This document shows positions 1-64,000 of a stretch of DNA of 64,000 nt, piece by piece (the first letter of the stretch is position 1; every line of letters begins with the position of its first letter). The stretch spans positions 1 to 64,000 of the forward strand of contig BGOS01000003.1 in the NCBI GenBank assembly GCA_003569365.1, written 5' to 3'. The position numbers and the translations under genes were made by a program. This DNA is from Anaerolineaceae bacterium (GTDB lineage: Bacteria; Chloroflexota; Anaerolineae; Anaerolineales; UBA11657). Below the pieces are notes generated by a model. It ran no database searches and was not told the DNA's origin. It saw only the letters and a list, made by a program, of their open reading frames with translations.

Positions 1-10
1 GCAGTGGCGC

Positions 11-1117
11 TTGTGGTCGAGTGGCTATGGCGTGCTCAGCTATGCCTACAGCGGCACCAATCGGCAGGTGTTACGCGCATGGATGTCGCAAAATACGGGC
101 AGTGTAGGCAGCGCGGGCACGCTGGTGCGGCCGCGAGTGCGGGTGGCGGCGCAGCTTGCGGAGCCCCTTATTACTGATGATTGGCGCGGCAAAGCCGCTG
201 CCGGCAGTGGGTGGGCCAGCGCTTACTTGGGAAGATGCGCTGACGCCCATGAACAAGCCGCTGATTGCGGGCCTAACAGCCCGGCCGCCGGCGGAGCTGG
301 TGGTGGAAGTGTTGGCCGGGGACACTGTGGTGGCTGTGGATCGCAGGCCGCTAACGGTACTGCAGCCCGATCAATGGCTGCATGGGGCGGATTATTTTGA
401 TGCGCTGGCGGCTTTGTGCACGCGGATGACAAGGCGCTGGATGCGCTGCTAAAGAGCGTCAATGCGCTGCTGCAGGCGCGCACGCCGTTTGGCGGGTCGC
501 AGGGATATAAGCAGGATTCGCAGCATGTGCATCAAGTGGCAAATGCCATCTCTGATGTTCTGCGTGGGCTCAGGATCGAAGTGCGCGCTGAGCCGTTTGG
601 CGTGGCGGATGCCGTCCACAGCCTTCAACGCCCGCCGAAATTGTTGCCGGCAAAAGTGCAACCGCGCTGGAGCTGGCGCTGCTTGTGGCAGCCTGCCTTA
701 CCAAGGCTAATTTGGAAGCCGTTATTTTTCTGGCGGTGGACCAGGTCTTTGCGGGCTATGCGATTAACACCGGCGGGGCCGGATGAAAACTGGGATCCGG
801 GGCTGCAGTTGAGTGTTTGGAATATGTGTGCGGTGAATGCGCTAGTTGACCACACCGTTGGCACTTGACTTTCTAGTTTTCTAAGCGCTTGGTGCAGGCA
901 TTGCGTGTAATGCGTGATGAAGATGGTGAAGCGCGCGGCGTGGAAACATTGCAACACGAGTTCGATGGGCGATTCGAAAGTTCTACATACGATGGTGGTG
1001 GTGCGGCGTGCTTGGACGGAGGGCATTACTAAGCGGCCGTTGCCGGTTGCAGTGCAAGTGCCGGAGAAGACGGGGGGCAAGAAGGAGCCAGCTACCGTGA
1101 GCACAGGTGCCAAATAG
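11..1117 (+). pseudogene. Decayed DUF4011-type protein gene (transglutaminase-like segment)
   Basis: Recognisable coding pieces lie in different frames. ELVVEVLAGDTVVAV and VLQPDQWLH are in one frame (about 156-410). KALDALLKSVNALLQ and GSQGYKQDSQ follow in a second frame (416-600). PAEIVAGKSATALELALLV follows in the third (about 622-786, ending in TGA). GITKRPLPVAVQVPEK follows again at about 1010-1117. From memory, this order matches the region before and within the transglutaminase-like part of large DUF4011/DUF3320 helicase-like proteins. No helicase motif is present and the upstream part lies outside the window. Several independent frame changes make a functional product unlikely, unless the assembly here is error-rich. 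The family assignment is inference. Confidence 0.5.
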
Positions 1118-1152
1118 CGGTGTCGGCACTGAGGTTGGCGATCCGCGGAAAC

Positions 1153-1536
1153 ATGGCTAATGATGCTGCGCCGGACGAGGCTAAGAGCGAGGACAAGAAA
1201 CGAGGCTAAGAACGAGGCTAAGAACGAGGCTAAGAGCGAGGCTAAGAAACGAGGCTAAGAGCGAGGCTAAGCGAGGCTAAGAGCGAGATTAAGAACGAGG
1301 CTAAGAACGATGCTAAGAACGATGCTAAGAACGAAGCTAAGAGCGAGGCTAAGAGCGAAGGTAAGAAGACTGGGAACAACGAGAACGAGGGCAAGACTAA
1401 GGCCAACACTAAGGTCGTTAGGGATTTAAGTGTAGACCCCCTGACTGCAGCGGAGCTTGCAACAATTGCAGAGGCGGTGCAGGTACAGTATGACATCTGG
1501 TATCAAGTTGCGCGCTGGGCGAAGGGATTCCAATAA
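1153..1536 (+). pseudogene. Broken gene with EAKN/EAKS 12-bp repeats
   Basis: An ATG at 1153 opens MANDAAPDEAKSEDKK and then hits a stop within about 20 codons. From about 1245 to 1536 another frame reads through repeated Glu-Ala-Lys-Asn/Ser units and then a normal-looking tail (VDPLTAAELATIAEAVQ) ending at TAA 1534-1536. The same frame resumes after the stop up to about 1815, which suggests one longer ancestral gene. The repeat would form a highly charged helix or disordered spacer. Function is unknown. Confidence 0.4.
1180..1370 (+). repeat. Imperfect 12-bp tandem repeat (GAGGCTAAGAAC type)
   Basis: At least a dozen copies of GAGGCTAAGAAC or GAGGCTAAGAGC, with drift to GATGCTAAGAAC and GAAGCTAAG, run nearly head to tail. 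Some copies are one or four bases short or long. These length changes are what break the reading frame, as expected from replication slippage. Confidence 0.8.
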
Positions 1537-1698
1537 TTTGAACCCTTTCTATCGGAAGTTGTCATACAGTATCGGGGCAGTTGCGCGCCCAAGGAAGGGA
1601 ACCGTCAATTAAGCAGGCAACCTACGGACTGGTTCTGCTAAAACTGGCTTATCAGGCTGGTTTCCATCCAAGCTAGAGCAGCAGTACTATGCTGGTAT

Positions 1699-3000
1699 AT
1701 GAAAGGCGTAGGCGATAAGGAGGACGACTGGGCGGCTGTGATGCGGGCTGCTTTGGAGCTGCCTGCTTCCGCTGCGGAACCAGGTAAAGCTGCTGCGCGT
1801 GAAAACCGTCGTACCAGAAGTTTGAAAAGTTTGATGCAGTGGCTGACGGCAAACAAACCGCCCGATTTATCCGGGTTGTGGCGCTGACGTACGACGGCCT
1901 GGTGATTGCAATTTGCCTGAGCGCTTATTCTGGGTGGCTGGCCGCTTAGGCGGGTGGCACCCGGCCAGCGGCCTCTGCGGCAGCCGGAGCGGAAGCCACC
2001 ACGGATGCGCCGGTGATCACCGTGACGCCTACGCCGATTCAGGCTCCCGCTAGCGTGGTGGCGGCTGCACCTGCCCTGCCCACAGCACAGCTGCAAGCCA
2101 CTGCGGCGCCTCAGGCCACCGCAACTTCCAAGCCCATAATGACCTTGGTGCCTGCAGATACGGCCACGGCCACACTAACCACAAACGCCAGCGTGGACTG
2201 CCACAGACAGGCCAACCAGGCAGCCCACCAAAACCAAAGTACCCATCGTGCCGGTAGTGCCGGCAACAAGTGCGCCGGCTGCCAGCAAAGTACCGGCGCC
2301 TACCGCGCTGCCAACAGCTACGCCGGTACCAACCGAGGATATTGGTGCATTGTCTACCGACGAGCTCATGCTGCGCGGCGATGCGGCGTGTGGCGGGAGT
2401 GATTGGTTGAAGAGCGGAGGCTGCAAAAATGTGGCTGCCGCGCGGCGCTGGTACGAGTTGGCTGGCAACGGCGGCGAATCGTGGGCTTGGACCACAATTG
2501 GCCACACCTATTGCGGGCCGAAGTGGGGCAGTGAAAACCGCTGCGCCGATGTGGCTAACGCGCGAATTTGGTTCGAGCGGGGGGCTGCGGCTGGAGATGC
2601 AAATGCGTTGGGATGGTTGGGGGACACTTATTGCGGCCCAGGTTGGGATATTAACGGAACTAAGTGCGCCGATAAGGACGGGGCGGTTGCCTGGTTTCAA
2701 AAAGCGGCCGCAGCGGGCAAGACTTATGCGATGGTGAGTTTGGGCAATATAAGTTGCGGTGATGGCTGGCACTCTGATTCAGTTGCACACTGTTTGGATC
2801 AGGTGGGCGGGCAGCAGTGGCTTGAAAAAGCCGCGCTGGCGGGCGACGGAAATGGAATGGCGTTATTGGGAAAATTCTATTGGATGAACTATGCGGATGA
2901 AAAAGCCTGCAGCTGGTTGCGCAAGGCGCTGGCGTCGGACACCATCGGCGGTGGCACGCGGAGTGTAGTGAGCAGTTGGTTGCTTAGCTGTCCGAAATAG
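1699..3000 (+). pseudogene. Sel1-repeat protein with decayed membrane-anchor N-terminus
   Basis: The intact part (2248-3000) encodes about 250 residues: a Pro/Thr/Ala linker (PTALPTATPVPTED), then about five Sel1-like (TPR-type) repeats such as ARRWYELAGNGG, ARIWFERGAAAGDANA and AVAWFQKAAAAGKTYA, with paired cysteines (DTYCGPGW). Upstream, other frames hold a probable transmembrane segment (TYDGLVIAICLSAYSGWLAA) ending at TAG 1947-1949, then more linker (TVTPTPIQAPASVV). A frame change near 2175-2220 joins the linker halves. The likely ancestor was a membrane-anchored protein with an extracytoplasmic or regulatory Sel1 domain. The 2248-3000 part could still be expressed alone, but no convincing ribosome site precedes it. 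Confidence 0.55.
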
Positions 3001-3202
3001 TTCGAGCGCCTCAGATTTTCTCACCGGTTCGCGTCAGGGCGCTGTGCGGTATGGGCAGGCTCACGCAGAAAATTAGGCATATATTGCGTGCTTGGGCGTG
3101 GCGGGCGCAAATTGTATTCGTTAGCAAGCGCGGCACGTTGTGTGTGGTGTTGTAGTAACATCAGGACTTGGAGATAAGCTGAGTGCGGTAGAGGAGCCAT
3201 GG

Positions 3203-3454
3203 ATGAGTGATGAACTAACAAACGATGAGCGCGCCGAGCTTGAGGCACTGCGCAAGGAAAAGAACAAGACTGGCAAGAAGGGCCTGTACCTGCAAGTGAG
3301 TCAGAAAGGTGCAGTTTCGTTGTACGGTATGGGGCGGTTTCCAGTGACCCTGTATAAGGAGCAGTGGCTGAAGGTTATCGCGCATATGGAGGTAATCCAG
3401 CAATTTATTGCGGATCACGACTCTGAGCTGAAGACCAAGGAAGCCAACGGCTGA
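3203..3454 (+). CDS. Small conserved hypothetical protein (83 aa)
   Basis: The start is ATG 3203 because GAGGAG at 3191-3196 is well placed and the protein starts MSDELTNDERAELEALRKEK. An ATG four bases earlier is out of frame and stops at once. Residues 24-60 (KGLYLQVSQKGAVSLYG, then GRFPVTLYKEQW) look like a compact basic/aromatic domain I remember from small cyanobacterial and Chloroflexota proteins of unknown role. The last 20 residues are charged. No signal peptide or membrane segment. It is the only clearly intact gene in the first 5 kb. Confidence 0.75.
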   Translation: MSDELTNDERAELEALRKEKNKTGKKGLYLQVSQKGAVSLYGMGRFPVTLYKEQWLKVIAHMEVIQQFIADHDSELKTKEANG

Positions 3455-3735
3455 GCCGACCTGTGTACTTTGGCGCCTGGCAGCCAGAGAAGCATTCCGG
3501 CATTCGGCAGTGTGCTGCGCGTACTCGAGCGCAGGGGCCAAGTTGTTTGAGCGTTGCTCCTAATTGTTGCAATGTTGCTGCTGGAATGCAGCGCACGCAG
3601 GTCTGGTGATGCCACCTTTGGTGTTTGGCCTGCTTGTCGCATTGTGACTGCGAACCGACGCTTTTATGCAGGCGACTGCGCGCGGGCGGTCGCATAAATG
3701 TTGCCTTATTGGCTGGCAGTAACAAAGTGAGACGT

Positions 3736-4879
3736 GTGAAGAAGAACTCCACGGGATGTATGGGTTTGGCCGTGATGGCTGTGATCCTGTGCGCGTGTAC
3801 TGCGCGGTGGCCGGCTTCAAACCAGCTGTCCCCGGCAACTGACCCGGATCAAATGGTTATGACGGCCACGCCGGTGTTGCTAGCGGCCACCCGCGCGCGG
3901 CCTACAGCCACGGCTGTGCTGGCTTCATCTGAAGCAGCCGAGCCAACGGCGCAGCAGTCAGATGCATTAAGGGCGAAGCCCCAATCTGATGAATTAGTTT
4001 CACTTAGTTATAAGTGGTTTTATAGAACTGAGTGGGCGTGGGAGACCCAAATACCGCGTTTCTTTGTATGACTATTACAAGCAGTTGCCTAGGCTTCGCA
4101 CTACCAACTATTCAGTGTATGTGTCACATCCTTTAGACGATGAATATATTGCGTTGCTGGCTGATGAGATAAAGGAGGCTGCGGCGAAAGCTGCTTACAC
4201 TGATTATGAGACTGTGGAATTTGCGACTGCTTTTGTGCAGAGCCTTCCGTTTACGGATGATTCAGTCACAACCCCCTACGACGAGTATCCACGCTATCCG
4301 GTTGAGACATTGGTGGACAACGGGGGCGATTGTGAAGACACATCCATTTTGCTGGCTGCAATTGTTGACAAGTTGGGTTACGGCGCTGTTTTGATCATGC
4401 TGCCACAGCATGTGGCTGTTGGCGTTGCAGGCGAAGACACCATTGAGGGCACATATTACAAATACGATGGCAGATCATTCTATTATGTGGAAACAACTGG
4501 AGAGGGTTACAGAATTGGGGAAAGCCCGGAGGAGTACAGCGGTGCCCGGGCTTCTGTATATCCCGTGCAGCCAGTTGCCATACTGACGCATGAGTATGTC
4601 GCAGCGCCAAATGGTGATCAGGTTGGTGTGCAAGTCACGGTGCACAATGTTGGAACTGCGCGTTCCGGGCGGGTGGCTGTATTAGCTGGATTTGCGTCGA
4701 GTGAGTGGGTGTTTAATGCCCAAGAGAGCGGCCTTGTCCCGATAGAAGCGGGCGCCAGCGCCACAGTCAGCCTTAATGTGAGAATTCCGCAAGAACGGCA
4801 TATAAGACTGCTCGTTCAAGTTTTGATTGATGATGTCGTTGTTGATGAAAGCACCAGTGGCTGGTTGGACGGCGAATAG
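3736..4879 (+). CDS. Transglutaminase-like lipoprotein with one apparent frameshift
   Basis: A GTG start at 3736 (GTG 3727 also possible) gives a basic N-terminus, a hydrophobic stretch and a lipobox-like VILCAC. A Thr/Ala-rich linker follows. The open frame ends at 4071, and the next frame continues from about 4064 with LYDYYKQLPR. Removing one T near 4061-4064 joins IPRF to LYDYY. The second part has a transglutaminase-like core: Cys in NGGDCEDTS, His in MLPQHVAVGV and an acidic residue near YYVETTGEG, then a beta-rich C-terminal domain to residue about 380. It is probably a surface-anchored, papain-fold-like protein. The shift could be sequencing error, recent inactivation or recoding. A decayed copy of its 5' end lies at 5040-5266. 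Confidence 0.7.
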
Positions 4880-5039
4880 GCGGTGGTGAGTGGTGGGCGG
4901 CGGGTAGTGCGGGCGGCGGGTGTCGGGCGCTTAGCGTTTGTTTGCAGCGGGCGGGCCGTAGCGCCAGCATAAGTATGGTGGTGTTGGCATGTTGGATAGT
5001 AATGGCAATGTTTGACAAGTGAAGAAATATCCCTGAGGT

Positions 5040-5266
5040 GTGGTTGGTGTGGTGTTTGTGGTGCTGTGTGCCTGCGTAGTGCCGCTACCTGCAAAAAACT
5101 GCTGCCTGTTGCGCCCGAACCGGAGCAAATGGTTGCCACGCCTACCCGAGTTCGGCCGGCAGCTACCCGCGCGCTGCCCACGACCACCGCTGTGCCGACA
5201 CCATTGGTGGATACGGTTGCGGTGGCACCTGTGCCAGGCGGGCAGGGGCTGGCACAGGTGGTGTAG
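5040..5266 (+). pseudogene. Relic duplicate of the lipoprotein 5' end
   Basis: One frame starts MVGVVFVVLCACVV, a lipoprotein signal like VILCAC of the 3736-4879 gene. After a run of six A (about 5091-5096) a different frame reads PEPEQMVATPTRVRPAATRA, which parallels DPDQMVMTATPVLLAATRAR of the upstream gene. It ends at TAG without any catalytic domain. This is a truncated, frameshifted copy of the signal peptide and linker only. Confidence 0.6.
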
Positions 5267-5297
5267 CGCCATTACGATTTACTGCTCACGCTTTTGG

Positions 5298-6164
5298 TCA
5301 CGCAGGTTTCATCAGCCAGATGCGGGGCGGGCGGTTAGAGCGGGTTACATTGGAGGGAACGCTCACAGCTAGTCCGGGGCTGATAACGGCCAGTGCCGGC
5401 TGAGCCATGCTGTCAAACCCCAAAAGCGAGCCAGTGACTGCATTGGCCTTCAGTGCGCCGTCTACGTAAATTCGGATCAGATGGAAGAAGCGGGCGCGCC
5501 CGGGTGCCTCGGCGCCTGCTTCAGCGTGTGCCCAGTCAATGTGAATCGACCGGTTGTTAATTACTATGGACGCATGCTGGTGCACGCGGCGACCGAGCAC
5601 GCCGGAACAAGCATTGAGCTGGGTGGAGTCGCCAGCGCCGACGGTCCACTCGACAGACAGCGGCGCGTCAATAATCCAATTGCGCAACCTGTCTGAATCC
5701 TGGGCGCTACGGAGGTCCGAGTATTCATTTTCCACAAAATACTCGCCAGTAGACGCTATTAAGGGGGACCTCCGATGCCAAACCACCCAGCGCGCCCCGA
5801 GGGGGCAGGTGCCTGAAGTTGATTTGTATGATGTAATAATCTTTTCAAAGCACGTATCCCAGCTGTCTGCCTGCGCCAAAACAGTGAACAGCGGGATGCC
5901 TAAGTCGGTGTCCAATACGCCGACTTTAAACCGGTGGTATTCGGACAGCCAGCGCTGCTTAGTGAGCCACAGCTCCAATTCGGCGCGCGTGTGCTGCTGA
6001 ACCTCGTCGGCATTCAAGGTTTTCTGTACGGAGAGCGCACTTGTGCGGGCGGTTTTTCGCAGTGCGTTGCTGCTGATTGCAGTGTCTCGGATTGCGTAGC
6101 CTTGTGCGCCAAGCAGCCGTTTGGCTTTGGCGCGCGCCTGTTGTAAGTCCATGTGCTGTTTCAT
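5298..6164 (-). CDS. Unknown protein (288 aa), third gene of the small operon
   Basis: Start ATG 6164 overlaps the upstream stop codon (ATGA) and has AGGAGGA seven bases before it. Residues 5-110 resemble the neighbouring 135-aa protein: both have a basic helical start (QQARAKAKRLLG against LQKARKLLGP), then IRDT, a charged helical middle, FKVGVLDTD against FKVGTITKE, and a hydrophobic stretch. Residues 120-288 are unique and rich in beta-prone segments (SVEWTVGAGDST, IVINNRSIHIDW). No signal peptide, membrane segment or known catalytic motif. It may be an accessory or mobile-element cargo gene; function unknown. Confidence 0.7.
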   Translation of the reverse strand: MKQHMDLQQARAKAKRLLGAQGYAIRDTAISSNALRKTARTSALSVQKTLNADEVQQHTRAELELWLTKQRWLSEYHRFKVGVLDTDLGIPLFTVLAQADSWDTCFEKIITSYKSTSGTCPLGARWVVWHRRSPLIASTGEYFVENEYSDLRSAQDSDRLRNWIIDAPLSVEWTVGAGDSTQLNACSGVLGRRVHQHASIVINNRSIHIDWAHAEAGAEAPGRARFFHLIRIYVDGALKANAVTGSLLGFDSMAQPALAVISPGLAVSVPSNVTRSNRPPRIWLMKPA

Positions 6165-6568
6165 AGTGCTGTCCTCCTGTTTAGTGGCCTGAATCCGAAG
6201 GGATTTGCAAGGCAATTTCCTGCTTGTACTATGGTTGGCAATTTTTGCAAAGCATTGCTCCCAGCTGTCGGCGTGGTCACCAGCACAAAGATATTGAATG
6301 GCCGGAATTCCTTTGTGATGGTGCCCACCTTAAAGCGAAAGTTCTTCTTGAGTTTTCGGCATTGTGAAAGGCTCGCCTGCAGCTCTGCGCGGCGCGCGGC
6401 GCTTAGATCAATGCACTTCAGCGCCTGCCGCAGCCCGGCGCGCTCGATTGATGCTTCACGGCGGATCTTATTGCTGCTCCTCTCGGTGTCCCTGATTACT
6501 TTCGCGGTTGGGCCGAGCAGTTTCCGGGCTTTTTGCAGGGCTTGCGCATGGGTCATTGGTATTTTCAT
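6161..6568 (-). CDS. Unknown basic protein (135 aa), paralogue of the next gene
   Basis: I chose ATG 6568 (MKIPMTHAQALQ) because AGGAGG lies about nine bases upstream; ATG 6574 is only two bases from that site and ATG 6556 is also possible. The SD overlaps the TAG stop of the preceding 60-aa gene, showing tight coupling. The first 105 residues match the start of the following 288-aa protein, so the pair arose by duplication. It is Lys/Arg-rich and mostly helical, with no recognised domain. Confidence 0.7.
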   Translation of the reverse strand: MKIPMTHAQALQKARKLLGPTAKVIRDTERSSNKIRREASIERAGLRQALKCIDLSAARRAELQASLSQCRKLKKNFRFKVGTITKEFRPFNIFVLVTTPTAGSNALQKLPTIVQAGNCLANPFGFRPLNRRTAL

Positions 6569-6581
6569 TGCCATGGTCCTC

Positions 6582-6764
6582 CTACTGGTGTGCCGAAGAA
6601 TAAGAAAGGTGGGCAGAAGCACCGATTAATTTACTAAGCACTAGCGCACGGTGCGCATGCAGGGTTGTTTGCGCGCCCCGGCTGGCGCTGTTTATTGGGA
6701 TCCAGCCTTGGAAATAGCCGGTGTTGTTTGGGGCTTGTTCCGCTCTAAATGATTGTTTAGGCAT
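6582..6764 (-). CDS. Unknown small protein (60 aa), first gene of the operon
   Basis: Start ATG 6764 has AGGAGGG six bases upstream, the best translation signal in the area. The protein (MPKQSFRAEQAPNNTGYFQG at the start) has no recognisable domain and a mildly hydrophobic C-terminal half. It is the first gene after the structured leader at 6908-7034, and its stop codon carries the SD of the next gene. A small hairpin (CACCGC/GCGGTG, 6790-6805) lies just before its SD. Confidence 0.6.
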   Translation of the reverse strand: MPKQSFRAEQAPNNTGYFQGWIPINSASRGAQTTLHAHRALVLSKLIGASAHLSYSSAHQ

Positions 6765-6907
6765 AGTGCCCTCCTGCTTCCGCCCCACTCACCGCTTGCG
6801 CGGTGATGCCAGGACGGAAAAGGGCATTGCCGACGCTTTAGCAGCACTTGATTAGTCGCCCTGCAAGTTGTCATTAACTCGGCGACGCCTGTTTGCGCAC
6901 AGGCAAC

Positions 6908-6930
6908 AAAAAAGCCCTCCAAAGGAGGGC
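6908..6930 (-). terminator. Intrinsic terminator inside the leader
   Basis: On the minus strand GCCCTCC, loop TTT, GGAGGGC is followed by six T. It lies about 145 bases before the first operon gene, so it would control read-through rather than end a gene. Confidence 0.8.
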
Positions 6931-7034
6931 CGACGCTTTACCCGTTTAGTTGCTCACTGGGAGCCACATCCGCTTTCGCGATCCACCTTGCCCGGGGGGC
7001 AGGTTGGCATGGGCGTCGGCCCAAATCTGAATGC
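6908..7034 (-). ncRNA. Structured leader RNA or small RNA, attenuator-like
   Basis: The inferred transcript begins at about 7034. The arm at 7022-7013 is perfectly complementary over 10 bp to 6936-6927, closing a domain of about 96 nt. Inside is a small hairpin with a GAAA tetraloop near 6975-6984. The 3' strand of the closing helix shares bases 6927-6930 with the 5' arm of an intrinsic terminator (6930-6914 plus six U). The two structures compete, the usual layout of a transcription-attenuating riboswitch or RNA thermometer-like leader. A second copy of the 12-mer GCCGACGCTTTA lies exactly 100 bp downstream (6829-6840) and could also pair with the first arm. I could not assign a known riboswitch family; a terminated stand-alone sRNA is the alternative. 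Confidence 0.55.
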
Positions 7035-7040
7035 AAGCGT

Positions 7041-7068
7041 ATGATATCACTTATTCAGATGTTGTCAA
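7041..7068 (-). promoter_or_regulatory. Near-consensus promoter for the leftward leader/operon
   Basis: On the minus strand TTGACA (7068-7063) is followed after 16 bases by TATCAT (7046-7041). Transcription would start near 7034, about a dozen bases before the first arm of the long inverted repeat. Confidence 0.7.
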
Positions 7069-7347
7069 CCCAATTTTGGAAAAGAATTTTGGCATTGCAA
7101 TGCTCCGATAATGGCGGCCGGGTGTGCTGGTGCTTGTGTGGCGAGCCATGCCCGAATGTTAATTGAGCAGGTGTGCGAGTACGGCAACAGTTGTGACAAT
7201 CTTTGTTTCGGGTCGCATGGCTGTGGCCATAACAGTTTGGCGTGTTGTAAATGGCGTTGGATGTGCGTCCTTTGGGTAGCTTAGTTGGGACTTTGCTGTT
7301 GCGCAGTGATCGCTAATTCCAAGAAATTGCCCATTTGGAGCTGTGGC

Positions 7348-7375
7348 CAAACGAGTGTATAGTGCCGCTCGTTTG
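7348..7375 (+). promoter_or_regulatory. Inverted repeat around a possible -10 box before the 7402 gene
   Basis: CAAACGAG (7348-7355) and CTCGTTTG (7368-7375) form an 8-bp inverted repeat. The loop contains TATAGT and a T-rich tract follows. It could be an operator over the promoter or a weak terminator/leader hairpin. Confidence 0.35.
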
Positions 7376-7401
7376 TTTTCTTTTCTTTCAGGGAGGCTGC
7401 C

Positions 7402-8253
7402 ATGCGCGCCGGTCCAGACAGAAAACTCCTCGCAGAGATCGCCAGGCAGTACCGGGGCTTGGAGTGCGGCAATTGGATTGCGGCCGCCCACAAATATAAA
7501 CGCGAACACAACTACCTCGAAGCCACCCGCTCCTACGCGGCAGCGCGGGACACTTTAGCGTTCCAGTCCGCGGGCTGGCAGTGCGTTGAGGCGTGGCGCG
7601 CAGCCATGGCTGCGCATGCGCTAAGCCATTACCCCGCGCTGGGGCTGCAACTGCTGGATCCAATCTTCTATATGCGCTATGGAATTCCGCGCATCCGCAT
7701 ACCGGTGCCGGATGGCGCAGGGCTGGACCCGGAGGGTGGCTGGCAGGCGGAGCACATGCTGGAGTACTTGCGTTATTTCCTGCTGGATCACGAATACATG
7801 GCTGAGGATTATGAGCGCCTGGCTTGCCGGCTGGCGTGCCAGATTGGCAGCCGTGAAGGGCGCTACGGCGATGTGAACCGCGCGGAATTTTATTTTGGGC
7901 TGGCGCGCCAGTACGGCGGCCAGCACTGGGAGACCCTGGCCGAGCTGGGATATGGCTATCTGGCGGCACAGGACTATGATGGCGCGCTGCGCGAGTTGCT
8001 GTTGCTGCGCAAGTGGCAACTGCGTGCAAGGGCGTTTGAGGCGGCCACGTGGCTGGAGATCTGCCATCTGCATTTTTATCTTGGGCACAGTGCAGCGGGC
8101 ACAAGGATGGTGCGCGATTACCTGCGGCACTGTGGTGGCAGGCCCGCGAAAGAAGAGCGCAGGCTGCTGCGCTTTGCCTACAGCTGGGCCAGCAACCATC
8201 ATCCGGATCCGGCGTTGGTGGCAGCTTTAGACCGGTGCACAGAGAAGCACTAG
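7402..8253 (+). CDS. Hypothetical helical-repeat protein (283 aa)
   Basis: Start ATG 7402 follows GGGAGG with good spacing. The protein is rich in Ala, Leu, Tyr and Trp. Its second half contains helix-pair units such as AEFYFGLARQYGGQHW, LAELGYGYLAAQDYDGALRE and EICHLHFYLGHSAAGTRM, typical of TPR-like repeats. No signal peptide. Its stop overlaps by four bases the stop side of the convergent DUF1353 gene. Probably a cytoplasmic scaffold; function not known. Confidence 0.75.
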   Translation: MRAGPDRKLLAEIARQYRGLECGNWIAAAHKYKREHNYLEATRSYAAARDTLAFQSAGWQCVEAWRAAMAAHALSHYPALGLQLLDPIFYMRYGIPRIRIPVPDGAGLDPEGGWQAEHMLEYLRYFLLDHEYMAEDYERLACRLACQIGSREGRYGDVNRAEFYFGLARQYGGQHWETLAELGYGYLAAQDYDGALRELLLLRKWQLRARAFEAATWLEICHLHFYLGHSAAGTRMVRDYLRHCGGRPAKEERRLLRFAYSWASNHHPDPALVAALDRCTEKH

Positions 8254-8777
8254 GGCGGGGCGCCGGCGGCGGGTTCGCCGGCGGGTGTGGTTGTGAGCAT
8301 TTCGCAGCTGCCGTTATGGCCGCGCTGCCAGCGCGTGAAGAGCCGGAAGGCGCCACCGAAGATGCGCACCAGTGCGTAGTACAGCCAGCGCGGTGCGAAG
8401 TCGTCACGCGCCAACAGCTCCAGGAAGATGCGGTCCACTTGCGCTCTTGTAAGCGGCAGGCCGCAATCCAGAAACTGATACAGCACGTCGTGCAGCAGAG
8501 AGGCGTAGTAGGCTTTGGGCTTGCGCGTGTGCGGGTTGGGAATGCCATCCGGCGCGCCGCAGACAATGTCCCAGATTACAAACTTGGGCGTGCAGCCATC
8601 CCAGCCGTAGCCGGCCGGCACGCGCGCGTCGCCGTTGGGCCGGATCTCCAGCAGGCGCCGGCCGCCTTTCTCCTTGAAGGCGTAGCCCGTGTGCCAGCCG
8701 GCCGGCAGGTGCGCGCGGATGTTGTAGGTGTAGTCCGCTTCCAGCTCAAAGATCCATGCGGCAGCGGAGCGCGACAT
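8250..8777 (-). CDS. DUF1353 family protein
   Basis: The 175-residue protein has the core I associate with DUF1353: VPAGYGWDGCTPKF, a His-containing helix ASLLHDVLYQFL, then a charged helix (QVDRIFLELLARDDF) and LYYALVRIFGG. Family members occur in phages and many bacteria, and their role is not established. No signal peptide. A Pro/Ala tail ends the protein. Confidence 0.75.
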   Translation of the reverse strand: MSRSAAAWIFELEADYTYNIRAHLPAGWHTGYAFKEKGGRRLLEIRPNGDARVPAGYGWDGCTPKFVIWDIVCGAPDGIPNPHTRKPKAYYASLLHDVLYQFLDCGLPLTRAQVDRIFLELLARDDFAPRWLYYALVRIFGGAFRLFTRWQRGHNGSCEMLTTTPAGEPAAGAPP

Positions 8778-8827
8778 AGCAGGTTAGCGGCTGCGGCTGG
8801 CGCTGCCGGGGCATGCGCGGCACTGGC

Positions 8828-9355
8828 TCATGGTGTGAACGGCAGGATGATGTTGGTGAGCTGCCACGTCAGTCCAGTGCGCGTGAGCACCAAGCGGATG
8901 CTGCGCTCAGTGCTGATGTTTAGCCGCATTGTGAACTGGCTGGTGCTGTCGTAGGTAAACTGCGGTTTGGCACCGGGCGCAGCGGGCGCTTCGGTTTCGT
9001 TTTCCGGCGCTTGCTGCTGCTGCGGCAGCCGGCCCGCCAGCAGTGTGGAGAGCCCGCCCGGGGTGACATAACCTTCCACCAGGCTGTCCACAAGTGTGCC
9101 GGCCAGCGCTAAACCAAATACGCCGAACGGATTGTCCGCCACACCGGCGGGCAGTTCGCCCAGGATTAGCGCATTGATTTGCGCTTTGAGGTTTTCGCGC
9201 AGCACCGGAAAGTCCACGTACTGTGCCAGTTTTCCGGCGTCCCGGGCTTCGAGTGCGGCCCTGATTTGGTAGAGCGTGATGAACGGCCCGGCTGCCGTGT
9301 AGGCCAGCAGTGCGCCGGCAAGCAAGGCGCTAATCAGTACAGCTGCTTTTTTCAT
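8828..9355 (-). CDS. DUF2939-like exported or membrane-anchored protein
   Basis: The N-terminus (MKKAAVLISALLAGALLAYT) is a signal anchor. It is followed by LYQIRAALEARDAGKLAQYV and DFPVLRENLKAQI, the pattern of DUF2939, a small periplasmic or membrane-associated family. A Gln/Pro/Ala linker (residues about 110-130) leads to a C-terminal beta-rich part (RLVLTRTGLTWQLTNI). Length 175 aa is normal for the family. Function unknown. Confidence 0.75.
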   Translation of the reverse strand: MKKAAVLISALLAGALLAYTAAGPFITLYQIRAALEARDAGKLAQYVDFPVLRENLKAQINALILGELPAGVADNPFGVFGLALAGTLVDSLVEGYVTPGGLSTLLAGRLPQQQQAPENETEAPAAPGAKPQFTYDSTSQFTMRLNISTERSIRLVLTRTGLTWQLTNIILPFTP

Positions 9356-9489
9356 GTGCTAAGTCCGGTGTGGTTGCGGTTTGCGATTTACCGTGTGAGC
9401 CATATCATAAACTGAGCGGGTGCGCTAATTCTGATGATGCTGCTCAATGTCATCAATTCATAATTGATTGCTGTTGGAGGTGGCTTGCA

Positions 9490-9520
9490 AATTTTGAAAC
9501 CCATGATCGAATTTTGAAAC
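9490..9520. repeat. Direct repeat AATTTTGAAAC with 20-bp period
   Basis: Two identical 11-mers at 9490-9500 and 9510-9520, in phase on the helix, lie about 110 bp before the 9629 gene. It could be a tandem operator site. Confidence 0.4.
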
Positions 9521-9628
9521 TCTGTCAAACTCTAGATCAGAAGTTGGCGCTCCCCACACCTGCCTGCGCCGCGCTGCCATCTGGTTGGCAGGTGTTACCA
9601 TAACGGGCACGCAGCGGGGGCGTATAAC

Positions 9629-10726
9629 ATGGCAGACCAACCAATCCGGAGTTTTCAAGTAATGCCCGTGCCGCGGGCCGGGTTCTTCGGGCGGCTGTTT
9701 GGCTGGGTGCCGCGCGCGGCAGCTTTTGTGGAGCTGCGCAACCTGCTGGCCACAACGCCTTGCGCAGACGTGCAAGCCAGCGATGTGACGGCTGCGCTGG
9801 CGCGCGTGCGGCTGGACTGCCGCAGCGCAGTCAAGGAGCTGACCGCCATCTTTGAGCAGGCGGTGCTGCTGGCTGCGCTTGACCACAACCTGACCGAAGC
9901 CGACCGGCACGGCCTGCAGAATGTGCAGCGCGCGTTCCAGCTGACAGATGCGGAAGCGGCTGCCGCCACTGAGTCCGCCGTCGGTTTGATTTACGAGCGC
10001 AGCATGCGCGAGGGGCTGCTGGACAGCATTTTTACGGAGGCGGAAAGTGCGCGCCTGAAGGCCATCGCCACCGCACTGGGCATCGCGCCCGAGCAAAGCA
10101 AGCGCCTGTTTGATGCGGTCGCTGCAGTGGCGGTGCAGGCTGTGTTCTCAGGCGCAGTTGCAGACCGGCGCCTGACCGGGGCGGAAGATGGGCAGATTGC
10201 AGCGCTGGCCAAAGCGCTGGATGTGAACATGCTGCAGGATGCGGAAACCGCGGCGGCGGTGGCGCGCTACCGGCTGCTTGCGGCTGTGGAAGCGGGCAGC
10301 CTGCCCAGCGTCAGCGTCAACATTCTGCTGCAGCGCGGCGAGGTATGCCACTTCAGCGGCGCGGCCAGCATGCATGAGGTCCGCACCGTCACGCGCCGCA
10401 TCAATTACAGCGGCCCCACCGCCAGCATTCGCATCATGAAGGGCCTTAGCTGGCGCATGGGCTCGCTTGCGTTTCAAAAAGTGACCACGGATATTATGGC
10501 CCAGCTGGATACGGGCACGCTTTACATCACCAGCAAGCGCTTGTTCTTTGATGGCAGCCAGCGCAACCGCAGCCTGGCGCTGGGTAAGATCACCAAGTAC
10601 ACCGTATTTAAGGACGGGCTGCAGATTGAGAAGGACACGGGCAAGGACCCGTACTTTGTGGGGACAGGAGATTGGGAGCTGGCGGGCGCCTGCCTGGATG
10701 CGGCGCTGGGAAAACTGCACAAGTAA
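9629..10726 (+). CDS. Hypothetical protein with TerB-like and PH-like regions (365 aa)
   Basis: Residues 1-35 are basic and aromatic (RAGFFGRLFGWVPRAAAFVE). Residues about 60-230 are helical with acidic loops (ALDHNLTEADRHGL, AVADRRLTGAEDGQIAALAK), reminiscent of tellurite-resistance TerB-type helical domains. Residues 235-365 form a beta-rich domain with LDTGTLYITSKRLFFDG and GKITKYTVFKDGLQIEKD, the signature of GRAM/PH-like short domains often found next to such helices. Probably cytoplasmic. The fold assignments are inference. Confidence 0.7.
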   Translation: MADQPIRSFQVMPVPRAGFFGRLFGWVPRAAAFVELRNLLATTPCADVQASDVTAALARVRLDCRSAVKELTAIFEQAVLLAALDHNLTEADRHGLQNVQRAFQLTDAEAAAATESAVGLIYERSMREGLLDSIFTEAESARLKAIATALGIAPEQSKRLFDAVAAVAVQAVFSGAVADRRLTGAEDGQIAALAKALDVNMLQDAETAAAVARYRLLAAVEAGSLPSVSVNILLQRGEVCHFSGAASMHEVRTVTRRINYSGPTASIRIMKGLSWRMGSLAFQKVTTDIMAQLDTGTLYITSKRLFFDGSQRNRSLALGKITKYTVFKDGLQIEKDTGKDPYFVGTGDWELAGACLDAALGKLHK

Positions 10727-10764
10727 CCGGCGGGGATGCCCGCGTACCGGGTGCTTGTGCTGGC

Positions 10765-10797
10765 GCGGGCTGCAACGCACGGCGGGATGCAGCCCGC
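10765..10797. terminator. Hairpin between convergent genes
   Basis: GCGGGCTGCA and TGCAGCCCGC form a perfect 10-bp stem with a 13-base loop in the short gap between the 9629 gene and convergent mscS. No T-tract follows on either strand, so factor-independent termination is uncertain. Confidence 0.45.
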
Positions 10798-10799
10798 GG

Positions 10800-12518
10800 T
10801 TATCCGGGCTGCACCATCTTGGAGACTTCGCCCAGCGAGTCGCCGCGTTGGCTGCCAACCATAAACATGGCCTTTGGCAGTGCCACGCGCGCCGCATCAA
10901 AGCGCCGGAATACTTCCTGATTAATCTCACCTTCAATGCGCTGCGTGCGCCGCCAATGTTCCAGGCGCAGGTTGTCCACATAATAGCGCAGGCGGTAGGC
11001 GACAAATGTGTCGTTAAACATCGTCACCCGCACCTGCGGCGCAATCCAGCCGGGCTCGGTGCTCTTGTATTTGGTGGCGAGGTAGGTGCGCATTTCATCC
11101 GCTAGGTCAGCCAGGCGTTTTTCCATGCCGCTGGATTTAGCAACCATCCCAAACATCTTGCCTAGGTGCGTTTCAAACCAGTCGTACTTAAAACCCCACG
11201 GTGCGGCAACCATGGCGAGGTCCTCGGGAAACAGATCCGGATCAGCCTGCAATACCTCTACCCAGGCACGCGTTCGATTAATGAGCGTGCGCGGATTTTC
11301 CTGCCTGGTAATCTGGTGCAAGATCGGTTGCAAAAGCCCGTGCTGCATGGCCTCCGGGCTGGTGACGATGCGGCGCTCGCCGGTAACGGTGTAGCCAATT
11401 TCGCCCATTAGTTTTTCGCACTCTGTCCGCAGCTCGGCGCGTCCGCTGGCGGTTAGGTGTCCTGAGGCCATCACGCGGCTTACTGTGGATGAAAGCCCGC
11501 GCAGTTGTTCGTGCATTGCCAGCAATGCCAGGTTCAGCTGGTATTCAGCTTTAAGGCGGACGCGCGCCACCACCCGTTTAGAGTAGCTGCCGGGCTGTTC
11601 GCCTGCCGGGCGCAGGCCCTCAAACCGGTCGAGGGATGCAATTTTTTCCTCCACTTTGCCGATTACATCCGGATGGCCATTGGCTACGTCGCGCAGAATT
11701 TCGATTATTTTCTTGGGGTCTTCGGTGCGTTCGGTGGCAAAAGCCAGCTCAATTGCATGGAGTGCTGAAGGCCGGTTCAGGTTGTGCAGCACCGCCTTCG
11801 CCATGGTTGAGTTCGGAATGTAAATGTCATTATGATTGTGGATGTTATACAGCTGCGTTACGCGTACGCCAATGTTGTTGATTACGGCAGTTAGCTGCAT
11901 ATCTTGCAAAAAGATAACGTCGCCGGGTCGAAAGGGGGTATCCACCAGGAGCACCATGCCGCTGAAAAAATCCCCCAGAATGTTCTGTAGGGCAAATGCC
12001 AGCACAAAAGCGCCGCCGCCCAGCGCCACCCACACGCCGCTTAGGTCTATGCCCAGGTTACCCAGTGCCGCCACCAAGCCAAGAATGTAGATCAGCGGTG
12101 TGCCAATCCTGCCCAATACGGGCAGGAGCAACTGCAGCGCAGCCGAATCACTCTGCGCAGCGCGGCGGCGGGCGTTGTACAAGAACACATCGAGGAAAAC
12201 ATGGGCAACTGTGTAGGTTAGGGCAAGTACAAAAGTAATGCTGAGTGTGCGGTCGAGCCATTGCAGCCAGATGTACGCGGTGCCAAACGCCAGCGTAGAC
12301 TGACGGATGCCATAGATACCGACCAGTACCGCAAGCGGCCGCGTCAGTGATCCAAATAGTGCATCATCCAGAGTGCTGGCTGAACGGGCAACAAGCCGGC
12401 CAATTACCAGCGTGAATAGCAGATACAAAAAGATAATGATGCCCAGCCAGGCGAGCAGCGACGCTAGAAACAGCTGCCAAGGCAAAGGGCCAAAGAAGTT
12501 GAAGATTATCGGTTGCAT
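10800..12518 (-). CDS. MscS-family mechanosensitive ion channel
   Basis: A 572-aa protein with four or five membrane segments in residues 1-190. The pore-lining helix and beta domain follow: NLGIDLSGVWVALGGGAFVLA, then LQNILGDFFSGMVLLVDTPF and RPGDVIFLQDMQLTAVINNIGVR. This is the MscS core, although the pore helix is less Gly/Ala-regular than in E. coli. The long cytoplasmic C-terminus (residues 300-572) is larger than in MscS. It would release solutes on osmotic down-shock. ATG 12518 has GGAGAGAG upstream. Confidence 0.9.
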   Translation of the reverse strand: MQPIIFNFFGPLPWQLFLASLLAWLGIIIFLYLLFTLVIGRLVARSASTLDDALFGSLTRPLAVLVGIYGIRQSTLAFGTAYIWLQWLDRTLSITFVLALTYTVAHVFLDVFLYNARRRAAQSDSAALQLLLPVLGRIGTPLIYILGLVAALGNLGIDLSGVWVALGGGAFVLAFALQNILGDFFSGMVLLVDTPFRPGDVIFLQDMQLTAVINNIGVRVTQLYNIHNHNDIYIPNSTMAKAVLHNLNRPSALHAIELAFATERTEDPKKIIEILRDVANGHPDVIGKVEEKIASLDRFEGLRPAGEQPGSYSKRVVARVRLKAEYQLNLALLAMHEQLRGLSSTVSRVMASGHLTASGRAELRTECEKLMGEIGYTVTGERRIVTSPEAMQHGLLQPILHQITRQENPRTLINRTRAWVEVLQADPDLFPEDLAMVAAPWGFKYDWFETHLGKMFGMVAKSSGMEKRLADLADEMRTYLATKYKSTEPGWIAPQVRVTMFNDTFVAYRLRYYVDNLRLEHWRRTQRIEGEINQEVFRRFDAARVALPKAMFMVGSQRGDSLGEVSKMVQPG

Positions 12519-12565
12519 AGAGACTCTCTCCCCAAAAGGGCGCGGGAGCGCAGCGGGTATTTAAT

Positions 12566-12597
12566 AAAAACAGGCCATAGAGCGGCTATGGCCTGTT
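12566..12597 (-). terminator. Intrinsic terminator of the Met/Pro repeat gene
   Basis: AACAGGCCATAG, five-base loop, CTATGGCCTGTT (12-bp stem), then TTTTT on the minus strand. It lies about 90 bases after the stop at 12687. Confidence 0.9.
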
Positions 12598-12686
12598 GGG
12601 AGGAACCGGACAATGGCTATCGCCCCATTAAGAAATCGGCTTCGGTTCCATTCTGGTGCATGCGGCGCGCAGGCGGTGCTTACAGA

Positions 12687-13394
12687 TCAACCAACCGGTG
12701 GCGCAGGTTCTGGCGCTAGAGGCGCACTATGACCTGCACTCTCTCCCGACGCCGCGGGAGCTGGTTCGGGGGCATCCTCTGCCACTGGCCAAGTCGCAGC
12801 AGGGGCCGCACTCGCTACCGGATTGGCCGCTTGGAAGCTTTCAACTTCAGCTGATTTGCTAAGCTCGGCCGCCATGTCGAATGGTTTTTCAGTGAACATC
12901 TCCATGGCAGGCGGAGGCGCGGCGGCGCCCATTGCACTGGTATCACCTTGTGCAGGCGTGTTGCCTGGCATTGGTGGTGCGGTGGGTGCGCCCATTGCAG
13001 CGGGATCACCCGGTGCAGGCATGTTGAGTGTCGGCGGTGGTGTGTAGGTTGCGCCCATTGCAGCGGGATCACCGGCTGCAGGCATGGCGCCTGGCATTGG
13101 GGTGCCTGGCATCGGTGGTGCGGTGGGTGCGCCCATTGCAGCGGGATCACCTGGTGCAGGCATGTTGAGTGTCGGCGGTGGTGTGTAGGTTGCGCCCATT
13201 GGAGCGGGATCACCTGGTGCAGGCATGTTGCCTGCCATTGGTGGTGCGGTGGGTGCGCCCATTGCGTTGGGGTCACCGGCTGCAGGCATGGTGCCTGGCC
13301 CGGTTGCGGGCATGGTGCTTGGCATTGGAGCCGTGTTGCCGGGCGTTGGCGCCGGGCCGGTTTCGGGCGCAGGGCTAGCAGGACTTTTAGTCAT
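12687..13394 (-). CDS. Met/Pro/Ala-rich repeat protein (235 aa)
   Basis: ATG 13394 (MTKSPASPAPE) has AAGGAG five bases upstream; an upstream in-frame ATG at 13412 lacks such a site. Residues about 20-150 are tandem repeats alternating MPAPGDPAAMGAPTAPPMPG and GATYTPPPTLN. The C-terminal third (EKPFDMAAELSKSAEVESF) is less repetitive and acidic. No signal peptide is visible, so it is probably a disordered cytoplasmic protein with its own promoter and terminator. Function unknown. Confidence 0.7.
   Translation of the reverse strand: MTKSPASPAPETGPAPTPGNTAPMPSTMPATGPGTMPAAGDPNAMGAPTAPPMAGNMPAPGDPAPMGATYTPPPTLNMPAPGDPAAMGAPTAPPMPGTPMPGAMPAAGDPAAMGATYTPPPTLNMPAPGDPAAMGAPTAPPMPGNTPAQGDTSAMGAAAPPPAMEMFTEKPFDMAAELSKSAEVESFQAANPVASAAPAATWPVAEDAPEPAPAASGESAGHSAPLAPEPAPPVG
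12930..13290 (-). repeat. Coding tandem repeats in the Met/Pro gene
   Basis: Units built on CCCATTGCAGCGGGATCACC with alternating continuations of about 60 bp occur six or seven times with few differences, making a higher-order unit of about 120 bp. The near identity points to recent expansion or gene conversion. Confidence 0.8.
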
Positions 13395-13895
13395 AAGAAC
13401 TCCTTGCTGCATGTTGCAGCACTCGTAACTAATTTGCGTTGCCAGTATTGGCTTTGCAATCGATTTACAGACGCAGGTTCTAATAAATGAGATTGGGCTC
13501 CGGCTTGGCTCCTTGCTGTTAGGGTAGGCTAATGTCTGTTGGATTTTATTTATAAATATACCACGCTTGTCAAGGGTTCAGACTTTGTCAAAGCTGCTTT
13601 GGGGTGCCCACGCCCGAATCCCGGAGGTTGGCTGGGTGCCGCGTCAGGATGTGGCTGGCGCGGGCAGTTACGGTCCTGATTTGGACTGGGTAACCTGCAT
13701 AAGCGGGGGGCGGCACAGCCCGCGGTACGCTAAATTGGTGCTGGAGCACCGCGCGGGTGTATCCGGGCAGGGGCATGGCCCTGAGCATCGCGTGGCGCAA
13801 GTGCGCATTGGATTTGGGAGCCGATAGCCGTTGCGCGCGTTCGAACTAGAGGTCTGGTCCGGTGCAGATGCGGGAAGCTGATAAACAGGGTCGCG
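13395..13895. other. Intergenic stretch without a convincing gene
   Basis: It contains an AT-rich patch (13543-13560) with TTGACA on the minus strand at 13573-13568, likely the promoter region of the 13394 gene although the spacing is not ideal. A plus-strand frame at 13567-13827 lacks a ribosome site and a recognisable domain. Nothing else seen. Confidence 0.4.
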
Positions 13896-14969
13896 CTATT
13901 CGCGCACGTAAATGGGATTGCTGAAGATCCACGCGCGCATGCGGCCGTGGAACTTGATGCTTGCTTCAATGCGATAGACCCCGGGCACAGATACTGTGTA
14001 GTCGAGTGCGTCTGCTTGCACTGCACTGGCAACCGTGGTGCCGTTGTGCAGCAGGCGCAGGTTGCAGAGCGCTGGCGTGTGCGCATGCAGCTGCAGGGCG
14101 GCTCCGGTTGGCAAGCGCACCTGTGCCCCCATGTTTGTGGTGGTGGCGCCAACCGTGGCGCTAAAGCGAAAGCCGCGTGTGGCAGCGGGCGCGTCGTAGC
14201 CCACAAAACAACTACCGGCGCGTAATGCAGCGTAAATTGCCAGCTCATCCGCGCGCCATTCGCCACGCAGCGGCTCCGGCAGCAGTAGGTGTGTGTTTAC
14301 GGCACGGTAGAGGTGCTCATACGGGAAGACGCAGCGCCGCAGCGCGCCGAGGTTGTATGTATTGCCGTGCGCATCGGCATTGCCGATGGCGGTAACGGTT
14401 TGGCCGGCGGCCAGCAATTCGTCCCACTTGTGCAGGGCAGCCGGCGGCGGGCCGCTGATGCCGTGCGCTGGAAAGAAGGCGTAACGCGCAGCCGCTGTAG
14501 TGCTGGTCATGAGTGATTTGTACTCGCTCATGTAGTTCCAGATTTCGAGGCCGTGAAAGCCGTGCACATGCCAGTCTTCCCAGGCATAGGCTGCCTCGCC
14601 AAAGTGCGGCGCCGCGGGATCAAAGGGATGCGCCACAAACGCCAGGCCGCCAGCGGCGTTGACCGCGTCCAGCAGCATTTGCGGGTCAGATGTGTGAGCG
14701 GCCAGCTCATGCGGCACGCCGTACACCAGCAGGTGGCTGGATTGCGGCTGGCGCTGCATGTTGTGCATTTCTTCGCCGGTAAGCAGCAGCAGCTTTTTGC
14801 CAGCCGGGGCTGTGTGGTAGCCCTGCACGCCGTCCACCCAAATATTGTGGTCAGTGACGAGCAAAAAATCCAGGCCGGCGCGCAAGCCAGCCTGCGCCAG
14901 GTCAGCGTGATACAAGGCGCCGTCAGAGTAGGGCGTGTGGCTGTGCAGGTTGCCGGCGTACTCGTGCAT
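13896..14969 (-). CDS. PHP-domain metallo-hydrolase
   Basis: I start at ATG 14969 (MHEYAGNLHSHTPYSDGAL) because the PHP fold begins there; longer frames upstream overlap the alkyltransferase-like gene. Metal-binding motifs are NLHSHTPYSD, VTDHN, GEEMH, AHPFDP and GNADAH, matching the PHP phosphoesterase family. The last 90 residues form a separate beta-rich domain (LQLHAHTPALCNLRLLHNG). The substrate is unknown. It sits 26 bp after the alkyltransferase-like gene, probably in the same transcript. Confidence 0.85.
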   Translation of the reverse strand: MHEYAGNLHSHTPYSDGALYHADLAQAGLRAGLDFLLVTDHNIWVDGVQGYHTAPAGKKLLLLTGEEMHNMQRQPQSSHLLVYGVPHELAAHTSDPQMLLDAVNAAGGLAFVAHPFDPAAPHFGEAAYAWEDWHVHGFHGLEIWNYMSEYKSLMTSTTAAARYAFFPAHGISGPPPAALHKWDELLAAGQTVTAIGNADAHGNTYNLGALRRCVFPYEHLYRAVNTHLLLPEPLRGEWRADELAIYAALRAGSCFVGYDAPAATRGFRFSATVGATTTNMGAQVRLPTGAALQLHAHTPALCNLRLLHNGTTVASAVQADALDYTVSVPGVYRIEASIKFHGRMRAWIFSNPIYVRE

Positions 14970-14995
14970 GGGCGGGGTGCCCGGGCGCAGCGCTG

Positions 14996-15361
14996 CTACA
15001 GCAGCGGCGGGCTTGCGGCAGCTGCCGGCCAGCCAAACAGCTGCAGGCTTACCGCGCCAGCCTCTGAGAACTGCACGCCTTCGGCGCTGAGCAGCGCGTG
15101 CTGTTGCACCGCGCCTGGCCCAAAGCTGATGCGGCCTTGCGCATTGATGACGCGATGCCACGGCACATCCGGCGGGCAGGCATGCAGGGCGCTGCCCACC
15201 CAGCGCGCACCGAGGCGGCGGTGTGCGTCCGGGTTGGAGTGCTGCGGCGTGGGCAGCAGCTCCGCCACGCGCCCGTAGGTGGTTACGCGGCCGGCTGGCA
15301 CGCTGCGCACCAGCGCAAAGACCGCAGCATTAAATTCCGGTGCATTGGGCGGCGCGTACAC
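14996..15361 (-). CDS. Alkyltransferase-like (ATL) DNA-binding protein
   Basis: A 121-aa protein with the DNA-binding domain of O6-alkylguanine-DNA alkyltransferase: FALVRSVPAGRVTTYGRVAE and VGSALHACPPDVPWHRVINA. The catalytic PCHRV motif is PWHRV here, so the alkyl-accepting Cys is replaced by Trp. Known ATLs bind alkylated guanines and hand them to nucleotide excision repair. It is divergent from polX, whose start is 92 bp away. The last 25 residues are an unusual Pro/Ala tail. Confidence 0.85.
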   Translation of the reverse strand: MYAPPNAPEFNAAVFALVRSVPAGRVTTYGRVAELLPTPQHSNPDAHRRLGARWVGSALHACPPDVPWHRVINAQGRISFGPGAVQQHALLSAEGVQFSEAGAVSLQLFGWPAAAASPPLL

Positions 15362-15438
15362 GGCAGCATATTAGCGGTGCGGCAGTGCGCTGTCAAGCAA
15401 AGCAGCGGCCCACAGCACGGCGACTTAACATGCGGCGT

Positions 15439-15444
15439 TATAAT
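15439..15444 (+). promoter_or_regulatory. -10 box (TATAAT) of polX, leaderless arrangement
   Basis: TATAAT ends eight bases before the TTG start at 15453, so the mRNA should begin at or next to the start codon. No Shine-Dalgarno sequence is present. Confidence 0.55.
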
Positions 15445-15452
15445 GAGGCTCG

Positions 15453-17171
15453 TTGCTGACCAATCGCGATCTCGCAGCCATCTTCACCTTGATTGCCAAT
15501 CTGTTGGAAATCAAAGGCGAGGTGGTTTTCAAAACACTGGCCTATCGCAAGGCGGCCGAAAACCTGGAGCAAATGGGGCAGGAGGCGCGCGCGCTGTGGA
15601 GTGCGGGCCAGCTGCGCGAACTGCCCGGCATTGGCAAGGCGCTGGCAGACAAGATTGATGAACTGCTGCGCACCGGCCGCCTGCAGTTTTTGGATGAGCT
15701 GAAGCAGGCTGTGCCGGTGACGCTGGTGGAGCTGTTGCAGGTGCCGGATGTGGGGCCCAAGAAGGTGCGCTTGTTTTGGCAGGCAGCGCAGGTGACAACG
15801 CTGGCGGAGCTGGAAGCAGCTGCGCGTGGCGGCCGGCTTTCCGGCTTGGCTGGAATGGGGCCGAAGTCCGAGGCGAAAATTTTGGCGGGGCTCGAGGCGC
15901 TCAAGCGCCGCCCCAGCAAGCTGCTGTTGGGAGACGCGCTGCCGCTTGCCGGCGAGCTGCTGGCAATGTTGCGCGCGCTGCCCGGCGTGCAGGCTGCGGC
16001 TGCGGGCGGCAGCGTGCGGCGCATGCGGGCGCTGGTGGGCGATGTGGATTTGCTGGTGGCGGCCAAGGACGCAGCGCCGGTGCTTGCAGCGTTTACAAGC
16101 TATGGCGGCGTGGCGCATGTGCTGGCGCAAGGCGGCACCAAGGCCAGCGTGGAGTTTCACACCGGCTTGCGCGCGCAGCTGTGGGTGCATCCGCCGGAGC
16201 GCTTTGGCACGGCGCTGCAATACGCCACCGGCTCCAAGGATCACAATGTGCGCCTGCGCGAAATTGCGCGCACAAAAAATCTGTCGCTGTCTGAGCATGC
16301 ACTAACGCGCGCCAACGGCAAAGAGCTGCTGTGCGCCAGCGAGGAAGAGGTATACGCGGCGCTGGGGCTGGCGTTTATTGCGCCGGAGCTGCGCGAAGAC
16401 CAGGGCGAGGTGCAGGCGGCGCAAAACGGGAGCCTGCCGGTGCTGCTGGAGCGCGCGCAGCTGCGCGCCGACCTGCACGCGCACAGCAACTGGTCCGACG
16501 GCAAAGACAGCGTGCTGGAGCTGGCGCAGGCAGCCCATGCGCGCGGCATAAAAATATTGGCGATTACCGACCACTCGCGCAGCTTGGCAATTGCGAACGG
16601 CTTGAGCGTGGAGCGCTTGCGCGCACAGGCCGCCGAGGTGGCCGCAGCGCAGCACAAGCTGGGCAGCAGCATCAAGCTGCTGCACGGCACGGAGATGGAG
16701 ATTAATGCGGATGGCTCGCTGGACTTCCCGGACGAAGTGCTGGCCGGGCTGGACCTGGTGGTGGCCTCGTTGCACATGGGCTTGAAGCAGCCGCGCGCGG
16801 AAGTGACGGCGCGCCTGCTGGGCGCCATCAACAACCCGCATGTGGATATCATTGGGCATCCCACCGGGCGGCGCTTGCCGGACCGGGAGCCGGCGGACTT
16901 GGACATGGAGGCAGTGCTGAGCGCTGCGGCTGCAACCGGCACGGCCCTGGAGATCAATGCCAATCCGGCGCGGCTGGATTTGGATGGCAGCCATGTGCGC
17001 CGGGCTGTGGCGTTGGGCGCATATGTTTCAATTAACACGGATGCGCACAAGGCGCATGATTTGGATTTGATGCCTTACGGCGTGGGCACCGCGCGGCGCG
17101 GCTGGTGCGGGGCCGCGCCGGTCATCAATACCTGGACGGAGAAGGAGCTGATGAAATGGCTGAGCACCTGA
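15453..17171 (+). CDS. polX: DNA polymerase/3'-5' exonuclease PolX
   Basis: 572 aa, the usual length of bacterial PolX. Residues 1-140 are the DNA-binding domain with helix-hairpin-helix motifs (LRELPGIGKALADKI, LLQVPDVGPKKV, LAGMGPKSEAKI). Then comes the nucleotidyltransferase domain (GGSVRRMRALVGDVDLLVA) and from residue 340 the PHP exonuclease domain (DLHAHSNWSDG, ITDHS, GTEMEINADGSL, IGHPTGRR, NTDAH). It fills short gaps in repair. The first acid of the polymerase triad is visible (GDVD). A TTG start is used because no ATG is in frame near the promoter. The stop overlaps rsfS. Confidence 0.92.
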   Translation: MLTNRDLAAIFTLIANLLEIKGEVVFKTLAYRKAAENLEQMGQEARALWSAGQLRELPGIGKALADKIDELLRTGRLQFLDELKQAVPVTLVELLQVPDVGPKKVRLFWQAAQVTTLAELEAAARGGRLSGLAGMGPKSEAKILAGLEALKRRPSKLLLGDALPLAGELLAMLRALPGVQAAAAGGSVRRMRALVGDVDLLVAAKDAAPVLAAFTSYGGVAHVLAQGGTKASVEFHTGLRAQLWVHPPERFGTALQYATGSKDHNVRLREIARTKNLSLSEHALTRANGKELLCASEEEVYAALGLAFIAPELREDQGEVQAAQNGSLPVLLERAQLRADLHAHSNWSDGKDSVLELAQAAHARGIKILAITDHSRSLAIANGLSVERLRAQAAEVAAAQHKLGSSIKLLHGTEMEINADGSLDFPDEVLAGLDLVVASLHMGLKQPRAEVTARLLGAINNPHVDIIGHPTGRRLPDREPADLDMEAVLSAAAATGTALEINANPARLDLDGSHVRRAVALGAYVSINTDAHKAHDLDLMPYGVGTARRGWCGAAPVINTWTEKELMKWLST

Positions 17172-17662
17172 ATCGAAAGCCGCCGGGCTCGCGCAAGCCG
17201 GCAGCAAAGAAGCCCGTGGCCAAGCGCGCGCCGGCCAAGCGCGGCGCAGTGCAGGCTGCGCCGGTGAAGCGTGTGCCGAAGCTGAAAGCTGCGCCCGCGG
17301 TAGCGGCCGCGCCGGCCCCGGAGCTTGAACTGGCGCGCGCGGCCGTGCGGGTGATTGAAGACAAGCTGGGCGAGGACATTCTGCTGCTGGACTTGCAGGG
17401 CATCTCCAGCTTCACAGATTACTTTGTGATTGCCTCTGCCAAAGGTGAGCGCCAGCTAAAAGCGATTGCGAATGCAGTGCTGGATGTGGCCAAGGCCAAG
17501 CGCCGCAATGTGGCGCACAACCTGGATGCGCAGTCTGCCGGCGGCTGGGTGCTGCTGGATCTGGGCGATGTGATTGTGCATTTGTTTTCGCCCGAGCAGC
17601 GCGACTACTTTAACCTCGAGGAGCTGTGGGCGGACGGGCGCGTGCTCTTGCGCGTGCAGTAA
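17156..17662 (+). CDS. rsfS: Ribosomal silencing factor RsfS
   Basis: Residues 55-168 match RsfS: DKLGEDILLLDLQGISSFTD, YFVIASAKGERQLKAIA, GWVLLDLGDVIVHLF and RDYFNLEELW. RsfS binds ribosomal protein uL14 and blocks subunit joining in starvation. The first 50 residues are a Lys/Pro/Ala-rich extension (KPAAKKPVAKRAPAKRG), absent in typical homologues of about 110-120 aa. ATG 17156 lies inside the 3' end of polX, so translation is probably coupled. Confidence 0.92.
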   Translation: MAEHLNRKPPGSRKPAAKKPVAKRAPAKRGAVQAAPVKRVPKLKAAPAVAAAPAPELELARAAVRVIEDKLGEDILLLDLQGISSFTDYFVIASAKGERQLKAIANAVLDVAKAKRRNVAHNLDAQSAGGWVLLDLGDVIVHLFSPEQRDYFNLEELWADGRVLLRVQ

Positions 17663-17668
17663 GCAGCG

Positions 17669-18118
17669 CTACTCAAAGACCCACGCCGCGCTGGCGGACT
17701 TCCAATCCTGCAGCTCGCTTTTGGCGAACCACAGCGCCACTTCCGCGGCGCCATTCTCCGCGCTGTCTGAGCCGTGCGTGAGGTTGCGGCCGATATCAAT
17801 TGCAAAATCTGCGCGCACGGTGCCCGGTGCGGCCTGCGTGGGGTTGGTGGCGCCCAACACCTGGCGCACGGCCTCCACGGCTTTGTTGCCGCTCCACGCC
17901 ATTGCCACCACCGGCGCCGACACAATGTAATCAATCAGGCCGTTGTAGAACGGCTTGCCTTTGTGGATGGCATAGTGCTGCTCCGCCAGAGTGCGCGGAA
18001 CATGCATCAGCTTCAGCGCTGCAAGGCGCAGGCCGCGGCGCTCCACGCGCCCAAGAATTTCGCCCACTAGTCCGCGCTGCACGCCGTCCGGTTTCACCAG
18101 CAATAAGGTTGTTTCCAC
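17669..18118 (-). CDS. ndk: Nucleoside diphosphate kinase
   Basis: 149 aa. Contains TLLLVKPDGVQRGLVGEIL at the N-terminus and the phosphohistidine site NLTHGSDS, with YIVSAPVVAMAW between them. Transfers phosphate from ATP to NDPs. Start GTG 18118 has GGAG eight bases upstream. Convergent with rsfS, six bases apart. Confidence 0.96.
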   Translation of the reverse strand: METTLLLVKPDGVQRGLVGEILGRVERRGLRLAALKLMHVPRTLAEQHYAIHKGKPFYNGLIDYIVSAPVVAMAWSGNKAVEAVRQVLGATNPTQAAPGTVRADFAIDIGRNLTHGSDSAENGAAEVALWFAKSELQDWKSASAAWVFE

Positions 18119-18397
18119 TAATTCATCTCCGTAAAGTTTAATGCGCTGAGTGTATCAGAGATTTTGGCATAGCCAGCCGGTTGCCTGAGCGGTGGCTGAG
18201 GCTGCGCGGGCAGTTGCACGCAGTGATCGCCGGTTGGCGCTGGGTTTATGGCAGCTGCTTGCACAGTGCGCTAGATCGATGCCACCTGGGGCAACGGATT
18301 GGGCGGTGCTGCGCGCTGCGCCGGCGGTGGATTGCGCAGCTGCGGCTGTGCAGTTTGGCTGCGGCGCCGCTGTTTGCGAAATTGCTTGCAGAGTTGT

Positions 18398-19099
18398 TTA
18401 GTGATTGGGCTGGCGCAGCGCGGATTGGTAGCACTGCAGCGCTGCTTGAACTTCGCCATTTTTCATGTGGGCGTCCCCCAGTATGTGCAGCAGTTGGCGC
18501 GTGTTTGGGCTGGCGGCTTGGGGCAGGGCTTGCAGGTCCGCAATCACCGCCTCCAGCAGTAAGCCGCCGTCCACAAGCGTGGCATAAATTGGCAGCGCTG
18601 CACTCGGGTTGCCGGCTTGCAGCAGTGAACGGGCGTGCGTCAGCTGCTGGCTGTCGGCGGGCGTGGCAGCAGCCGGCGCCGTTGCGGGCGCGGAAGGCTT
18701 GGCAGTGGTTGCTTGCACAGTTGCCGGTTCAGCATCCGGCACAAGCAGCTCTGGCCGGTGGCGGCCGGAAGTTGCGGGTGAGTCATCCAGCAGCCACGCA
18801 GGCAGCTCTTGCGCCATGGGATCGGGCTGCAGTGCAGCAGCTTGCACGGCAACAGAAGAAAGCGGCAGCCATTCCGGCTGGGCGGGTGCAGCTGCACCGG
18901 CAGCTGGTTTGGGCGGCACTTCCAGCAGCCAGTCAAAATAATGCGCAGCGGCAAGCACCTCCGCTGCGGGCAGCGCTTGCGGTGCGGGTGCGTTGGTTTG
19001 CATCCAGGCGGGCAGGCCGCTGCCCGCCACGCTGAATGGCGCTGGCCGGTGGTCATCGCTGCCAAAAAAGGCTGCTGCCAGCCGGTCAGTGTCTGTCAT
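18398..19099 (-). CDS. Hypothetical protein with C-terminal TPR-like repeats (233 aa)
   Basis: ATG 19099 (MTDTDRLAAAFFGSDD) is preferred; an in-frame ATG at 19135 would add 12 residues. Residues 10-145 are Pro/Ala-rich and probably disordered, with short hydrophobic motifs (LPAWMQ, LPAWLLDD). Residues 148-233 form TPR-like helix pairs (LTHARSLLQAGNPSAALPIY, LLHILGDAHMKNGEVQAALQCYQSAL). No signal peptide. It lies downstream of the HDAC-family gene on the same strand. Confidence 0.65.
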   Translation of the reverse strand: MTDTDRLAAAFFGSDDHRPAPFSVAGSGLPAWMQTNAPAPQALPAAEVLAAAHYFDWLLEVPPKPAAGAAAPAQPEWLPLSSVAVQAAALQPDPMAQELPAWLLDDSPATSGRHRPELLVPDAEPATVQATTAKPSAPATAPAAATPADSQQLTHARSLLQAGNPSAALPIYATLVDGGLLLEAVIADLQALPQAASPNTRQLLHILGDAHMKNGEVQAALQCYQSALRQPNH

Positions 19100-19174
19100 C
19101 GTGTCATTGTTGTGCGTTGTGGCCACAGCCCCCATAAAGTGGGGGAGAGCAGGAATCGTGCCACGCTGTGGCAC

Positions 19175-20209
19175 CTATATTTTATGCAGTTTGCGGACTG
19201 CGTCCAAAATGCTTGTGTGGTCCGGCTCGGGGGCGGGCTTGCTGCCTGCGCCAAGCGGGTCATGCCCCGGCTGGCCGAGCAGTGCGCGGAAAACATTGGC
19301 AACGCTGGCGCTCAGCGCCGGCAAATGGTAGCCGCCCTCCAGCAGGAACACCAGGCGCCCGTTGCAGACGGTGTTGGCGAGAGCCTGCAAGCTGGCAGCA
19401 ACTTGGTGGTAACCGGCGCAGGTCATTTGCAGGCTGGCAAGCGGATCGCGCCAGTGGGCGTCAAAGCCGGCGGACACCAGCAGCACATCCGGCGCAAAGC
19501 GCACGGCCGCCGGTAAAAGCACGCGCTCAATTGCCTGCAGCATGGCGCTGTCGCCGGCGCCGGCGGGCAAAGGAATGTTGATGGTGCAGCCTTTGCCGGC
19601 TGCGCTGCCGGTTTCGGTGATTGCGCCAGTGTCGGGGTACAGGCGCGCTTGATGCGTGGATGCGAAGAGCACGCTGGGATCGGCATAAAACAGATCCTGG
19701 GTGCCATTGCCGTGGTGCACGTCAAAGTCGAAGATCATTACGCGTGCGCTGCCGTTGCGCTGGGCATGGTGCGCTGCAATTGCGATGTTGTTGAACAGGC
19801 AGAAGCCCATGGCGGCAGCGGCGACGGCATGGTGGCCGGGCGGGCGCGCCACGCTGAATGCAGTGCGTGCGCGTCCGTCCAGCACCGCGTCCAGCGCCGC
19901 AATCGCGGCACCGGCCGCTTCAAGCGCGCACTCCACGGAGCCGCTGCACAGGTAGGTGGAGGGGTCGGCTATTCTGGGCGGCAGCGCTTCGGCAGCTTTT
20001 GTAATCTGTGCCAGGTAGCCGGCGGTATGCGCAGCGGTCACTTGGGCGGCAGTTGCTGGTACTGCGGGTGGCAGCTGAAGCGCCAGCTCAAGGCGCGGCA
20101 CGCCGGCAAGCGCCGCGCCAATTGCGGTCACGCGTCCGTTATGCTCGGAATGGCCGGCCTCGTTGTGCGCCAGTGACGGTACCAGCAAGTAAGCCAGCGG
20201 TGCCTGCAT
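19175..20209 (-). CDS. Histone deacetylase family protein (AcuC/HdaH-like)
   Basis: 344 aa with all HDAC-family marks: [37 protein letters not shown] (Zn-binding Asp/His), [12 protein letters not shown] (Zn-binding Asp) and LEGGYHL. Bacterial members remove acyl groups from lysines (for example acetyl-CoA synthetase) or from polyamines. It is probably the first gene of a two-gene unit with the TPR protein downstream. Confidence 0.93.
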
Positions 20210-20260
20210 GCGGGGAGTCTAACAGGTGCCGCCATGCACTGGCCGGCCGGCTGTGAATGG

Positions 20261-20522
20261 TAAAATGATCGCGTCACTTATTTATGAAGAAAATGATGCC
20301 GGCCGCCCTTTACGATCGCAAACTGCTCTTGGCCGGGGGCTGCTGTGCACGGCTTACTGAGGCGTGTGTCTTTGATGGCGCCAGCTGGTTGCGCGCCGCC
20401 GCCGGGCGTGTGCGCGTTTGCCAGCGGTGCCGCGCTGCGTTTGGCGGAGCTTGCAAAGCGTGCGCCGGCTAGATTAACCGCAGCAATCGGCCCGCGCCGC
20501 ACGCTTCCCTTCAACTAACCCC
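20261..20522 (+). other. Short region with possible mini-gene (20284-20472)
   Basis: A TAAAAT box (20261-20266) is followed by ATG 20284 opening a 62-aa frame that ends with two Cys pairs (CQRC, CKAC), a zinc-ribbon-like pattern. There is no ribosome site and no family I recognise, and the frame on the other strand is also open. It may instead be the 5' leader of the MFS gene at 20523. Confidence 0.25.
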
Positions 20523-21788
20523 ATGCTAACCGGATATAGGCAGAGCCTGCGCGGCTCGCATCGCAATGTATTGCTGCTTTTCAGCGTCAGTGCGCTGCTC
20601 AGCTTCTCTGCGGATGGTGGCATTAATACGGTGCTCTTCAACCTATACATTCTGCGCCTGGGCTTCGGGCCGGATACCGTGGGCTTGATTAATGGCGTGG
20701 CGACCTTGTTTTGGGCATCGGGCAGCTTGCTGGCGGGTTGGCTGGGCACAGTCTGGGGCGTGCGCAAGACGGCGCTGGCGGGGCTATTGCTTACACTGGT
20801 GGGCGCTGTATTGGTGCCGGCAGCAGGAAGTGTGCCGTTTGCGCAGCGCGTGGCATGGCTGGCGCTTTGCGCACTGGTTGGCTACATCGGGCTGTCGCTT
20901 TACTTTGTGAATGCGCTGCCATATCTCCTGCAAGTTACAGATGTGAAGAACCGCAGCAATATTTTTGCAGCGGCGGCGGCGGTTAGCGCCACGGCAATGG
21001 TGGCCGGTGGACTAACGGGCGGGGTGCTGCCCGGTTTGTTTGCATCGGCGTTGGGTGTGACGATGACCAGCCCGGAGCCGTATCGCTGGACGCTTGCATT
21101 GGTGCCGCTGTTTGTTTTTGCAGCCGTGCTGGTGTTCATGCAAACGCGCGATCCAGCCGGGCACGCGGAGCAGGGCGCAGCTGTGGCGGAGGCTGAAGCG
21201 GGCGGTACGTTCGGCGCTATGTACGGCACTATTGCGCTGTTGGGATTTGTGCGGTTCCTGCAGGTGGCTGCTCTGGGTGGCGGGCTTACTTTTTTCAATG
21301 TTTATATGGACACTGAGCTGGCTGTGCCTACATTCTGGGTGGGCGTGGCGCTTGCGGGCGCGCGCCTCGCGGCAGTTCCGGCTGCGCTGCTCGGCCCGGC
21401 AATCAGCCGGCGCCTGGGTCTTGGCAATACGGTGGTGGTTGCATCTGTATTAGTGGCGGTGTTTGTGCTGCCGTTAGCACTGGTGCACACACCGCTGGCT
21501 GCGACCGCAGGGCTAATTGGGTTAATGGTATTTTCAAACATCCGCTATCCGGCATTTAATATTTACATGCTGGAGGTTGTGCCGGCCAAGCTGCGGCCAA
21601 TGATGTCCGGCGTGAACGAAATGGCTGCGGGCTTGAGTTTTGCAGTGGTGGCGCTGGTCGGCGGCGTTGTAATTGTGCGCTATGGCTATCCAATTATGTT
21701 TCTTGCAGGTGGCGCAATCACGCTGCTGGGTTCATTTGTGTTTGCAGTGGTTCTGCGGCGGCGGGCCTTTGCGGCGCAGCTTGAGTAA
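20523..21788 (+). CDS. MFS transporter
   Basis: 421 aa with about 12 hydrophobic segments. The first loop after TM2 has GWLGTVWGVRKTALAG, a variant of the MFS motif A, and the central loop (residues about 205-225) is charged (QTRDPAGHAEQ). It belongs to the general drug/sugar exporter type; the substrate cannot be read from the sequence. It is an inner-membrane secondary transporter. Confidence 0.88.
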   Translation: MLTGYRQSLRGSHRNVLLLFSVSALLSFSADGGINTVLFNLYILRLGFGPDTVGLINGVATLFWASGSLLAGWLGTVWGVRKTALAGLLLTLVGAVLVPAAGSVPFAQRVAWLALCALVGYIGLSLYFVNALPYLLQVTDVKNRSNIFAAAAAVSATAMVAGGLTGGVLPGLFASALGVTMTSPEPYRWTLALVPLFVFAAVLVFMQTRDPAGHAEQGAAVAEAEAGGTFGAMYGTIALLGFVRFLQVAALGGGLTFFNVYMDTELAVPTFWVGVALAGARLAAVPAALLGPAISRRLGLGNTVVVASVLVAVFVLPLALVHTPLAATAGLIGLMVFSNIRYPAFNIYMLEVVPAKLRPMMSGVNEMAAGLSFAVVALVGGVVIVRYGYPIMFLAGGAITLLGSFVFAVVLRRRAFAAQLE

Positions 21789-21927
21789 GTTAGTGGGCGC
21801 GAGTGACTATGTGCAAAGTAGATTCGCTGCGGGCGTTGGGTTGCGCAGTGGGCAGGCTGGCTGCTGCCCGCCCGCTGGGTGTCCCGCTTCCAGTTGTTGC
21901 ATCCCTAAATGGTAAACTCGAATTTGC

Positions 21928-22683
21928 ATGAGTAGAGCAACGAGGTTGATGTTTATCAAGGTCGGTACGACGCAGCGCGTGGTTGCTGGTCTGCTTGTGG
22001 GTGTGCTGCTGCTGGCTGCGTGTGGCATGCTGCCGGCAGCGGGCGCTTATGGTGTGGCGGGCGAGCAGCCGGCATTTGAAACTGCGGTGGCAGCGGGTGT
22101 GGCTACAGCGCTTTTTGAAACACAGCAGGCACCGCAAGCAGCGGGCGCAAGCGGCATGGCGCCTTCGTTTGTCATGGAGCAGGTGTTGCGCGATGCGCGG
22201 GCGGACATCGAGCAGATGGTGGCGGTGGCGGTGGCCACGGCCGTGGCAGCGCGGATTGATTTGCCGGCGGGCGAGCTGCCTGCGGGCGGTGCCACCGCCG
22301 GCCCCGGCGCTGCATCCGTGGCTACGGGTGGACTGGTTTCGACGCCGACGCCAGTTGGTTCGCTGTTTGCCGTCAGTCCGATCGAGCCACCGCTGGCTTG
22401 CATTGACGCCGGGGCACTGTTTTTGGGTAATCCGGTGAAGTCTGTAAATCTGCGCACCGGCCCGGGTTCTGACTTCGAGGAGGCGGGTGCGCTGCGCCTG
22501 ATAGAGTGCCTGCGGCTCTCCAGTCGCAACCAGCTTGGCAACTGGGTTTATGGCGAGCTGTGCACTTTGCAGGCCGACGGCAGCTGCCGCCGCGAGTTGT
22601 TTTCGGCGTGGGCAGCGCGGCGCTTTTTGGCAATCACTGGCGACGCCGACCGCCTGCCGGTCGCCACTCCGCCCGCCCCCTGA
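21928..22683 (+). CDS. Lipoprotein with SH3-like domain
   Basis: Lipobox LLLAACG after a hydrophobic segment gives a lipid-anchored protein. The start is ATG 21928 or ATG 21952. TAAACT at 21913-21918 ends nine bases before ATG 21928, so the transcript has little or no leader. A helical Ala-rich region (AVATAVAARIDLP) and a Thr/Pro linker follow. Residues 160-240 resemble a bacterial SH3 domain (VKSVNLRTGPGSDFEEAGAL, NWVYGELC) with extra cysteines. It probably contacts cell-wall material. The next gene, alr, starts two bases after its stop. Confidence 0.75.
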   Translation: MSRATRLMFIKVGTTQRVVAGLLVGVLLLAACGMLPAAGAYGVAGEQPAFETAVAAGVATALFETQQAPQAAGASGMAPSFVMEQVLRDARADIEQMVAVAVATAVAARIDLPAGELPAGGATAGPGAASVATGGLVSTPTPVGSLFAVSPIEPPLACIDAGALFLGNPVKSVNLRTGPGSDFEEAGALRLIECLRLSSRNQLGNWVYGELCTLQADGSCRRELFSAWAARRFLAITGDADRLPVATPPAP

Positions 22684-22684
22684 G

Positions 22685-23809
22685 ATGGGCGCGCTGCCTG
22701 CGCGTCCCGTTTACGCGCGCGTTGATCTGGGCGCGCTGGCGCACAACCTGCGCGCAATCACGGCCGCAAGCGGCGGTGCAAAAATCATGGCGGTTGTAAA
22801 AGCCAATGCCTATGGACATGGCTTGGTGCCGGTGGCGCAGCTTTTTGAACGCTTGGGTGCCGACGCGCTGGCTGTGGCCGTGCCCGAAGAGGGCGCAGCA
22901 TTGCGCGCTGCGGGTGTGGCTGCCCCCATTCTTGTGATGGGCGCGTTGCTGCCGCAGCAGTTTCCAATTCTGTTTGACAACGGGCTGGCGTTCAGTGCGA
23001 CCGCGCCCGAAAGCCTGGCAGCAATTGATGCGGCTGCCGCTGAGCGCGGCGTGCGTGCGCCGGTGCACCTGAAGCTGGATACCGGCATGCAGCGCGTGGG
23101 CGTGCAGTGGCGGGCGGCCGGCGCGTTTATCGAGCAGGCACTGCGCTGCAAGCATGTGCAGATTGCCGGTGTGTATTCGCATTTTGCAGCGGCAGACGAG
23201 GCCAACCTGGCGTCAGCGCGGCTGCAGTTGGAATGTTTTCTGGAGGCGCTGCAGAATTTTGAGCGCCTGCGGGCGCCGCTGCCGCTGCGCCACATTGCAA
23301 ACTCGGGTGCGGTGCTGCAATTGCCGGAGGCGCAGCTGGATCTGGTGCGGCCGGGCATTCTGCTTTATGGCGTGTATCCATCTGACGAATGTGCGCGCTC
23401 GATTGCGGTGCGGCCGGCGCTTGGACTGCATGCTGCAGTGACGCACGTAAAGCAGCTGGCGGCGGGCACGCCGGTGAGCTACGGCGGCAGCTGGCAAAGC
23501 GCGCAAGCGGTTACGCTTGCCACACTGCCCATCGGCTATGGCGACGGTTACATGCGTGCGCTCAGCAGCCGCGCGCCGGTATTGCTGCGCGGCAAACGCT
23601 ACGGGGTGGCCGGGCGCGTTTGCATGGACCAGTTGCTGGTGAATGTTGCGGCAGACACGGTAGATGTTGGCGAAACCGCCACGCTGCTGGGCAGCGACGG
23701 CACGCAGGAAATCAGCGCTGCGGAACTGGCACAGCTGGCCGGCACCATCGCGTATGAGGTGCTCACGAACATTGGCGCGCGCGTGCCGCGCGTGTATGCG
23801 GGGCCGTGA
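22685..23809 (+). CDS. alr: Alanine racemase
   Basis: 374 aa. ATG 22685 overlaps the end of the lipoprotein gene, showing coupling. The PLP lysine lies in MAVVKANAYGHG, the second catalytic Tyr region is LPIGYGDGYMRAL and the substrate loop is GRVCMDQLLV. It converts L-Ala to D-Ala for peptidoglycan. Complete at both ends (VYARVDLGALAHNLRAI to RVPRVYAGP). Confidence 0.96.
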   Translation: MGALPARPVYARVDLGALAHNLRAITAASGGAKIMAVVKANAYGHGLVPVAQLFERLGADALAVAVPEEGAALRAAGVAAPILVMGALLPQQFPILFDNGLAFSATAPESLAAIDAAAAERGVRAPVHLKLDTGMQRVGVQWRAAGAFIEQALRCKHVQIAGVYSHFAAADEANLASARLQLECFLEALQNFERLRAPLPLRHIANSGAVLQLPEAQLDLVRPGILLYGVYPSDECARSIAVRPALGLHAAVTHVKQLAAGTPVSYGGSWQSAQAVTLATLPIGYGDGYMRALSSRAPVLLRGKRYGVAGRVCMDQLLVNVAADTVDVGETATLLGSDGTQEISAAELAQLAGTIAYEVLTNIGARVPRVYAGP

Positions 23810-23825
23810 TGCAGCCCGCCCGCGT

Positions 23826-24149
23826 TCAGGCCGGAGCCAGCCCGCGCAAATACTCCCACGGATAGATGCCGGTCTTGTGGCCGTCGGTCCACAGCAGCCG
23901 CACCGCGTAATTACCCACAACCTCAGCGCCCTCCAGCTTCGCAACTTTTGCCGGCTTCAACTTAAACACCAGCTGCAGCGGGTCTGGTGCGGGCGCGGCA
24001 TCCGGCGTACGGCAGCCGGCGCACGGGCACGCTTCGCGCAGCGCTTGCCAGCGGTACTCGCTCGTTACGCCGTCATTCCACGGGATCACAAGCAGCTGGC
24101 GCGGCTTGTCGATGCGGATGGCGGTGGGGCGGAGGGCGGCTTGCTGCAT
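23826..24149 (-). CDS. DUF971 domain protein
   Basis: From ATG 24149 (MQQAALRPTAIRIDKPRQLL) the 107-aa protein matches DUF971, the N-terminal domain of gamma-butyrobetaine hydroxylase-like proteins: WNDGVTSEYRWQALREACPC, GNYAVRLLWTDGHKTGIYPW and EYLRGL. The CPCAGC cluster may bind metal. Stand-alone DUF971 proteins are often linked to iron-sulfur or cofactor metabolism, but the role here is unknown. Convergent with alr. Confidence 0.85.
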   Translation of the reverse strand: MQQAALRPTAIRIDKPRQLLVIPWNDGVTSEYRWQALREACPCAGCRTPDAAPAPDPLQLVFKLKPAKVAKLEGAEVVGNYAVRLLWTDGHKTGIYPWEYLRGLAPA

Positions 24150-24210
24150 TGGGGCGCTGTGCGGCGGGGCGTTTTGGTGTGCGGGCGGCTGCTGCGCTGC
24201 GGGCGGGCAG

Positions 24211-24735
24211 CTAACGTGTAACCTGCAAATAGTTGCTGACGCCCCAGCCGTTGCGCGCAGCATCACTTTGTGAAACCAGATACCACCAAGTGAAGCCGGA
24301 TGCTTCGCGCGGGCCTTCGCGCACTTCAAAAACTTCGTAGTCCATGGCCAGGTAGTTCACCTTGCCTTCCACGCCTGCCTCCACGCGCAAGCGCAGGCCT
24401 TCGCCGGTGTCTACAACTTTTACCAGCGCGCCCAGCTGGATCAGGCTGCCGGCTGGTGGCGGGGGAAACGTGGCGGTGGCTTGCACTGGCAATGCAATTG
24501 TGGGAGTTGCCAGCGGCTGCGCTGCGGCCGCGGGCGCTGCGCCGGGCGTGATAACCACAAAGATGGGCGTGACGGTGGCGCGCGCCAGCGCAGCCGGGCG
24601 CGTGATTAAGATGTAGGTCCACAGCCCGCCGCATGCCAGCATGCCGGCAGTCACCAGCAAGAGCAGCAGCCCGAGCGGCACACTGGCCGGCTGGGCTGCG
24701 CTGCGGTGTTCCCGGCCGGCGGGGTTCTCGCGCAC
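24211..24735 (-). CDS. Membrane-anchored protein with SH3-like C-terminus
   Basis: 174 aa. One membrane segment (LGLLLLLVTAGMLACGGLW), then a Thr/Pro/Ala linker (residues 55-100) and a beta-rich domain (residues 98-174) with LGALVKVVDTGEGLRLR and WWYLVSQSDAARNGWGVSNY, typical of bacterial SH3 repeats. It overlaps the stop of the MBL-fold gene by one base. Probably extracytoplasmic; function unknown. Confidence 0.7.
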   Translation of the reverse strand: MRENPAGREHRSAAQPASVPLGLLLLLVTAGMLACGGLWTYILITRPAALARATVTPIFVVITPGAAPAAAAQPLATPTIALPVQATATFPPPPAGSLIQLGALVKVVDTGEGLRLRVEAGVEGKVNYLAMDYEVFEVREGPREASGFTWWYLVSQSDAARNGWGVSNYLQVTR

Positions 24736-25631
24736 TATTTAATTTCCCACTTCTTGGTCCAGTAGCGCGTAATGCCGTCTACAGACATGTAGATGGGATT
24801 GGCTGCTTCGAAGCGCTGCCAGTCTTCTTCCTTGAGCCCGGTCTCCAGCGCGCGCACGCGGTTCCACGCAATGTACTCCGCCAGCAGCGTCTCGCGGGTT
24901 ATGCCGGCTTTGAGCCGGCCGCGCACAAAGTCCGCGGCGCTGATTACCAGTGAGGCAAGCTCTTCCAAGTGCGCGCGAACATCTGTGACGGCGCCGAAAT
25001 GTGTGAGGTACAGGCACTGCAGGTCCAGCTGCATCAGGCGTGCCAGTGAAACCTGCCAGGCTTCCACATCAAATTCCGGCGGCGGGGCCGGCAGGCTTTG
25101 CAGCGCGGTGCCGGGCGTGCGCACTCCAGCTACATCGCCGCAGAAGAGCTGCCGGCCAATGCGGTACGCATTGTGGTGGCTGGCGTGCCCGGGTGTTGCG
25201 AGTACTTCAATCTCGAGGCCGGCCAGCTGCAGCACGGCTTTGTCTTCGCACGGCAGCACCAGCTGCGCGTCTATGGGCAAAATCTCGCCCCACAAGTCCT
25301 GCATGCGGTCGCCATAGATGCGTTCAGCACTGGCAATCAGTTTGGCCGGATCCACAAGGTGGCGCGCACCATTGGGGTGTACATGAATGCGCGCGCCTTG
25401 CTGCGCCCACCAGCCGGCCGCGCCGGAATGATCCAGATGAATGTGGGTTACCAGCACGTCGCGGATGGATTGGGGATCGACAGCGTGCGCTGCAAGCGCT
25501 GCCAGCAGCGTCTCCAGCGTGGAGCGCGGTCCGCTTTCAATCAGAACGTTGCCGGTCGGCCCCTGCACCAGGTAGGCAGCGGTGTTGTGCGTCAGGCCGC
25601 GAAAGTTCAAGTCCAGCGTGTGTACTTGCAT
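24735..25631 (-). CDS. Metallo-beta-lactamase fold hydrolase
   Basis: 298 aa. The zinc motif THIHLDHSG (HxHxDH) and later ligands in ATPGHASHHNA and YLTHFG match the MBL superfamily, nearest to the glyoxalase II-like branch. The C-terminal 90 residues form a helical cap. The substrate is unknown. It is transcribed with the SH3 protein downstream. Confidence 0.88.
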   Translation of the reverse strand: MQVHTLDLNFRGLTHNTAAYLVQGPTGNVLIESGPRSTLETLLAALAAHAVDPQSIRDVLVTHIHLDHSGAAGWWAQQGARIHVHPNGARHLVDPAKLIASAERIYGDRMQDLWGEILPIDAQLVLPCEDKAVLQLAGLEIEVLATPGHASHHNAYRIGRQLFCGDVAGVRTPGTALQSLPAPPPEFDVEAWQVSLARLMQLDLQCLYLTHFGAVTDVRAHLEELASLVISAADFVRGRLKAGITRETLLAEYIAWNRVRALETGLKEEDWQRFEAANPIYMSVDGITRYWTKKWEIK

Positions 25632-25690
25632 GGCGTTGGATTTCTGGCGCGATTGAGTTTTGCGGGAGCTGCGGGGCGCTGCAATGCGCC

Positions 25691-26437
25691 TCAGGCTTCG
25701 TTGCCGGCAGCAGCAATAGCGGCAGCAGCCAGCGTGTCTTTGTCGGCTTTGCTCAGCGTGGCAGTGTGCAGCAGGTCCGGCCGCCAGTGAAAGGTGCGCG
25801 TGATGGATTGCGCGCGGCGCCAGCGTTCGATGGCGGCGTGGTCGCCGGTCAGCAGCACTTCCGGCACGGTGTAGCCGCGGAAGTCTGCGGGGCGGGTGTA
25901 GTGCGGGTACTCCAGCATGCCGCTGGCGCCAAAAGAGTCGTTGCTGGCAGCGTCGGCAGCACCCAGCACGCCCGGCAGCAGGCGCGTTACAGCGTCCAGC
26001 AAAACCAGCGCCGGCAGTTCGCCGCCCGTCAGCACGTAATCGCCAATCGATATAGAGTCTGTCACCAGATGTTCGCGCACGCGTTCGTCAATGCCTTCGT
26101 AGCGGCCCGCGAGCAGCAGCAAGTGCGGCTGCGCTGCCAGCTGGTGCGCAACGGCTTGCGTGAACTGGCGTCCTTGCGGGCACAGTAAGATGACGGGCGC
26201 GTTGGTGGCGCCGCGCAGGCTTTCGACAGCCGCAAAGACCGGCTCCGGTTTTAACACCATGCCGCCGCCGCCGCCGAAAGGCATGTCGTCCGTGACGCGG
26301 TGCTTGTCGGTGGCGTAATCGCGGATGTTGTGCAAGCCCACCTGCAGCGCGCCGAATTCTTGCGCGCGTTTGAGGATGCTTTCGTTGAGGTATGCGGCGC
26401 ACACCGCTGGAAATAACGTCAGAATATCCACGCGCAC
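25691..26437 (-). CDS. trmD: tRNA (guanine-N1)-methyltransferase
   Basis: 248 aa with TrmD marks: [10 protein letters not shown] start, [31 protein letters not shown] and [13 protein letters not shown] (trefoil-knot SAM site). Makes m1G37 in tRNAs. The GTG start at 26437 is six bases after TAAAAT on the minus strand, so the transcript is probably leaderless. It is divergent from maf rather than in an rpsP-rimM-rplS operon. Confidence 0.96.
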
Positions 26438-26443
26438 GCAGGC

Positions 26444-26479
26444 ATTTTACCATTCAGTCTGCGCTGGCCATGCTAAAAT
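26444..26479. promoter_or_regulatory. Divergent leaderless promoters of trmD and maf
   Basis: TAAAAT on the minus strand (26449-26444) lies six bases before the GTG of trmD. TAAAAT on the plus strand (26474-26479) lies seven bases before the GTG of maf. Neither gene has a Shine-Dalgarno site. Confidence 0.55.
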
Positions 26480-26486
26480 CATTTAC

Positions 26487-27146
26487 GTGTCTGCGCCCGG
26501 CCAAGTTAATTTGCTGCTGGCTTCGCAGTCGCCGCGCCGGCAGGAGCTGTTGCGCCTGATTGGCCTGCCATTTGCGGTAAAACCGGTTGTGATTGATGAA
26601 AGTGTGCGGGCGGGCGAACCGCCGCTGGCTTACGCGCAGCGGTTGGCGCGGGAGAAGGCGCACTTGGCTTTGGAACTAAATCCCGGGACGGTTGTAATTG
26701 CTGCGGACACTGTGGTGGTGGATGGCGGCGAAGCGCTGGGCAAGCCGCTGGATGCGCAGGCGGCTGCGCATATGCTGCGCCGCCTGCAGCGCGCACCGCA
26801 TAGTGTGCTGTCTGCGCTGGTGGTTGCTGGCGGCAACGGCGCTGCGCCGCTGCCGGAGCACTGCAGCACAGATGTTGTGTTGCGCAGTTTTACGGAGCCC
26901 GAGCTGCAGCGTTACATCGCGTCAGGCGATCCGATGGATAAAGCCGGTGCCTACGCCATTCAAAACGCCGAGTTCCGGCCGGCTTCCAATCTAGGCGGCT
27001 GTTTGGCGAATGTGATCGGGCTGCCGTTGTGCCACCTGACGCGGGCGCTGCGCCAAGCGGGTGTGGCTGTTGCTGTGGATGTTCCGCGCGCCTGCCAGGC
27101 GCACCTGCAATACTCTTGCCCCGTTCACCAAGACATACTTTTCTAG
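26487..27146 (+). CDS. maf: Maf-family nucleoside triphosphate pyrophosphatase
   Basis: From GTG 26487, 219 aa. Contains LLLASQSPRRQELLRLIGL, VIAADTVVV and DKAGAYAIQNAEFRPA, though the usual G-AGAY-IQG ends in QNA here. Maf proteins hydrolyse dTTP, UTP or modified NTPs. The last 30 bases overlap the proposed start of the PBP gene, suggesting coupling. Confidence 0.93.
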   Translation: MSAPGQVNLLLASQSPRRQELLRLIGLPFAVKPVVIDESVRAGEPPLAYAQRLAREKAHLALELNPGTVVIAADTVVVDGGEALGKPLDAQAAAHMLRRLQRAPHSVLSALVVAGGNGAAPLPEHCSTDVVLRSFTEPELQRYIASGDPMDKAGAYAIQNAEFRPASNLGGCLANVIGLPLCHLTRALRQAGVAVAVDVPRACQAHLQYSCPVHQDILF

Positions 27147-29572
27147 GCCGGCTGCCGGGTGTGGCGGGGTTGCTGCTGTGCGCGGCATGCGCTGGTGCAG
27201 CTGTGCCTGCGCCACTGGTGGCCGGGCAGCCGGGCAGCGAACAAGCCACGCTGCCGGCTCCTGCATTTGCCACCGCGCCGCCGCCCGATGCCGAAGGCAC
27301 GGCAGCTGCATTTTTGGATGCGTGGCAAAAAGGCGACTACGCCGGCATGCACACACTGCTGGCGCCGCAGTCAGCAGCGCTGCTGGGCGCAGCGGAGTTT
27401 GCGCAGCGTTACCGCGATGCGCTGGATGGCGGCGGCATTGTAAGCGTGGAGGCCACGGTGCTCGCTGCCCTGCAGCAGGCAGCGCAGGCTGAGGTGCAGT
27501 TCAAGGTGGATCTGAAGACCGGTTTGGTGGGCAGCGTATCGCGCCAGATAACCATGAAGCTGGAATTTGCGGACAGCCGCTGGGGCATTGTGTGGGATGA
27601 CGGCTTGATCCTGCCGGAGTTGAAAGACGGCGGTAATTTGATGATGGAGTACTTGACCCCCGCACGCGGAAACATTTATGACCGCAACGGCCTGGCATTT
27701 GCAGCGCAAACGGATGCGGTTGCGATTGGCGTTGTGGCGGGTGAAATTGTGCCAGAGCAGGAGGGCCAGCTGCTCGGTGAGTTGTCACGCCTGCTCAATG
27801 TGCACCCGGAGGCCCTGCGCAGCCGCTACGCCGATGCCGGGCCGGATTGGTATGTGGCCTTGGGTGAAGCGTCCATCGAGCAGGTTAGCAGCCGCTTTGC
27901 TGTGCTGAATAATATCTCCGGCCTGCGGCTGAACCAGTATCAGACGCGCTATTACATGGGCGGTGTAGCTGGAGCGCCGCACGCGGTGGGTTATGTTGCG
28001 CCGATTCCGGCAGCGGAGGTGGCGGCGTATCAGGCTGAGGGCTACTCGCCAGATGCTTTTGTGGGCGCGCAAGGGCTGGAGCGATGGGGCGAGAAGCAGC
28101 TGGCCGGCGAGCGCGGTGGCACACTCTGGGTGCGTGCGCCCAGCGGTGCCTTAAACATCAAGCTGGCCGAAAAGCGTGCCGGCCCGGCGCTAGCCATTAC
28201 CACCACGCTGGACCGCAAGCTGCAGCGCGAGGTGCAGGCTGCGCTGCAGGGCATGACGGGCGCTGCAGTTGTCGTCAACTTCACCACCGGGGAAGTGCTG
28301 GCCATGGCTTCGTCGCCGGCCTTTGACCCAAACTTGTTTGATCCTTCCAACTACAACATCTCACAGTTGTCGCTGACGCTCAATGATCCGCTGCGCCCGC
28401 TCATCAACCGCGTAACGCAAGGGCAGTACCCGCCGGGCTCAGCCTTCAAGGTGGTCACGCTGTCGGCTGCACTTGAGTCCAAGTTGTTTGTGAAAGACCA
28501 GACCTACTACTGCGGCTATGAGTGGACGGAGCTCGGCGCAGACTTCGTGAAGTATGACTGGACTTACGAGAAGCAGGTTCCGGAAAGCGGCACGCTGAAC
28601 ATGGTGGGTGCGCTGCGCCGTTCATGCAACCCATGGTTTTATCATATGGGGTTCAGCCTGCACCGCTGGGCGGATTATTACCTGCCGGACATGGCGCGCA
28701 GTTTTGGCTTTGGCCCACCCACCGGAATTGTGGGGCTGACGCAGGCTGCTAATGAGGAAGTGGGTGGCGTGGTGCCGAGCGCAGACTGGGCTGCGCAGAG
28801 CAATACTGATTGGACGATTGGCGACAGTGTAAACATGGCCATTGGGCAGGGAGACCTGACGGTAACTCCGCTGCAGCTTGTGATGGCGTATAGCGCGCTT
28901 GCAAACGGCGGCCAGTTGCTGCGGCCGCAGCTGGTGCTGCAAATGGCGGCACCCGGCGCTGCGCCCGCATACAAGCTTGAGCCGCAGACTGTGGGCGCGC
29001 TGCCCATTTCTGCGGAAACGCTGGCCACAGTGCGGCAGGGGCTGTGGGAGGTTGTGCATGAACCAGCCGGAACTGCTTTCGATCGGTTCAAGAATTTAAA
29101 GATTCCGGTGTACGGTAAAACCGGAACGGCGGAAGACCGGCCGCGCCGGCCGCACGCATGGTTTGCCGGTTACTCGGATGCCAAGCAGGCCGGCAAGCCG
29201 GACATTGCTGCGGTGGTTGTGCTCGAAAACAAAGGCGAGGGGTCAGAGTGGGCGGCGCCCGTCTTCCGGCGCATTATCGAAACATATTTTTACGGCGAGC
29301 CAAAGAGTCTTTTTCACTGGGAGTCGGAGTTTGGTTTGACGGCGGTGCCTTCGCCTTTCCCCACCTTTGTGCCTTTCACGTACGTGGTGCAAGCCGGTGA
29401 CAGCCTGGCCAGCATTGCGTACCAGAATAAAGTAACGATGGACGAGCTGATGCTGGTCAATCAACTTGCAAACCCCAATGCGCTTAAGGAAGGGCAGACG
29501 ATCATCATTGCGCGCGGCGGACTGTCAGACATCACGCTTACGCCAGAATTTAACTTGACGCCGACACCGTAG
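27116..29572 (+). CDS. Class B penicillin-binding protein with NTF2-like N-terminus and C-terminal LysM
   Basis: I choose TTG 27116 because it gives a lipoprotein signal: a basic start (RSPRHTFLGR), then VAGLLLCAAC. GTG 27161 is the alternative. Residues 45-145 match the NTF2-like MecA_N domain. Then come the dimerisation domain (YLTPARGNIYDRNG) and the transpeptidase with S-x-x-K in YPPGSAFKVV, S-x-N in RRSCNPWF and KTG in VYGKTGTAED. A LysM module (YVVQAGDSLASIAYQNKV) and a TPTP tail end the protein. It should cross-link peptidoglycan (PBP2-like). A terminator follows. Confidence 0.93.
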   Translation: MPRSPRHTFLGRLPGVAGLLLCAACAGAAVPAPLVAGQPGSEQATLPAPAFATAPPPDAEGTAAAFLDAWQKGDYAGMHTLLAPQSAALLGAAEFAQRYRDALDGGGIVSVEATVLAALQQAAQAEVQFKVDLKTGLVGSVSRQITMKLEFADSRWGIVWDDGLILPELKDGGNLMMEYLTPARGNIYDRNGLAFAAQTDAVAIGVVAGEIVPEQEGQLLGELSRLLNVHPEALRSRYADAGPDWYVALGEASIEQVSSRFAVLNNISGLRLNQYQTRYYMGGVAGAPHAVGYVAPIPAAEVAAYQAEGYSPDAFVGAQGLERWGEKQLAGERGGTLWVRAPSGALNIKLAEKRAGPALAITTTLDRKLQREVQAALQGMTGAAVVVNFTTGEVLAMASSPAFDPNLFDPSNYNISQLSLTLNDPLRPLINRVTQGQYPPGSAFKVVTLSAALESKLFVKDQTYYCGYEWTELGADFVKYDWTYEKQVPESGTLNMVGALRRSCNPWFYHMGFSLHRWADYYLPDMARSFGFGPPTGIVGLTQAANEEVGGVVPSADWAAQSNTDWTIGDSVNMAIGQGDLTVTPLQLVMAYSALANGGQLLRPQLVLQMAAPGAAPAYKLEPQTVGALPISAETLATVRQGLWEVVHEPAGTAFDRFKNLKIPVYGKTGTAEDRPRRPHAWFAGYSDAKQAGKPDIAAVVVLENKGEGSEWAAPVFRRIIETYFYGEPKSLFHWESEFGLTAVPSPFPTFVPFTYVVQAGDSLASIAYQNKVTMDELMLVNQLANPNALKEGQTIIIARGGLSDITLTPEFNLTPTP

Positions 29573-29600
29573 CCGGTGCGTCAGGTCCGTTAAACAAAAC

Positions 29601-29629
29601 CGGCGGAGCCAAGCGCTCCGCCGTTTTTT
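29601..29629 (+). terminator. Intrinsic terminator after the PBP gene
   Basis: CGGCGGAGC, five-base loop, GCTCCGCCG, then six T. About 30 bases after the stop codon. Confidence 0.92.
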
Positions 29630-29660
29630 ATTTGGGGTGGCCGCGCTGCGGCCGATGGCA

Positions 29661-29906
29661 CTAGGCCTTTTTATTAGCAGTCGTGTTTTCGAGCTCCGGC
29701 TCGTCTTCAGCGTCATCTTCCCAACTGATGATCCAGATGCACAGGCCGGCCACCGCAACGGTGGCGATGATCAGCGCAGCCCATTGGCCCGGCAGCAAGC
29801 CCACATCGCGCGCTTCGTAAGAGATGATGGCCACCATGCCCAGCCCCAGCGCCAGCCATGCCGAGAGGCGCGGATTGTCTTTTGCCCAAGTGATGATGCC
29901 TGCCAT
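29661..29906 (-). CDS. Small two-TM membrane protein (81 aa)
   Basis: ATG 29906 has GGAGA about eight bases upstream. Two membrane helices (LSAWLALGLGMVAIISYE and WAALIIATVAVAGLCIWIIS) are followed by an acidic tail (DDAEDEPELENTT). No family recognised. It follows coaE on the same strand by 31 bases. Confidence 0.75.
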   Translation of the reverse strand: MAGIITWAKDNPRLSAWLALGLGMVAIISYEARDVGLLPGQWAALIIATVAVAGLCIWIISWEDDAEDEPELENTTANKKA

Positions 29907-29937
29907 GCTTTTGTCTCCTGTTATTTTGGCGCCGGGT

Positions 29938-30573
29938 TTAGCCGTGGCCGCTGCCGGCAGCTGTCAACGCCGGAATTTTACTCCATGCAGCTTGCACCTG
30001 TGCTTCGAGCGCGGCTAATGTGCCGGTGTTGTTCAGCACCACATTTGCCTGCGCAACCTTTTGGGCTTGCGGGGATTGCGCTGCCATGCGCGTCTCCGCC
30101 TGGGCAGGGCTCAGCGGCCGGCTGGCCTGCAGGCGCGCCCGCTGGTCTGCCGGGCTGCTGGTAACCACCCAAATCGCGCTGCACTGCGCAGCCAGCGGGC
30201 TCTCCAGCAGTTTGATGGCTTCGATCACCACCACCGGTTCGGTGGCAGCTGCTATCTGCAGCTCAACTTGATGGCGCACAATCGGGAGCACGATGGCTTC
30301 CAATTGCTGCAGGCGGGCTGCGTCTGCGAAGACGACATCGCCTAGTTTTGCGCGGTCGACGCCGCCGTCCGGTTTGATGAACTCGGCACCGAATGCAGCT
30401 TGCACGGCGGCAGCTGCCGGCCCGCCGGCAGCGAGTGCGGAGTGCACAACTGCATCCGCGTCGATGCCCAGCGCACCGCGCGTGCGCAGCATGCTCAACA
30501 CCGCGCTTTTACCAGTTGCAATGTTGCCGGTGAGCCCGATGACGTATTTGCCGCGCTCGCCGGCTGCGGTCAT
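29938..30573 (-). CDS. coaE: Dephospho-CoA kinase
   Basis: 211 aa from ATG 30573, which overlaps the preceding stop codon (ATGA). The P-loop is GLTGNIATGKSAVL, followed by GIDADAVVHSAL, VEAIKLLE-like IEAIKLLESPLA and the lid RARLQASRPLSPAQAETRM. Catalyses the last step of CoA synthesis. Longer frames upstream are only a shadow of the neighbouring gene. Confidence 0.94.
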   Translation of the reverse strand: MTAAGERGKYVIGLTGNIATGKSAVLSMLRTRGALGIDADAVVHSALAAGGPAAAAVQAAFGAEFIKPDGGVDRAKLGDVVFADAARLQQLEAIVLPIVRHQVELQIAAATEPVVVIEAIKLLESPLAAQCSAIWVVTSSPADQRARLQASRPLSPAQAETRMAAQSPQAQKVAQANVVLNNTGTLAALEAQVQAAWSKIPALTAAGSGHG

Positions 30574-33122
30574 GGGCGTTGGGCGGCAAAGATGCGCGGG
30601 CCGGCAGCAAACAGCAGTTGCCGGCCCGCACCAAGGCCGAAGGCCGTCAGGTTTTGGTTGGGTTCCAGCTGCGGCCGGATCTCGCGCTGCACAGCGAGGC
30701 TTGGGCTGGCCTGAATCGCGCCGGCCAGGCCGGTATCCACAAAGTAAAACGCAGCTTCGGGTGGCGGGAAAAATAGAATTGCCGCCGGGCCCACCAGGTC
30801 CGTGAGCTGCGGGCCGGATGCATGGCCGGGCCGGTCGTCTTGAAAGCGCGCCTGAGTACAGATGGGATCGTTTGATGCAGTTTGCCGGATGCAGTGGGTT
30901 AGGCGCCCGTCGCGGTGCAGCAGGAAGATATCGCCCTGCGCAAGGGTGAAGTCCACAACGTCTTGCAGTGCGATGGGCTGCGCGCCAAAAAGCGGGAGCG
31001 GCGGCTGCTTTGCGGGGTCTTCGGCAGCGCCGGTGGCGCCCATGTGGCTGACATCGTTGTAGATCCAAATTTGCCCGCCGGTTGCGTCCAGGATGTAGAG
31101 CCGGTTGGAAAACAATGCGAATGCGCCGGGCGCGCTCCAGCCCGTTTCCGGCGGTGCGAGCGGCAGTATGTGGGCGGGCGTGTTGTCACCGGGGCAGATA
31201 AGTAGTTTGCCGGTGGGGTCGAGTGCGGCAATCGCTTCTTTGTTGAGGAAGTTCGGATTTTCAAGGAGTGCCATGTCCACCAGCGTGGTTACAGCAACGT
31301 CATTGATGCTGCCGGCGCTGCATTTGAAGCCTTCGTCCAGCTGGTAACCGCCCGCAGTTTGCACGGCGCGGTAGATACTGTTGGTTTGCGCATCCAATGC
31401 GTAAAGCGGCGAGCCCAGCGCCAGCAGATGCGTGATGCGCCCCTGCTCTGGAAAACCGCGCGGCGTAATGTCGGTTACGGGCAGGCGCGCCACTTTGCTC
31501 AGCTGGTCCAGTTTCGCGCGCGCTTCTGTGCGCAGTTGGGCCGCCTCGGCGTCGCCGGGGCGCAGCAGATCAGCCTGGTCCAGCTGCTCCAGCGCCGTCT
31601 TCCAGGATGGCGCTGCCGTAAAAGCATCCGCGGCAGTCCGCGCTTGGGCCGCTGCAAACTGCGCACCATCCATGTAGGTGCGGAACTGGCGCGTGATGCC
31701 CAGTTGAATGTAGATGGTGGTGGTGAGCAGCACAATCAGCGCCGGCGTGGCAATTGCAATTGCAGCCAGTGTTGACTGGCTTACGCTGAACTCCGGTTCG
31801 CTGTCTTGTTCGGGCAGCATGCGGCCGGCCAGGCGGCGGCTGGCGCCACCCACGGATGTGCCGAGCGACTTCAGGCCGCGGTCGAATTGGTCCCGCGCCG
31901 CGGCCAGTGGCAGGTTTGCAAACCATTGTGTGGCCGCGCGCAGCCATGCAGCAGCGTACTCGGCCACTCGCGGGCGCTGGGGAAGAAGTTCGTCATCATC
32001 GTCATCATCTATTTGATCGTCTGCGCCACCATAGTCGCGCGTGTACTCTGCGACCGTCGGTATGCCAGCGTCGCGCAGCGCTGCTGTTTTTTCTGCTTCA
32101 GCCCATTGCGGCAGTGGATCGGGGCCGGCGGGTGTGGCAGGTCCATATTCTGCTTCGTCGGCATCCGCTGCGTCGCGTGCATGCGCGTCGGCTTGCGTGG
32201 CTGCGGGCAGCCCATCACCCAGCACGTTGGCCAAAGCCGCCGGCACCGGGTCACTTACACCAGCCGGCTGCTGGTTGCGCATCCGGTCCAGCAATTCGGC
32301 AAGTGTTTCGCCAATGTTAGCCGGGGCGGCGGGCTTGGTGGCGGACGCGGGTTGCACAGCAGCGAGCGGCAGCGCCCCCGCGCTTTGCAGATTTATTTCA
32401 GACAACATCGCTTCGGGCGCGGTCTGCAGCAATTCAATCGCATCTGTCAGGCGCCCAAATTGTTCTGCGCCGGCATAGCAACCCACAAGCGCCGTGGTAT
32501 TTTCGCGCGCAAGATTATTCAGGCGCGCCAGAATGCTGCCAACTTCCTCGCCGGCCATGGCGCGCAGGATTGGCAGGCGCCAGCCGCTGGGTGCTGCGCG
32601 GCAGAGCAGCACCAAATCCCCCGCAGCAAGTTTGGTGTGAAAGTAGTGCAGCTCTGCGCCGCTGGCCAGGCCCAATGGCTGCAGGCTGCGGCCGGGCTCC
32701 GGGAACCGTTCCACATTGTCACTGTGCAGCACAAAGCTCTGCCCGGCGCCAGACTGGATGATGAAGAACTCATCGTCGCGCAGCACACTGCAAGTGATGC
32801 TGCCGTTGAGTGCCGCAGCCGCATCCTCGCCCTGCAGGCGGATCAGCTCCACATTCACAGCTTCTACAGCTGTGCGCGCTGCGGCCGTGACGGAGCCGCT
32901 CGTGCCAAAGAACTGATCATGCGCAACCATCAGGTACGGCGCGGGATCCGGGCCCGCCTTGCCGGTAGCGGTGCCAAGGTCGAGGCGCACGGTAAGCAGA
33001 TCGCGGGTGCGGCCGCGGGCTGCGCGCTTGGGTGCTTGGGCCACCAAAAAGTTTGGCGGCTGCGCGGGGTCAAAGCCGCCGTCGCGCCAGCTCAGGAACC
33101 CAACTTCGAGCGTTTCAGTCAT
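30570..33122 (-). CDS. Large protein: PP2C-like N-terminus, TM helix, beta-propeller C-terminus (850 aa)
   Basis: From ATG 33122 (MTETLEVGFLSWRDGG). Residues 1-230 have an order reminiscent of PP2C-type phosphatase folds (LMVAHDQFFGTSGSVTAAA, FFIIQSGAGQSFVL, GDLVLLCRAAPSGW), but the metal-binding Asp motifs are not clear. Residues 260-420 are acidic and disordered (DDQIDDDDDDELLPQ). One membrane segment follows (LAAIAIATPALIVLLTTTIY). Residues 540-850 hold propeller-like blades (LALGSPLYALDAQTNSIYR, ALFSNRLYILDATGGQIWIY). It may sense or relay signals across the membrane. Coupled to coaE. Confidence 0.7.
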   Translation of the reverse strand: MTETLEVGFLSWRDGGFDPAQPPNFLVAQAPKRAARGRTRDLLTVRLDLGTATGKAGPDPAPYLMVAHDQFFGTSGSVTAAARTAVEAVNVELIRLQGEDAAAALNGSITCSVLRDDEFFIIQSGAGQSFVLHSDNVERFPEPGRSLQPLGLASGAELHYFHTKLAAGDLVLLCRAAPSGWRLPILRAMAGEEVGSILARLNNLARENTTALVGCYAGAEQFGRLTDAIELLQTAPEAMLSEINLQSAGALPLAAVQPASATKPAAPANIGETLAELLDRMRNQQPAGVSDPVPAALANVLGDGLPAATQADAHARDAADADEAEYGPATPAGPDPLPQWAEAEKTAALRDAGIPTVAEYTRDYGGADDQIDDDDDDELLPQRPRVAEYAAAWLRAATQWFANLPLAAARDQFDRGLKSLGTSVGGASRRLAGRMLPEQDSEPEFSVSQSTLAAIAIATPALIVLLTTTIYIQLGITRQFRTYMDGAQFAAAQARTAADAFTAAPSWKTALEQLDQADLLRPGDAEAAQLRTEARAKLDQLSKVARLPVTDITPRGFPEQGRITHLLALGSPLYALDAQTNSIYRAVQTAGGYQLDEGFKCSAGSINDVAVTTLVDMALLENPNFLNKEAIAALDPTGKLLICPGDNTPAHILPLAPPETGWSAPGAFALFSNRLYILDATGGQIWIYNDVSHMGATGAAEDPAKQPPLPLFGAQPIALQDVVDFTLAQGDIFLLHRDGRLTHCIRQTASNDPICTQARFQDDRPGHASGPQLTDLVGPAAILFFPPPEAAFYFVDTGLAGAIQASPSLAVQREIRPQLEPNQNLTAFGLGAGRQLLFAAGPRIFAAQRP

Positions 33123-33246
33123 GCTGTTGGGCGCTGCCGGATTGCGGGCGGACCGCATGCGCAGCGCAGTGCGGTTTGATGAACGCGCGCGGTGCGGCGG
33201 TGCGGAGGCAGGCTGTGGGCCACGCTGGTAGGGGCAGCGGGTGCAA

Positions 33247-34032
33247 TCAAGTGCCTATGAATTTTGGCTTGCGTTTTTGGAGGAAGGCGCTGACGCCTTC
33301 GGCGAAATCCGGGCTGCGGCCGGCAGCATCTTGCAAGTGCGCTTCATACTCCAGGGTGTCCGCAAAGGTGGCCTGCTGCGCATGCTTTAGCGCGCGCTTG
33401 GTGAGCCCCAGCGCGAGCGCCGGGCCGGCAGCCAGGCGCACTGCCAGCGTGTGGGCAGCCGCTGCCAGTTCCGCTGCGGGCAGCACCTTGCTCACCAAAC
33501 CCAGGCGCTCAGCAGTCTGTGCATCCATGCGGTCATTGGTGAACAACATTTCCGCGGCATGCGCGGGCCCAATCAAGCGCGGCAGCCAATAGCTGGCACC
33601 GCAGTCGGGCACGAGGCCAATGCCAATGAAGCCAGCGCGAAAGCTGGCAGTTTGCGCGGCGAGGCGTAAATCGCAACTGAGCGCAAGCGCCAGGCCAGCC
33701 CCAACACAGGCGCCGTTAATCGCGGCCACCACCGGCTTTTCAAGTGCTTCGATCGCGAGCAAGAGCGGGATGTGGGCTGCCTGCATGTGATCGCGCAGCG
33801 AAAATGAGGTGCCGGGCGCGTTAGCAGTGAGGTCTTGCCCGGCGCAGAAGCCGCTGCCCGCGCCCGTAAGCACAACGCAGCGCACCGATGCGCTGCGGGC
33901 GGCGGATTTGAAGGCCCCGTGCAGGGCGGTCATGAGTTCGTCCGTGAGGGCATTCAGCCGGTCGGGCCGGTTAAGCGTAACGGTCAGCACGCCTTCGCTC
34001 TCGGCCGCCAGCAATATTTTGTAGTCACTCAT
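33247..34032 (-). CDS. Enoyl-CoA hydratase/isomerase family protein
   Basis: 261 aa of the crotonase fold: VTLNRPDRLNALTDEL, the oxyanion-hole segment GAGSGFCAGQDL, VAAINGACVGAGLALALSCDLR and GLVPDCGASYWLPR. The Asp in VPDCG matches PaaG/PaaB-like 1,2-epoxyphenylacetyl-CoA isomerases more than classic hydratases, which have Glu. A role in acyl-CoA degradation is likely. Divergent from the SelW-like gene. Confidence 0.9.
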   Translation of the reverse strand: MSDYKILLAAESEGVLTVTLNRPDRLNALTDELMTALHGAFKSAARSASVRCVVLTGAGSGFCAGQDLTANAPGTSFSLRDHMQAAHIPLLLAIEALEKPVVAAINGACVGAGLALALSCDLRLAAQTASFRAGFIGIGLVPDCGASYWLPRLIGPAHAAEMLFTNDRMDAQTAERLGLVSKVLPAAELAAAAHTLAVRLAAGPALALGLTKRALKHAQQATFADTLEYEAHLQDAAGRSPDFAEGVSAFLQKRKPKFIGT

Positions 34033-34114
34033 CAGCGTTGCGGATGTTCACTGGTTTCAGCGGAACGCGTTAATGTTAGCACAATCGCCTCGTTTTTACG
34101 GGGCGGTTTACTGC

Positions 34115-34120
34115 TATACT
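34115..34120 (+). promoter_or_regulatory. -10 box (TATACT) before the SelW-like gene
   Basis: TATACT lies 16 bases before ATG 34137, with GGAG in between as a possible ribosome site. No good -35 element seen. Confidence 0.45.
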
Positions 34121-34136
34121 GCGCGTGGAGACGATC

Positions 34137-34382
34137 ATGAAGCATAACATCGAAATAAGCTACTGTACTTCTTGAGGCTTCACAAAACGAGCCACCGGTC
34201 TGGTGGTTGAAATTTTGGCGGAGTTTGAGGCGCAAATGGAAGTTGTGCGCTTGCTGCCCACAACAGGCGGCGTTTACGAGGTTACCTTGGACGGCAGTCT
34301 GGTCTACTCCAAGCTGGCTACCGGCCGGCACGCGGAGCCGGGCGAGGTGCTGGGGTTGCTGCGCGAGAAACTACAGCTTTAG
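34137..34382 (+). CDS. SelW/Rdx-family selenoprotein candidate (in-frame UGA)
   Basis: Reading through TGA 34173-34175 gives 81 residues: MKHNIEISYCTS, U, GFTKRATGLVVEILAEF, then LLPTTGGVYEVTLDGSLVYS and LREKLQL, ending at TAG 34380. This is the full Rdx thioredoxin-like fold (SelW/SelT/SelH), and the UGA falls exactly at the second redox position of the C-x-x-C motif, giving C-x-x-U. A hairpin with a GGUCU apical loop follows the UGA. Bacterial SelW-like proteins are small redox proteins that usually have Cys here. The alternative is a nonsense mutation, but the position and the hairpin argue against chance. No sel genes are in this window. Confidence 0.75.
34173..34208 (+). promoter_or_regulatory. 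Candidate bacterial SECIS element
   Basis: After UGA 34173-34175, bases 34190-34196 pair with 34202-34208 (seven pairs including one G-U), leaving the apical loop GGTCT (34197-34201). From memory, the E. coli fdhF SECIS apical loop contains the same GGUCU, with its guanine 18 nt after the UGA; here it is 21 nt. Confidence 0.65.
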
Positions 34383-34457
34383 GGCCGTGCGGTCGCGCAC
34401 GTTAGCGTTGGGCTGGCCGCTGCCGGCAGCCCAGTTTAAACCAATCAGGGGACAACC

Positions 34458-35444
34458 ATGACAAGAAGGCCGCGGGTGTTTTCGGGCGCGCGCCCAACCG
34501 GGCGTCAGCATCTGGGCAACTTTCTCGGCGCCATCAAGAATTATGTGGCGCTGCAGGCCGACCATGATTGCGTGTATTGCATTGTGGATCTGCATGCCAT
34601 GACCACGCTCGAAGACTTGCACTTGCTGCGGGCGCATACGGCGGAGATGGCGCTTGACTGGCTGGCAGCCGGCATGCGCCCCGCGGACTCGATCATGTTC
34701 GTGCAAAGCCATGTGCCGCAGCATGCGGAGCTGCACACAATCCTGAGTATGTTTACCCCGCTCGGCAAGCTCACCGATCTTCCGCACTTCAAGGAAAAGG
34801 TGCGCCTGCATCCGCACAATGTGAATTATGGACTGGTGGGTTATCCGATTTTGATGACGGCTGACATCGTACTTTACAAGACCAACCTCGTGCCGGTTGG
34901 TATTGACCAGGAATCCCACATTGAATTTTGCCGGGAAGTGGTGCGCACATTTAACCACCGCACTGGCGGCAGCGTGCTGGTTGAGCCGCAGATGAAGAAC
35001 ACTGAGTATCCGAAGGTGCTGGGTACGGACGGGCAGCGCAAGATGTCCAAAAGCGAGAACAACCAGATTGAGCTGGCGCTGACGGCGGCGGAAACTGTGA
35101 AGGTGGTGCGTGGCATGGTGACCGACCCGGCGCGGGTGCGGCGCACGGACGCCGGCAACCCGGATGTGTGCAATGTATTCACCCTGCACAAAACATTTTC
35201 TGCGCCGGATGCGGTGCAGGAGATTAATGCCGGCTGCCGCAGTGCGGCGATTGGGTGCGTGGAGTGCAAGCTAAAGCTGGCGGAGAACATGAACAGCGGG
35301 CTGGCTGAGCTGCGCGAACGGCGGGCGGCGTTGGCGGCGCGGCCGGATGATGTTTGGGATGTGTTGCGCGATGGCGCGCAGCGCGCCCGCGCGCTGGCCA
35401 CAACGACTATGGACGAGGTGCGCGCCGCTATCGGGCTGCCCTGA
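34458..35444 (+). CDS. trpS: Tryptophanyl-tRNA synthetase
   Basis: 328 aa class I synthetase. The HIGH-type motif is PTGRQHLGNFLGA and the KMSKS loop is QRKMSKSENN; GYPILMTADIVLYKTNLVPV and GIDQESHIE are typical TrpRS segments. Charges tRNA-Trp in the cytoplasm. Complete and of normal length. It may be read from its own promoter or from the SelW-like gene 75 bases upstream. Confidence 0.97.
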   Translation: MTRRPRVFSGARPTGRQHLGNFLGAIKNYVALQADHDCVYCIVDLHAMTTLEDLHLLRAHTAEMALDWLAAGMRPADSIMFVQSHVPQHAELHTILSMFTPLGKLTDLPHFKEKVRLHPHNVNYGLVGYPILMTADIVLYKTNLVPVGIDQESHIEFCREVVRTFNHRTGGSVLVEPQMKNTEYPKVLGTDGQRKMSKSENNQIELALTAAETVKVVRGMVTDPARVRRTDAGNPDVCNVFTLHKTFSAPDAVQEINAGCRSAAIGCVECKLKLAENMNSGLAELRERRAALAARPDDVWDVLRDGAQRARALATTTMDEVRAAIGLP

Positions 35445-35489
35445 GGCTCGGGTTGCGGCAGCGCGGGCTGGCTAAATTACGGTAGCGCC

Positions 35490-35945
35490 GTGCGAGTGTT
35501 GATTCAACGGGTGACGCAAGCCAGCGTGAGTGTGGCAGGCGTGGAGTTGGGGCGGATTGCGCGGGGCTTGCTGCTGCTGGTGGGGGTGGGGCACGGCGAC
35601 ACAGTGGCGGTTGCGGACTGGCTTGCGGATCGCGTAGTTGGCTTGCGCATTTTTGAAGACAACGCCGGCAAGACCAATCTTTCGATCCTGGATGCGGGCG
35701 GCAGTGCACTTGTGATTTCCCAGTTCACTTTATATGCGGACACCCGCAAGGGGCGGCGGCCCAGTTTTATGCCGGCGGCGCCACCAGAGCTGGCCGAGCC
35801 ACTGGTGCAGCGTTTTGCTGCTGGCTTGCAGGCTGCGGGCGTGGCGGTGCAGCATGGCCAGTTTGGCGCGCAGATGCAGGTGGCTCTCGTCAACGACGGG
35901 CCGGTAACCATTTGGCTTGAGCGCGAGACGGGCAGCCCGGATTAA
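35490..35945 (+). CDS. dtd: D-aminoacyl-tRNA deacylase
   Basis: 151 aa. GTG start at 35490 ([13 protein letters not shown]). The conserved motifs SQFTLYAD and NDGPVTIWL (the Gly-Pro motif) are present. Removes D-amino acids, and Gly from tRNA-Ala. Overlaps the end of the convergent lipoprotein gene by four bases. Confidence 0.96.
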
Positions 35946-36568
35946 GGCTGCGGGGCGGCAACGGTAATTTTTATGTAGAGCCGGCTGCCAAACGGCTCGC
36001 CCTTTGCGTCGCTCAAGCGCCAGTAGCCTTCATAGTCGCCCGCAGCGGCGGGCGCTACCATCGATACATTCACAACTGCCAGAGTGCCGGGCAGTGCCGG
36101 GTAAAGCGCATGTTCCACGGTTGCACCAAGGTTATTTCCATCTACAAAAATGACGCGGTGCTGCGGTCCCCACGCGCAGGTGCCCGAGTTGCGCACCTGC
36201 CACTGTTTATTCAATGCTGTGCCGGGTGCAACCTTGCTGAAGTCTGGCACGGTCAAGTCACTCACAAATTCCACATCGTCGCCGCAGGCAACGGCGGCGG
36301 CAACAGTGGGCTGCACAGTGGGGGCCGCAGTGGGCACGTTGGCTGCAGGGCTTGCGGCCACTGGAGTGGTGGGCGTTGCGGGTCCGGCAGGTACGGCTGC
36401 GCCGCATGCAGCGCAAAAATACACCGCAAGCAGGGCAATCCCCCACCAGCGGGCACCAGCCGTCGCGCGGTACTTTACGGTCTGCAAAGCTTGGTTGGCA
36501 GGCAGAGATTGCCAGCCGTTGAAAATGCTGGCGGATAAATTTGGGTGCAGTTTACAGCGAATGCGCAT
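35942..36568 (-). CDS. Lipoprotein with NBR1-type Ig-like domain
   Basis: 208 aa from 36568, although a shorter start closer to the signal ([18 protein letters not shown]) is possible. Lipobox CAAC. A Thr/Pro/Ala linker (residues 58-95) leads to an Ig-like domain similar to the central domain of NBR1: [38 protein letters not shown] and [18 protein letters not shown]. Such lipoproteins are frequent in Chloroflexota and probably act at the cell surface. Confidence 0.8.
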
Positions 36569-36598
36569 CGCCGGGTGGTTTTGGTTGTAGACACTGGT

Positions 36599-36626
36599 TT
36601 GACATTCGCTGGTGAGCAGCTATACT
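36599..36626 (+). promoter_or_regulatory. Strong promoter of the small transcription unit
   Basis: TTGACA (36599-36604), 16-base spacer, TATACT (36621-36626). Transcription should start near 36633. Confidence 0.75.
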
Positions 36627-36681
36627 CTAAGTATTAATTGGGCTTATGCCCCGCTATCCTAATATTAAGGAGGTGATGTCT

Positions 36682-36747
36682 ATGAGTAGTGACTGTAGTC
36701 GTTCGCGACTCTTTGCCGGGACATGCCTCCTGTCTTCGACAGGGTAA
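36682..36747 (+). CDS. Possible 21-aa peptide
   Basis: ATG 36682 follows AAGGAGGTGAT, complementary to nearly the whole anti-Shine-Dalgarno sequence. The frame reads MSSDCSRSRLFAGTCLLSST plus Gly and stops at TAA 36745. Two cysteines; no membrane helix long enough for a typical type I toxin. The ribosome site is the best in the window, so translation is likely even though the peptide is unknown. Confidence 0.5.
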   Translation: MSSDCSRSRLFAGTCLLSSTG

Positions 36748-36757
36748 GTGTCCCGGC

Positions 36758-36797
36758 AAACAACAGGCCGTCCATGGGGGCGGTTTGTTGTTTTAAT
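36758..36797 (+). terminator. Intrinsic terminator of the small transcript
   Basis: AAACAACAGGCCGTCC pairs with GGGCGGTTTGTTGTTT (16 positions, two G-U pairs), followed by T. The stop of convergent pfkA is eight bases further on. Confidence 0.85.
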
Positions 36798-36804
36798 CCG
36801 GAGT

Positions 36805-37896
36805 TCATTGGTCGTCGCCAAATGAAATCCCCACGCCGCGTGCCATTTGCACCATCTCGGAAGTGGGATCCACCAGCTTAGGAGTCAGCGCGAGTGCATC
36901 CGTTAGCGCGATGTCGCCGATCCCGGCATCGCGATAGCACACCATGCGGCCGAAACCGCGGCGCGCAGCCAGCCGCACAGCGGCTGCCCCGTAGCGGGTT
37001 GCCAGCCAGCGGTCAAAGGGTACCGGACTGCCGCCGCGTTGCAGGTGCCCAAGCACGGTGCAGCGCGTCTCCAACCCGGAGGTGGCCTCGATCAGATCCG
37101 ATACTTGTTGCCCGATGCCGCCGAGGCGCGCGATGTGCAGAGCGTCCGCCTGTGAGCGCAGCACTTGTCCGTTGTTTTTCAGGCGGGCACCCTCGGCCAC
37201 TGCCAGAATGCTGAACAGGCGCCCGCGGCTGCGGCGCTCTTCCAGCTTGGCAATCAGACCGGCAATGTCAAATTCAATTTCAGGAATCAGGATCACATCT
37301 GCGCCGCCGGCCACGCCCGCTACCAGCGCGATCCAGCCAGCTTCGCGGCCCATCAGTTCGAGCACCATCACACGGTGATGGCTCTCCGCAGTTGAATGCA
37401 GGCGGTCGGCGGCGTCCGTGGCGGTTGCCACGGCGGTGTTAAAGCCAAATGTGACGTCCGTGCCGCCCATGTCGTTGTCAATTGTTTTCGGGACACCCAC
37501 GATTGGTGCGCCGTGAGCAATTAGATCTTGGCTGATGCGCAGCGTTCCATCGCCGCCAAGTACGAGCAGCCCGTCCAGCTTGAGGCGCTCGATATTGCGC
37601 AGTGCATCGGCAGACACATCGATGATGGTTTCGGCGCCAGCTGTTGTGGTCTTTTTTGCAAATGGGTTACCGCGGTTGGCGGCACCCAGAATTGTGCCGC
37701 CGCGCGAAAGGATGCCGCGCACATCAGCCAGCGTCAGGACGCGCGCCCGGTCACTGTCCAGCAGGCCGTCAAAACCGTCTGGAATGCCAACAATTTCCAG
37801 GTTGTATTCGTTGCTGGCAGTTAACACCACCGCCCGAATTACAGCGTTCAGTCCGGGTGCGTCGCCACCGCCAGTGAGAATGCCAAGTCTTTTCAA
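36805..37896 (-). CDS. pfkA: 6-phosphofructokinase
   Basis: 363 aa from TTG 37896 (LKRLGILTGGGDAPGLNAVI). An ATG at 37926 overlaps the -10 box and therefore cannot be transcribed from it. GGDGTLR has Gly at the position that is Asp in PPi-dependent enzymes, suggesting ATP use. The substrate motif PKTIDNDMGGTDVTFGF and MGREAGWIAL are intact. Phosphorylates fructose 6-phosphate, committing sugar to glycolysis. Divergent from glycogen synthase. Confidence 0.93.
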   Translation of the reverse strand: MKRLGILTGGGDAPGLNAVIRAVVLTASNEYNLEIVGIPDGFDGLLDSDRARVLTLADVRGILSRGGTILGAANRGNPFAKKTTTAGAETIIDVSADALRNIERLKLDGLLVLGGDGTLRISQDLIAHGAPIVGVPKTIDNDMGGTDVTFGFNTAVATATDAADRLHSTAESHHRVMVLELMGREAGWIALVAGVAGGADVILIPEIEFDIAGLIAKLEERRSRGRLFSILAVAEGARLKNNGQVLRSQADALHIARLGGIGQQVSDLIEATSGLETRCTVLGHLQRGGSPVPFDRWLATRYGAAAVRLAARRGFGRMVCYRDAGIGDIALTDALALTPKLVDPTSEMVQMARGVGISFGDDQ

Positions 37897-37924
37897 TTGG
37901 AAAATCTTCCGCGCTGCAGGCGCC

Positions 37925-37932
37925 ATTATACT
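37925..37932. promoter_or_regulatory. Overlapping divergent -10 boxes of pfkA and glgA
   Basis: Eight bases (ATTATACT) hold TATAAT on the minus strand (37930-37925) and TATACT on the plus strand (37927-37932). The two genes therefore share one bidirectional promoter core. Confidence 0.6.
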
Positions 37933-37944
37933 GTTGGGGGAATT

Positions 37945-39399
37945 ATGCGCCGGTTAAAAATATTGATGTTGGCAGCGGAGGCCGCGCCGCTTATAAAAGT
38001 GGGCGGCCTTGCTGATGTGGCGGGCGCCTTGCCGGTTGCACTGCGCAAGATGGGGCTGGATGTGCGCGTGATGCTGCCGGACAATGGCTTGCGGGTGCCG
38101 GCCGCATATAAAGCGCGGCGGCTGGCGGGTGGTGTGCTGGCTTGGGATGGGCGGGCTGAGCGCGTGACATTGCGCTGCCTGAATGTTAGCGGCGGGTTGT
38201 GCTATTTGGTGGGCGGCCGGCCCATTGCGCGGGATGGCAAAGTGTATGGCGCCAACATGGCCGGCGATTTGCGCAAGTTTGTGTTCTTTGCGCTGGCAGC
38301 TTTGCGGGCGGCCGAGAGCCTGCAGTTCCAGCCGGATGTGGTGCATGTGCACGATGCCCATCCCGGGGCTGCACTTTATTTTCTTGGCACGGCGGGCCGG
38401 GTGCAGCGCTTCTGGAAGTTCACCGCGGGCGTGCTCACGATCCACAATCTTGCTTATCAGTTCAACGATGGTGCGGCTGCACTGGAGGCTGGCGGGCTCG
38501 CACAGTGCGTTGATGCGCGCATTCCGGTGCATGCGCGCGCTGGCTTGCTGGCGCTCGGCATTGCTGCGGCAGACGTTGTCAATACAGTGAGCCCCTCGTA
38601 CGCCCGCGAAATCCGGCGGGTAGAGCAGGGCGCTGGCTTGCAGATGCTGGTGCGGGCGCGGGGTGCGCGCGTGTGTGGCATTCTTAACGGGTTGGACGGT
38701 GCGGTGTGGAACCCGGCAACGGATGCGGTGCTTGCAGCAAAATTCGATGTGCGCCGGCTGGCGCGGCGGCGCGTGAATCGGGACGCGCTGCGCGCCGAGC
38801 TGCAGCTTCCGGCAGCGGCCGGGCCTTTGTTTGCACTTGTGGCGCGATTGGACTGGCAAAAGGGTTTGGATTTAGTGTTAGCCGTGGCGCCGCTGCTGCG
38901 GGTGCTGGGTGCGCAGCTGGTGGTGCTTGGCAGTGGCAGCCCGGAAATTGCAAAGCAGCTGCGGCAATTGGCGCGCGCTCACCCGCGTGCTGTGGCTGTG
39001 CGCGTGGGCTTTGATGAAGCATTGGCACGCCGGATCTATGCGGGCGCGGATGTGGTGCTGGTGCCTTCGCGCTATGAGCCTTGCGGCTTGACCCAGCTGA
39101 TTGGCATGCGCTACGGCGCAATTCCGCTGGTGCGTGCCACCGGTGGTTTGGCGGATACGGTGGTGGATGTGAATGTGGATGCGGTGCGCGGCACCGGATT
39201 TGTGTTCTCCAAGTATTCGGCCGCGGCTTTGGCTGCTGCGGTGCGCCGCGCGTGCAAATTATTTGCTGAACGCCAGGCATGGCAGGCGCTGCAGGTGCGC
39301 GCCATGCAAGCCGACTTTTCGTGGAAGCTGCCGGTGCAGGCGTACGCAGATCTATATGCGCGGGCTGTGCGCATTCGGCGGAACGGCGCTGCAAGGTGA
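37945..39399 (+). CDS. glgA: Glycogen synthase (ADP/UDP-glucose)
   Basis: 484 aa GT5-family enzyme from ATG 37945 (MRRLKILMLAAEAAPLIKVG). Motifs: the N-terminal KVGGLADVAGALP loop, HVHDAHPGAALYFLG, TIHNLAYQF, and the C-terminal SRYEPCGLTQLIGMRYG and RATGGLADTV. Extends alpha-1,4-glucan. Only five bases lie between the predicted transcript start and the ATG, with GGGGG partly in the leader. Complete. Confidence 0.95.
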   Translation: MRRLKILMLAAEAAPLIKVGGLADVAGALPVALRKMGLDVRVMLPDNGLRVPAAYKARRLAGGVLAWDGRAERVTLRCLNVSGGLCYLVGGRPIARDGKVYGANMAGDLRKFVFFALAALRAAESLQFQPDVVHVHDAHPGAALYFLGTAGRVQRFWKFTAGVLTIHNLAYQFNDGAAALEAGGLAQCVDARIPVHARAGLLALGIAAADVVNTVSPSYAREIRRVEQGAGLQMLVRARGARVCGILNGLDGAVWNPATDAVLAAKFDVRRLARRRVNRDALRAELQLPAAAGPLFALVARLDWQKGLDLVLAVAPLLRVLGAQLVVLGSGSPEIAKQLRQLARAHPRAVAVRVGFDEALARRIYAGADVVLVPSRYEPCGLTQLIGMRYGAIPLVRATGGLADTVVDVNVDAVRGTGFVFSKYSAAALAAAVRRACKLFAERQAWQALQVRAMQADFSWKLPVQAYADLYARAVRIRRNGAAR

Positions 39400-39775
39400 G
39401 GATCATGGAGGGTGCGCAGTATCGGGAAGGTGGGGTTGATCCGCACGTGATTGCGGGGGCGGGCGTTTTCGGTTGGGCAGCCGCTGCCGGAGTGGCTGCT
39501 GCCGGCAGACAAAATTTGAAATCACCGCAAAGCAATGATTCCACCAGTCTCACCTTTGTTTTACTTTCCCCAAGTGGCTGCCACCGAGCTGCAGCCGGAG
39601 CTGCGGGCTGCCGAGCCGCCGGAGTATGCCACGGCTGGCAGTGCTGATCTTGAACCGGAGCAATTGCAACCGGCGCTCTTCGACAAGTCACTGCGCATGC
39701 TGCCGCGCGCGGGGCAGGTGTACGGCCCGCGACCGCAGGCAAGTTCCCGTGGGTATCCGCCGCCTGGCCAATTGC
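39400..39775. other. Intergenic stretch with only a weak frame
   Basis: A plus-strand frame at 39535-39792 (85 aa, MIPPVSPLFYFPQVAATELQ at the start) has Pro/Glu-rich composition, no ribosome site and no recognised domain. Otherwise I see nothing before the promoter at 39776. Confidence 0.3.
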
Positions 39776-39803
39776 TTGACCGCCGCGCTTGACCCTGTAA
39801 ATT
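39776..39803 (+). promoter_or_regulatory. Promoter of the Calx-beta/FG-GAP leader
   Basis: TTGACC (39776-39781), 16-base spacer, TAAATT (39798-39803). Predicted start near 39810, leaving a leader of about 235 nt. Confidence 0.5.
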
Positions 39804-39889
39804 TTCCGTAAGCAGTTTGTTTGGCGGGTGCTTTTGCCGCAGCGCCCGCGCCCCGCACTCAAGCCGGCCGGTAATCTGCCGATACTCCC

Positions 39890-40010
39890 CGCACGTGCTA
39901 CGGAATTGACTCGCAGCCCCTAAGTTGTCGAGGTTCCGCTAGCCATAATTTTTTGTGCCAGCCGGGATGGCGCAAGCCGCTGATGGAAGCAGCGGTTTTA
40001 TTGGCTCAGC
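39890..40010 (+). ncRNA. Structured leader RNA before the secreted repeat protein
   Basis: Three hairpins in a row. First, GCTACGGAA (39897-39905) pairs with TTCCG and TAGC (39934-39943, one bulged C), with an inner CTCG/CGAG. Second, GTGCCA (39955-39960) pairs with TGGCGC (39968-39973) with loop GCCGGGA. Third, CCGCTG/CAGCGG (39977-39995) is followed by TTTTATT, a weak terminator. The gene starts about 45 bases later, so it looks like an attenuated leader. The GCCGGG loop recalls the P3 loop of class I c-di-GMP riboswitches, but the rest does not match convincingly. Confidence 0.4.
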
Positions 40011-40046
40011 TGGCGCACCAGCGCAGCTGGCGGGAGTGTTGCAAGG

Positions 40047-42652
40047 ATGCTACACGGTAATAGTTCTCAACAATTTAATTTATTGCACCGGCGCAGCGTG
40101 GCGATGTTGGCGGCCGGTGTGTTTGCATTCAGCTGGCTGGCGCTGGGCGTACAAACATTGCCGGGCGTGCGCGGCGCGCTTTCCTCAACGTGGAACTCTG
40201 CGGTAGCGCGGCCGGCGGCTGCCCGCTCGGAAGCAGGCGCCCGGCTGCCGGCACTGCGGCTTGACTCCAATGCGGCGGCTGCTGCGGCATATTGTGGCAC
40301 CGGCAGTTCGCTTGTCACCTTAACAGAAAGCAACGGCGGGACGGCCGTGTTCGAGGGTGGCGCTACGGATTCCTACACCGTCAAACTCGCATCAGCGCCA
40401 AGTAGCTCGGTGGAAGTGACGGTTGGAACAAACAGTCAACTTTCCACTTTGCCTTTGCGTCTGTTTTTCACGACTGCCAATTGGGCCACCGCACAAACTG
40501 TGACGGTGACCGGCGTGGATGACGTTGTGAAAGAGGGGCTGCACACCGCTGCAATTACCCACGGCACTTCCAGCACGGACAGCACTTTTAATGGCTTGTG
40601 CGTGAATGATGTCACGGCCAGTATCACTGACAATGACTCAACAGCGCCAGTGCTGGTAGTGCAGAGCGCGGGTGCCACAGTGGTGTCAGAGGGCGGCGAT
40701 ACTGACGGCTTCACGCTGGTGCTGGGGCAGGTGCCGGGCGGGCCGGTGACCGTAACCATTGGCCACGCCGGAGGCCAGTTCACCCTTTCGACCACAACGA
40801 TGTTTTTTACGTCGCTGGACTATTATCTGGTGCGGTCTGTGCAAGTGACGGCAATCAATGATACGGTGTGGGAGGGTGCCCACAGCGGCGTGATCACGTT
40901 TACCGTTGAGAGTGACACTTTAGCGTACAACGGGCGCGTAATCCCAAGCATTACGGTTGCAATTGTGGACAACGAGTCTGGTGTGCGGCTGGAGGAGACG
41001 GGAACGGATACCGTTGCCATCGAGGGCGCCCATAACTCGCCGGACATGTACAGTGTGCGACTGGAAACACAGCCGACGCATCCGGTTACGATCGCAGTAA
41101 ATGGTGGAACCCAGCTGCACTTAAGAACTGTGGTGGCGGCGCCACTTATACCTGTGAACGTGACAAGCCTGACCTTCACCAGCAGTAACTGGAGCGTGCC
41201 GCAAATGGTGTACGTGACCGGTGTTGATGATGCCGTGGTGGAGGGGGCACACACGCAGCAGATTTCCCATCTGGTGGACAGCGCTGACAAGTTCTATGAC
41301 AGCGACGGTTTCTTTGGGGGCGTGGCGATTACTGGTTGGAGCACTGCCACGGTGGTGCTCAAGCAGGACTTTACCCCCACGCTGACGGCGGACATTGACG
41401 ACAATGACGTGCGCGTGATTGTCGCGGAAACTGACGGTGGCACGATCGTAAAAGAAGGCGTCATTGGCGACAGCTATTCAATCCGGCTGGCGGTGCCGCC
41501 CACTGCATTTGTGTCGGTGGGAGTGGGCACCACCAGCAATCAGATCACCCTCAGTCCGGCTAGTGTCGGGTTCGATTCCACAAACTGGTACATTCCTAAA
41601 ATCATTTCGATCGTTGCGGTTGACGATTCTGTGCTTGAGTCGCAGCACACAGCTGTGATTACGCATCGGGTGCAGAGCACGGATCCGGTCTTTGGCGGCA
41701 CGGGCGTGAATAACATCCGCCTGGTGGTGCTGGACAATGATGCCATCAATTCGCCGCCTTCGGACTTCGATGGCGACGGTGTTTCTGACCGCACGGTCTA
41801 CCGGGCGGTCAGCGGTGAGTGGGTGGTGCGGCGCACGTCCACTGGCGTGGGTGAGGTGAATGTGTGGGGCTTGGCTGGCAGCGAGGAGATCCCGGTTCCG
41901 CTGGACTATGACGGTGATGGCAAGACCGATCGCGCTGTGTTCCGGCCGTCTACAGCGCAATGGTTTATTTTCCGCAGTGGAAGCCAGTTGGCGAGTGTCA
42001 CAACCTGGGGCATTGCTGATGGCGGCGATCTGCCGGCGCCGGGCGACTTTGATGGCGACGGTCAGGCCGACATTGCTGTATACCGGCGCACAACCGGGCA
42101 GTGGTTTATCCTGCTCTCGCGCACCAAAGAGGTGCGGGTGCAGCTCTGGGGCGATTCGCGGCCGCAATACCGCATCTACGAGGTGCCGTTGCCGGCTGAT
42201 TACGATGGCGACACAATCACCGATTTTGTATCTATCAAAGTTCGACTGGCAACTGGTTTGTGAAGTACAGCGGCGGTGGATTCGATATTGTGAACTGGGG
42301 CGAGGGCGGCGGCGTGGATATTCCGGTTCCGGGAGACTATGATGGCGACCGGCGCGCAGATCTTGCTGTTTATCAGCCAACGCGCGCGCTGTGGGCGGTG
42401 CGCAGTCTGGTTACCGGCGCCATCAGTTCGGTCACCTGGGGTATTGCAGGCACGGATGATCTGCCTGTGGTTGGTGACTTTGACGGCGATGGAACTGCCG
42501 ACCGCACTATTTATCGGCGCTCGACGGCGCAGTGGATCACTAAGTTTTCATCCGGCAGGCCTCCGATTGCAATCACTTGGGGCGAGGCGGCAAGCCGCGA
42601 CTACCCAATTCCCGCCCCGGATTTTGATCTGAATTACCTCCCTTATTATTAG
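40047..42652 (+). CDS. Secreted Calx-beta-like/FG-GAP repeat protein with one frameshift
   Basis: An open frame of 738 aa ends at TGA 42261-42263, and the next frame continues with WFVKYSGGG to 42652. One missing base near 42228-42233 splits an otherwise regular repeat, so the intact product would be about 868 aa. A signal peptide is likely (MLAAGVFAFSWLALGVQ). Residues 90-560 hold four Calx-beta-like repeats (SYTVKLASAPSSSVEV, VTVTGVDDVVKEGLHTAAIT). The C-terminal third holds six FG-GAP blades with Ca-binding DxDxDG loops (DFDGDGVSD, DYDGDGKTD, DFDGDGQAD, DYDGDRRAD, DFDGDGTAD). It is probably an extracellular adhesin or matrix protein. No sorting signal recognised. Confidence 0.8.
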
Positions 42653-42691
42653 CGAATCCCCACTGGTTGGGGCCCCCACACAAGGAGCATC

Positions 42692-42722
42692 AGTGCCTGG
42701 GTCGAAAAGCCCGGGCACTTTT
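42692..42722 (+). terminator. Intrinsic terminator after the repeat protein
   Basis: AGTGCCTGGG pairs with CCCGGGCACT (10 positions, one G-U), eight-base loop, then TTTT. Confidence 0.85.
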
Positions 42723-42785
42723 GTGTCTGCTAGAATCAGAGTTCGACAAACTGTGTTTCCGGATTGACCGCTCCAAAATAGACGC

Positions 42786-43973
42786 ATGCTGCCTGGTACC
42801 CCCTTCCATTCCCGGACTGCTCCTTTGTGCGCTGCGCATAACTGGCGGCGTTGGGGCCCGTGCGTAGTGGCTGGTTCGTACGACCTGCATCCGGAGCGCG
42901 AATACTTTGCGGTGCGTACCAGCGCGGCATTGTTTGACGTGTCGCCGCTCTACAAATACGCAATTCGCGGGGTGGATGCAACGCGGCTGCTGAACCGCGT
43001 CATCACACGCGACGTTAGCCGCTGCCGGGTTGGCCAGGTGTTTTACACACCGTGGTGCGATGCTGCCGGCAAGGTATTGGATGATGGCACGCTGCAGCGC
43101 CTGGGTGAATCTGTTTTCCGGCTGACGTGCGCCGAGCCAAATTTGCAATGGCTGTACGCCAATGCCACCGGCTTACAGGTTGAGATCGAGGATGTTTCGG
43201 AACAGGTGGCAGCGCTTTCCTTGCAGGGTCCTTCAGCGCGCGCCATACTGCAGCATCTGTGCCCTGCAGATTTGAATGACCTGCGTTATTTCCATGTGAT
43301 GGGCAGCCAGTTGGGCAGTGTGGCCGTGGAAATTTCCCGCACCGGGTACAGTGGCGATTTGGGCTATGAAGTATGGTGCGAGGCTGCGGCCGCCCCGCAG
43401 CTTTGGGATTTGATTTGGGAGGCGGGCATGCCATACGGATTGGTGCCAGCTGGCATTCTGGCATTGGATGTGGCGCGGGTTGAGGCCGGCCTGCTGCTGC
43501 TGGATGTGGACTACACGTCGGCGCGGGCGGCTGCGATTGAGGCGCGCAAGTCATCGCCCTATGAGCTGGGCCTGGGTTGGGCCGTGGACTTGCGCAAGGA
43601 AAACTTTGTGGGGCGCGCGGCGCTGGCGCTGGAACAAACTCGCCCGGCGCAGTGGCGCTTTGTGGGCATTGAGGTGGACTGGCTGGATGTGGAAGGATTA
43701 TTCAATGCAGCCGGCTTGGCGCCGCAGGTGCCAACCCAAACGCTGCGCGCCAGTGTGCCGTTGTATCTAAGTGATGAGTGGGTGGGGTACGCCAGCAGCA
43801 CTGTATGGTCGCCCATCACCAAACGCTACATTGGGTTGGCGCATTTGCGCGCGCCACATTTTGCCACAGGTACAAGTTTGCAGATGGAAGTGACGGTGGA
43901 GCACCAGCGGCGGCTGGCATCCGCGAAGGTTGTGGAACTTCCGTTTTATGATCCGCCACGCAAACGCAGCTGA
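42786..43973 (+). CDS. GcvT-family (aminomethyltransferase-like) protein
   Basis: 395 aa. ATG 42786 is supported by TPFHSRTAPLCAAHNW, a typical start in this subfamily. Folate-binding GcvT fold: FDVSPLYKYAIRGVDATRLL, SLQGPSARAIL, RTGYSGDLGYEVWC and VPAGILALDVARVEAGL. Such proteins pass a methyl-derived one-carbon unit to tetrahydrofolate. It is the first gene of a four-gene operon with two FAD enzymes and a Rieske oxygenase, which suggests demethylation of an N-methyl compound. TAGAAT at 42731 is a possible -10. Confidence 0.85.
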   Translation: MLPGTPFHSRTAPLCAAHNWRRWGPCVVAGSYDLHPEREYFAVRTSAALFDVSPLYKYAIRGVDATRLLNRVITRDVSRCRVGQVFYTPWCDAAGKVLDDGTLQRLGESVFRLTCAEPNLQWLYANATGLQVEIEDVSEQVAALSLQGPSARAILQHLCPADLNDLRYFHVMGSQLGSVAVEISRTGYSGDLGYEVWCEAAAAPQLWDLIWEAGMPYGLVPAGILALDVARVEAGLLLLDVDYTSARAAAIEARKSSPYELGLGWAVDLRKENFVGRAALALEQTRPAQWRFVGIEVDWLDVEGLFNAAGLAPQVPTQTLRASVPLYLSDEWVGYASSTVWSPITKRYIGLAHLRAPHFATGTSLQMEVTVEHQRRLASAKVVELPFYDPPRKRS

Positions 43974-44025
43974 TGCTGGTTAATGGATCACAATCAGTGC
44001 CCCAACTTGATAAGGTGAACTAACG

Positions 44026-45606
44026 ATGGCCAAGCGCTACGATGCAATTATTGTGGGCGGCGGTCACAACGGGCTGGTAGCCGCAGCCTACTTGGCGCGT
44101 GCTGGACGGGAGGTGCTGGTGCTGGAGCAGCGCCATCTAGTGGGTGGCGCCACGGTAACCGAAGAGCTGTACCCCGGCTTTAAGTATTCGGTATTTTCCT
44201 ATGTTGTTAGTTTGTTGCGGCCGGAGATTATGCGCGACCTTTCACTGGCGCGGCATGGGCTGGAAATATTGCCGCTCGAGAGCACCTTTACGCCACTGCC
44301 CGGGGGGGACTATTTGTTGCGCGGGCCGGACCACGCGCAGACGCACCGCGAGATTTACCGGCACTCCCCGCGCGATGCGGACGTGTACGACGAGTACGGG
44401 CGCTTGATGGCGCAGATGGCCATGGCAGTCCGCCCGATTTTGGGCATGGTGCCGCCGGATCCGGCAGCGCCCGGCTGGCGCGATTTGCAGTCTTTGGCAC
44501 AGTTAGGTTCGCACGTGCGCGCGCTAGGCGGCGAGCGCTTCCACGCGCTGGCCAAACTGATGACGATGAGTGCTGCTGATTTCCTGGATGAATGGTTTGA
44601 GTGCGAGCCATTGAAGGCGACGATGTCGGCGAGCGGCATCATCGGCACATTTCTCGGCCCGCGATCGCCCGGTTCCGCATACGTGCTGCTGCACCATTAC
44701 ATGGGCGAGATTGACGGCGCATTCCGTGCCTGGGGCTTTGCGCGCGGTGGCACAGGTGCCATCAGCAGCGCAATCGCCAGTGCCGCCAGGAGTTTTGGCG
44801 CTGAGATTCGCACAAATGCGGCGGTGCAGCAAGTGATTACAAAGAACGGGCGCGCCATGGGTGTGGTGCTGGCGGATGGCGAGGAAATTTATGCGCGCGT
44901 CGTGGCTTCAAGCCTGGATCCGAAGCGCACCTTCCTAAAGCTGTGCGCGCCAGCGGACTTGCCCACGGAGTTTAGGGAAGCGATCGAGCGCTTCAAAATC
45001 CGCGGCTCGTCCGGCAAGGTGAATCTTTCATTGGCTGCACTGCCTAACTTCACAAGCCTGCCGGGGATGGGCATGCATTTGCGCGGGTCAATTTCGATAA
45101 GCCCATCTATGGATTACTTGGAGCAGGCGTTTGATGATGCGAAGTATGGCGAGTTCTCGCGCCATCCGTACATGGATGTGCTGATTCCTTCGTTGATTGA
45201 TCCGGGCATGGCGCCGCCAGGACAGCATGTAATGTCGTGCTTTGTGCAATATGCGCCGTACAACTTGAAGGGCGGCTGGACGGACGCGCAGCGCACTGCG
45301 TTTGGCGACACGGTTGTCAACACGCTATGTGAGTACGCGCCCAACTTGCGCGAAAATATTTTGCACCGGCAGGTATTGTCACCGGCGGACATTGAGTCCG
45401 TAACCGGGCTTACCGAGGGCAATATCTTTCAGGGTGAACTGGCGCTGAACCAGTTGTTCTTTTTGCGGCCGGTGCCGGGCTGGGCGCAATACCGGACTCC
45501 CGTGCGCGCGTTATATCAGTGTGGTTCGGGCACGCATCCGGGTGGTGGGATTTGCGGTGCGCCCGGGCGCCTCGCGGCAATGGAAATGCTGCGCGACGGG
45601 CTATGA
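44026..45606 (+). CDS. NAD(P)/FAD-dependent oxidoreductase, PYROXD2/phytoene-desaturase-like (first copy)
   Basis: 526 aa. The Rossmann FAD motif is DAIIVGGGHNGLVAAAYLAR, followed by VLEQRHLVGGATVTEEL. The C-terminal FAD contact is LYQCGSGTHPGGGICGAPGR. AAGGTGA precedes ATG 44026. It resembles PYROXD2-type amine oxidase/carotenoid desaturase-fold enzymes. The substrate is unknown; context suggests a methylated amine or related small molecule. The TGA stop overlaps the ATG of the next gene. Confidence 0.88.
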   Translation: MAKRYDAIIVGGGHNGLVAAAYLARAGREVLVLEQRHLVGGATVTEELYPGFKYSVFSYVVSLLRPEIMRDLSLARHGLEILPLESTFTPLPGGDYLLRGPDHAQTHREIYRHSPRDADVYDEYGRLMAQMAMAVRPILGMVPPDPAAPGWRDLQSLAQLGSHVRALGGERFHALAKLMTMSAADFLDEWFECEPLKATMSASGIIGTFLGPRSPGSAYVLLHHYMGEIDGAFRAWGFARGGTGAISSAIASAARSFGAEIRTNAAVQQVITKNGRAMGVVLADGEEIYARVVASSLDPKRTFLKLCAPADLPTEFREAIERFKIRGSSGKVNLSLAALPNFTSLPGMGMHLRGSISISPSMDYLEQAFDDAKYGEFSRHPYMDVLIPSLIDPGMAPPGQHVMSCFVQYAPYNLKGGWTDAQRTAFGDTVVNTLCEYAPNLRENILHRQVLSPADIESVTGLTEGNIFQGELALNQLFFLRPVPGWAQYRTPVRALYQCGSGTHPGGGICGAPGRLAAMEMLRDGL

Positions 45607-47186
45607 GAAGCAGCGACTGCATCATCATCGGGGCGGGCGCCAATAGCTTGGTGGCAGCTGCGGTGTTGGCACGGGCCGGCCGCAAGGTGCTGGTGCTGGA
45701 GCGCCTCGACCGGGTGGGTGGCACGCATGCCAGCGCGGAGCTGCATCCCGGTTACCGTTTTGACACCGCTATGACATCTTTGGGTTGGCTGCCACCCTTG
45801 CTTAGCCGGCAGCTGCGCCTGTCCCGGCACGGGCTCAACGTGCATTGGGCGGGCATGCCGCTGCTGGCACTAGAGCGCGATGGGCACAGCCTGCCGCTGT
45901 GGCGGGATGAACGGCGGACGGTGCGTTCGCTGCGCATGCTGTCTGTGCGGGACGCCGAACGCTGGCCGGCGTTTTGCGCACGGGCGGCGCGGCTTGCGGG
46001 CTTTCTGCGCAGTGCTTACATGCTGCCGGCGCCGCAGGTTCCAAACCCCGGTTTGGGCGATGCGTGGACATTGGTGCAGCTGGGCCTCAAGGCGCGCGGC
46101 CTTGGCCGGATGGAGATGCTGGAGCTGTTGCGTGTGCTGCCGCTTTCGGTAAGCGAGTGGCTGGATGAGTGGTTTGAGTCCGACTTGCTGAAGGGAGCGC
46201 TTGGCGCAGGTGGTGTCCAGAATATTAATTTGGGCCCGCAAGCTGCGGGCACGGCGCTTGGGTTGCTGCACCATCATGTGGGCGCAGCGCTGGGCGATAT
46301 TCGGCCGGTTGGGTTTGTGCGCGGGGGCATGGCGCGCCTTGGTGAAGCGCTGGCGGCTGCGGCGCAGGCTGCCGGCGCCACAATTGAGCTGAACTCTGCT
46401 GTGGCGAGTGTGCTTGTGCGCAGTGGGCAGGCAGCGGGCGTAGTGCTGGCAAATGGCAGCGAAATCAAGGCGGCCACGGTGGTATCCGGCCTTGACCCCA
46501 AACAAACTTTGCTTGAGCTGGTCGGTGGGGATTGGCTGGAGCCGGGCTTTGTGCGCCGCGTCAACAATATACGCGGAGAAGGGATTGCAGCGCGGGTGCA
46601 TCTTGCGCTTGACGGCCTGCCGGTTTTTCCGGATGTGCCAAGCGGCGGGATGGATGCGCTCGGGCGCATCAGCATCAGCCCCAGCCTGGAGTATGTGGAG
46701 CGCGCGCATGACTGCGCAAAGTATGGCCGTGTATCTAATGCGCCGGTTTTGGAAGCTGTGATCCCTTCCCTGAGTGATGCATCACTTGCGCCGGCGGGCT
46801 GCCACGTGATGTCTGTGGCGGTGCAGTACACACCGTGGCACCTGCGCGCCGGCGCATGGAATGCGGAGCGCAGCACTGCGTTGCGCGACAATGTGGTTGC
46901 GCTGCTGGATGCGCATATCCCGGGCTTGCGCGCCCGCATACAGGCTGCCGTTGTCCACACGCCCGCAGACTTTGAGCGCGAGTTCGGCGCGCCGCGTGGA
47001 AATCTTTATCACGCGGATCTCACGCTGGACCAAATATTATTCATGCGCCCGATTGCGGGATGGGCGCAGTACCGCACGCCGGTGCGCGGGCTTTACATGT
47101 GCGGCCCCGCCAATCATCCGGGCGCAGGCATTACGGGCGTTGCCGGTTACCACGCGGCACGGGCCGTGCTGCATACCAAGCCGTGA
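45603..47186 (+). CDS. NAD(P)/FAD-dependent oxidoreductase, PYROXD2-like (second copy)
   Basis: 527 aa from ATG 45603. CIIIGAGANSLVAAAVLAR, VLERLDRVGGTHASAELHPG and the C-terminal MCGPANHPGAGITGVAGYHA are the FAD-binding elements. It aligns along its whole length with the preceding protein (SEWLDEWFESDLLKG against DFLDEWFECEPLKA), so the pair is a tandem duplication that has diverged. The two may form a heterodimer or act on successive intermediates. Its stop overlaps the next GTG. Confidence 0.88.
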   Translation: MRSSDCIIIGAGANSLVAAAVLARAGRKVLVLERLDRVGGTHASAELHPGYRFDTAMTSLGWLPPLLSRQLRLSRHGLNVHWAGMPLLALERDGHSLPLWRDERRTVRSLRMLSVRDAERWPAFCARAARLAGFLRSAYMLPAPQVPNPGLGDAWTLVQLGLKARGLGRMEMLELLRVLPLSVSEWLDEWFESDLLKGALGAGGVQNINLGPQAAGTALGLLHHHVGAALGDIRPVGFVRGGMARLGEALAAAAQAAGATIELNSAVASVLVRSGQAAGVVLANGSEIKAATVVSGLDPKQTLLELVGGDWLEPGFVRRVNNIRGEGIAARVHLALDGLPVFPDVPSGGMDALGRISISPSLEYVERAHDCAKYGRVSNAPVLEAVIPSLSDASLAPAGCHVMSVAVQYTPWHLRAGAWNAERSTALRDNVVALLDAHIPGLRARIQAAVVHTPADFEREFGAPRGNLYHADLTLDQILFMRPIAGWAQYRTPVRGLYMCGPANHPGAGITGVAGYHAARAVLHTKP

Positions 47187-48298
47187 GCAGCGCGGCGCTG
47201 CTGGCGCAATACAAGCCAGCTGACAATCTGGCGCTGGCCAGCACGCTGCCGGCGCAGTGGTACTTTGATGCCGCTATGTTGCAGCTGGAGCGCGAAAAAA
47301 TATTTTGGCGCAGCTGGCAGCCGGTTGCTGCCAGCGCGGCGCTGCGGCGCCACGGCGACTATGTGACCTGCGACCTGCAAGGCAAGCCGCTGGTGGTAAC
47401 GCGCGATGCAGCGGGGCGCCTGCGCGCTTTTTACAACGTGTGCCGGCATCGGGCCGGGCCAGTGGCTGCTGGTAAAGGCAACCGTAAAACCCTGCAATGC
47501 CGGTACCACGGCTGGACCTATGGGCTGGACGGGCAGCTGCTGACTGCACCGGAATTTGAGGGGGTGGGGGACTGGTCAGCCGATCAGGTGTGCCTGCCGT
47601 CGGTAAATGTCGCGGAGTGGGGACCGTGGGTGTTTGTAAATTTGGATGCCCAATGTGAAAGCTTGGAACAGAGCCAGGGACTCATTTGGCAGGAAGTGGC
47701 GGCTGCCGGGTTTGATGTGTCCCAGCTGGACCTCTTGGAGCGCCGCGAATATGTGGTGGAGGCTAACTGGAAGGTCTACATCGACAATTATCTGGAGGGG
47801 TACCACATTCCGATTGCGCACCCCGGGCTGTTTCGCGAGCTGGACTACGAGCAGTATCGCGTTGAGACGTTTCGCAACTACAGCAAGCAGCATGCGCCCT
47901 TTCGGGCGGCAGGCACTCCTGCTCAGGCGGGGCACGACCGGCGCTACTTGCGCGGCACTGCCGAACCGGATGCGCTGTACTACTGGTTGTTTCCCAACGT
48001 GATGTTCAACTTTTACCCTGACAATCTGCAAATTAATATTGTGCTGCCGTTGGATGCGCAGCGCACGCTGACTATTTTTGAGTGGTACTTTGCACAGCCC
48101 GGCACTGGTGCGGGCTGGGAAAGCATGCAGCAATCGATTGCATTCAGCGATGAAGTGCAGCGCGAGGACATGGAGATCTGCCGCGTGGTGCAGCAGGGCC
48201 TGCAATCCGGCGTCTATGAGCGCGGCCGGTTTTCAGTGAAGCGCGAAAACGGCGTGCACCACTTTCAACAGCTGGTGTACGCGCACCTGACCACCTAG
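47183..48298 (+). CDS. Rieske aromatic-ring-hydroxylating-type oxygenase, alpha subunit
   Basis: 371 aa from GTG 47183. The Rieske [2Fe-2S] ligands are C-R-H in NVCRHRAG and C-x-x-H in LQCRYHGWTYG. The mononuclear iron site is DNYLEGYHIPIAHPGL. A full-length alpha subunit, similar in order to GbcA/CntA-like demethylases and ring dioxygenases. No reductase or ferredoxin gene is adjacent. With GcvT and two flavoenzymes it could start oxidative N-demethylation. Confidence 0.92.
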   Translation: MSSAALLAQYKPADNLALASTLPAQWYFDAAMLQLEREKIFWRSWQPVAASAALRRHGDYVTCDLQGKPLVVTRDAAGRLRAFYNVCRHRAGPVAAGKGNRKTLQCRYHGWTYGLDGQLLTAPEFEGVGDWSADQVCLPSVNVAEWGPWVFVNLDAQCESLEQSQGLIWQEVAAAGFDVSQLDLLERREYVVEANWKVYIDNYLEGYHIPIAHPGLFRELDYEQYRVETFRNYSKQHAPFRAAGTPAQAGHDRRYLRGTAEPDALYYWLFPNVMFNFYPDNLQINIVLPLDAQRTLTIFEWYFAQPGTGAGWESMQQSIAFSDEVQREDMEICRVVQQGLQSGVYERGRFSVKRENGVHHFQQLVYAHLTT

Positions 48299-48358
48299 GC
48301 TTTTTGCGCTTAGGGCCACCTGCGGGCAGGGTGCCGGTCCCGCGCGGGCGCGTTGTGG

Positions 48359-48826
48359 TCAATCGGCGGGGCGACCGTGCAAGGCAAGGTTGCGGTTGGC
48401 GTAGCGGCTGTCTGCGGTCACATCCTTGCCCAGCCAATCGGGCGGCAGATAGGCCGCACAGTCCGCGGCAGTTTGAAATTCCACCTCGGCGAGCAGCAGC
48501 CCGGCCAGCGCGCCGCTGAACACATCCAGCAGCACAATTTGCGCAGCGCCAATGCGGTAGCGCCGCTTCTGAACGCGCCGCTCGCTGGTGGCCGGCCAAA
48601 GCTGCGCAAATTGGGCGGCGTCAATGTGAATTTCCACCTCCGCGCGCTGTGCACCACTGCCGCGCTTGTAAGTGAGCACGCTATTACTGCCATGCTGGCG
48701 GACGCGCACTTCGCGGTCGTCCGTTTCTATGGCTAGATACCCCTGGCGTACTTCCTCAAATGGCCATGTCGCCAAGTCCGGCGGGGAGACACGCACTAAA
48801 TACTTGCGCTCGATCTCTAGCTGCAT
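48359..48826 (-). CDS. CYTH domain protein (triphosphate tunnel enzyme)
   Basis: 155 aa from ATG 48826 (MQLEIERKYLVRV). The ExExK motif EIERK and the charged strands REVRVRQHG, SVLTYKRGSG and AEVEIHI line the tunnel; a later acidic strand is LAEVEFQTA. CYTH enzymes hydrolyse triphosphate or bind polyphosphate. It is the last gene of the polyphosphate module, ten bases after ppx/gppA. Confidence 0.9.
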   Translation of the reverse strand: MQLEIERKYLVRVSPPDLATWPFEEVRQGYLAIETDDREVRVRQHGSNSVLTYKRGSGAQRAEVEIHIDAAQFAQLWPATSERRVQKRRYRIGAAQIVLLDVFSGALAGLLLAEVEFQTAADCAAYLPPDWLGKDVTADSRYANRNLALHGRPAD

Positions 48827-48836
48827 GTGCTGCTGC

Positions 48837-50381
48837 TCAGGCGATTGATACCGATAGCGGCATGCCAAACTCCTGCTCAAACAAGTCGGTGGCGCGCTGT
48901 GTTTCCGAAATCTCAACGGTGGCACCGCCAACCGCTGCGGGCGTTGCCAGAAGTTGTGCGCGCCCGTCTGCAATTCGGATCTGTACTTTCTTTACGGCCG
49001 CGCTGCGGCTGCGGTCCAAATATTCCGCCAGCCGCAGCAGAGCACCCATCTGGCGCGCATTGCTTAGCTCTGAAGTGCTGAGGAGCGCTATCGGCGCAAA
49101 CGCCTCGAGCTCGGCACGTCCGCGGCGGTGCAGCATACAGAGGGCCGCAATGGTTACCTGTTCGGTGTGGGTGTAGCCGGGAAGCGCGGCATTCAGAATA
49201 ATGTAGGCTGCATGTTTGTGGTGATTGTGATAATCAATGCTGGTGCCAATGTCATGCAGTTGAGCTGCTGCCCACAAGCATTCGCGTTCGCGCGCGCCCA
49301 GCGCGTGCTCTGCGCTCAATTGGTCAAAGAGCGCAAGCGAGAGGCGTGCCACATGGTCCGCGTGCGCTTGGTTGGAGCTGTAGTTGCGCGCCAGGTTTAA
49401 GATGCTGAACTCGCGCAGGTTGCGCAACACCGGCGGGCGGCGCGTGCGCAAAAACTGCGAGTAGAGCAGTCCCTCGCGCAGCCCCTGGCCGCATACGGTC
49501 AGGCTTTCGGCGCCGGCCTGGCGCAGCGCAGCTGCCACCACCATTGCGCCGGCAAGAATTATGTCTTCGCGGTCATTGCGCAGGCCGGCAATTTGGCGGG
49601 CGCGCTCTTTGTAACTAAGCCCGCGCAGCTTGTCGATCAGCTTTTCCAGCCGGCCGAGTTTTAGTTCGTATTGGTGCACAAGGTGGAACGGATAGCTGCG
49701 CGTTTCGCGATCGATGCGCGCCAGCGTGCGCACGCTGCCGCCCAGCCCCACAAACTGCTGCCCGTTCCGCAAGCGCAGCCAAGCGATTGGTGCGAGAGTG
49801 TCTGCGATGTACTTGAAGAGTGCGGCGTAGTCTGTATCTGAAATCGGGTCGGTGTGGCAAAACCGTTCGGTAAGGCTGAGGGCACCGAGCGGTTTGACCG
49901 TGCCTCGCTGAAACGCGCCAGCGCGCACTTTTCCAAGCTCCGCGCTGCCGCCGCCCACATCCAGCACCAGCCCCTGCTGAATGCCAATGCTGTTGATTGC
50001 GCCAAGCGAGCTGAAGTAAGCCTCTTGCTCGCCGGTGAGCACGCGCAGGCGCAGGCCGGTCTCGCGCTGTGTACGCTGTAAAAACTCAGCCTGATTGCGC
50101 GCATCACGGACGGCCGCGGTGGCCACGGGTATTACGCGCCGGACGCCATTGGCCTTGCAAAATGATGCAAATACCCGCAGAGTGGCGAGCGCACGCTCAA
50201 TTGCCGCGGGAGTTAGTAATTGGGAGGCGGCCATGCCTTCGCTGAGGCGGACGCGCCGGCTCAGCTCATCCGTTACTTTGAAGACGCTGCCCGGTGTGTA
50301 GTGGGCCACCAGCAGGCGGGCGGAGTTGGAGCCGAGGTCTATGATGCCCAGCGACTCGCTGAAGGGGGGCAACGCATTCAC
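48837..50381 (-). CDS. Ppx/GppA exopolyphosphatase/pppGpp phosphatase
   Basis: 514 aa. The ASKHA fold motifs are GIIDLGSNSARLLVAHYTPG and LVLDVGGGSAELGKV. From residue 310 an HD-like C-terminal domain follows (NQAHADHVARLSLALFDQL, LWAAAQLHDIGTSIDYHNHH). Splits polyphosphate from the end or converts pppGpp to ppGpp; I cannot decide which. It sits four bases after the sixA gene. Confidence 0.92.
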   Translation of the reverse strand: MNALPPFSESLGIIDLGSNSARLLVAHYTPGSVFKVTDELSRRVRLSEGMAASQLLTPAAIERALATLRVFASFCKANGVRRVIPVATAAVRDARNQAEFLQRTQRETGLRLRVLTGEQEAYFSSLGAINSIGIQQGLVLDVGGGSAELGKVRAGAFQRGTVKPLGALSLTERFCHTDPISDTDYAALFKYIADTLAPIAWLRLRNGQQFVGLGGSVRTLARIDRETRSYPFHLVHQYELKLGRLEKLIDKLRGLSYKERARQIAGLRNDREDIILAGAMVVAAALRQAGAESLTVCGQGLREGLLYSQFLRTRRPPVLRNLREFSILNLARNYSSNQAHADHVARLSLALFDQLSAEHALGARERECLWAAAQLHDIGTSIDYHNHHKHAAYIILNAALPGYTHTEQVTIAALCMLHRRGRAELEAFAPIALLSTSELSNARQMGALLRLAEYLDRSRSAAVKKVQIRIADGRAQLLATPAAVGGATVEISETQRATDLFEQEFGMPLSVSIA

Positions 50382-50384
50382 AAG

Positions 50385-50861
50385 CTATTCGCGGGCTAAA
50401 AGCTTGGGGGGCAGCAGCCAGTTCAAAATGCCGGCCGGAGGCTGCAACTGCAGCAGGTCCACGCGCGCAAGACTGCCCTTTTTCATTACCACCCGCCCAC
50501 CACCGATCAGCCGGCCAATCAGCTGACTGAAGTCGTCCTCATGGCCGACAAGCAAAAGCGCGCCGGCTTGCAGGCGCGTGTTCAGCAGCCGTTCCAGTGC
50601 GGGAAAGTTAAAGCCGGGGACCATGCTGGGATGCGGCGTTACGGGCAGGCCGAGTTGCGCGGCAACGATGTCGGCAGTCTGGCGGGCGCGCACATACGGG
50701 CTCGTGACTATTTCATCCAGTTCAAGTTCAAGCGTGCTGATTGTGCGGGCGCTTGCCTGCATGCGGGCGACGCCCTCTGGAGTGAGCGGGCGCTGTTCGT
50801 CGGCACCGGCCCACGTGGTGCTGTCGCCGGCGAGGCCGTGGCGCAGAAAGTAGAGGCGCAT
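50385..50861 (-). CDS. sixA: Phosphohistidine phosphatase SixA
   Basis: 158 aa histidine-phosphatase fold. LYFLRHGLAG carries the catalytic RHG and LLLVGHEDDFSQLIG the second His. Short, without the larger insertions of phosphoglycerate mutases, hence SixA. It directly follows the CHAD gene (stop 50862), so the set is transcribed together. Confidence 0.9.
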   Translation of the reverse strand: MRLYFLRHGLAGDSTTWAGADEQRPLTPEGVARMQASARTISTLELELDEIVTSPYVRARQTADIVAAQLGLPVTPHPSMVPGFNFPALERLLNTRLQAGALLLVGHEDDFSQLIGRLIGGGRVVMKKGSLARVDLLQLQPPAGILNWLLPPKLLARE

Positions 50862-52454
50862 CTAACGGGCCGCCACTGCGCTCGCCAGTTGTTGCTGGAA
50901 GGCTGCGGTGGCAAATTGCCCGGCGCAGACGGCTGGAAATGCTGCCTGCAATGCAGTGCGCTCGGTTTCACGCACAGTGATGTACGCATTAATGTCCCAG
51001 TACTGTGATTGCAAGCCGGGGTCGTCGTCCAGCGCCCGGCGCACCATGGCGCAAGCCACATCAGCATCATTCAAGTCACCGAGTACATCTTGGATTTGTT
51101 TTAGGGCGCTGATGACGGTTTTGAGCTCCGCGCCCAACAGCGGCCGGAAGAAGTCGAGCGCATAGCGCAGCTTTTTGAAATCAATGCGCAGGTCGTGCAG
51201 GTCGCTGAGCGAAGCGTTTTGTAAATGCGGCAGAAAAGCGCGGACTTCGGCCAAGCGGCCGTAGATTAGCTGCGGCGCGGCATCGCAGGCCAGCACCGGA
51301 TGTGGCCAAGTTGAAGCGGAGGGGGGCGGCTGCATCAGGAAGGCACCAAACTCCAAAACAAAAGCTTGATGGTCGATGCCGTGCAAGTACTGCAGGGCTG
51401 TGACGCGGGCAGCTGTTTGCTGATGCTGGAAATATGCGATCAATGAATCAAGGCCACTTTGCTGGGGTGCTGGCAGTTGCGCGTGGTGGCTGCAAAGTTT
51501 CTCCAGCAGAACATCTAGATCGCGCACGTGCCCAAATACGCGGCCAGCCGTGCGCAGTGCGCGCGCGAATGGCTTCATGGCGCTTGCATCGAGGCTGCCG
51601 GCAAAGAGAGCGCTTGCGGCGCGCAAGCGGCGGGTGCTCACGCGCAGCTGGTGCACGTCTTCGGCATCTTCACGCCGCGCTAGATTCTGCGAGTGGTGCA
51701 GCAAGCTCGCCAGTTGCTGGCGCAGTATCAGGCGCGCAGTCTCGGAGACTGGCGCGTTTGGCAGCAGTTCCGGTTCCAAGCCCTTGCGCGCAGCGCGGGC
51801 TAGCGCACGCAATGCGGGTGGCAAGCGCAAACTGAGCTGCAGTGCCTGGCCGGTGCAAGCCGTGAAGAACTTAATCTCGCGCCTGAGGGCTGCCACGCCG
51901 GCCAGCAGTTGTGCGCCGCCAAATTCCAACACAACGCCGGGGGCGGGTTCATCGGTGAGGTGCATGGCAGCGGATGTGCGGCAGGCGGCAGGCAGCCGGG
52001 CCGCAATCCGCAGCAGGGCTGCCAGCCAGAGTTGTTCTGTTAATTGGGCCGCGGTTGTACCGGTAAGAGCTTGCAGGCGGCGTTGTACTTTGCCAAAGCT
52101 GCCGCGCTGTGCGCGCACCAGTGCCGCCACATTGCGCTGCATAGTGGCCGACAGGATAGTGAGCGGGTGGGTTTGAATCGCAAGTGCGCTGGCGGCAGGG
52201 CGCGCTTCGAGATTGTGCAGGCTGGCGCCATGCTGCAGGAGTTGCAGGCTGCGCTTGCTAAGGCGGTGCCGGTGGCCGTTTGGCTGAAGAAGCTGGCCGC
52301 GGTTTGAAGGACAGCGGCAGCCTCGGCCGAATTCGTGTGGTAGGCGTGCTGAAGTGCAGCGATTGTGATGGGCGCGCGGAGCGCTTCGTCCTTGGCAGGC
52401 GGGTGGGCGGCAATTATGCCGGCAGTGCCGCGCAAGGTGTAGCTGCGCTGCCAA
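50862..52454 (-). CDS. CHAD domain protein (3' part of a frameshifted gene)
   Basis: The frame is open to 52454, but real coding in it probably begins near 52265. From there, residues resemble the HD-like C-terminal domain of Ppx/GppA (LSKRSLQLLQHGASLHN, LAALLRIAARLP). Then a CHAD domain spans about 50862-51780: VHQLRVSTRRLRAASALF, GHVRDLDVLLEKL, DLHDLRIDFKKLRYAL and LGDLNDADVA. CHAD binds polyphosphate through conserved His/Arg/Lys. It lies between ppk1 and sixA, as expected for a polyphosphate-associated factor. The 5' part is in another frame. Confidence 0.85.
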   Translation of the reverse strand: MAAQLHLARHCRHNCRPPACQGRSAPRAHHNRCTSARLPHEFGRGCRCPSNRGQLLQPNGHRHRLSKRSLQLLQHGASLHNLEARPAASALAIQTHPLTILSATMQRNVAALVRAQRGSFGKVQRRLQALTGTTAAQLTEQLWLAALLRIAARLPAACRTSAAMHLTDEPAPGVVLEFGGAQLLAGVAALRREIKFFTACTGQALQLSLRLPPALRALARAARKGLEPELLPNAPVSETARLILRQQLASLLHHSQNLARREDAEDVHQLRVSTRRLRAASALFAGSLDASAMKPFARALRTAGRVFGHVRDLDVLLEKLCSHHAQLPAPQQSGLDSLIAYFQHQQTAARVTALQYLHGIDHQAFVLEFGAFLMQPPPSASTWPHPVLACDAAPQLIYGRLAEVRAFLPHLQNASLSDLHDLRIDFKKLRYALDFFRPLLGAELKTVISALKQIQDVLGDLNDADVACAMVRRALDDDPGLQSQYWDINAYITVRETERTALQAAFPAVCAGQFATAAFQQQLASAVAAR

Positions 52455-52627
52455 GCGCGCACGCGCTGGAGGGGTATCTGCAGTTCTGTGGCGAGCGTTG
52501 CAGCGGGCACGCCGCGTTCCAGTTCGCGCAGGGCGTGCACCCGGTCGCGGGCAGCTGCGGAAAGTGGCTGGCGCAAAAGGCGCGCCAGCTCACCGCGCTG
52601 CGGTGGGGCGCCCGCGCGGGGCATCAT
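52260..52627 (-). pseudogene. 5' part of the CHAD gene in another frame (HTH-like)
   Basis: ATG 52627 overlaps the ppk1 stop (ATGA), the coupling expected of the true start. The frame encodes a helix-turn-helix-like region (GVPAATLATELQIPLQRVRA) and runs into the HD-like part (AAAVLQTAASFFSQTATGTA) before losing sense at about 52265, where the other frame takes over with LSKRSLQLLQ. One base change would restore a single HTH + HD-like + CHAD protein of about 588 aa. It could be a sequencing error or real damage. Confidence 0.55.
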
Positions 52628-54822
52628 TTTCGTTTCTTGCGAATATTGCGCTCCAGCTTGGAGGGCTCGGGAACTTCTGCGGCGGGGCGGGCAGTGCGCA
52701 GGGCAAGCAGCCGGTCCTGCACCGCCAGTGGTGTGGCGCCTTTTTGCGGTGTGTTGCGCTTGTACTGGCCGGTTGATTGCATGCTGCGGCTGGATGTGTT
52801 GTCCGCTAAATGCGCTTGCAGCACCGTGTCGCGCAGGTAGCGCTTGTGCGTGGCATCTTCGACGGGGAAGAGCAGCTCCACGCGCCGGTCCAGGCTGCGG
52901 GCCATTAAATCGGCGCTGCCAAGGTACACAGTTTCTTCACCACCGTTGAGGAAGTAGTAAATCCGACTATGTTCCAGAAAGCGCCCAAGCACGCTGGACA
53001 CACGAATGTTTTCGCTGATACCAGGCACGCCCGGCCGCAGGCAGCAGATGCCGCGCACCAACAAGTCCACTTGTACGCCGTTTTGCGATGCGGTGTACAG
53101 CTGCTGAATTATGGCCTGATCGGTAAGCGCATTGGTTTTGAAAATTAGATGCCCGCCGCGGCCGGCGCGCTGGTGCTCAATTTCCCGCGCTATCAATGCT
53201 GTCAGGCCACTGCGCATATTTACAGGCGCCACCAGTAGTTTGCGAAAGTTGTGCTGCTCGGCGTAGCCCGTGAGATAGTTGAACAGTTCAGAGGCATCGG
53301 CTCCCATCTCTTCGTCGCATGTAAAGAGTCCAAAGTCTTCGTACACCTGGGCAGTGCCGGCATTGTAGTTGCCGGTTCCAAGGTGCAGGTAACGCCGGAT
53401 GCGCTCGCCTTCGCGGCGCACCACCAGCACAATCTTGGAGTGGGTTTTGAGGCCCATCAGGCCGTAGGTAACATGCACGCCTTCATTTTCCAGCGTACGC
53501 GCCCAGCCAATGTTGCTGACTTCGTCAAAGCGCGCTTTCAACTCCACCAGTACGGCCACTTGCTTGTGGTTTGCTTGTGCATCCAGCAGCGCCTGCACCA
53601 CGGGCGAGTTGGAGCCCATGCGGTACATGGTTTGCTTGATGGCAAGCACGTCCGGGTCGGCGGCCGCTTCGCTAAAGAATTGCAGCACAGAGTGAAATGA
53701 GTCGTAGGGATGATGCACAAGCAGCGGCCCATGGGCCAGCACGCGGAACACGCTGGCGTCGCGCAGCACGGCCGGCATGCTGGGCACAAAGGTGGGGTAT
53801 TTCAGCGCTGGTTGTTCAAGGCCGGCGAGCGCTTCAATGTCGTGCAGGTCAAGCGCACTTTCAAAAGCATACGCATCGCTCGCGTCGACTTCGAGGTTTT
53901 CGAGCAGCAGCGCGCGCATCTGCTCAGACATGTTGTTGGCCAGGCACAGGCGCACCACATCCCCGAAGCGTCGCTCGCGCACGCTTTGTTCCATTGTTTC
54001 CAGCAGGTCGCCGGCTTCCAGCTCTTGGATGTGCATGTCTGCGTTGCGGGTTATGTGGAAGGCATGCGCACCAATGATTTCGGTGCCGGGGAAAAGCCGG
54101 CTGGCGTTCGCTGCTATCAACTGTTCCATCCAGACAAAGTGCTGTTCGGCGGATGGGCCGCTCGGTCGCGGTTGCGTCTCAGCCGGGTGCCGGAGTGGCA
54201 CGAGCCGTGGCAGCGTATCCGGTACCTTTACGCGCGCAAACTGGCGTTGGCCGTCGCGGCGGCGCACTTCCACTGCCAGGTTAAGGCTCAGGTTGGAGAT
54301 GTGCGGAAATGGATGGCCGGGATCGAATGCCAGCGGTGTCAAGACTGGGAAAACAATTTGCGAAAAGTAATCTTGTGCGCGCTGCATTTGTTCAGCGCTC
54401 AAGTCGGCGTAATCGTGAATGTAAATACGGCTGGCTGCCAGGAGCGGCAGCAGCTGCTGGCTGAAGCAGGTTTCGGCTTCGGCCATTAGGGCTGCAGCCT
54501 GCTTGCGGACTGCCGCTAGCTGCTGGCCCGGCGTCAATCCGTCCGCACCGGTTTCAGTTACGCCGGCTCCGATCTGCAGCATGAGTCCGCCGACGCGCAC
54601 CATAAAAAACTCATCCAGGTTTGAGGCCAGAATTGAAATAAAGCGCACACGCTCCAGTAACGGGTTGCGCGTGTCTTGCGCCTCGTCGAGCACGCGCCGC
54701 TGGAATTCCAACAGGCTTAGCTCGCGGTTAATGTACAGCGCCGGCGCGTCGAGATCCAAGTGGCCGTTCAACGCCAAGTTGTCGGCAGCCGGCGCCGGTG
54801 CAATTTGAAGTTCGGGGCTCAT
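52624..54822 (-). CDS. ppk1: Polyphosphate kinase 1
   Basis: 732 aa from ATG 54822 (MSPELQIAPAPAADNLALNG). Conserved PPK1 segments: YINRELSLLEFQRRVLDEA, VHHPYDSFHSVLQFF, RYLHLGTGNYNAGTAQVYED and EHSRIYYFLNGGEETVYLGS, with the two phosphorylatable His in the HLGTGNYN and EHSRIYYF regions. Makes polyphosphate from ATP. TATAAT on the minus strand ends seven bases before this ATG, so the operon transcript is probably leaderless; in-frame ATGs further upstream overlap the -10. Confidence 0.96.
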   Translation of the reverse strand: MSPELQIAPAPAADNLALNGHLDLDAPALYINRELSLLEFQRRVLDEAQDTRNPLLERVRFISILASNLDEFFMVRVGGLMLQIGAGVTETGADGLTPGQQLAAVRKQAAALMAEAETCFSQQLLPLLAASRIYIHDYADLSAEQMQRAQDYFSQIVFPVLTPLAFDPGHPFPHISNLSLNLAVEVRRRDGQRQFARVKVPDTLPRLVPLRHPAETQPRPSGPSAEQHFVWMEQLIAANASRLFPGTEIIGAHAFHITRNADMHIQELEAGDLLETMEQSVRERRFGDVVRLCLANNMSEQMRALLLENLEVDASDAYAFESALDLHDIEALAGLEQPALKYPTFVPSMPAVLRDASVFRVLAHGPLLVHHPYDSFHSVLQFFSEAAADPDVLAIKQTMYRMGSNSPVVQALLDAQANHKQVAVLVELKARFDEVSNIGWARTLENEGVHVTYGLMGLKTHSKIVLVVRREGERIRRYLHLGTGNYNAGTAQVYEDFGLFTCDEEMGADASELFNYLTGYAEQHNFRKLLVAPVNMRSGLTALIAREIEHQRAGRGGHLIFKTNALTDQAIIQQLYTASQNGVQVDLLVRGICCLRPGVPGISENIRVSSVLGRFLEHSRIYYFLNGGEETVYLGSADLMARSLDRRVELLFPVEDATHKRYLRDTVLQAHLADNTSSRSMQSTGQYKRNTPQKGATPLAVQDRLLALRTARPAAEVPEPSKLERNIRKKRK

Positions 54823-54829
54823 CGCAAAC

Positions 54830-54835
54830 ATTATA
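54830..54835 (-). promoter_or_regulatory. -10 box (TATAAT) of the polyphosphate operon
   Basis: TATAAT on the minus strand, seven bases before ATG 54822. No ribosome site between them. Confidence 0.6.
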
Positions 54836-55004
54836 ACCATGCAAGAAATCTGCCGCGCCTGAACGGCCGGTAGCCGGGTTAAAACTTCAATAAATTTATC
54901 GTGGGCTGGCGGGGAGCGGGGCTTTAAAGGCGGTCTGGCAGCGTTGCCTCTGGTTTTCGGCAGGTCTAATGCGCGCTTGCGGGCGGGCGTGCGGCTGGGT
55001 ATTT

Positions 55005-55934
55005 TTAGCGGTGCAACCGTGGATCAAGTGCATCGCGCAGCCCGTCCCCAATTAAATTGAAGGACAGCACGGTTACCATGATGGCAATACCAGGGAAGAG
55101 CACCAAGTGCGGTGCATTGAAGACGCTGTTGCGTTCTTCACCAAGCATCAGGCCCCATTCGGGAATTGGAAACTCTGCGCCAAGCCCCAGAAAACTCAGC
55201 GCTGCGGCGGACAGAATTGCACCTGCAATACCCAGTGTGCCGGCCACAATCAGCGGGGTTAGCGAGCTGGGCAGTACGCGCGCAAACAGCAGCCGCATGC
55301 GGGATGCGCCAAGCGCACGCGATGCCGTCACAAAGTCATGGTCCTTTACCGAAACTACTCCTGCGCGCACGACGCGGGCGTACACGGGTATTTCTGTGAT
55401 CGCTATCGCCAGTAGTGAATTTATGAGGCCCGGGCCCAGCACTGCCACAATTGAGATTGCCAACAGCAGGCTGGGGAACGCCATCAGGATATCCAAGGTG
55501 CGCATGATCAGGTCATCCGGCCAGCCGCCGAGGAACCCGGCCAGTGCGCCCAGCAAACCACCCACCAAAATTGCAACCGAGACAGTGGTGATGCCTACTT
55601 GCAGAGACAGGCGCGAGCCGTACACCACGCGTGAAAATAAATCGCGGTTGTTGCCGTCGATGCCCATCAAATGCTGCGGTTCGCCGGCTGCGCAGCCCAG
55701 CATGTGAATGCAGGGCGTGCTGCGCCGCACAACATTCTCCAGCGGCAGCAGCGGGTCGAAGGGTGCGATGCGGTCCGCAAACAGGGCGGTCAATGTCAGC
55801 ATCAACAGCATCACAAAACCCACTTGCGCGGAGCGGTGGTGCCGCAGCCTTCTCAGCGCGAGGCGCGCCGGCGATTCGTCGGCAATAGTCTGGCTGGCGA
55901 CGAGTGGTAATTCTGTGGTGGTGGCAGCACTCAT
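55005..55934 (-). CDS. Peptide-type ABC transporter permease (DppC/OppC family)
   Basis: 309 aa, six membrane helices. The N-terminal OppC segment is ALRRLRHHRSAQVGFVMLLM. The BPD motif is AITEIPVYARVVRAGVVSVK, then FVTASRALGASRMRLLFARVLPSSLTP (the EAA-type loop). The periplasmic loop has two Cys (TPCIHMLGCAAG). It forms the membrane pore with the DppB-like protein encoded four bases upstream. No ATPase gene is adjacent. Confidence 0.94.
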   Translation of the reverse strand: MSAATTTELPLVASQTIADESPARLALRRLRHHRSAQVGFVMLLMLTLTALFADRIAPFDPLLPLENVVRRSTPCIHMLGCAAGEPQHLMGIDGNNRDLFSRVVYGSRLSLQVGITTVSVAILVGGLLGALAGFLGGWPDDLIMRTLDILMAFPSLLLAISIVAVLGPGLINSLLAIAITEIPVYARVVRAGVVSVKDHDFVTASRALGASRMRLLFARVLPSSLTPLIVAGTLGIAGAILSAAALSFLGLGAEFPIPEWGLMLGEERNSVFNAPHLVLFPGIAIMVTVLSFNLIGDGLRDALDPRLHR

Positions 55935-55938
55935 GGTT

Positions 55939-57015
55939 TTACTTTAGGCGGATGCGCGGGTCTAAGTAGGCGTAGGAAATGTCCACAATTAAGTTTGTGA
56001 ACACGAATATCACCGCGACCAGCACAGAGAACCCCTGTATGATCGGATAGTCACGCGAAAGAATTGCCTCGACTGCGCGCGAGCCGACACCGGGCAGCCC
56101 GAAAATTGTTTCGGTGAGTACAGCGCCAGACAGCAGGCCGCCAATTTGCAGTCCGATGATTGTAACGATCGGGATCAGGGCGTTGCGCAGGCCGTGGTGA
56201 TAAATTACCAGCCGCTCGCGCAGTCCTTTAGAGCGTGCGGTCCGCACGTAGTCCTCGCCAAGCACGTCTAGCAGGCTGGAGCGCGTCATGCGTGCAATTA
56301 CAGACAGCGAAATTGTGCCAACCGCCAACGCCGGCAGGATCAAGTGCCAAAGCGCATCCTTGAGCAGCTTTGTGTTGCCGGTCAGGAGCGCGTTGAGGAT
56401 GGCGGAGTTGGAGACCAGCAGGAGCATAAAGCGCTGGAAGCCCTTGAGGTTTTGCAGTCCCCAAAGTTTTGCAAGCGGCACAATTGATACGCCCGGGGAC
56501 AGGCGCGAGGAAGGCGGAATGAAGAACGGCGTGTCTTTGAGAGTAAGAGAAAAAAAGTAGGCCAGCAGCAGCCCAAGCCAAAAGATGGGCATCGACACGC
56601 CGATGTTGGCGAAGACCATGGTGGCGGTGTCGGCTGTGCTGTTGCGATTAAGGGCGGCGACCACGCCGAGCAGAATGCCGAAGGTTGATGCAAACACTGT
56701 TGCGAGCACAGTCAGCTCGATGGTCAGCGGCAGGCGTTCGGCAATCACATCGGATACCGGGCGGCGATCGCGGATGGTGGTGCCAAAATCACCCTGCGCC
56801 ACATTCAGCATGTAGCGCACAAATTGTTCCGGAATACTCTTGTCCAGCCCATAGTGCTGTTTGAAGATTTTGCACTTCGCTTTGGTTGCTTTTTCGCCCA
56901 GCATCACGTCACATGGATCGCCGGGAATCATGCGGGTAATGGTGAAGGTAACCACAAGGATTCCGATCAGTACGGGAAACAGCAGTAGCAGCCGGCGGGC
57001 GATAAAAGATGACAT
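55939..57015 (-). CDS. Peptide-type ABC transporter permease (DppB/OppB family)
   Basis: 358 aa. Starts FIARRLLLLFPVLIGILVVTF, the classic DppB opening, then TRMIPGDPCDVMLG, DFGTTIRDRRPVSDVI and YVRTARSKGLRERLVIYHHG (cytoplasmic EAA loop). An insertion (CKIFKQHYGLDKS) contains Cys. A terminator lies between this gene and the binding-protein gene, and TAAAAT (57055-57050, minus) may give it its own promoter. Confidence 0.94.
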   Translation of the reverse strand: MSSFIARRLLLLFPVLIGILVVTFTITRMIPGDPCDVMLGEKATKAKCKIFKQHYGLDKSIPEQFVRYMLNVAQGDFGTTIRDRRPVSDVIAERLPLTIELTVLATVFASTFGILLGVVAALNRNSTADTATMVFANIGVSMPIFWLGLLLAYFFSLTLKDTPFFIPPSSRLSPGVSIVPLAKLWGLQNLKGFQRFMLLLVSNSAILNALLTGNTKLLKDALWHLILPALAVGTISLSVIARMTRSSLLDVLGEDYVRTARSKGLRERLVIYHHGLRNALIPIVTIIGLQIGGLLSGAVLTETIFGLPGVGSRAVEAILSRDYPIIQGFSVLVAVIFVFTNLIVDISYAYLDPRIRLK

Positions 57016-57104
57016 GCGGATGCGGAACCAAGAGCGCTGGAGAATTTGTATTTTACCGCAGCGGCATGCGCTGCTGGCAGATGATGTGCGCAGGGTTATT
57101 AAAT

Positions 57105-57137
57105 AAAAGCAGGATGGGGTGTGCCCATCCTGCTTTT
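57105..57137 (-). terminator. Intrinsic terminator between the binding protein and permease genes
   Basis: AAAAGCAGGATGGG pairs with CCCATCCTGCTTTT (14-bp stem, five-base loop), with T-rich sequence after it on the minus strand. It should reduce permease expression relative to the binding protein. Confidence 0.9.
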
Positions 57138-57157
57138 AGATTGAAGCAGTTCGCCGC

Positions 57158-60031
57158 CTACTCTGCGGGCTGGTTTAGGCCCTTCGGACCGAAGAAGTCC
57201 AGCCAGTACTGGTACACCCCGGTGTTGCCCTTGCGGAGCTCGTTGTTAAAGTCCCACATGCGCGCATAGCTGGCAACAACATCATTGCTGTCAAGCGTTG
57301 CATCATTGGAGAACTTGACACCGGCCCGGAGGGTGCAGGTCCACTCGGTGGCTTCGGCGTTGCCCGTGCACTTCTCAGCTAACGCTGGTTGAAGTATGGC
57401 AGTGCCGAACTTGAACGAGTAGAGCGTGTCAAAAATCTGCTGGCAGGCATTGATCGAGGAACCATCCGTCTCATCGGCACAGTCGAGTGAAACTGGTTCG
57501 CCATCCTGAGAATATACAAGTTGGCCAGTCGCTGTGGTCATTTCCTGATAGTTCTCATTGTAGGGACCAATCACCACGTTGCCTACTTTGCTGTTGAAAG
57601 CAAGCGCGGTCACGCCGTTTGCGATGGTGGTCATTGGTACGTGCTGGTCAACCAGAGCGTTGACCGTGTCGTATAGCTTTTGGCGGGCAACCGGATCGGA
57701 AAGCTTGGCGGCCTGTGCGATTGGGTCCATGATGTCCTTCCACGGTTCGCCAAAGCCCTTCGAGCTCCCCATAAGGAAGACGTCATACCAGTTGGTGGCG
57801 TCGGGGTAGTCCTCGCTCCAGCCAAGGAAGTACATGGCACGCTCGCCGGCGCGTACTGCTGGCAGGTAAGCTGCCCATTCTTCCATTCCAATTTTGGCAT
57901 TGATGCCGATGGCTTTCAGTTGCGCCTGCACATCCTGCGCAATTTTGCTGGGCTGCGGAAAGTAAGGGCGGGTGCGTTCTGCATAAGACAGCAGCACTTC
58001 CTGCTTGAAGTCAAAGCCCGCGTCTACCAGCATCTGCTTGGCTTTCTTGGGGTCGTAGCCCGGGCCCGCATAACTGGCCGAGTAGCCCGGCGTTACGCCA
58101 GCGGGCACAAACTGCGTGGCCGCCACTGCACCGGCCGGGTAGAAGTTCTTGACGATTCGTTCTTTGTCAATTGCCATCGCAAAGGCCTGGCGCACAACTT
58201 CGTTGTCAAACGGTTTCATGTTGTTGTTGAAACCCAGGTAAAGAAAGTTGTTGAACTTCCGGGGATACAGCGTCAAGTTCTTGTCGGCGGCGACCGTCTT
58301 GTAATCATCCGTTGCAACGCCGGCAATACCGTCGACGTTTCCAGACTGCAAATCCAGCAGGCGCGCCGCTGCCTCTTTGCCCCATTTCAGGATGAACTTG
58401 GAGTTGGTCGGTTTGGTGCCCCAGTAATTGGGGTTGGGCACAAATGTGATGTGATCACCCCGCACCCATTCCTCAACCATGTACGGGCCGGTTCCCACCG
58501 GGTTGTCGTTGATCTTGGCGGCATCTCCGCCGGTTTCTTTCAGATAGTCATAGTCAAGCACTGGAAATGCCATGAGCGACATCTTCGACAAGAAAGCCGG
58601 GTCGGGCGCGCACATTGTGAACTTCACCGTCAAGTCGTCGACGGCTTCCATGGATTTCATGTTGCCGCCATAGTTGCAATCGGGTGCCATCACTGCCAAG
58701 CCCGGGGCTTTGTAAGCAGCGGCGGTTACCCCTGTCGCGCCAAGCTCGCTTGTGGCTTCCACCAGCGAGTTTTTGAGGACCTCACCATCGAGGTCGCTCG
58801 AAAACACATTCAGCGCATTGCCATACAGGGCCATAAAAGGCTCCGGGGCCGCGGCGCCATGCACAATGCTTGGAGCCAGCTTGTCAGTTCCAAAGCTCGT
58901 GATGGAATATTTGAGATATTCGTCATACAGGCTTACGTCTGCGTCGGTGCGTGCCGGAATGGAGCCTTTCTTTGGATTGAAGGCATCCTGCCCTTCCCGT
59001 GAGCCGGCGACTGCCAGCCAGGCTTTTGCTTCTTCCGGATGCGGAGCGCCTTTGGCCAGGCCAAAGCTGTCGCTCAGCCACATGAATACGCCGGCGTTGC
59101 CGGGTGCAGCCGCGTAACCATAGTCAGTGCCAACTTTGGCGCCTTTGCTGAGCATATAACCGTGCGCCCAATCGCCCATGATGGTCATGGCCGCTTTGCC
59201 TTCGAGCACCATGTCTGCCGCAGTAGACCAGCCGATCGATGCGCGATCTTCATTGGAATAAGACAGCATCTTGGCAAGCGTGCCGATGCTCTTGTCAAGG
59301 CGCGCGTCGCCCCACAGGGCTGCATCGCCCCCCATCAACTTTACATAGTCGTCCTGGCCATAGGTGGACAGCAGCACGCTTTCAAACAAGTGCGGTGCTT
59401 CAAACTTGTCCGCGCCACCCACGGCCAACGGAATAATTCCCGCGGCTTTGAGCTTGGAAGCTGCTGCAAAAAACTCGTCCATCGTGGCAGGCGCAGCGAT
59501 GCCGTTGTCGGCCAGCACCTTCATGTTGAACCACAGCACATTGGAGCGGTGAATGTTCACCGGCACAGAGTAGATTTCGCCTTTGTAGGTGATTTGGTCC
59601 AGCAACAGTTGCGGCATATTTTTGTCGAAGCCCTGCTCTTTGAAGAAAGCAGTCAGTGGCTCCATCTGGCCGGCATCCACATATTGGGTCAGCTCTTTGC
59701 CCGCGTGTACCTGCCACGTGTCCGGTGGCTGGCCGCCCTGCAGGCGCGTCTTCAATACGGTTTTGGCGTTGGTGCCAGCGCCACCAGCCACGGTGGCATT
59801 CACAATCTCAACTCCCGGATTCTTCTCGCTGAAAATCTCGAACATCGCGTTCAGACCGTCGGCTTCGCCGCCGTTCGTCCACCAGCTGAAGATTTCCATC
59901 TGCCGCGCTTCGGGGGCGGGTGCCTCTGCAGCAGGCGCTGGCGCCTGCGTTGCCGGGGCGGCACATGCGCCCAGTAGCATTGCAGCAACTGCCAACGAAC
60001 TCAGTATTCGGTTTGTTGTCTGATGTCTCAT
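57158..60031 (-). CDS. Chimeric solute-binding lipoprotein (family 1 fused to family 5)
   Basis: 957 aa, about twice the normal size. The lipoprotein signal is VAAMLLGACAAP. Residues 45-435 are a sugar-type (SBP family 1) protein: MEIFSWWTNGGEADGL, GGQPPDTWQVHAGKELTQYV and ASIGWSTAADMVLEGKAAMT. Residues 445-957 are a peptide-type (family 5) protein: NPVGTGPYMVEEWVRGDHIT, VRQAFAMAIDKERIV and YDPKKAKQMLVDAG. The final 121 residues (QIFDTLYSFKFGTAILQPAL, LRAGVKFSNDATLDSNDVV) are what normally lies at the start of a family 5 protein, so the order is permuted. The junction is near 58714. GAGGAG precedes ATG 60031. The downstream permeases are peptide-type. Confidence 0.88.
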   Translation of the reverse strand: MRHQTTNRILSSLAVAAMLLGACAAPATQAPAPAAEAPAPEARQMEIFSWWTNGGEADGLNAMFEIFSEKNPGVEIVNATVAGGAGTNAKTVLKTRLQGGQPPDTWQVHAGKELTQYVDAGQMEPLTAFFKEQGFDKNMPQLLLDQITYKGEIYSVPVNIHRSNVLWFNMKVLADNGIAAPATMDEFFAAASKLKAAGIIPLAVGGADKFEAPHLFESVLLSTYGQDDYVKLMGGDAALWGDARLDKSIGTLAKMLSYSNEDRASIGWSTAADMVLEGKAAMTIMGDWAHGYMLSKGAKVGTDYGYAAAPGNAGVFMWLSDSFGLAKGAPHPEEAKAWLAVAGSREGQDAFNPKKGSIPARTDADVSLYDEYLKYSITSFGTDKLAPSIVHGAAAPEPFMALYGNALNVFSSDLDGEVLKNSLVEATSELGATGVTAAAYKAPGLAVMAPDCNYGGNMKSMEAVDDLTVKFTMCAPDPAFLSKMSLMAFPVLDYDYLKETGGDAAKINDNPVGTGPYMVEEWVRGDHITFVPNPNYWGTKPTNSKFILKWGKEAAARLLDLQSGNVDGIAGVATDDYKTVAADKNLTLYPRKFNNFLYLGFNNNMKPFDNEVVRQAFAMAIDKERIVKNFYPAGAVAATQFVPAGVTPGYSASYAGPGYDPKKAKQMLVDAGFDFKQEVLLSYAERTRPYFPQPSKIAQDVQAQLKAIGINAKIGMEEWAAYLPAVRAGERAMYFLGWSEDYPDATNWYDVFLMGSSKGFGEPWKDIMDPIAQAAKLSDPVARQKLYDTVNALVDQHVPMTTIANGVTALAFNSKVGNVVIGPYNENYQEMTTATGQLVYSQDGEPVSLDCADETDGSSINACQQIFDTLYSFKFGTAILQPALAEKCTGNAEATEWTCTLRAGVKFSNDATLDSNDVVASYARMWDFNNELRKGNTGVYQYWLDFFGPKGLNQPAE

Positions 60032-60199
60032 TACTAGTTTCTCCTCTTCCTAATTAGAATGGTCGTGAAATATCAAAGTACACAGCGCGGGGTATTTGGG
60101 GATTGCTTTAAGTTGGATCTCCTGAATGCCTAAAAGAAATTCTGATAAAGTGTACCACTATTGCGGCGCCCCGATTAGTCGAGGCTGAACGGCGCCTAA

Positions 60200-60913
60200 T
60201 TAAAGCACTCCAAGGTAGGCTTTCTGCACGCTCTCGTTTTCGCGCAGCGCCGCAGCTTTGTCGGTCAAAATTATTTCGCCGGTTTGCAGCACGTACCCGC
60301 GGTCGGCAACCTGCAATGCCATGCGTGCGTTCTGCTCCACCAGCAGGATGGTGGTGCCCAGTGCATGCAGCTTGCGGATGGTGTCAAAGATACTGTCCAC
60401 CAATACTGGCGCGAGTCCCATGGAAGGTTCGTCCAGCAGCAGCACTTTGGGCTTCGCCATTAGCGCGCGTCCCATTGCCAGCATCTGTTGTTCACCGCCG
60501 CTCAGTGTGCCCGCCAGCTGGCCCTCGCGCTCTTTCAGCCGCGGGAACAGGGTGAACACTTGCTCAAGCGATTGCGCAATCTCGCTGCGCAGCGGGCGCG
60601 TGAAGGCGCCCATCTCCAAGTTTTCGGCCACGGTGAGCCGCCCAAAAACGCGCCGGCCCTCCGGGACTTGCACGACACCTTTGGCCACAATCTCGTGCGC
60701 TTTGAAGTTGCTCAGGTCTTCGTTGTATAACCGGATGCTGCCGCGCCGCGGCTGCAGCAGGCCGCTGATAGTGTTAAGGGTGGTGGATTTACCCGCGCCG
60801 TTGCCGCCAATCAGCGTCACAATTTCTCCCTCTTCCACAGAAAGGGAAACACCCCGGAGCGCGTGAATTTCACCGTAATAGGTGTGGATGTTTTCCAGTA
60901 CAAGAATAGACAT
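60200..60913 (-). CDS. livF: Branched-chain amino acid-type ABC transporter ATPase LivF
   Basis: 237 aa. Walker A GGNGAGKSTT, signature TLSGGEQQMLAMGRALM, Walker B LLLDEPSMGLAP and H-loop region ILLVEQNARMAL. The start ILVLENIHTYYGEIHALRG is typical LivF. Pairs with LivG under LivH/LivM. Last gene of the leftward liv set. Confidence 0.96.
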   Translation of the reverse strand: MSILVLENIHTYYGEIHALRGVSLSVEEGEIVTLIGGNGAGKSTTLNTISGLLQPRRGSIRLYNEDLSNFKAHEIVAKGVVQVPEGRRVFGRLTVAENLEMGAFTRPLRSEIAQSLEQVFTLFPRLKEREGQLAGTLSGGEQQMLAMGRALMAKPKVLLLDEPSMGLAPVLVDSIFDTIRKLHALGTTILLVEQNARMALQVADRGYVLQTGEIILTDKAAALRENESVQKAYLGVL

Positions 60914-60936
60914 TGGGGTTTGGTTGCCTTGGCGCG

Positions 60937-61755
60937 CTAGCTGGCAGCGGTGGCCGGGATTGAGCCGGCGGTGCGGTGGTCTTCGGCGGCGCCGCCGCGG
61001 CCCAGGTAAGCCTCGATCACGCGCGGGTTGTTTTGGATTTCAGCCGGATTGCCTTCAGCAATCTTTTCCCCGTAATCAAGCACGGCAATGCGCTCCGAGA
61101 TACCCATCACAACGCGCATGTGATGCTCGATTAGCAGGATGGTTATTTGCAGTTCGTCGCGCAGGCGGCGGATGAAGCCCTTCATGTCTTCTGCCTCGCG
61201 CGGGTTCATTCCGGCAGTTGGTTCATCCAGCAGCAGCAATTTTGGCTTGGTTGCCAGCGCGCGCGCAATTTCAAGGCGGCGTTGATCACCGTACGGCAGG
61301 TTCTTGGAAAGAAAGTCGCCTTTGCCGGTGAGCGCCACAAACTGCAGCAGGCGCTTTGCTTCCGCCACGGCGGCAGCCTCTTCCGCCCGCATCGCCTTAG
61401 TATGAAGGATGGACCCTACGAGCCCGGCAGAGAGATGGATGTGCTGGCCGACCAGTACATTTTCAAGCGCGGTCATGTTGGCGAACAAGCGGATGTTCTG
61501 GTAGGTGCGCGCTATGCCAAGCTTGGTAATTTGGTCTGGGCTTTTGCCCGCTATCGATTGCCCCTGAAAAAGAATGTCGCCGCCATCCGGTTTGTAGAAT
61601 CCGGTGACGCAGTTGAAAAAAGTTGTCTTGCCGGCGCCATTGGGCCCGATAACACTGAAGATGGACTTGTCCTCGATTTCAAGCTCAAGGTCTTTGACCG
61701 CCATCAAGCCGCCGAAGCGCTTGACGACTGTTTGCGCAACGAGTATTTTGCTCAT
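60937..61755 (-). CDS. livG: Branched-chain amino acid-type ABC transporter ATPase LivG
   Basis: 272 aa. Walker A GPNGAGKTTFFNCVTG, Walker B LLLDEPTAGMNPREAEDM and ILLIEHHMRVVMG. The signature region reads LPYGDQRRLEIARALA, the usual LivG variant. The C-terminal NPRVIEAYLGRG tail is typical. 23 bases before livF. Confidence 0.96.
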   Translation of the reverse strand: MSKILVAQTVVKRFGGLMAVKDLELEIEDKSIFSVIGPNGAGKTTFFNCVTGFYKPDGGDILFQGQSIAGKSPDQITKLGIARTYQNIRLFANMTALENVLVGQHIHLSAGLVGSILHTKAMRAEEAAAVAEAKRLLQFVALTGKGDFLSKNLPYGDQRRLEIARALATKPKLLLLDEPTAGMNPREAEDMKGFIRRLRDELQITILLIEHHMRVVMGISERIAVLDYGEKIAEGNPAEIQNNPRVIEAYLGRGGAAEDHRTAGSIPATAAS

Positions 61756-61797
61756 TTGGGATTGTTAAATTTTGGCGCTGCCAAGTGCATGGCCGGT

Positions 61798-63480
61798 CTA
61801 TGCCGGTATGGCTGCAGTCTGGTCACCATTCGAATTGTCGCCATCCCCATGCGCCTCGAGCTTGCGGGCTTCTTCTGGCCACAAGCCTTGCGGCCGGTAG
61901 AGCATCATCATCACCAGCAGCGCGCCGTATACCAGCAGCCGGAATTCCGCAAACTCGCGCAGCAACTCGGGCAGGCCCACCAGCACGAGCGCACCAACTA
62001 TCACGCCGCGAATGCTGCCCATGCCGCCAATAATCAGAAGCGCGAGCACATTGATTGAAATGAGCAAGCCGAAGCTGTTGGGGTAAATGGCCCCCAGCTT
62101 GGCAGCAAAAATTGCGCCGCTCAGTCCGCCGAAGGCAGCCCCGACCGAAAAGGCCAGCAGCTTGGTAGCCACAAGGTTTATGCCAATGGCTTGCGCCACG
62201 TCTTCGTCTTCGCGCATTGCCATCCAGGCGCGGCCCAGGCGTGAGTCGCGCAAGCGCGACGAAATGAAGCCGGCAAGCAGGCAGCCAGCCAGAATAAGGT
62301 AGTAGAGTTTTAGTTGGTCGTCCAAAACCACTGTGCCAACTACCGGCTTGGCAATTAACTGAATTCCCTGTGATCCGCCAGTCCACGGACGCAGCGCGTC
62401 TGAAAGCGCCAGCAGCCGAATGATCTCGCCAAAGCCGAGCGTGACAATTGCGAGATAGTCGCCGCGCATGTTGAGCACTGGCACCCCGAGCAGCATTCCT
62501 GCCAGTACGGTGACGCCGACCGCAATCGGTAGTGCGCTCCACCAGCTAAGGCTTGCCAATCCCAGCTCGGGGGAGGTGAGCATTCCCATTACGTAAGCGC
62601 CGATTGCAAAAAATCCCACATAGCCAAGATCCAGCAAACCGGCAAACCCGACCACGACATTGAGGCCAAGACCCATCAGTACATAGAGCCCCACCTGGTC
62701 AAGCACTTCGCTGACGTATGTGCCAAGCAGCAACGGTAGCACCAAAAGCAGAGCCATGAGTGCGCCCGTGCGCATGCGTTTTTGGAGCGCGGTGGCGGGC
62801 AGGGCTGCCAGGTTGTGGGCTTTGTTGCGCCGCCGGTTTGCCAGCACGTCCAAGCCGATGACAACTGCAGCGATGGCAAGCGCGCCCGGCACTGAAAGGC
62901 CTTTGCCAGAGAATACCCATTCAACCAGTGGCGCCACATAAGCCCACTGGGAAATAATGATGCGCAGCAGATCCGCCAGCAAGCCGACGACACCGACAGC
63001 GAGCAAGACTGAAATGGCAGTGGAGCGCATGGCTGGCGAGAGAAACAACAATGCAGCAGCCGCCAAACCCATCGTCATGCCCGCCACCAGCAACAAAAGC
63101 ATGCCTGGCACAGGGGACTGGCCGAAGCTAAGCAATTCAAACAGGGGCGGGGAGGCGCTAACAAATACATCGCGAATGTTGATGCTGGTTCCCAGCAGAA
63201 CCAGTGCCGCGAGCAGGGCGCCCACAGTTACGCCCGTCAGCCCGCCGGCCGTGAGCATCGCACTGGAACTAACGCTGCTGAGCTGGCGCGCTGCAGCATA
63301 AGCGCTAAGCAGCATCGCGATCGCCACGAAAGCTTGGCCCATGGACACCACGCCGCCGATGATTGTGCGCTGGCCGAATACCTCGACCATGCCCACGAGC
63401 GAAAACAAAACAGCTGCGCCGCCACCAATTAGGCCAAAGCGCATGCTGGTTTGAAACACAGTGGCTGGTTGGGTTTTCAT
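61798..63480 (-). CDS. livM: Branched-chain amino acid-type ABC permease LivM (extended)
   Basis: 560 aa, longer than the usual 300-420. Residues 240-535 are the LivM permease (GLNVVVGFAGLLDLGYVGFF, VLNMRGDYLAIVTLGFGEII, RAWMAMREDEDVAQAIGIN). Residues 1-235 add about five or six membrane helices, some with LivM-like or DUF-type spacing (GLIGGGAAVLFSLVGMVEVF). The acidic C-terminus ends DGDNSNGDQTAAIPA. It forms the pore with LivH. Confidence 0.93.
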   Translation of the reverse strand: MKTQPATVFQTSMRFGLIGGGAAVLFSLVGMVEVFGQRTIIGGVVSMGQAFVAIAMLLSAYAAARQLSSVSSSAMLTAGGLTGVTVGALLAALVLLGTSINIRDVFVSASPPLFELLSFGQSPVPGMLLLLVAGMTMGLAAAALLFLSPAMRSTAISVLLAVGVVGLLADLLRIIISQWAYVAPLVEWVFSGKGLSVPGALAIAAVVIGLDVLANRRRNKAHNLAALPATALQKRMRTGALMALLLVLPLLLGTYVSEVLDQVGLYVLMGLGLNVVVGFAGLLDLGYVGFFAIGAYVMGMLTSPELGLASLSWWSALPIAVGVTVLAGMLLGVPVLNMRGDYLAIVTLGFGEIIRLLALSDALRPWTGGSQGIQLIAKPVVGTVVLDDQLKLYYLILAGCLLAGFISSRLRDSRLGRAWMAMREDEDVAQAIGINLVATKLLAFSVGAAFGGLSGAIFAAKLGAIYPNSFGLLISINVLALLIIGGMGSIRGVIVGALVLVGLPELLREFAEFRLLVYGALLVMMMLYRPQGLWPEEARKLEAHGDGDNSNGDQTAAIPA

Positions 63481-63503
63481 AGTTGGATGGTTGGGTGGGG
63501 CGC

Positions 63504-64000
63504 TCAGGCTTTCTTTGTTGCCAGCCGCTCGCCCAGAATTCCGCTGGGCCGGAAAATGAGCACGAACACAAGCATGGTGAATGCAATGGCGTCCTTGAGT
63601 TGGTTCGGCGCTGGAATGCCAAGCCCGTCTAAAAACAGGCTTGGGCCGACGGATTCAAACACGCCCAGGAACAGGCCGCCGACCATTGCGCCGGGCACAT
63701 TGCCGATGCCGCCAAGCACGGCGGCAGTGAAAGCTTTGATGCCGGGCACGAAGCCCATGTAAAACTGCACTTGGCCAAAGATCAACGCATACAAGACTCC
63801 GGCTGCGCCCGCCAGAGCCCCGCCCAGTGCGAATGTGGTCGTAATGATGCGGTCTACATCGATGCCCATCAATTGGGCAGTTTCTTTGTCTTCTGAAACG
63901 GCGCGCATGGCCTTGCCCGTCTTGCTGAGCATCACAAATGCGTACAGCAGTCCCATAAAAACCGCGGCGGCCACAATCACCAACGCCTGGGTTACCAGCA
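63504..64000 (-). CDS. livH: Branched-chain amino acid-type ABC permease LivH (5' end beyond window)
   Basis: The reading frame continues past the right edge, so only the last 165 or so residues are visible: SKTGKAMRAVSEDKETAQLM, GIDVDRIITTTFALGGALAG and FTAAVLGGIGNVPGAMVGG, all classic LivH. It is upstream of livM in the same operon, 23 bases apart. The substrate-binding protein gene, if present, lies outside the window. Confidence 0.93.
   Translation of the reverse strand, partial: LVTQALVIVAAAVFMGLLYAFVMLSKTGKAMRAVSEDKETAQLMGIDVDRIITTTFALGGALAGAAGVLYALIFGQVQFYMGFVPGIKAFTAAVLGGIGNVPGAMVGGLFLGVFESVGPSLFLDGLGIPAPNQLKDAIAFTMLVFVLIFRPSGILGERLATKKA

Follow-up and report, generated by a model that had tools for sequence, protein, structure and literature searches.

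The selW-like gene and its product

The window analysed here is a stretch of 64,000 nt from the genome of a bacterium of the order Anaerolineales (Chloroflexota). It contains a short gene of the Rdx/SelW family, which lies between a divergent enoyl-CoA hydratase/isomerase gene and two genes on its own strand, trpS and dtd. The positions of these genes, and of the related genes found elsewhere in the same genome, are given in Table 1.

Table 1. Features of the selW locus and selenocysteine genes of the same genome. Positions refer to the window, except in the last three rows, which refer to other parts of the genome.
Feature	Position	Strand	Remarks
Enoyl-CoA hydratase/isomerase gene	33247..34032	-	divergent neighbour, conserved within the genus
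Stretch with probable ribosome-binding site	34125..34136	+	GGAGA, 5' of the selW ATG at 34137; read from the sequence
selW-like gene	34137..34382	+	81 codons and TAG, ATG start, one in-frame TGA
Sec-UGA codon 13 (predicted)	34173..34175	+	second position of C-x-x-U; TGA in every orthologue found
bSECIS hairpin (predicted)	34190..34208	+	7 bp stem, 34190-34196 / 34202-34208; loop GGUCU 34197-34201; 21 nt from UGA to loop
trpS (tryptophan--tRNA ligase)	34458..35444	+	conserved downstream neighbour; own stop TGA
dtd (D-aminoacyl-tRNA deacylase)	35490..35945	+	conserved third gene of the cluster
SelB	C23:79356-81248		312.8 bits, over cut-off; SelB-wing_2 and wing_3 domains
SelD	C23:196969-197907		370 bits with TGA read through
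SelA	C11:46096-47417		two pieces in different frames

The TGA at codon 13 is the only internal stop in the selW-like frame. When it is read as selenocysteine (U), the translation is MKHNIEISYCTSUGFTKRATGLVVEILAEFEAQMEVVRLLPTTGGVYEVTLDGSLVYSKLATGRHAEPGEVLGLLREKLQL, followed by TAG, which reproduces the frame described in a first-pass annotation of this DNA, with its TGA at the second redox position of a C-x-x-U motif. Gene callers which read UGA only as a stop leave just 12 codons of selW, and the gene can then go unnoticed throughout the Anaerolineales. In the whole window, eight frames with a TGA read through passed a simple filter, and selW is the only one recognised as a single family across the TGA. 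The selW frame was judged by family profile; the other seven candidates were judged by eye, and none of them is convincing.

The product belongs to the Rdx (SelT-SelW-SelH) family. It matches the Pfam profile PF10262 from residue 4 to residue 76 (E 1.6e-19, 70.3 bits, cut-off 22.6), which covers positions 1-73 of the 74 in the profile. The family sequence is intact on both sides of the TGA, as had been claimed. The NCBIfam profile TIGR02174 (CXXU_selWTH) is also matched (E 6e-17, 61.7 bits, cut-off 34.2), and sequence comparison with solved structures gives the same placement in Rdx/SelW. The AlphaFold model (pLDDT 96) has a thioredoxin-like fold. Its best match in the PDB is the SelW-related structure 2fa8, with a TM score of 0.89, and mouse SelW (2npb) is matched as well. 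The redox motif CTSU occupies residues 10-13, after the first strand (strand 3-10, helix 16-33). From what is known of the family, this small Rdx protein with a C-x-x-U site is probably a thiol/selenol oxidoreductase.

Conservation of the UGA codon, the gene order and the hairpin

An orthologue of selW was found in 37 of 60 related genomes. All of them have a single TGA at the same codon, and none has a Cys codon there. A scan of GTDB genomes, with an alignment of 12 sequences as query, confirmed 539 selW loci, and the best 80 of these were fetched. All of these best 80 have the TGA at codon 13, again with no Cys codon. Most are found in Anaerolineales and other Chloroflexota, some in Actinobacteria and one in a Planctomycetota record. 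Among cultured Anaerolineales, Thermanaerothrix daxensis carries SelW-UGA. A Cys codon in close relatives had been named as a result which would speak against selenocysteine, and it appears neither in the 37 orthologues nor in the best 80 of the 539 loci. The in-frame UGA is thus conserved at the redox-active Cys/Sec position.

The nearest relatives are two congeners (G001 and G002), which keep the TGA and have 87-88% protein identity. Differences in selW among the three congeners are found mainly at third codon positions, both before and after the TGA. The genus is likely to be of lake origin: the isolate prefix of congener ZSMay80m-chloro-G1 also occurs in connection with a study of planktonic Chloroflexi in fresh water (PMC6169038).

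Gene order is also conserved. Among the best 80 loci, 78 have enough sequence for comparison; in 58 of them, trpS is the next gene downstream of selW and has the same orientation, and dtd is next in 52. Some genomes have selW followed by dtd without trpS. In the window, the trpS frame continues past its TGA without a further stop codon into dtd, which is in frame with it (34458-35942). The conserved order suggests that selW, trpS and dtd are on one transcript. The spacer between selW and trpS is 75 nt long in the window, and it does not show any exceptional folding (z -0.26). No regulatory RNA family was detected by an Rfam scan of positions 34000-34600, and a scan for sigma-70 promoters near selW gave none.

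This arrangement might have a regulatory meaning, compatible with the selenoprotein reading: the UGA would work as a dual switch, with selenocysteine inserted when selenium is present and termination in its absence lowering expression of trpS and dtd on the shared transcript. The conserved order and the 75-nt spacer are in favour of such a switch. On the other hand, the spacer has neither a regulatory RNA family nor a special fold, and neighbouring genes may stay together without being coupled, so we consider it unlikely. The same may be said, with slightly more reserve, of the suggestion that the efficiency of selenocysteine insertion in selW tunes trpS and dtd expression, which would connect quality control of translation in Anaerolineales with selenium or redox state.

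The hairpin described in the first-pass annotation, with seven pairs, a GGUCU loop and its start 14 bases past the TGA, is present at the positions shown in Table 1. Its folding energy is -10.5 kcal/mol (z -2.8), and only one of 200 shuffled sequences folds as well. Published constraints for bacterial SECIS elements (bSECIS) are a loop of 3-9 nt with G in the first two loop positions, an upper stem of 4-16 bp, a distance of 16-37 nt from the UGA and a minimum free energy of at most -7.5 kcal/mol (PMC13188914). With its 5-nt loop, 7 bp, 21 nt and -10.5 kcal/mol, the hairpin of the window agrees with all four.

The pairs of the stem covary in the family. In 30 gap-free sequences, 82% of the cells of the alignment conform to the seven pairs. 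There are 33 compensatory cells, while shuffles give 12.2 and none of 500 reaches 33. When the partner is slid by one to three columns as a control, only 1-10 compensatory cells are obtained. Columns 20-24 with 30-34 form the core of the stem; its two outermost pairs are weak. The inner pairs 21-33, 22-32 and 23-31 are all complementary in 54 of the 57 distinct sequences with C24-G30; in the corresponding 5000 shuffles, which do not remove relatedness, the mean is 30.2 and the highest value 39. Since two covarying pairs occupy first and second codon positions, their changes alter the residues of codons 8 and 11 (the TGA being codon 1) in concert: Ile-Met, Val-Thr, Thr-Val, Val-Ala and Ala-Ala are found. 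The hairpin appears to dictate pairs of amino acids inside the protein.

The loop is variable. GGUCU, AGUUU and AGUCU are found in a first register, with an RGUYU loop 21 nt past the UGA. A second register, with a CGUGA or similar loop 17 nt past the UGA, fits better in 38 of 95 distinct sequences, and many sequences are able to form both. These SelW hairpins are a natural set of SECIS variants in two registers, which may be used for testing recognition by SelB.

Selenocysteine machinery

The first-pass annotation had proposed a search for the sel genes in the rest of the genome, whose absence would have spoken against it. SelB, SelD and SelA are all present, although SelA is split between two frames; the part of the proposal which did not succeed is selC, the gene for tRNA-Sec, which was not recovered from the assembly. 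The winged-helix domains of SelB are the wings which bind the SECIS element. SelD, found like SelB in the same genome as selW, is probably a second selenoprotein: there is an in-frame TGA at its active site, in CAG-U-ASK, and a strong hairpin comes after it. With these proteins, the UGA at codon 13 would be decoded by SelB, which would bring Sec-tRNA(Sec) and bind the hairpin starting 14 nt downstream.

Compared with a congener, the split in selA is a frame change of one base, located at three consecutive G. Coding character is conserved in its flanks, with divergence of the third-position type on both sides, and congener G002 has an intact selA (526.5 bits). The change is most likely a consensus error; otherwise, it would correspond to recent decay. 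The presence of selA was tested in 22 genomes. All 12 which contain SelW-UGA have a selA match, over the cut-off in 10 of them; in the other two selA is either in two pieces (G010) or a short piece at the end of a contig (G011). Seven of the 10 genomes without SelW have no selA over the cut-off, and only G005, G035 and G040 have one.

Many genomes of the same order have a tRNA-Sec which is detected by the Rfam model with 64-76 bits. In three members of the family (G004, G007 and G009), selC is found between the divergent genes for tRNA-Phe, tRNA-Gly(GCC) and tRNA-Cys and a gene for an M50 peptidase. A position close upstream of this peptidase gene (site-2-protease-like) is seen in several families of the order. 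In assemblies from this order, breaks within selC or close to it recur: one contig of G005 starts within the gene (L119:1), and G010 has NNN inside it, so that only the 3' part remains (L120:1426-1428).

In the genome of the window and in the two congeners there is no Rfam match to tRNA-Sec over the cut-off. A covariance model built from 11 tRNA-Sec sequences of the order did not find selC in this genome or in the two congeners, and patterns for the anticodon arm and T arm returned nothing in the genome of the window but ordinary tRNAs and chance matches. The M50 gene was not found in any of the three congeners. Moreover, tRNA-Phe, tRNA-Cys and tRNA-Gly(GCC) are not among the 40 tRNAs detected in the genome of the window. 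Since tRNA-Phe and tRNA-Cys are indispensable, the whole stretch from the tRNA-Phe, -Gly and -Cys genes through selC to M50 must be missing from the assembly. This presupposes that the genus shares the gene order of its sister genera, as we infer. The missing selC is most likely an assembly gap, not the absence of a selenocysteine system, and the gene would lie in sequence of this genome which was not assembled. A true loss of selC is less likely, because the neighbouring tRNAs and the M50 gene are missing too.

A selenocysteine system in decay is a rival reading: the lineage would have lost selC and selA, the UGA would terminate and selW would be a pseudogene. The failure to find selC in the three congeners and the frame change in selA agree with this, but SelB and SelD are intact, as is selA in G002. 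The selA change is a single base at a short G run between flanks of conserved coding character, selW codons past the UGA differ mainly at third positions among the congeners, and selC is missing together with its neighbours. We consider decay very unlikely, also as a recent event in this one strain.

Two other explanations have a practically negligible probability. A sequencing error or a point nonsense mutation in a Cys-type gene could be imagined, since the solved bacterial homologues 2fa8 and 3dex have C-x-x-C, but the same TGA is found in every orthologue, in independent assemblies, and is followed by a covarying hairpin. If UGA were reassigned generally (to Trp or Gly, for instance), the TGA of selW would likewise be read as a residue, but TGA ends trpS in the window and is also the stop of several of the orthologues themselves, SelA, SelB and SelD are present, and the UGA is at the catalytic Cys/Sec position.

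The TGA found in all 37 orthologues and the presence of SelA, SelB and SelD support the selenoprotein reading. We conclude that the gene in the window almost certainly codes for a SelW-like selenoprotein of an Anaerolineales bacterium, with selenocysteine inserted, as we infer, at codon 13.

Comparison with known selenoproteins

SelW-like selenoproteins of bacteria have been known since 2005, from the selenoproteome of the Sargasso Sea (PMC1088965). According to a 2006 survey of bacteria, Cys forms of SelW-like proteins are rare or absent in organisms which decode selenocysteine and only three selenoproteins are found in Chloroflexi; in the passages considered here, SelW-like is named in other phyla (PMC1794560). 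The gene described here shares with these proteins the Rdx fold, a C-x-x-U motif with UGA and a SECIS element directly downstream with G in a small apical loop. With respect to those passages of the survey, the difference is that the present family is widespread in Anaerolineales and adjoins trpS and dtd.

Eukaryotic selenoprotein W (2npb) has the same fold family and C-x-x-U, with 23% identity in the structural alignment and a TM score of 0.71, but its SECIS element is in the 3' UTR. The Cys-type Rdx proteins Atu0228 (2fa8) and SAV_2001 (3dex) share the fold and belong to the same family, with about 35% identity and a TM score near 0.89; unlike the product of the window gene, they have C-x-x-C and no selenocysteine. 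The SECIS element of E. coli fdhF has a small apical loop containing GGUCU, as in the window. However, the host gene is different, and the loop varies in the SelW family described here.

A search for literature on SelW with trpS gave no results, and among the reports found on selenoproteins or selenocysteine in Anaerolineales or Anaerolineae, the one considered here concerns formate dehydrogenases, not SelW. Anaerolinea thermophila UNI-1 has a selenocysteine elongation factor but no annotated selenocysteine dehydrogenase (PMC4959059). A metagenome-assembled genome assigned to A. thermophila carries SelW-UGA, and SelW-UGA is one possible explanation for Anaerolineales with this combination.

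In summary, the selW-like gene is a previously unlisted member of a known family, not a new kind of system. What it adds to the known cases is the exclusive use of selenocysteine at this position across the Anaerolineales, the conserved order selW-trpS-dtd and a hairpin with two registers. No description of this spread, gene order or pair of registers was found in the mainly open-access literature searched; in fold, redox motif and position of the SECIS element, the gene agrees with the bacterial SelW-like selenoproteins already described.
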